DNA of 22,581 nucleotides from a virus. Location: positions 1 to 22,581 of IMG/VR virus record IMGVR_UViG_3300027704_000179; one strand, written 5' to 3'. The notes beneath the pieces were generated by a model. It was not told the DNA's origin. It worked only from the letters and a program-made list of their open reading frames with translations, and did no database searches. Shown here one piece after another: positions 1 to 22,581 of the stretch. Position 1 is the first letter of the stretch. Each line of letters begins with the position of its first letter. The translations under genes were made by a program, and so were the position numbers.

Positions 1-3000
1 ACCAAGATTCATTCCCAAATACTTCAGAAATACTTTGGTTTACCATGTTAGACAATGAAGGCATGTTATTAAAGTCACTTCTAGTTAAAACGCCTAAAGC
101 AACAGCATTATTAAGTTGAGCTAATAATTCTTCATAATCAACATCGCTACCAGTTTTATAAGCTTCAAACCTTCTTATTAAAGCATCATACAAATTTTGT
201 CCTTCCGGTCCTGTTAGAGTTTCGCCTAAATCTTTCTTATCTTTTAATTTTTCTATAGTTTGGTTTACTGCATCAACGTATTGTTCTTTTAAATTACCGT
301 TTTTGTCAACAATTTTTAAGCCTTTATTATTAAGATGAAATAATTCTTCTAAAGGCGCTAAGGCAGCATAAGCTCCTTCAGCATTTGTAATTGATTGAGA
401 AATTCCATTATAAATTTGCGTTTCATTGATTATTATATTATTACCATCTACAGTTGCGTTTGCATCTAATAAATTTAAATATATTTCAGAACCTTCTCTT
501 CTGTCATAACCTAATTCATATAGTTGATCAACAGCAGCTTCTTGGCTAGACATATCAAGCTTTATATATTGTCCGTCTTTTGGCAAACCCATTCTTGCCA
601 CACTTTCGTATAAATCGTACAAACCAAGATGATATTCAAAATTTAAATTTTTAACAGTTTTACCTTCTTCTTGTAATTTTTCAGTAATATTTTTTTCATC
701 TTGTTTAATCTTACGCTGTTTAGCACCTAATATTTCATTCTTACTAGATTGTAAAGCATTAAATTGAGTTTGTAATCTTTCAAGAGCTTTGTTTTTAGGA
801 CCAGCATCTTCGGCTAAACCACCTAATCTTGTAGCTTCTTTTCTAATTTCTCTCATCCTTCTATTGACATCATCAAGCTCACTTAACTGTTCAGGAGTTA
901 TGTATCTTAATTTTTGTAAATTATCTACATCAACTAAAGCTAAATTTTTTAATAATTCTCTTTGATTATTTCTTAAGTCAGCTAGTTCTTTTCCATGTGC
1001 AGATTTCATTAACCCTTTATTTTTAATAATTTCTGCAATCCACCCTTGGCTACTATCTACATCTTTTTTTATTCTAAACTCATTTTTCCAAACATTCATA
1101 ACGTTGCCACCGGTTGTTGGACCCATTATAGCTGTAACGCTTACAGCGGTATTAAGTATAAAATCTTTATCAACTCCTTCCATCAACCCTTTATCTTCAC
1201 CTAAAACAACAACATCTAAAGCATTGTGTGCTATTTGAGTAAAAGTTTCTTCCATTATTTCAACAGGCATTCCCTTATAGAATATAGGAGCAACAGCCTT
1301 GCTTGTTTCTTTTAGAAGTTTAAACCCAAAAGCAGGCATAGTTTTATATGTTTGTTGTTTAAATTCTTTTAAACCAATTTTAGCTGCTAAACTACCTGCT
1401 CCTTGTATTAATTTTAAAGAACCTAATGTTTCTGCATATGTTGCAACTCCTCCAAAAGCATATGAAGTAAAAGATTTTTGAGCAAAACTATAATTAGTCA
1501 TGGGCTCAATTTCGTTTATTCTAGCTTGTATATCCCTAATTTCATTTATATCTTTAGTATCTTTAAGTAAAACTTTTAATTCAGAAATTTCCTTATTTGC
1601 ATTATACTCTTGTAAACCAAGCTCTCTAAACTTACCACCACTTTCTCCAAGAAAAAATATACTTTGAGCAGCTTTAGTTCCATACCAAGCAAGAGTAGCT
1701 TGTTTTGTTAAAGCAGCAGCTCGAGCAGCTCCACCTACAGCGGTTGTAACACCTTTTGCGCCTTTAAAAGCTAAACCAGCTGGTATAAAAGTTGTTAATA
1801 TAGAAGGTGAATTATTTGCGAATGATTCACTTAACCAATCTAAATAACCTACTTTACCATCAACCGCATCTTTTATTTTTAAATTTTCTGGTATTGTTTT
1901 TTTTCTTTTTTCAGCTAATTTTAAACTATAATCAGTGGTGTTTTGTTTAATAACGTCTATAGCTTTTTGCCAATTAGCATTAACTTTTTCATCATCACCA
2001 GCTAAAATACCTTTACCTAGTCTTAATCCTAACTCACCAACAAGTGAAAGACTACCAACAACCATGTCTCCAATAAAAAATTCTTCTAAAGCCTGTGCAG
2101 CTCTTGCTGTTTCGCTATAGTCTAAAGCTAAAGCTTTTTCAAATATAGTAGATACATTATAATCTTTTACTTTATTTATGTATTCATTTTGTAAAAATTG
2201 ATTGGTATCGTGAGTTGTTATTATAGAGTCTAAAATCTCAGCATAACCATCATTTACATATTGCTTTCGAAGTTCTCCATTTTGAGTAATCAATTCATTA
2301 TACTTTAAGCGATCCTCTTCACTAGCAAACTGCATGTTATTATCTTTAGTTTTTTCAACCATAGATCTTAACTGAGTATTGGATTCTAATATTGCATTTT
2401 TTAATTCACCACCTCTACCTTCTTCAAATTCTTTTATTTTAAGGTCATTAGCAACATTACTATCAAATATTACTTGTCTTTCTTTTTTAAACCCTTCTTC
2501 CGCTTCTTGATTTGTCTTGTAAGGTTTGTTTTTATCTATTAATTTTTTTATCCACCCTTGAGTTTCTTCACTTTCAAAACCTCTTAATTGAGTTTCTGCA
2601 TTTTGTCTTTTAACGTCATAATCAGAAAAATCTCTTAATTTTTGTAATTCAGTATCATTTTTATCATAAACAAAAGTACCAGTTTTTTCATATTGTAAAT
2701 ATTCTTCGTATTTTTGTGGTCCTAAATATTCTTCAATAGATTGATCATAATTACTTTGAGTTCCTTGAACTCCAGGTGTAGAACCAATACCGGTAACTGT
2801 AGTAGTTTTTGGCCTATCTTCTAGATTAAAATATCTATCAGCAAATCCATTAAAGTATTCTTCTTCAGGAATATTATTTAATACTTCTGTAATTTGATCA
2901 TAACCTTTAACAGCATCTTTTTGACTAGAAGTTTTAGATTTTAATCTATCTAATTCATCTAACATTCCACTAGGTATTCTTCCTCTACTTGGATATTTTT

Positions 3001-3394
3001 CTTTTGAAAATTCTAGTAATTCTTCATAACTTAATCCATCTGGATTAAACTTTTTACTATTTTTTATTTTAGGATCTGATAAATATTGAAATTCGGGAAG
3101 GCCTTTTTCTGGAATCTTTGGGCCAACAAACTCACTTTCATAAGCTTTTTTCTCCCAAGGAGCACTTGCATTTTCTTCTGTAACTGAATCCGAAAAAAAA
3201 TCGTCCAATTCTGAGCCCGAAAAATTCTCTGTATCCACACCCGGACTCTTTGGCGTGGTTGATTTCTTTACTGACTTAAACTCTTTCTTTTTAGCGTCTA
3301 ATCGAGCTTGTATTTCTTCATTAGAAAAACCTTGTTGTTTTAGTTCTCTAGCTAAAGCTTTTAATTCTTCTATGAATTCCAATTCTTTTCCCAT
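1..3394 (-). CDS. Very large probable internal virion protein, 3' end beyond window
   Basis: An uninterrupted reading frame starts at ATG 3394 and stays open to the left edge (1131 codons visible, no stop). The first residues are MGKELEFIEELKALARELK, followed by a hydrophilic acidic linker and long Glu/Lys/Gln-rich helical stretches. Hydrophobic Gly/Ala-rich segments lie at about residues 444-467, 527-565 and 746-769 and could insert in or cross a membrane. Near residue 1016 there is EELFH, which resembles a metallopeptidase HExxH with the first His replaced by Glu. Size, composition and position last in the structural block suggest a protein packaged in the head and ejected with the DNA, like the large internal proteins of T7-like or crAss-like phages. 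That role is inferred from context; no family was recognised. The start is backed by a perfect TTAAA tandem leader. It sits 13 bases after the preceding gene's stop. Confidence 0.8.
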   Translation of the reverse strand, partial: MGKELEFIEELKALARELKQQGFSNEEIQARLDAKKKEFKSVKKSTTPKSPGVDTENFSGSELDDFFSDSVTEENASAPWEKKAYESEFVGPKIPEKGLPEFQYLSDPKIKNSKKFNPDGLSYEELLEFSKEKYPSRGRIPSGMLDELDRLKSKTSSQKDAVKGYDQITEVLNNIPEEEYFNGFADRYFNLEDRPKTTTVTGIGSTPGVQGTQSNYDQSIEEYLGPQKYEEYLQYEKTGTFVYDKNDTELQKLRDFSDYDVKRQNAETQLRGFESEETQGWIKKLIDKNKPYKTNQEAEEGFKKERQVIFDSNVANDLKIKEFEEGRGGELKNAILESNTQLRSMVEKTKDNNMQFASEEDRLKYNELITQNGELRKQYVNDGYAEILDSIITTHDTNQFLQNEYINKVKDYNVSTIFEKALALDYSETARAAQALEEFFIGDMVVGSLSLVGELGLRLGKGILAGDDEKVNANWQKAIDVIKQNTTDYSLKLAEKRKKTIPENLKIKDAVDGKVGYLDWLSESFANNSPSILTTFIPAGLAFKGAKGVTTAVGGAARAAALTKQATLAWYGTKAAQSIFFLGESGGKFRELGLQEYNANKEISELKVLLKDTKDINEIRDIQARINEIEPMTNYSFAQKSFTSYAFGGVATYAETLGSLKLIQGAGSLAAKIGLKEFKQQTYKTMPAFGFKLLKETSKAVAPIFYKGMPVEIMEETFTQIAHNALDVVVLGEDKGLMEGVDKDFILNTAVSVTAIMGPTTGGNVMNVWKNEFRIKKDVDSSQGWIAEIIKNKGLMKSAHGKELADLRNNQRELLKNLALVDVDNLQKLRYITPEQLSELDDVNRRMREIRKEATRLGGLAEDAGPKNKALERLQTQFNALQSSKNEILGAKQRKIKQDEKNITEKLQEEGKTVKNLNFEYHLGLYDLYESVARMGLPKDGQYIKLDMSSQEAAVDQLYELGYDRREGSEIYLNLLDANATVDGNNIIINETQIYNGISQSITNAEGAYAALAPLEELFHLNNKGLKIVDKNGNLKEQYVDAVNQTIEKLKDKKDLGETLTGPEGQNLYDALIRRFEAYKTGSDVDYEELLAQLNNAVALGVLTRSDFNNMPSLSNMVNQSISEVFGNESW

Positions 3395-3412
3395 AATTTA
3401 ATTTAATTTAAT
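3395..3412 (-). promoter_or_regulatory. 5-base A/T tandem repeat directly before start codon
   Basis: Read on the minus strand, this is ATTAAATTAAATTAAATT ending at the ATG at 3394, with a 5-base period. There is no purine-rich Shine-Dalgarno sequence. It also overlaps the stop of the preceding gene. It probably acts as an unstructured A/T-rich translation enhancer; this role is inferred. Confidence 0.5.
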
Positions 3413-5081
3413 CTTTAGTTGTCATTGCAAAATCAAATTCATCAACATTAACTTCAGGCTTTTTTTCAGGTTTTTTGTTTCCACCAGTTTCTAAAAATTC
3501 TAATTGAGCTCTTACTTCTTCGTCTGTAGCGTTATCATATATTGTTATATCTCTGTCAGCGCCATCTATTGTTTTAGTAAATACCCTTCCTTTATTACCG
3601 CCTGTTGTGGTCGAGCTCTTATACTTGATGTTTGCAGGTGGTTTTGAAAGAGCTATTTCTAATTTATCTAAATCAATAAAAACTTTACTTCCTTCTGCTT
3701 TAGGACCAGTTTTTTTAATCATCGGAAGCTTTATTGTGGAAACATAATCAGGAATAGTTTTGTTATTAGATTCATTACTTGATGTCTGTGTAATAGTAGG
3801 TTTAGAATCTTGAGAATATATAACAAAATTTTCAACCTCTTCTCCATCTACTTTTTTAGTAGGATTCAATGGATCAATTACTGCTCCAGGTTCATCAGAG
3901 CTTGCTTCTCTTTTACCAAGACCTCCTGTTTTTTGTATTATAAAATCCTCATTTAATTCTTTTTCAATTTGAAATAATTGTTCTTCTCTAGTTTGTTTTC
4001 TAAATTCAGTTATATTGAAACCACCTACTTTCATTTTAACAGACATGAACGAAGCTAAATCAGAGTCTCCCATATCTTGAAATCCTTCTGCTTTAGATTT
4101 TATTTCATCTTGTAAAACGTCATTATCTAACCATCCAGGAACGTTTAAATCCCTTGATATCACTGTCATATTTTTTCCATTAAGACCTTTAATAGGTCTA
4201 GATTTACCTTTTAAATCTAAAAACTGATTCTCACTCCATCCATTATTTTTATCAGTTATGCCGGCATTCTTAAACATAGATATACTATCTGGGCTTGCAA
4301 CTATTTCCTCTAATAAACCTTCATCCCATTTATTTAAATCTTTTTTCCATTCTAATTCAATTTCTCCATTTTCGTTTCTCGGATATACCTCTTCGTTATC
4401 ATACTTTCCTTTATTAGAAGGATTATTTGGATCAACATAGATTTTTATACCTACAACTTGTTCTCCGTTACTTGTGGGTGTATATAGTTTTTTCTCATAT
4501 CTAGCACCAGGTATTTCTTCATTCGCTAAAGCGGATGCAGCGAGTTGTGAAGTAGTTCTTTCAAATTCATTTGAACCTGCCCAGCGATATTTATCATCAA
4601 ACTCACCAGGTGAAGTTGATTGATAAAGTTGTACTTCAGCTTGTATTTTACCTGCATTACCTTGTAAACCACTTTGAAAAACTTCATATCTATTTATAAC
4701 CTCTTGTAACCTTTGTTTTTCTTTCATGTCTAGATTTTGACCAGTAGCTAACATTGTTCTCGCCTCGATCGCTCCCATGCCAATTTCATCATTACCCATT
4801 AACAACGCTTCAGTTTGTTCTTTAAACTGTTCTGCTAAACCAGGTTCCTTTTTTAGTAGCTCTGTATAAATTTTATTCCTAGATTCATAAGCTTTACTCT
4901 GTATGCCATAACCTATTTGTTGAGTTCTTTTTCTGTCAGCATCAGCCTGTTTTCGTTGTTGTTGTCTTCTAGAACCTGCCATCTCCATACCTCTAGCTAG
5001 AGACCGGCCTACGTTGGCTGCAGCTTGACCATATAACTCGCCTGATGTATCTTTTATTATTGCTGGATTTCTGTAACTCAT
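3408..5081 (-). CDS. Probable internal virion or ejection protein (557 aa)
   Basis: No family was recognised. The N-terminus (about residues 1-75) is rich in Ala, Gln, Arg and Lys (for example SRRQQQRKQADADRKR) and looks helical and nucleic-acid- or membrane-contacting. Residues 75-180 are predicted helical. The middle and C-terminal parts are hydrophilic and mixed alpha/beta, and the tail after about residue 530 is Lys/Pro/Glu-rich and probably disordered. There is no signal peptide or clear membrane span. It lies between an Ala/Gly/Gln-rich coiled-coil protein and a giant protein, at the end of the virion block, where podoviruses usually encode ejected core proteins such as T7 gp15 and gp16. 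The function is therefore inferred from position and composition. The start at 5081 has an A/T-rich leader (AAATAAAATAAAAC). The stop is TAA, 13 bases before the next gene. Confidence 0.8.
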   Translation of the reverse strand: MSYRNPAIIKDTSGELYGQAAANVGRSLARGMEMAGSRRQQQRKQADADRKRTQQIGYGIQSKAYESRNKIYTELLKKEPGLAEQFKEQTEALLMGNDEIGMGAIEARTMLATGQNLDMKEKQRLQEVINRYEVFQSGLQGNAGKIQAEVQLYQSTSPGEFDDKYRWAGSNEFERTTSQLAASALANEEIPGARYEKKLYTPTSNGEQVVGIKIYVDPNNPSNKGKYDNEEVYPRNENGEIELEWKKDLNKWDEGLLEEIVASPDSISMFKNAGITDKNNGWSENQFLDLKGKSRPIKGLNGKNMTVISRDLNVPGWLDNDVLQDEIKSKAEGFQDMGDSDLASFMSVKMKVGGFNITEFRKQTREEQLFQIEKELNEDFIIQKTGGLGKREASSDEPGAVIDPLNPTKKVDGEEVENFVIYSQDSKPTITQTSSNESNNKTIPDYVSTIKLPMIKKTGPKAEGSKVFIDLDKLEIALSKPPANIKYKSSTTTGGNKGRVFTKTIDGADRDITIYDNATDEEVRAQLEFLETGGNKKPEKKPEVNVDEFDFAMTTKD

Positions 5082-5114
5082 GTTTTATTTTATTTATATT
5101 ATCCCTTTTTAGCC

Positions 5115-5945
5115 CTAAGATTTAGGTGCTCCTATATAAGCACCTGCAACATCTCCTATAGCTGAAATACCTCCAGAAATAGCTGCAGCTTTAGCTCTAT
5201 TAGCGTCAGCAATACCTTGTCTAGCTTGACTTTCTTTACCTGATGCCCTGTCTAAATCAGCATTAGTTCTTTCCTCTTGTTCATCAAACATAAACATTTT
5301 ACCAGCTGCTTCATCACTTTGCAACCTTTGCCCTTCAGACATAGCTAAACCTTGCATTCTTTGTCCTTCAGAAATTGATATACTTTGTAATCTTTGTTGT
5401 TCTGACATTTTTGCTTGGTTCAAGTTTTGTTCTCCTTGAGCTCTAGCTTTTGCGTTAGAAGCTTCTTGACTTTCTATACTTGCAGCAACTCCTTTTTTAC
5501 TTTGCAAAGCGGCTTGTGCTAAAGCAGTGGCTCCACCAGCACTAGCACCTGTGGCTCTTAACGTGTCTAAAGTGTTTGCTAAAGCAATATCAGCTTGTTC
5601 AATTTGAATTTCAGCAGCTCCTGTAGCTACTCCTAAACTTGCAAAAGGATTACCTAAACCTCTTGTTGTATCTGATGCTAAACCACTCATGTTTGAAGCT
5701 AAACCGCTTAAATCTCTAGATCCTTCATAAGGGTTTATAATTGTTTGTCTAGAAGCTTTAAGAGAAGCTATTTCTCTTCCAGCTATTCCTTTATCTCGCT
5801 CTGCGGACTTGCGCTGTTTGTTTGCTTGTGCTGCTCCAATACCGGCTGAAGCCACAGAAGCTACTCCGCCTATTACCGCAGTTGAAACCGCTGCCGCACC
5901 TAATGTACCCGCGGCTAAACCAACCGCACCTGCTATTACTGCCAT
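5115..5945 (-). CDS. Probable internal virion protein, Ala/Gly/Gln-rich coiled coil (276 aa)
   Basis: Residues 1-40 form a hydrophobic Gly/Ala-rich segment (starting MAVIAGAVGLAAGTLGAAA) without charged residues, which could insert in a membrane. Residues 110-250 are Ala/Gln/Glu-rich and helical, with three consecutive 11-residue repeats at 181-213 of the form SE(G/Q)QR(L/M)Q followed by four variable residues, typical of a right-handed coiled coil. A second hydrophobic Gly/Ala stretch lies near residues 252-272. This architecture resembles the small internal core protein of podoviruses (T7 gp14-like), which leaves the capsid during infection and forms a channel in the cell envelope. Sequence homology was not recognised, so this is inference from composition, length and location. 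It lies 10 bases after the acetyltransferase gene and 33 bases before the 557-residue protein. Start ATG at 5945, stop TAG. Confidence 0.82.
   Translation of the reverse strand: MAVIAGAVGLAAGTLGAAAVSTAVIGGVASVASAGIGAAQANKQRKSAERDKGIAGREIASLKASRQTIINPYEGSRDLSGLASNMSGLASDTTRGLGNPFASLGVATGAAEIQIEQADIALANTLDTLRATGASAGGATALAQAALQSKKGVAASIESQEASNAKARAQGEQNLNQAKMSEQQRLQSISISEGQRMQGLAMSEGQRLQSDEAAGKMFMFDEQEERTNADLDRASGKESQARQGIADANRAKAAAISGGISAIGDVAGAYIGAPKS
5307..5405 (-). repeat. Three in-frame 33-base units encoding 11-residue coiled-coil repeats
   Basis: Residues 181-191, 192-202 and 203-213 of the 276-residue protein align as SEQQRLQSISI, SEGQRMQGLAM and SEGQRLQSDEA. The units differ at several bases, so the array is old and probably stable rather than a slippage-prone microsatellite. 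An 11-residue period fits a hendecad coiled coil. Confidence 0.7.
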
Positions 5946-5955
5946 ATATTTTGTT

Positions 5956-6357
5956 TTAAATTATTGCTTTTATCATTTCATGAGAAGGATCTGGATCTAT
6001 AGTCCAACCTAACTCTTTATGTATTTTTAATAAGCTATTGCTTCTGCTTATTGACATCATAAATTTACTACCAGCTTCTTTAGTCATAGATTCTGCTGTT
6101 AGTATTAATTTTTTAATTGCCTCTTGCCTTATATCCCTATTAGTTTTAGGGTTTGATATGATCCAATCTAGCCATACCATTTTAGAATTACTCCAGTATA
6201 AAAATCCAGCTACCACATTTTCACCTTCATGCTCTATCATTATACCGCCTGTTCCGTTATCTGGTAACATGTCTCTGACTATTACAGGCCATTTCCATGC
6301 TTTCCACCAGTCTGTTAGTATTTCATAATCAGACTCAGTTAATGTTCTTGTATTCAT
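5956..6357 (-). CDS. GNAT-like N-acetyltransferase (133 aa)
   Basis: The length and layout fit a small GCN5-related acetyltransferase of a type common in marine phage genomes. The N-terminus reads TESDYEILTDWWKAWKWP, and phage GNAT-like proteins often begin with such an aromatic-rich helix. A central strand GFLYWSNSKMVWLDWIISNP is followed by RDIRQEAIKKLILTAESM, which occupies the place of the acetyl-CoA pyrophosphate-binding loop and helix. The canonical Q/RxxGxG/A loop is not evident, so catalytic competence is uncertain. The C-terminus (LLKIHKELGWT) resembles the usual beta6-alpha4 ending. The substrate is unknown. It lies inside the structural block, between the 537-residue tail protein and the internal proteins, so modification of a virion protein is possible but is inference. 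The leader is a TTAAA tandem repeat. The gaps are 10 bases on each side. Confidence 0.78.
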   Translation of the reverse strand: MNTRTLTESDYEILTDWWKAWKWPVIVRDMLPDNGTGGIMIEHEGENVVAGFLYWSNSKMVWLDWIISNPKTNRDIRQEAIKKLILTAESMTKEAGSKFMMSISRSNSLLKIHKELGWTIDPDPSHEMIKAII

Positions 6358-6372
6358 TTAATTTAATTTAAT
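6358..6372 (-). promoter_or_regulatory. 5-base A/T tandem repeat directly before start codon
   Basis: On the minus strand this reads ATTAAATTAAATTAA and abuts the ATG at 6357. It also overlaps the TAA stop of the preceding 537-residue gene. It has the same TTAAA unit as the leader of the gene starting at 3394. There is no Shine-Dalgarno sequence. Confidence 0.5.
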
Positions 6373-7981
6373 ATGATGATTCTACGTAATCTGAAGATAC
6401 AGAGAATAACTCTTTTTTAGTTGTAGGAAAGTTTATATTTTTTAATTTAAACTTAACTGTAGACCAAAATCCTTTTATACCAGAAATATCATTTCCAAAT
6501 ACAACTTCTCCAAATTGAGCAACTGTATTGGCTGATAAAGGTTGTTGTAAATTTGCAAAAAACTTATTTTCTTTACGTTTAAAATTTAAAGCAAATATAT
6601 TATTTTCTAAACCACCTAGTGTATTTAAAAAAGCTGTACTAAATGGATTTATAGGTAAACTTTGATCTCCTGAACTACCAATCATAGAGTCTAGTTCCCA
6701 TCCTAAAACACCTTCATAATTAATTGTTTTAAAGTTTTTAACTAAAGAAGGTTGTGCGTTTAAAATTACAGTAACATCTGAGTCGTTAGTGAAACCATAA
6801 AAATTACCATAACCATTGGCAGCAGTTGCAGGTGTATTATGAATGTAAAGTTTTCCTTGAAAAAAGCTATAAAAATTATTTATTAAACTGTCTACAAAAA
6901 CAGGTCTATAACTAAAGAAACTAGTCCAACCTAAAACACCTTCATCAAAAGATAATGTTTTAACTGGATCATTTCTAAATATTATACTTTCACTACCAGG
7001 CACAGGAACAATAATATCACATACAAAAGATGATGGATTACCACTTGATATTACAGACACAACTCTTCCGTACAAAGTAGTTACTACTTGACCTGCAGAA
7101 GTATATTTATAAATATTCATTCCAGGTGTTATATCAGTATTTTGAATAGACAATGTCAAAGTAACATTATTACCTATAGGAACAATATCATTTCCATTTT
7201 GAGTTACTCTACCAGTGTTGAATGGTCGTTGTAAAGAAATAGTATAATTTTTATTATGAGAATCCCAAGCACCAACTACTTTTTCAACAGCTGCTAATTC
7301 ATCTCTAAAAAAGTCATGCATACCATAAGACGATATTTCTGTCATACCATCTCTAGATAGCCTTAAAACAGCTCCTCTCTTCCTGTCGGTAAAGTATTTT
7401 CTATAACCATATACAGCAAAACTAGATGGGTCTGTAGCTATACCATATTCACCCGCGTAAGCTATAATTTGACCAATAACTAATTGACTTGATGTTATTG
7501 AAGCGTTACCTTCTGCAGAGTATATAGCATCTTTATCTATTAACGCTCTACTTACTTTATCTTCTTGAAATATAATTAAATTAGTATCTTCCGCGTATAG
7601 TCTTTGTATTGATCCATTTGCTGGATCAGCAGATTTAGTTATGTCTTCGGCTACAGAAAACTGATTAGTATTGTTTACTCCTGTTCTAGAGTTAAATATT
7701 CCTGAATATATAAGAGAATTAAACCTATGTTGTTGCAAAGGGTCTTCTTCGTCTAAATATGCTTTAACTCCAAAATCAACTGTTAAATTATTATAACCAC
7801 CTCTAATTCTTGCTTCCTCAATATACCAATCAGCCATTTCAGAACCAGGGGTTCCAGTAGCAGGATAAGCAGAGGGCACGGTTTGATATGGCGCAACTGG
7901 TTGCGGATCTGCTGCTACAACAGTTTGTAGCTTCTTTAACCAAAAGGTGTTGAAATATTTAACTTCTATTGTAGTTGCCAT
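6368..7981 (-). CDS. Tail nozzle-type structural protein (537 aa)
   Basis: The protein is beta-rich. It carries motifs I associate with nozzle or stabilisation proteins of aquatic podoviruses: FNSRTGVNNTNQFSVAEDIT (residues 96-115), LYAEDTNLIIFQEDKVSRAL (128-147), KDAIYSAEGN (150-159), GYRKYFTDRKRGAVLRLSRD (192-211), then FDEGVLGWTSFFSYRP (345-360) and VKNFKTINYEG (414-424). The repeated strand pattern suggests a beta-propeller. Between the RLSRDG and FDEGVLGWTSF blocks, residues about 257-340 look inserted and contain one copy of the recurrent PGM module (271-337). The gene follows the 1593-residue protein by 32 bases, and the two probably assemble in the same short tail. There is no enzymatic motif. 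Start ATG 7981 with an AT-rich leader, stop TAA inside the next leader repeat. Assignment rests on motif recall and synteny. Confidence 0.8.
   Translation of the reverse strand: MATTIEVKYFNTFWLKKLQTVVAADPQPVAPYQTVPSAYPATGTPGSEMADWYIEEARIRGGYNNLTVDFGVKAYLDEEDPLQQHRFNSLIYSGIFNSRTGVNNTNQFSVAEDITKSADPANGSIQRLYAEDTNLIIFQEDKVSRALIDKDAIYSAEGNASITSSQLVIGQIIAYAGEYGIATDPSSFAVYGYRKYFTDRKRGAVLRLSRDGMTEISSYGMHDFFRDELAAVEKVVGAWDSHNKNYTISLQRPFNTGRVTQNGNDIVPIGNNVTLTLSIQNTDITPGMNIYKYTSAGQVVTTLYGRVVSVISSGNPSSFVCDIIVPVPGSESIIFRNDPVKTLSFDEGVLGWTSFFSYRPVFVDSLINNFYSFFQGKLYIHNTPATAANGYGNFYGFTNDSDVTVILNAQPSLVKNFKTINYEGVLGWELDSMIGSSGDQSLPINPFSTAFLNTLGGLENNIFALNFKRKENKFFANLQQPLSANTVAQFGEVVFGNDISGIKGFWSTVKFKLKNINFPTTKKELFSVSSDYVESSY
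6971..7171 (-). repeat. Recurrent PGM beta module, copy in the 537-residue protein
   Basis: Residues about 271-337. The core reads NTDITPGMNIYKYTS, then YGRVVSVISS, then FVCDIIVPVPG. It aligns closely with residues 97-155 of the 475-residue connector protein: NT-(V/I)-x-PGM-x-I, YG-x-V-x-SV-x-SS, F-x-C-x-I-x-V. The module interrupts the nozzle-like sequence. Confidence 0.55.
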
Positions 7982-8013
7982 ACTTTATTATCACTTATTT
8001 TATTATATTATTA

Positions 8014-11000
8014 CTATGTGTTTCCACAAGACTGAGGATATCCGGGTGCTACTACTCCATTTTCTATTTTCATAACCACTCTATAAGGACCATAATTATT
8101 TGATGATGATATAGAGTAAAAACCATCAGGGGCAACAACAGTGTCGTTATTAGCTGCTGGAAAAGGTAATGAAGAAAATAAAACCCCTCCTTCAAGAGAT
8201 GGAGTTCCTTCGTATATTATTGATCCAGCTTGTGGCACCTTAACAATGTAAGAGGTGTCAGCAGGATTTGGAATTAAATCCACTAATAATGAAGGTGAAT
8301 AATAGAAATAATTTGGATTATAATTATAACCGGCACCAGACACAGGTTGCGCATTAAAAGCTGGACATGTCTGCGCAAGAGTTTCGGTAGGACCTCCTGT
8401 AAAACTTTGTGAGCAAGATAAATATTGCCCAGTATGAAAAATTAACGCTGTTCCATCAGATATAGATTCGGCACTATCTAGAGTGAAACTAGTCGGCGTA
8501 ATAATAGTGTTTATTATAGCAATGGCGGACGCTCCATTTATAACTGGATCTATATAGACTCCATCATTGACTTGAACAGCCCTTGTAGGCGCGGTTACAA
8601 TACTTAAATTAATGCTTGATAAAGGAGTGGGTGCATTGTTTCTTACTCCTGTAGAGCTAAAAGCAGGGTCAGGATAAGTACAGGCGTAGCCAGGTATGTA
8701 ATCAGCTTCTACTGTAACATCTAATACTTTAGTTAGTGATAAACTACCAGGTGTAGCAACATTAGTTCCGTTAAAAGCGTCTTCTAGTTTTATTGATAAA
8801 GAATTTAAACCAACAACTCCAGAAACAGTAGAATTTTTAGATATAGTTGCACTTCCATTAGCTCCAGCTGTAATACTAAAATAATTATTAGGGTTTGATC
8901 CAGGCAAAATACTCCATCTTAATTGTTGAGTTCTACCAGTAACATTTGCTGAACCATTAGTTCCATTAAGAGTTGCTATAACTCCAGTGACTGTATTGCT
9001 AACGGTAACAGGGGTTACAAGAAAAGCAGGCGCAATGTTTTGTAAACTTATTACTACTGGTAAAGATGCTTGTGTTCCGTCCGCATTATTAGTTACAGTA
9101 AAGGTAAGTGTAACCGTCCTTCCATTGGGGTCAAATAAGTAAGTTTGAAGACTACCTGCAATAGCGTTTGCCTTAATATTATAAACATATGGGTCCCCAA
9201 CTATTCCACTTCCACTGCTTTGAAATATTTCAAAAGAAACTGAACTATATGCAAATCCATTAGCATCTACAACACTATCTGGATATACTGGAATACTAGT
9301 GTCTGGTATATCTATTCCTTGAGAGCTTTGAGGTATTAAACCTACAACAACTTGAGTTGCAGACGGAAGACCTGTATTGACAATAGCTTCTGTATAAAGA
9401 CTACTGTCATAAGGGTTCCAGCCAACCGCACCAGTATATTCGTTAAGAATTTCTTCATTAAGATCACTAATTAAACCAACGCTAGGAGTTTCCCAGTATA
9501 TGTCTAGCAATGAGTCTACAGGCTCTGTTTCGTATATAGCTAAAAATGGAACCATGTTAGTGTTTACATCGTTTGTAGATGTAACACCTATGGCGCTTGA
9601 GGTTGATAATCTAGTGATTAAAGGATCACTATCTATTTGATATATATTAATTATACCATCAGAAGTAAGATCAAAAAAATCCATATTAGAATCATTAGCT
9701 GTAGCTATACTAATAGCTGTGTCAGTGTTTGTTCCAGGATAATATTGTCTATTATTTTTAGGATCACTATCTGCCGCTGGAGTGCTAATAATTAATTTGT
9801 TTTCTACTCTAGGAAATAATTGAACAGAACTTCTAAACTGTTGTTGCTGTGGACCTACTTCAATAAGATCTCTAGGAATTTTATTTATATTATCATTTAT
9901 TAAAACTACGTTAGCTGTTTTCCCATCTTCTCCAGTTGGAAAAGCCGCAAACGTTGATGGCGATAAATAGTTAAGTGTTGCATTTGCAGCAACTACCACG
10001 TTTCTATCAACAAAAACTTCAAAATTAACTAGGTTTTGAGCAACACCTATTACTACAGGTAATGGATTTGTAAGACCAGCACCATTCACTGTCATACCTG
10101 GTTTTATAAACTCAGCGGGTCCAGTATAAGTAGCACCAGCATATAAAATACTTGTAAAACCGACTCCTCCGTTTGCTAAATTATTATTTGTTGTTATACC
10201 ATTAAAGGTTTTTTGTTTAGGATAACCATTTAATATACCTGGAAGATAAACATTGTAATAATCTTGCTCCGTTTGTTTTACAACAATTTTATAAGAATAC
10301 CATCCTACAGGATTTAAATCATAAGCATATCTTATTTGATCTCCTGATCCATTATTTTTAATAGAATAATTTTCTTGACTAATTGGTCCATCACAAGTTA
10401 CAGTATATTCATTAGCAGCCAATGGGGATGTGAAAGTTAAATCAACAAACTGACCATAAACTATACTACTATTAGTTACAAAAGTATAATTAGCACCGTT
10501 CAAACCTGTTACACTTGTAATAAGGCATGGAGTTACAGTAGAGCTTGTTAACCCAGTAACCGCCCAACCTACACCAATGTTTTCATAACCAGCTGGAAGA
10601 ATATCTGCACGCAGATTTACGTTTGTTCCACCCTGTTGATCGAATCTTGTTGTAGCTACTATAGGTAGATTAGAAGCAATACTAATAACTTTAATATAGT
10701 CTTCAAATTGACCTCTTAAGTATGAACCTATAATAGGTCTACTAAAAGGGGTGATTGAATTAAGAAAAGTCATAGTGTTACCTGCAAACGTAGGATTTGC
10801 TCCTTTAACATTAAATCCTGAACCAACCTGTAAGCCATATAGCCCAGGTTCTCCACTTGTATTAGTACTAGATGTTATAATACTTGATATTTGTATTTTT
10901 AATGAATCACCAAGCCAATCTCTTGTTGGTAAATTAGTGGTAGAAGTGTAAGGATTATATATAGTAGAACCACCATATATAGTTCCATCACTAGAAGATG

Positions 11001-12795
11001 TACTTACATTTTTTACTCCAGACAAAATTACATCAGTTTGTCTTCCAAATTTATCAGCCAACACAAAACCAACTTGATAATTTCTGTTTTGTTTCACTGA
11101 GTGATTAGGAAATTCTGCCCAATTATCATTGTTGATTACAGAACTTTTAGGCCCAACTCCAACTATGTAATTTAATAATTGTGGTGGAGTGTATTTATCT
11201 AAAAAGTTTCCATATATAACTCTATTACCTGAGGTTTCTTGAGCTAAAGCTTTTACAGGAACTTTATCATAAACTCTAACGGTTTGAGTTTGAGGCAATG
11301 TTCTAAAAGGCTTTCTTGATTGATAGCTGTATTTATAAATATTACTAGTTGTTGTTGAAGTCCAAGGTAGATTTGTTACTGCATTTAATTCATCATAACT
11401 AACTGTGTCTATAATCTTTACGACAAGTCCATCTGATTCTTTGTATAATATATCTAAAGATTTAATTTTATAAGATGCTCCAGCTATAGGTTTGACTTGA
11501 TTTAATACATCTGGAAAAGGAATAAGTAATTCTATGTTTTGAACGCCATTTTCCATAAACTCTAATATTGTGCTTCTATAAGCAGCATCTTCGTCACCTT
11601 CTAGAAAATATCCTTTTTGTTTAGGTATAAAAGTAATAGGAGTAAATGGAGCCATTAAAGAATATTCACCATCATCAAATTCAAATCTATAACTTAATCT
11701 TATAAATTTACTTTCTAGATACTGTGGATCACCTGGCCAAGTAGTGGCTCCGTCATTAAAATTATAAGTTATTTTTTCACCAGTCATAGTGGTGCTTAAG
11801 AAATATATAGTATCTCCTGATGCTAAAACTGGATAACCTGTTGCATCTGTGTTTAATGTTACAGAGGTACTAGTAACACTTTCTACATATCTATAGTTAA
11901 TAGCTTTAAAATTATTATTACCATAGCTTACCGCTAACATACCTTTTTTAACACCAGACGTGTCCGCAATGCTTAAGACAGCACCAGTAGAGCCTGCGTT
12001 AGTAGTTTTTATAATTTTGTTTAATAAATCTATAGGTTGATAAGGATTATATTTAGCAACAGATATATCACTTTCTTTAGTATAATATGTTCCATTAGCT
12101 GCTGAATTAAAATTAATTTTTCTAGGTTGATTTCTGTTGTCAGTCCAAAATAATAATTCTTCTATTATACTTACACCAATAATTGGATTGTTTTTGTTAA
12201 AATTTAAAAAACTTCCAGATACTAACAAAGTAGTATTAAAAGTACTTACAAATTTATATATATAACAATTAGCAGTTGAAGGAGCTAGTTGTAAATCTCC
12301 ATCATAATCTGCTAAAAAAACAAAAATACAATTATTACTAGGGCTACTTTTGTATCCAATAACCTCTAATCCTTCTATATTAAAATGAACTGTAGATGAA
12401 GCCGCTACATCAACACCTAAGTTAGCCGCAAAAGTAACTCGAGTTTGACTAGCTATTGGAAACCCTTCCCTAACAGATGATACAATACCTATATCTTCTC
12501 CATATTTAATTGTTCCAGCTACCATTCCTGGTGCAATTGCTGCTCCAAAATTTTTTGAAAAATCAATATAATTTACAGAAGTCGGAGCAGATGTTTGAGC
12601 TGTTACTGTAAAAGGAATATTAAAATCTGTAGAAAGTTTATTTCCTAAAACAGTTTCTAAAGCACCTATATCATCAGCTTCAGATTTACCTACAGATATG
12701 TTCTGCGCGTCTCTATACTCACCATTAGGTATTAATCTATCATCCAAGTCTTTATTCATCTTGGATCTTAGAAAACTGTTTTTAATTTCTGCCAT
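8014..12795 (-). CDS. Giant multi-domain tail protein with nozzle-type N-terminus (1593 aa)
   Basis: This is the longest complete gene in the window. Residues 1-60 carry a block I associate with marine podovirus tail proteins: SKMNKDLDDRLIPNGEYRDA followed by QNISVGKSE and GALETVLGN. Residues 195-232 (FLNFNKNNPIIGVSI, LLFWTDNRNQPRKINF) and 368-395 (YRFEFDDGEYSLMAPFTPI) continue that family pattern and suggest a beta-propeller or nozzle body up to about residue 600. Divergent PGM-type beta modules lie near 75-139, 272-335, 739-800, 883-946 and 1390-1456. Residues about 1180-1365 look like a cadherin/Ig-like domain. The C-terminus (1366-1593) is Ser/Pro/Tyr/Gly-rich and contains Cys residues. 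Residues 600-1593 resemble an appended host-contact arm, and no separate tail-fibre gene is visible. Family roles come from motif recall; the receptor-binding role is inferred. It starts 5 bases after the connector gene's stop. The stop is TAG. Confidence 0.85.
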   Translation of the reverse strand: MAEIKNSFLRSKMNKDLDDRLIPNGEYRDAQNISVGKSEADDIGALETVLGNKLSTDFNIPFTVTAQTSAPTSVNYIDFSKNFGAAIAPGMVAGTIKYGEDIGIVSSVREGFPIASQTRVTFAANLGVDVAASSTVHFNIEGLEVIGYKSSPSNNCIFVFLADYDGDLQLAPSTANCYIYKFVSTFNTTLLVSGSFLNFNKNNPIIGVSIIEELLFWTDNRNQPRKINFNSAANGTYYTKESDISVAKYNPYQPIDLLNKIIKTTNAGSTGAVLSIADTSGVKKGMLAVSYGNNNFKAINYRYVESVTSTSVTLNTDATGYPVLASGDTIYFLSTTMTGEKITYNFNDGATTWPGDPQYLESKFIRLSYRFEFDDGEYSLMAPFTPITFIPKQKGYFLEGDEDAAYRSTILEFMENGVQNIELLIPFPDVLNQVKPIAGASYKIKSLDILYKESDGLVVKIIDTVSYDELNAVTNLPWTSTTTSNIYKYSYQSRKPFRTLPQTQTVRVYDKVPVKALAQETSGNRVIYGNFLDKYTPPQLLNYIVGVGPKSSVINNDNWAEFPNHSVKQNRNYQVGFVLADKFGRQTDVILSGVKNVSTSSSDGTIYGGSTIYNPYTSTTNLPTRDWLGDSLKIQISSIITSSTNTSGEPGLYGLQVGSGFNVKGANPTFAGNTMTFLNSITPFSRPIIGSYLRGQFEDYIKVISIASNLPIVATTRFDQQGGTNVNLRADILPAGYENIGVGWAVTGLTSSTVTPCLITSVTGLNGANYTFVTNSSIVYGQFVDLTFTSPLAANEYTVTCDGPISQENYSIKNNGSGDQIRYAYDLNPVGWYSYKIVVKQTEQDYYNVYLPGILNGYPKQKTFNGITTNNNLANGGVGFTSILYAGATYTGPAEFIKPGMTVNGAGLTNPLPVVIGVAQNLVNFEVFVDRNVVVAANATLNYLSPSTFAAFPTGEDGKTANVVLINDNINKIPRDLIEVGPQQQQFRSSVQLFPRVENKLIISTPAADSDPKNNRQYYPGTNTDTAISIATANDSNMDFFDLTSDGIINIYQIDSDPLITRLSTSSAIGVTSTNDVNTNMVPFLAIYETEPVDSLLDIYWETPSVGLISDLNEEILNEYTGAVGWNPYDSSLYTEAIVNTGLPSATQVVVGLIPQSSQGIDIPDTSIPVYPDSVVDANGFAYSSVSFEIFQSSGSGIVGDPYVYNIKANAIAGSLQTYLFDPNGRTVTLTFTVTNNADGTQASLPVVISLQNIAPAFLVTPVTVSNTVTGVIATLNGTNGSANVTGRTQQLRWSILPGSNPNNYFSITAGANGSATISKNSTVSGVVGLNSLSIKLEDAFNGTNVATPGSLSLTKVLDVTVEADYIPGYACTYPDPAFSSTGVRNNAPTPLSSINLSIVTAPTRAVQVNDGVYIDPVINGASAIAIINTIITPTSFTLDSAESISDGTALIFHTGQYLSCSQSFTGGPTETLAQTCPAFNAQPVSGAGYNYNPNYFYYSPSLLVDLIPNPADTSYIVKVPQAGSIIYEGTPSLEGGVLFSSLPFPAANNDTVVAPDGFYSISSSNNYGPYRVVMKIENGVVAPGYPQSCGNT
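8428..8628 (-). repeat. Recurrent beta module, C-terminal copy in the 1593-residue protein
   Basis: Residues about 1390-1456. The pattern is VQVNDGVYIDPV, then AIAIINTIITPTSFTLDSAE, then DGTALIFHTG. It keeps the strand order of the other copies but has DGV in place of PGM. This is one of the weaker copies. Confidence 0.35.
8701..9258 (-). other. Cadherin/Ig-like domain coding region in the 1593-residue protein
   Basis: Residues about 1180-1365. A strand-rich stretch contains LRWSILPGSNPNNYFSIT, then GSATISKNSTVSGVVGLNSL and SIKLEDAFNG. This spacing (a W/Y-S-I strand, a G-x-A/I-T/S turn, then a strand ending x-L-x-x-x-D) resembles cadherin or He_PIG-type surface domains. Canonical cadherin calcium motifs such as DxNDN were not found. 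An adhesion role is inferred. Confidence 0.4.
9958..10149 (-). repeat. Recurrent PGM beta module, copy in the 1593-residue protein
   Basis: Residues about 883-946. The core is IKPGMTVNGAGL, ending in VVVAANATLNYLSPS. It aligns well with the module in the 385-residue protein (IQVGMTVTGVGI, ending QTIAANTSLTYTSP). This is one of the strongest cross-gene matches. Confidence 0.55.
10396..10581 (-). repeat. Recurrent beta module, central copy in the 1593-residue protein
   Basis: Residues about 739-800. It reads VGWAVTGLTSSTVTPCLITS, then ANYTFVTNSSIVYGQFVDLT, then FTSPL. The PGM turn is replaced by VGW, but the V-x-G, I-x-SV and L-T-F-T-S-P-L positions match other copies. Confidence 0.4.
11791..11982 (-). 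repeat. Recurrent beta module, second copy in the 1593-residue protein
   Basis: Residues about 272-335. It reads AVLSIADTSGVKKGMLAVSY, then YVESVTSTSVTLN, then LASGDTIYFLS. The pattern is GM-x-V, then ESV-x-S-x-S-V-T-L, then a closing hydrophobic strand. Confidence 0.45.
12379..12573 (-). repeat. Recurrent PGM beta module, first copy in the 1593-residue protein
   Basis: Residues about 75-139. It reads IAPGMVAGTIKYGEDIGIVS, then SSVREG, then RVTFAANLGVDVAASSTVHF. It follows directly after the conserved N-terminal tail block (residues 1-60), so it looks inserted into the tail protein. Confidence 0.45.
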
Positions 12796-12800
12796 GTTTA

Positions 12801-14228
12801 TTATTTAATCCATTTTGATTTACCTCTCATAACTTGAATTATTTGATCAAGTTTAATATTAGATAATCTAATTTTAGCATTTCTTAATTTAGCACTTCTT
12901 TCTTGTTTAAATCTTCTTACAATATATTCTTGGACATTGGCACTAGTAGCAACTATAGCATGCACTATGTGTGCGTATAAAGCATCTTCTGCCATTTTAG
13001 GTATTCTCATATCTAAATCATAAGCATTACCGTCAGATATATACTCTAGTATAATTATTTGATTTTTTAATTCACTGCTAAAATTAAAAGTACCTTCTGT
13101 TTCGTTTATTGTAAACCACCCATTTTTTTGACTTGTTTGTGGTTCGAGTCCATATCTTTGTCCTAATAAAGCATCATATTGACCATTAATTAAAACATTT
13201 GCTTCTATGTCTTCTCGTTTAAAAGCTCCACTTATTCTTCTTGGATCGTTACCCGCCCAAGCGGCTTCTGTTTGAGAAGTACCTTGAATATTAGCGTCTT
13301 GACTATCTTGCGTTGGCACACCTAAACTATCTTGAACTGGACTAGAAGAAGGATTTGTTGTTAATTCGTTAGCAGGATAAATAGTATGTTGAACACCTAA
13401 ACCATCGGTCCAAGATAATCTAACATAATTAACATAATCTTGAGGTATAATAATACTTAAAGCGTTGTTTACAGAAAGTTCTTGTGATCTTGTAGATTTT
13501 AACGTATCATAACTAAATTCTTGTAAACCTCTTTTTGCATGAAAAATAACATCAGTTCTTTTTACACTAGGTATAATCTTGCCAGCGCCTACATATGCAA
13601 TTAAAAAGTTATCTATGACATCAGTTAATCTTGTGTATTCATAACTACCATAATTCTGATTAATAACATCTTGGTTTAATTGTATTTTAATATAAGTATT
13701 AGCAGCTAAATAAGATGCAATAGTTATAATATTTGCTGTAAGCATTGCCCAAGGTGATGGGGAATTTAGCCTTAAAGCAACTCCCGCAATTAAAGCCGGA
13801 ATAGCTACAGTAATATTACAAATAAAAGTAGTAGAACTTGTTACCGAAGTTACAGAACCATATGTGATTGTTCCTGTGCTATTTTTAATTAGCATGCCAG
13901 GTACAACATTTGTATTAGCAATTAAAATTACAATAGTTTGTGAAGTGCCTAAAGCAACTCCAGCAGCAGGGGCAAGCATTGTAGTAGTAGATACCGCAGC
14001 ATCAGAAGTTAACTCAGTCCACGTTAAAGCATTTGGACTAGTAAAAATTTTAAAGCTATTTAATAAATAACTATTGTTTGATACGTCTGAACTACCAAAA
14101 ATTAAAGGAGTGTCAAAAGTAGATGTAATTGTCTGACCTGCACCCGCGGTAGTTATATATTTCTGCTGGGCTCCAGCGTAATATTGTCTGTTAGTTTCGG
14201 TTATTAAACCACCATTAGGTATAGACAT
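12801..14228 (-). CDS. Connector / ring (tail tubular A-like) protein with N-terminal extension (475 aa)
   Basis: Residues about 195-475 look like the core of a head-tail connector of the podovirus gp4/gp11 type: a helix RLTDVIDNFLIAYVGAGKII, then KRTDVIFHAKRGLQEFSYDT, a strand block LSIIIPQDYVNYVRLSWTDG, and a C-terminal helical region with MRIPKMAEDALYAHIVHAIV and a basic end (ERSAKLRNAKIRLSNIK). Residues 1-194 are a beta-rich extension that this core family does not need. It includes LLNSFKIFTSPNALTWTELT, which resembles part of a discoidin-like fold, and a PGM module at 97-155. The likely role is the ring joining the portal to the tail nozzle; this is from motif pattern and position. The gene lies 6 bases after the 385-residue protein and 5 before the giant tail gene, so the three are probably co-translated. 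Confidence 0.83.
   Translation of the reverse strand: MSIPNGGLITETNRQYYAGAQQKYITTAGAGQTITSTFDTPLIFGSSDVSNNSYLLNSFKIFTSPNALTWTELTSDAAVSTTTMLAPAAGVALGTSQTIVILIANTNVVPGMLIKNSTGTITYGSVTSVTSSTTFICNITVAIPALIAGVALRLNSPSPWAMLTANIITIASYLAANTYIKIQLNQDVINQNYGSYEYTRLTDVIDNFLIAYVGAGKIIPSVKRTDVIFHAKRGLQEFSYDTLKSTRSQELSVNNALSIIIPQDYVNYVRLSWTDGLGVQHTIYPANELTTNPSSSPVQDSLGVPTQDSQDANIQGTSQTEAAWAGNDPRRISGAFKREDIEANVLINGQYDALLGQRYGLEPQTSQKNGWFTINETEGTFNFSSELKNQIIILEYISDGNAYDLDMRIPKMAEDALYAHIVHAIVATSANVQEYIVRRFKQERSAKLRNAKIRLSNIKLDQIIQVMRGKSKWIK
13764..13940 (-). repeat. Recurrent PGM beta module, copy in the 475-residue protein
   Basis: Residues about 97-155. The core is ANTNVVPGMLIKNSTG, then YGSVTSVTSSTTFICNITVA, then a strand ending RLNSP. 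The closest relative in the window is the copy in the 537-residue protein. Confidence 0.55.
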
Positions 14229-14234
14229 AATTTA

Positions 14235-15392
14235 TTATCTTTGTTGATTTTGATTTTCTTGAGCAATTTGTGAAGCTGCAATTTGAACTATTTGAGGATC
14301 TTTAATTACAACACCAGCGTATAATAAAATCTTTAATATTAATTCTGTTTGTTCAGCCGGATGTAATTCAAAATCAAATGATGTTAATGGATTAAAAACA
14401 TAAGCATTGTTAGATACTGTAAAATCCCAAACTGGATTCAAAGGTCTTCTCATATAAGAAAGAGTTATACCGCTTGTAATTGACGTTGGATAAACTGTTA
14501 ATTGATTGTTTTTAAATGTATATATAGGATACGTAACCGTTGGCTGTGTAAGATTTGAACTAAGCATATGATACAAAGATGATGCATCAACTCTTTCAAT
14601 CTCCTGAGCAGGTAAGGCTCCTGAAGTATAAAATGAACTACCCAATTTGTAGAATTGTTTAGGGTATACATTTACAGTAAGAATTCTGTTTAAAGCTGGT
14701 TGAACATAAAAGGTTATTGTTAACCCAGATACGCTATAGTCGGTGGCAGAAACCAAAGTACCACTTGCATAAATTTCTACTACACTATTGTCTACTTGAT
14801 TTGCTGTAACTGTTTGACCAGCAGCATTAGCACTAATAGTATATACTAAAGGACTAGTGTAAGTTAAAGAAGTATTTGCAGCTATTGTTTGAGCTGAACT
14901 TAAGGTAACAAGTTGATCATTTGTAACAAAAGTAATTGTAACGTCTCCAACTATACCTACACCAGTAACTGTCATACCAACCTGTATGCTTGTATTTGCT
15001 GTTGCTAAACTTAATTGAGTAGTAGTTGTTGCGTTATTGTTTGTTGTGATTGTTCCTGTATTAGGAAGAGATGTGGTTAGGCTTAACGCGGATAATAACC
15101 CAGAATATTGTTGTGGTAAATTAAAAACGTTACTTGAAGATATTGATATAGCGCTTCCGAATTCTTTAAATAAAGATATTTTTTCGTCTAAAGTAGTTAC
15201 TCTGTCTGAAAAATCAGCATCAGCTTGTGGAATACGTAACTGTTGGTTTAAGCTCTCAAAATATGTTTCAAATATTTCTAGTTGAGCTTGTTCACCTGTT
15301 CTATTAAACTCAACAGGTGTCATATAACCTCTCTGTTCTTTATTAAGTATTAATAAAACGGTTTGATATACAGTATTTACGTTTATTGCCAT
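14235..15392 (-). CDS. Probable head-tail connector / neck protein (385 aa)
   Basis: Residues 1-80 are helical (NVNTVYQTVLLILNKEQRGY, then EFNRTGEQAQLEIFETYFES), a beginning I associate with conserved neck-region proteins of aquatic podoviruses. The C-terminal part (about 262-385) has QEIERVDASSLYHMLSSNLT, strands YPIYTFKNNQLTVYPTSI and LSYMRRPLNPVW, and a closing helix LHPAEQTELILKILLYAG. The middle, residues about 105-245, is Thr/Ser/Val-rich, beta-like and looks inserted. It holds one PGM module (126-181) and a second beta stretch (185-245). It lies after the capsid region and immediately before the 475-residue ring protein, so a role between portal and tail is likely, though no exact family could be named. 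The upstream gap of 64 bases contains several inverted repeats. Start ATG 15392, stop TAA. Confidence 0.8.
   Translation of the reverse strand: MAINVNTVYQTVLLILNKEQRGYMTPVEFNRTGEQAQLEIFETYFESLNQQLRIPQADADFSDRVTTLDEKISLFKEFGSAISISSSNVFNLPQQYSGLLSALSLTTSLPNTGTITTNNNATTTTQLSLATANTSIQVGMTVTGVGIVGDVTITFVTNDQLVTLSSAQTIAANTSLTYTSPLVYTISANAAGQTVTANQVDNSVVEIYASGTLVSATDYSVSGLTITFYVQPALNRILTVNVYPKQFYKLGSSFYTSGALPAQEIERVDASSLYHMLSSNLTQPTVTYPIYTFKNNQLTVYPTSITSGITLSYMRRPLNPVWDFTVSNNAYVFNPLTSFDFELHPAEQTELILKILLYAGVVIKDPQIVQIAASQIAQENQNQQR
14850..15017 (-). repeat. Recurrent PGM beta module, copy in the 385-residue protein
   Basis: Residues about 126-181. The core is TSIQVGMTVTGVGIVGDVTI, then FVTNDQLVTLSSAQTI, then AANTSLTYTSPL. 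It is the closest match to residues 883-946 of the 1593-residue protein. Confidence 0.55.
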
Positions 15393-15414
15393 TTTAATAT
15401 TTTAGTTAATAATG

Positions 15415-15434
15415 AGGGCCACCTAAGTGACCCT
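15415..15434 (-). other. Stem-loop between the 254-residue and 385-residue genes
   Basis: On the minus strand the RNA would read AGGGUCAC, loop UUAG, GUGGCCCU. This is an 8-base-pair stem closed by one U-G wobble. On the plus strand the same position would be a C/A mismatch, which favours a minus-strand RNA element. No U-run follows, so it is not a standard terminator. The neighbouring palindrome ACTATATTTATAGT (15437-15450) and overlapping pairings GTGAC/GTCAC (15427-15431 with 15449-15453) and AGTGA/TCACT (15426-15430 with 15435-15439) allow alternative folds. Confidence 0.5.
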
Positions 15435-15456
15435 TCACTATATTTATAGTCACATG

Positions 15457-16221
15457 TTATTGTAACTTTTTCTCAATTGTTTTGAAAACTTCTACGCCTT
15501 CGTCAGTCTTGAACCATGCAGCCATTGCTGAATATGGATTTTCGTCAAAAGGAACAGTCATTAATTTTCTATTATTTGATCCCCATAAAAATTCTCGTTG
15601 ATCTTGTGATAGTTTAATAATGTTTCTTTCAACAGCAACGATAGCAACGTTTCTTAATCCTACGTTTTCGTCGTTAGCTATTGATAAAAAGCTAGCTGGA
15701 TTCTTTTTAGCCATTCTAATTATATCTCTTCTTAACTCTTTTGAGGTTAAATCTTTGACTGTTGTTCCAAGCTCTACTCTAAGTACTGCTTCAGCGTGAT
15801 CAATTTCCATTGCTTTGGCAGCATTCATTGCGTCTAATTGTAAATTAATATCTTCTAATTCATCTTTAGCAACTTCATCAGCTTTCCATTCAGTATATAC
15901 AGCTCCATTTCTAGGATGATATAATGAAAGTAATTTTTGTAAGTTTTGTTTTTCTTTAGGTACGGCCAAAACACCGTCTTCAAATATAATGTGACCTAGT
16001 ATGGCTTCACCCTTTTGTTCATCAACAAACGGTGAATTCATGTTAGTCGCATATCTTAATTCTCTTTGTTCTCCTTTACTTTCGTCAAACCATAATAAGT
16101 TATGGCGTCTGGAGTTTTTTGAACCTAAAGTATATGTTAATGGCTCTGCACCATTTAATAGAAAATATCTTCTATCTTTTATCTCCCATTTAGGGGCTTG
16201 TATTTCTTTTGTCTTTGACAT
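15457..16221 (-). CDS. Conserved-looking phage protein of unknown function (254 aa)
   Basis: No family with a known role was recognised. The protein is soluble and has no signal peptide or membrane span. Residues 10-30 (PKWEIKDRRYFLLNGAEPLT) and 34-60 are beta-like and basic (KNSRRHNLLWFDESKGEQRE). Residues 64-115 contain NSPFVDEQKGEAILGHIIFE and LQKLLSLYHP. Residues 117-150 form an acidic Ala/Glu/Asp-rich helix, and 150-254 are helical with KELRRDIIRMAKKNP and a C-terminal YSAMAAWFKTDEGVEVFKTI. The gene sits directly after the major capsid gene, in the slot where many phages encode a minor head, decoration or head-completion protein. It is bounded by stem-loops on both sides and has a TATTA tandem leader, so its expression may differ from its neighbours. 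Start ATG 16221, stop TAA. Confidence 0.8.
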   Translation of the reverse strand: MSKTKEIQAPKWEIKDRRYFLLNGAEPLTYTLGSKNSRRHNLLWFDESKGEQRELRYATNMNSPFVDEQKGEAILGHIIFEDGVLAVPKEKQNLQKLLSLYHPRNGAVYTEWKADEVAKDELEDINLQLDAMNAAKAMEIDHAEAVLRVELGTTVKDLTSKELRRDIIRMAKKNPASFLSIANDENVGLRNVAIVAVERNIIKLSQDQREFLWGSNNRKLMTVPFDENPYSAMAAWFKTDEGVEVFKTIEKKLQ

Positions 16222-16239
16222 AATATAATATAATATAAT
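16222..16239 (-). promoter_or_regulatory. 5-base A/T tandem repeat directly before start codon
   Basis: On the minus strand the leader is a run of TATTA units ending at the ATG (TTATATTATATTATATTATG including the start). The same 20 bases occur in front of the scaffold-like gene at 19007. There is no Shine-Dalgarno sequence. Confidence 0.5.
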
Positions 16240-16255
16240 TAGTAAAAATAAAGAG

Positions 16256-16280
16256 TATCCCTGCCAATAAGACAGGGATA
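16256..16280 (-). terminator. Terminator-like hairpin after the major capsid gene
   Basis: TATCCCTG (16256-16263) and CAGGGATA (16273-16280) form a perfect 8-base-pair stem with a 9-base loop. It lies 15 bases after the capsid gene's stop. In the minus-strand transcript the stem is followed by CUCUUUAUUUUUAC, which is U-rich but starts three bases away from the stem and is broken by A. This suggests a partial intrinsic terminator that lowers read-through, or a 3' stabilising stem. Confidence 0.6.
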
Positions 16281-16295
16281 AACTTTAAAGCAATC

Positions 16296-17807
16296 TTAGT
16301 TTTGGAATAATACGAAATTATTCGCAGCTTGAGTAACTAAACATCTTTCAGACAACCAGTTAACTTGCATAGCATCTAATGCAGTAGTGTAAGCACCACC
16401 TGCAGATCCCGTGATCCAGTTTTTGTATCGTCTGTCTTCTGTTTGAGAAGCTCTATATCTAACGTGCAAGAATGGTCTTCTTATGTTAGTACCAAGTTGT
16501 TGGTCATACACAGTTGAAGTTCCAGCAGGTATTAATACACCTTCAATATTACTTACGGCAACAGCACCTCTTGTAGAAGCATCGTTTAAGTATTTCCAGC
16601 TAGTTTTGTAGAAGTCATAAGAACCTCTTCTGAAACCAGAAAAACCTAGATTAAGAGCCATATCTTCAGAGTTTTCAAATAAACCATAAGCAGTACCTCC
16701 AGCTTGTCCAGCAGAGATTTGCCCTAGCATATCATCAAAGTCTAAATCAAGACCTCTATTTAAGAAAAGCATGTTTTCTTCGATAGCTCCTTGAGTGTCA
16801 AGATTCTTAAGTACTTGATCAAAATCAGAAATACCAGTACCTCCAGAAAAACCAGACATAATGTTACCTCTTTGTTGAATAGCAGCAAAAAGACCTTGAG
16901 TACCATGTGCAACAGCAGCACCACCAGCGGCAGTAAATCCTGGTACACCAACAGAACTGTTAGCAAAATTAACTCCTGCAGCAGCAGCAGCTAGTTCACC
17001 TTCAACCATAGCCATTTCTAGGTAGTCATCAAATCTTAGTCTTGTTTCAGACTCAGACTTTAGATACCATAAGTATCCTGACGTACCATCTTCAGTGGCA
17101 ACATCTACCCAACCGATTTGAGCCATATCAGAACCGTTTATTTGAAACGAATCTTTTATGATAATTGGTTGATTAGCGAATTGCGTGAAAGAAGGTTGGA
17201 TTGATTTAACAGATCCAGCAGCAGGAGCAGCGCCTTGAGCAGTAGCTCCAACAGTACCTTTTGCAAATACAGAACCGTATACAAACATTTTCAAGTTAGT
17301 TGCTTGAGGAGCAGCAGCTTGATTTCCTAGTGCATCCCAGTTAGCAGCTTGAAAAGGGTAACATGTAATTTGAGCTAAAGGACCAGCAATTTGTTGGCTA
17401 ATACCTACAACACCTTTTACTGTAACTCCAGTAGCTGGATTCATTATTACAATAGTATCATTTGCAAAAATTGCATTTTGAACTGTAGCTGTTATTGGAA
17501 AAGTAAATACAACTCCAGCGGCTCCAGCAGCAGCAACTAACGTTACACTGTTGTAAGCTACGTGCAGTCTATTTTGCTCTGACCATATAACTTGATCAGA
17601 TGTCATTGGCATTTCAGCGCCAACCATACGTAAGAAACCGTTTAAAGTTCTGTTTCCGTATCTTTCTACCTCAGATTCATATACTTCAGGTAGGTATTGC
17701 TGTACAAAGTCATTTGCACCAGCGTTAAATGCTAGATAGTTATTAGCTAGCAATAATTGTTGTTGAGAAGGTATAATACTTCCAAACACAGGAGAAATTT
17801 GTCCCAT
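16296..17807 (-). CDS. Major capsid protein (503 aa)
   Basis: Position between a scaffold-like gene and the connector genes, length and composition (Ala/Gly/Asn/Gln-rich, no Lys/Glu clusters, no signal peptide) fit an HK97-fold shell protein. Residues 1-65 (FGSIIPSQQQLLLANNYLAF, then VYESEVERYGNRTLNGFLRM) form a helical N-arm. Residues 66-180 are a beta-rich part that may be the E-loop or an insertion and includes a stretch vaguely like the PGM module (105-160). Residues 205-275 and 370-503 hold the likely P- and A-domain strands and helices, with YDFYKTSWKYLNDASTRGAV and RRPFLHVRYRASQTEDRRYK. There is no evident protease or decoration fusion. The start is ATG 17807 with the leader AACAATTAATTATT. 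A terminator-like hairpin follows the stop, consistent with high expression. The call rests on synteny and general character rather than a decisive motif. Confidence 0.85.
   Translation of the reverse strand: MGQISPVFGSIIPSQQQLLLANNYLAFNAGANDFVQQYLPEVYESEVERYGNRTLNGFLRMVGAEMPMTSDQVIWSEQNRLHVAYNSVTLVAAAGAAGVVFTFPITATVQNAIFANDTIVIMNPATGVTVKGVVGISQQIAGPLAQITCYPFQAANWDALGNQAAAPQATNLKMFVYGSVFAKGTVGATAQGAAPAAGSVKSIQPSFTQFANQPIIIKDSFQINGSDMAQIGWVDVATEDGTSGYLWYLKSESETRLRFDDYLEMAMVEGELAAAAAGVNFANSSVGVPGFTAAGGAAVAHGTQGLFAAIQQRGNIMSGFSGGTGISDFDQVLKNLDTQGAIEENMLFLNRGLDLDFDDMLGQISAGQAGGTAYGLFENSEDMALNLGFSGFRRGSYDFYKTSWKYLNDASTRGAVAVSNIEGVLIPAGTSTVYDQQLGTNIRRPFLHVRYRASQTEDRRYKNWITGSAGGAYTTALDAMQVNWLSERCLVTQAANNFVLFQN
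17328..17495 (-). repeat. Possible distant copy of the recurrent beta module in the capsid protein
   Basis: Residues about 105-160. NDTIVIMNPATGVTVKGVVG, then SQQIAGPLAQITCYPF has the same strand spacing as the tail copies but lacks the PGM turn. It may simply be an ordinary capsid beta hairpin. Confidence 0.2.
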
Positions 17808-17828
17808 AATAATTAATTGTTTTTAGTT

Positions 17829-19007
17829 TTAGTTAAATTTTCTTGTTTTTATCTTCAATTTAGAAGAATCAAGTCCACTGATAGCTTTAACTTTTAATCC
17901 ACCAACAAATACTTCGGAGTTAGGAGTAGCCCTAATATCTTCTGATAAGTTTTTAGATTTTGCAACAATATTTTTAGTAGCGTCGGATTTACCTTGCTCA
18001 TAAAAATGCTTAGCAATTGAGTCAATATTATCAGCAGCATACATAGCTTTATGATAACCTTTAACATCTTTAACGTTTCCTTTTTCATCTAAGAACTTCT
18101 TAATTATATTAGAAACATTTGATTGTTTAGTTGCAACCTCATTAGGATCTTTAACTCCATATCTAAATTTCTTTTCTCCTAAATCGATATCAAAACCTTT
18201 GAAATCTGTAGAAAAATAATCTTTAGTTTGAGTTTTAAAATTCTCATGTAGTTGCTTAGCAGTATCTTGCTCTTCATTATAGCGGTTGAAAAAATCCATA
18301 GCTTTTTGTTGGTCTTGTGTCGTACCAGGTCTCAACTTGATTTCCTCGTAATATTGACTTTTTAAACCTTCTAAATGCTTGCGGGCCTTCGCAACCTCTT
18401 CTTTATAGGCGAGTTTCGCTTTTCTTACGTCTCGCTCTTCATCAACTTCTTCATCATACGAAAAATTATCTTCAATCATGAAATTAATTTCGCTTGAATC
18501 TAAGTGTGATTTAGTATTTCTATAATACTCTTTTAATAGAGCATCATTATCTACATTAGAATAGTCAGCGTTTAATCTAACATAGTCATCTAATGTTCCA
18601 CCTGTTTCTTTCATAAAGTTTATAACTTTCTCTATGTTTTCAGGTAATTGAGCTACTTCTCTTATTTCTTCTTGAGTAGGAGTAATAAGTTTTTGCTCTA
18701 TTTTTTCACCTATTTCTTCTATTTGCTCTTCAACAATTTCTTTAATAGGTTTTACTTCTTTTTCTTTAATTTCAGAAACCGGGCTGGACTCTGGTACTGG
18801 TTCGTCCACTTTAGGGCTATCTCCGGTTTGTTCGCCCACAACCACTTTCTCTGTTTTTCCGACTGGAATGGCATTTGTTTCTGTTTTAAGTTCTTCTGTT
18901 TTTTTAGATAAATCGACTTTAATAATGTTGTTGTCTTTTTTGTCTAATTGTTTTGGCTTTTTAGATTTAATCTTAAAAGACCCTTCTTGTTTTACTTCTG
19001 TTGACAT
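17829..19007 (-). CDS. Probable capsid scaffolding protein (392 aa)
   Basis: The location between portal and major capsid genes is the usual place of the scaffold. Composition fits: about residues 1-120 are extremely Lys/Glu/Val/Pro-rich and disordered, residues 80-130 contain a helical KEIVEEQIEEIGEKIEQK stretch, and 195-265 form an acidic/basic helical region (ERDVRKAKLAYKEEVAKARK) likely to be a coiled coil. Residues 120-150 (LPENIEKVINFMKETGGTLD) resemble a block I associate with scaffold-like proteins of aquatic phages. The C-terminus is short and basic (KLKIKTRKFN), which could bind the shell electrostatically, as in other scaffolds. No protease domain is seen. Start ATG 19007 behind a TATTA tandem leader, 30 bases after the portal stop. 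Stop TAA, 21 bases before the capsid start. Confidence 0.78.
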   Translation of the reverse strand: MSTEVKQEGSFKIKSKKPKQLDKKDNNIIKVDLSKKTEELKTETNAIPVGKTEKVVVGEQTGDSPKVDEPVPESSPVSEIKEKEVKPIKEIVEEQIEEIGEKIEQKLITPTQEEIREVAQLPENIEKVINFMKETGGTLDDYVRLNADYSNVDNDALLKEYYRNTKSHLDSSEINFMIEDNFSYDEEVDEERDVRKAKLAYKEEVAKARKHLEGLKSQYYEEIKLRPGTTQDQQKAMDFFNRYNEEQDTAKQLHENFKTQTKDYFSTDFKGFDIDLGEKKFRYGVKDPNEVATKQSNVSNIIKKFLDEKGNVKDVKGYHKAMYAADNIDSIAKHFYEQGKSDATKNIVAKSKNLSEDIRATPNSEVFVGGLKVKAISGLDSSKLKIKTRKFN

Positions 19008-19024
19008 AATATAATATAATATAA
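19008..19024 (-). promoter_or_regulatory. 5-base A/T tandem repeat directly before start codon
   Basis: The minus-strand leader TTATATTATATTATATT abuts the ATG at 19007 and matches the leader of the gene starting at 16221 over the last 20 bases including the start codon. Confidence 0.5.
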
Positions 19025-19037
19025 ATTAATAATAAGT

Positions 19038-21443
19038 TTAGTTCATAAATTGATCTAAACCAAACCCGTCTAGGTTATCATTACCTGCGGATTCAAAATC
19101 GGTGGGTAAACCATCGTTTTGTCTTTGACTAATCATTTCTGATTGTTGTGTCGCTTGTAGTTTTGTTCTTTTATCTTTACGATCTTCAATGAATTTTTCT
19201 TTTTCTCCTACGCCAGCACTTGTTTGTTTAGCTAACTGAAGATCATATTGAAATTGTTCAGCCATAATTTGTTTTTTAATCAAAGCTTCTTGTTCCATCC
19301 TCTGTATTTCAAACTGAGACTTTGCTTGTTCAATTTGTATTTCTGTTTGAGCTAAAGCTTGTTGTTTTTCAACTTCATTCATAGCCGCTTGCTCTGCCGC
19401 TTTAGCATTTGCTTCACCTTGAGCAGCGATCATTGCTTTTTGATTTGCTTGATCTTGCTCTTGTTTCTGCTTTCTCTTAAGTTTAAGCATTTGATTAGCT
19501 AACTTAATATTTTTTATTTGACGTATATCTATTGCGTCTTCTAAGTCAATACCTTGAGTTTGCAATGCTACTTGTATATTTTGTTCTAATTGAGCTTGCT
19601 CTTCATCATCAGGCTCTAATTCTAAAAATATACCAAAATCATGAAGATTTAAGTTTTGTATTTCTTTTAAAGTTTCTACATTATAAACAGAGATACTTTC
19701 TTTTAAAGAATCTGCTGTTAAAGGAAAATCTAAAGCGTCGGCAACTCTTAATGAAATGTTTTCACATGTTCGAAGTGTTAAATATAAACCCGCATCTAAT
19801 ATATGTTTTGTAGCTATGTTTGAAGCGTTAGCAGCCATTTTTTGTAACCCAACTAAAGAATCTTTATCTGGTTGACTACCATCTCTAGCTTCGTTCAAAC
19901 CGGTAACATCTCTTATCATCTGTAAGTAGTATTGATAAGTCTGTATTAAAGCTTGTATCTTTGCGTTACCACTAGATGATTGTAATTCTTGTATTGGTAC
20001 TTTACCTCTATTAGGATCACCATCTTGTGTTAAGCTTCTACCAACAATACTACCAGTTTGGAAATACATGTTCAAAGCTTCTTGTGGATTATAATTAGTG
20101 CCATTACCTAAATCAACCTCAGCTAAACCATCAACATCAACGAATACACCATCTGGAACCATACGTTGAATTACTTGTTGTAATTTTAACGATGTTAATT
20201 GTATCATATCAGCAAAACTAGTAATACGACTTACTAAAGATTCTATACGACCTTGATATAAGTTAGGTGCGCACATGTTGTAATTCATGTTAACCTTAGT
20301 AGTGTCAGCGGTGGGTCTAGTCATATTCTTAGCTAGTTTCCACTCTAGCATTTGTGGAACACCCATAACTTTAGCTCCGCTAAATAATACCTCTATGCTT
20401 CTTGAAACTCTATTAAAATTATCACTTTCTGGTGGATTAAAAGTATCTGGCTTTTGTAATGTTTTTTCTAAACCTTGATCTGTTCTTTTTATTTTAAAAA
20501 CTTGATCAATAAACGTTTTATATTCAAAAAATAATACTTGAACTAAATCATTGTCATAATTAGGATTAGCTATATAACCATCACGACCAGGATATCTAAC
20601 CATTTGCTCCATTTCTTCATCTGTAAGATATGGAAATCTTTTTTTGATTTCAGCTAAAGTCATAGACTTTATTTCACCTACATAATAAACATCTTCAAAA
20701 TTAGGATCATTAGTATATGAATAAACTAAATTAGCTGGATCTACGTAATCTACTACAACACCATTAGATTTATTAAACGAAGTTTTAACAGCTCCTATAC
20801 CTATAGTTGTTATATCCTCAATAACTCTTTTTTTAGTTAAAAAGTATTTATTATTAGCCAATACAGTATTAATAACTTCTTCTTCTGCTATTTCAATAGA
20901 CTGCTTATAACTCAATTGCATGTGAAGCTCTAATTCTTCTTTTGTTCTAGGTAGGTCTGCAGGTGGTATATTAGAACTAGCAAAGTTTTGCCCAGTTGTT
21001 TGTTTTGCTTTTTCTATTAAATCCTGAGAATACATATCCTTTACAATATTCGATGCATATTCAGTTCTTAATTTTAATGATTGCGGATCTTGTGAATAAG
21101 CTTTTATATCATAATCCTTAGAAGCTATACCATTAACAACTATATCTACAAACTTAGGTATAATAGGTACTGGTTTCCAATCTAAATTTAAATAAGACAA
21201 ATCACCATTAATAGATAATTCATCTTTATATTTTTGAACACTCTGTTCTCCTCTAGCATATAATCTAAGATTATGAAACTGCTGATAACCTGTATTCCAT
21301 CTACTTCCATTTACTCTTCCTCCTCTAAACCATTCGTATTCAATAGCTTGCCCAACCAACAAACCATATTCTTCAGTTTTCTTTTCCCCTTCAGATACCA
21401 TCTGACTTGGAAACGCACTATTGATACCAGTGTTTAATTTCAT
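19038..21443 (-). CDS. Portal protein (801 aa)
   Basis: This is the dodecameric channel at the capsid vertex through which TerL drives DNA. It follows TerL with an ATGA 4-base overlap (translational coupling). Portal-like features include WKPVPIIPKFVDIVVNGIAS (residues 89-108), AEEEVINTVLANNKYFLTKK (186-205), ITTIGIGAVKTSF (211-223) with VDYVDPANLVYSYTNDP (231-247), a long helical stem region around 398-430, and RDVTGLNEARDGSQPDKDSL (511-530) then KMAANASNIATKHI (535-548), a block seen in portals of aquatic podoviruses. Residues about 610-780 form a Gln/Glu/Ala/Lys-rich coiled coil, probably the barrel or an internal extension, and the acidic C-terminus reads DNLDGFGLDQFMN. The length is larger than most portals (400-600) but is matched in several podovirus groups. 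Start ATG 21443; stop TAA. Confidence 0.9.
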   Translation of the reverse strand: MKLNTGINSAFPSQMVSEGEKKTEEYGLLVGQAIEYEWFRGGRVNGSRWNTGYQQFHNLRLYARGEQSVQKYKDELSINGDLSYLNLDWKPVPIIPKFVDIVVNGIASKDYDIKAYSQDPQSLKLRTEYASNIVKDMYSQDLIEKAKQTTGQNFASSNIPPADLPRTKEELELHMQLSYKQSIEIAEEEVINTVLANNKYFLTKKRVIEDITTIGIGAVKTSFNKSNGVVVDYVDPANLVYSYTNDPNFEDVYYVGEIKSMTLAEIKKRFPYLTDEEMEQMVRYPGRDGYIANPNYDNDLVQVLFFEYKTFIDQVFKIKRTDQGLEKTLQKPDTFNPPESDNFNRVSRSIEVLFSGAKVMGVPQMLEWKLAKNMTRPTADTTKVNMNYNMCAPNLYQGRIESLVSRITSFADMIQLTSLKLQQVIQRMVPDGVFVDVDGLAEVDLGNGTNYNPQEALNMYFQTGSIVGRSLTQDGDPNRGKVPIQELQSSSGNAKIQALIQTYQYYLQMIRDVTGLNEARDGSQPDKDSLVGLQKMAANASNIATKHILDAGLYLTLRTCENISLRVADALDFPLTADSLKESISVYNVETLKEIQNLNLHDFGIFLELEPDDEEQAQLEQNIQVALQTQGIDLEDAIDIRQIKNIKLANQMLKLKRKQKQEQDQANQKAMIAAQGEANAKAAEQAAMNEVEKQQALAQTEIQIEQAKSQFEIQRMEQEALIKKQIMAEQFQYDLQLAKQTSAGVGEKEKFIEDRKDKRTKLQATQQSEMISQRQNDGLPTDFESAGNDNLDGFGLDQFMN

Positions 21444-22581
21444 CTATTAATTATTTTTGATTCATTGCCTCTATTGTCATACTTTGAAAAACTTAAATTC
21501 AAAGGTTCTTTCACTGTTTCGGCAACGGGTCTATATTTATTTTTATTACAAGCCATGATTGCAAGTCCCGAACTAATCGAAGCATCATGCTTAGTTCTAT
21601 CATTTATATTAAAAGCTGCCCAATCTTCAAGTGTTCTTTGAAAATACATTGTCCCATATTGTTCGTTATTGTAACCTACGAACATTTCTATATACGCTTC
21701 AATAGCTGCTGCATGAGCTTGCTTAACATCTTGACTAGAATTTGGAATACCACCTATTTCTTTTTCTGTCACAGATAGTTTGTACATAGTCTTATCTGGT
21801 CTATTCATTGCAAAACCTCTATAACCTCTTCTTTTAAAATGATATAATAGTCTTGGTTTATTGTTCTCCGCAAGTATTGGCATGCCATAAAATACACAAG
21901 CCATTAATACATCTTCAAAAAATATTTCAGCAGTTGGAGGTCTTGATATATATTCTAAAAAAAATAAATTAGGTGGAGCATTTTCCATACTAAATTTTGT
22001 TAAACCATGAAGCGATCCTTTAGATCCTCTTCCGTCCACTGTTCCAGATATATCATATGAATCACAACCAAAAGCTCCCATGTGTTCATTACCAGGAAAT
22101 TTATTTCCATTTTTTATTATTATTCTATTTTGTTGAGATTTGTCAGGAACCCAAGAGACCATAAATCTACCTTGTTTACTAGGAACAAATCTAACGCTTG
22201 TATCTTTAATCCCATCTTCCCATTGAAAATTACCCTGAGTAACAACCCCTGAATGTCTTAAGTCTTCATTATAATCTATTTGTTCGTAAATCTTAGTTAG
22301 ATTAAATAAAGATTGTTTTGTTTCATCTCTGAACGCATGTTTCTCTGTGCGTGGAAATTGTCGATATAATTCATTAAGTCCATCAGAGTCTTCCTTAAGA
22401 CCCTCTACTTCATTCTCCCAGTGTTCAATGACGCCAATTTCAATCTCTTGGTCATCAACTCCATAAGTTTTGGATTTTGGAGTTTCAAAGACAGGGTATC
22501 CATAAGAATCAATGTATCCTTCGTAGTTCCATTCCATAGGTATGAACAAGCTATATAATCCTGAGCGAGTCTGTCCATTGC
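21440..22581 (-). CDS. terL: Terminase large subunit, C-terminal part (5' end beyond window)
   Basis: The frame is open to the right edge; 379 residues are visible, starting NGQTRSGLYSLFIPMEWNYE. The TTG at 22549 is internal and not a start. The visible part begins in the end of the packaging ATPase: LYRQFPRTEKHAF (visible residues 71-83) is the conserved segment after the ATPase core. The Walker A and B motifs lie outside the window. The RNase H-like nuclease follows: GAFGCDSYDISGTVDG with probable metal ligand Asp173, PILAENNKP with Glu238, RRGYRGFAM, and DRTKHDASISSGLAIMA with Asp332. The three acidic positions fit the two-metal site of TerL nucleases. The enzyme cuts concatemeric DNA and pumps it through the portal. 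The stop TGA overlaps the portal ATG by 4 bases. Confidence 0.92.
   Translation of the reverse strand, partial: NGQTRSGLYSLFIPMEWNYEGYIDSYGYPVFETPKSKTYGVDDQEIEIGVIEHWENEVEGLKEDSDGLNELYRQFPRTEKHAFRDETKQSLFNLTKIYEQIDYNEDLRHSGVVTQGNFQWEDGIKDTSVRFVPSKQGRFMVSWVPDKSQQNRIIIKNGNKFPGNEHMGAFGCDSYDISGTVDGRGSKGSLHGLTKFSMENAPPNLFFLEYISRPPTAEIFFEDVLMACVFYGMPILAENNKPRLLYHFKRRGYRGFAMNRPDKTMYKLSVTEKEIGGIPNSSQDVKQAHAAAIEAYIEMFVGYNNEQYGTMYFQRTLEDWAAFNINDRTKHDASISSGLAIMACNKNKYRPVAETVKEPLNLSFSKYDNRGNESKIINR

Follow-up and report, generated by a model that had tools for sequence, protein, structure and literature searches.

The 22,581-base window analysed here, which is the whole of the stand-alone virus record IMGVR_UViG_3300027704_000179, encodes four consecutive proteins of 385, 475, 1593 and 537 residues (R385, R475, S1593 and M537), in which a preliminary description had noticed divergent copies of one beta-rich unit. 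This raises the questions whether these stretches are indeed copies of a single module, how they came to lie in different proteins, and what they may do on the phage particle.

Identity of the carrier proteins

The window represents a contig of a marine crAss-like phage. All of its sizeable genes are carried by the minus strand, in the order terminase fragment, portal (phrog_6547, 3e-150), a 392-residue protein, major capsid protein (MCP), a 254-residue protein (P254), R385, R475, S1593, M537, and further proteins. S1593 (8014..12795, minus strand) and M537 (6368..7981, minus strand) together are the crassvirus muzzle, split over two genes. The family profile of S1593, the N-terminal muzzle protein, matched residues 1-152 of crAss001 gp44 (E=7e-8; hhalign), and the best PDB matches of its structural model were the crAss001 muzzle chains 7qol_P and 7qok_A (E about 1.5e-6; Foldseek). 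Similarly, M537, the C-terminal muzzle protein, matched the Pfam family crAss_MUZ_C above the cut-off (3.1e-7), and its family profile matched gp44 residues 1033-1292 (E=8.5e-11; hhalign). This split (6368-12795) was kept in all 68 related contigs in which both genes were readable, with gaps of 8-85 bases, whereas gp44 is a single gene in crAss001 and an elemo phage has one gene, for a product of 1493 aa, at the muzzle place. Adjoining the muzzle, positions 5956-6357 encode a 133-residue protein (phrog_17252, 2e-31) with, by eye, the look of a GNAT-type acetyltransferase.

R385 (14235..15392, minus strand) and R475 (12801..14228, minus strand) are probable tail-barrel ring proteins, as judged from gene order and core size. 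R385 matched phrog_14543 (virion structural protein, 1.9e-33) and R475 matched phrog_13977 (4.8e-34), the latter gene immediately preceding the muzzle, as crAss001 gp43 does. Crassvirus ring proteins have a three-helix and beta-sandwich fold, with gp34, gp35, gp40 and gp43 as the crAss001 members; comparison by hhalign with three of these (gp34, gp40 and gp43) gave no relation to R385 or R475. The isolates nearest by R475 were Maribacter phage Panino, Flavobacterium elemo phages and Cellulophaga phages. In Panino, the ring-protein counterparts are 230 and 290 residues long and the muzzle-type protein 946 residues.

Copies of the module and their relatedness

The four reading frames and the motifs quoted in the preliminary description were present, and profile searches converged on a unit that recurs in all four proteins, although its size, given as roughly 45-65 residues, had to be corrected to about 60-70 (~65) residues. 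Four copies are secure, namely residues 114-179 of R385 (14856..15053; HMM i-E 4.2e-16), 96-162 of R475 (13743..13943; 1.8e-8), 271-337 of M537 (6971..7171; 9.5e-8), and 270-338 of S1593 (11782..11988; 1.1e-6), all on the minus strand and the last three values obtained with an R385-seeded profile. The initial list had the four carrier proteins right but missed S1593:270-338, the strongest copy in that protein.

The HMM search across proteins that had been proposed as a check showed that, whichever of R385, R475 and S1593:262-340 served as the start, iterated profiles recover the others, with E-values of 1e-4 to 1e-13 and no reversed decoy below 0.09. The pairing of R475 with M537, proposed as a strong one, was borne out as well (BLASTP E=2e-9 between the segments; phmmer i-E 7.7e-5 against about 4,100 sequences, of which one half were reversed decoys). 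A profile for which only copies from outside this record were used gave 52.2 bits for R385, 23.9 for R475, 10.5 for M537, 10.4 for S1593:275-332, and 9.1 for S1593:1427-1453, the highest score that shuffling any of these proteins yielded (300 shuffles) being 8.1 bits; since these outside copies had been collected by profiles seeded with the record's sequence, this test is free of the record's own rows but not of the seed choice.

Three further stretches of S1593, all on the minus strand, were more divergent. Residues 1383-1453 (8437..8649) probably represent a fifth copy, with an i-E of 0.049 in the database search and the above score for residues 1427-1453, higher than all shuffles. Residues 880-946 (9958..10158) likely form a copy too, weaker than the four main ones. 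The preliminary description had paired residues 883-946 with the R385 copy, and BLASTP on hand-chosen segments agreed (E=2e-5), but the i-E was only 0.36 in an unbiased database search. With the profile of outside copies, residues 897-941 scored 3.7 bits, above the 95th percentile of the shuffles (2.0) and below their maximum (6.1), and the strands predicted by AlphaFold (880-885, 902-905, 914-920, 925-933 and 940-944), with modest pLDDT, fit the order of the module. Finally, residues 64-142 (12370..12606) are an insertion that is absent from homologues and from crAss001 gp44 and is possibly a module, one being present at the same site in the related contig L016 (L-numbers denote such contigs). 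This stretch had no HMM match to the module profile and no confident fold in the AlphaFold model of S1593 residues 1-1080, which was mostly of low confidence (pLDDT 58.5) and unfit to judge residues 64-142 and 700-790.

Beta-rich loops that evolved independently could in principle resemble each other through a composition rich in T, V, S and N and through convergence of small beta folds. The divergence of the family (mean column identity of 22%) and the poor scores of S1593 residues 883-946 and 64-142 would suit such an origin. However, reversed decoys never passed, composition-preserving shuffles stayed below the four main copies, and copies in different carrier proteins reached up to 55% identity. 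Furthermore, the signature G[MS]..YG.V..F.C.I occurred in nine R475 homologues, three M537 homologues and one S1593 homologue, with zero matches in shuffled or reversed proteins. Independent origin is hence very improbable overall, and for the R385, R475, M537 and S1593:270 copies it is already largely refuted.

Sequence searches of Pfam, NCBIfam and the PDB with the module returned no significant family, and none of 72 copies matched a Pfam family. Single copies gave nothing significant against isolate phages (tblastn), a scan of genome contigs gave no relatives, and a scan of viral contigs with one copy gave four only. Maribacter phage Panino had no match to the module, and Flavobacterium elemoF just weak ones. 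Single members did match PHROGs, with values down to 9.6e-7.

R385 contains a second, different accessory beta-domain at residues 182-250 (14643..14849, minus strand), which is missing from homologues of 231-266 residues and has a sub-threshold match to Pfam CBM_X2 (E=0.0014). Its sequence is of the NG..L....DY..SG..ITF type. With the R475 regions flanking the module it has weak profile similarity, and a relationship to that part of R475 is possible. The R475 copy itself sits within an N-terminal region (residues 1-190) without isolate match, as isolates align only from about residue 191. Both proteins look assembled in layers.

Insertion, gain and loss among relatives

Alignment of the carrier proteins with homologues, another suggested check, agreed with the initial view that the copies are insertions between conserved blocks, as homologues without exactly these stretches exist for every carrier. 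About residues 97-163 are missing from close R475 homologues (400-412 residues) and about residues 94-196 from R385 homologues (the module being absent from those of 231-328 residues); M537 homologues (about 440 residues) lack about residues 252-341, and S1593 homologues lack residues 64-142 and about 864-942. Among complete open reading frames from related contigs, the module was present in 5 of 133 R385, 35 of 118 R475, 46 of 66 S1593 and 10 of 56 M537 proteins; all of the 113 portal proteins, 131 P254 proteins, 142 MCPs and 1038 other proteins were without it. A further home is a protein of 172-260 residues encoded upstream of the terminase gene, encountered in a search of 12 whole contigs, with a 95-residue core, two sites (A and B) and the architectures A, B and AB; an empty-core form was not found with a query that itself holds a module. 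Apart from this small protein, only ring and muzzle proteins carry the family. One example of the small protein (L162:2393-2911), starting with MIRNYYTE and with two module slots, matched no Pfam family, nor was a relative found in isolates.

The module occupies about 15 sites in the ring and muzzle proteins, in addition to sites A and B of the small protein. Junctions lie at one position in R475, in six bins in M537 and at about ten positions in S1593, and the full alignment placed those of R385 at two positions, one in this phage, L024 and L089, and the other downstream in L017 and L018. The S1593:270 site holds 44 of the mapped S1593 copies and is near-constant in relatives. R475 homologues of about 630-650 residues with two or three module matches, tandem or nested, were seen in L038 (7063-8964) and L039 (10001-11962).

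These varied positions, together with gain and loss on the protein trees, fit the mobile domain that the preliminary description had considered. The core trees require at least three changes for the R385 module and at least five for that of M537. In R475, a single gain was followed by fixation in one clade (31/31 rows, support 99), so that the module is not always a recent insertion.

The route of spread is a separate matter. Duplication within each phage genome, as originally put forward, would also be compatible with a decorating function, and the YG.V/F.C subfamily, which occurs in both R475 and M537 of this phage and in both M537 and S1593 of L013, is what hints at such local movement. Yet copies in different proteins of the same genome had a mean identity of 19.7%, and those of different genomes 19.5% (p=0.32); a shared genome thus brings no closer similarity, so that exchange between phages fits the data equally well. 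Moreover, the nearest copies to that of R385 in other proteins belong to other phages, with 48% identity to the L222 AUX, L041 and L016 S1593, and L018 M537 copies. Spread mainly by intragenomic duplication is therefore unlikely. On the module tree, 18 changes of carrier were counted against a least possible number of four, but the supported branches force just one origin per carrier, the columns being too few to prove transfers.

Predicted fold and possible role of the module

An AlphaFold model of the R385 module, made with 72 diverse copies, is confident and has six strands (mean pLDDT 83.6; core 92-95), in agreement with the beta-rich character noted initially. Foldseek matches in BFVD comprised many phage virion proteins (probability about 1.0, TMq 0.47-0.72), including a virion structural protein of cyanophage S-PM2, an HK97-type capsid protein, a tail sheath protein, tail collar proteins and fibres. 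The clearest phage match in the PDB was 8eci_1 of Arthrobacter phage Bridgette (probability 1.00, TMq 0.60, E=0.15). This chain, named "Decoration protein", was also the top profile hit of the module in the sequence library, with a non-significant E-value of 0.67; it has 31% identity to the module and a common G..(I/V)T..GI..GT.I..V motif, but it is a separate protein of the capsid, from an unrelated phage, whereas the module is an inserted domain. As no match in the PDB or BFVD reached E<=0.001, the fold class and a homology to decoration proteins are a lead, both being suggestive only. Barrels of F1-ATPase and E1 enzymes among the PDB matches (TM about 0.5) hint that the module may be a small barrel.

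The virion beta-domains of cyanophages and uncultured Caudovirales (Q5GQW2 of S-PM2; PHROGs 5838 and 6005) resemble the module (Foldseek probability 1.00, TMq up to 0.72), but they are unnamed and occur in other proteins, and in the papers searched they were not found to be described as a single family. Phage Ig-like domains are accessory beta-domains that occur in proteins of the head and tail and in decoration proteins, and several of these domains are thought to help in adhesion (PMC7602432). The module is likewise accessory, sporadic and present in several virion proteins. In contrast, it has a predicted six-strand fold and lies in ring and muzzle loops. Assignment to the Ig superfamily was rejected, given no Ig match in Pfam for the 72 copies and top structural hits that are not Ig. 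A BACON domain (PF13004) was discarded for want of a Pfam match, as was the crassvirus MCP I-domain, with the module profile in 0 of 142 MCPs. The muzzle of crAss001 does carry beta-domains inserted in its propeller, IG1 and IG2 of gp44, the former with a 130-residue Ig-like fold (PMC10172136). By alignment, the S1593:270 copy begins near the IG1 slot (gp44 residues 163-292), about 29 residues past the segment aligned to gp44 residue 152; gp44 was not among the best 50 Foldseek matches listed for the module.

Taken together, the module is probably a promiscuous accessory domain, about 65 residues long and with six strands, that decorates the tail barrel and muzzle of marine crAss-like phages. 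As the cores of the carrier proteins are intact on both flanks, the two ends of an insert would be near each other, and the domain would stick out from its carrier. Surfaces of the tail and muzzle, and a small protein of virion type, would be natural locations for a decoration. In-frame recombination between phage genes would insert the module into loops of ring proteins, the two-gene muzzle and the small terminase-upstream protein, leaving the conserved core unharmed on either side, and the module would then bud outward and decorate the outside of the barrel and muzzle. In R475 it is now fixed in one clade, with gain and loss still going on in R385 and M537. Its likeliest use may be a weak, repetitive contact with the outside, for example with host surface polymers, or particle stability, after the model of capsid decoration proteins and the Ig-like domains of phages; no feature that would bind a ligand was recognised. 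Published decoration proteins serve both surface binding and stabilisation (PMC7602432). In the published crassvirus structure, the muzzle is described as variable through insertions, with a possible change of its surface properties (PMC10172136).

A shared oligomer interface, considered initially, is disfavoured by the many homologues without the module. A related alternative is that like-with-like beta-domains on neighbouring rings and the muzzle act as structural cement that locks the tail barrel, possibly with disulphides. It would account for fixation in the R475 clade and near-constancy at S1593:270, and for a cysteine at one fixed module column in 14 of 31 R475 and 3 of 11 M537 copies, the crAss001 tail being stabilised by R1-R2 disulphides (PMC10172136). 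Nevertheless, this cysteine is missing in most copies, and many relatives with the same core proteins do without the module in R385, R475 or M537, which leaves a cementing function improbable compared with decoration. Still, the near-fixed main copy of R475 and that at S1593:270 could have a structural rather than an adhesive role. In the part of their study consulted here, Smug et al. (2023) report that mobile domains recur in phage proteins that are unrelated to each other, especially in tails, with domain shuffling mainly in receptor-binding proteins, endolysins, polymerases and neck proteins (PMC10684548); neither the module family nor crass tail barrels were found in that part. Promiscuous decoration domains of phages are a known kind, and neither this module family nor its deployment in crass tails appears to have been described.

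As to wider meaning, part of the muzzle variation, reported as insertions of unknown nature, and part of the variation of the probable ring proteins can be traced to one domain family. This family is nameless in Pfam and NCBIfam and offers a starting point for the annotation of many "virion structural proteins". More tentatively, and with some doubt, one interchangeable non-Ig decoration module might be common to the two-slot small protein, the rings and the muzzle, so that recombination would retune the particle surface by means of one building block. Crassviruses count among the most common known phages; for the decoration of their tails, the module is a concrete, testable candidate.
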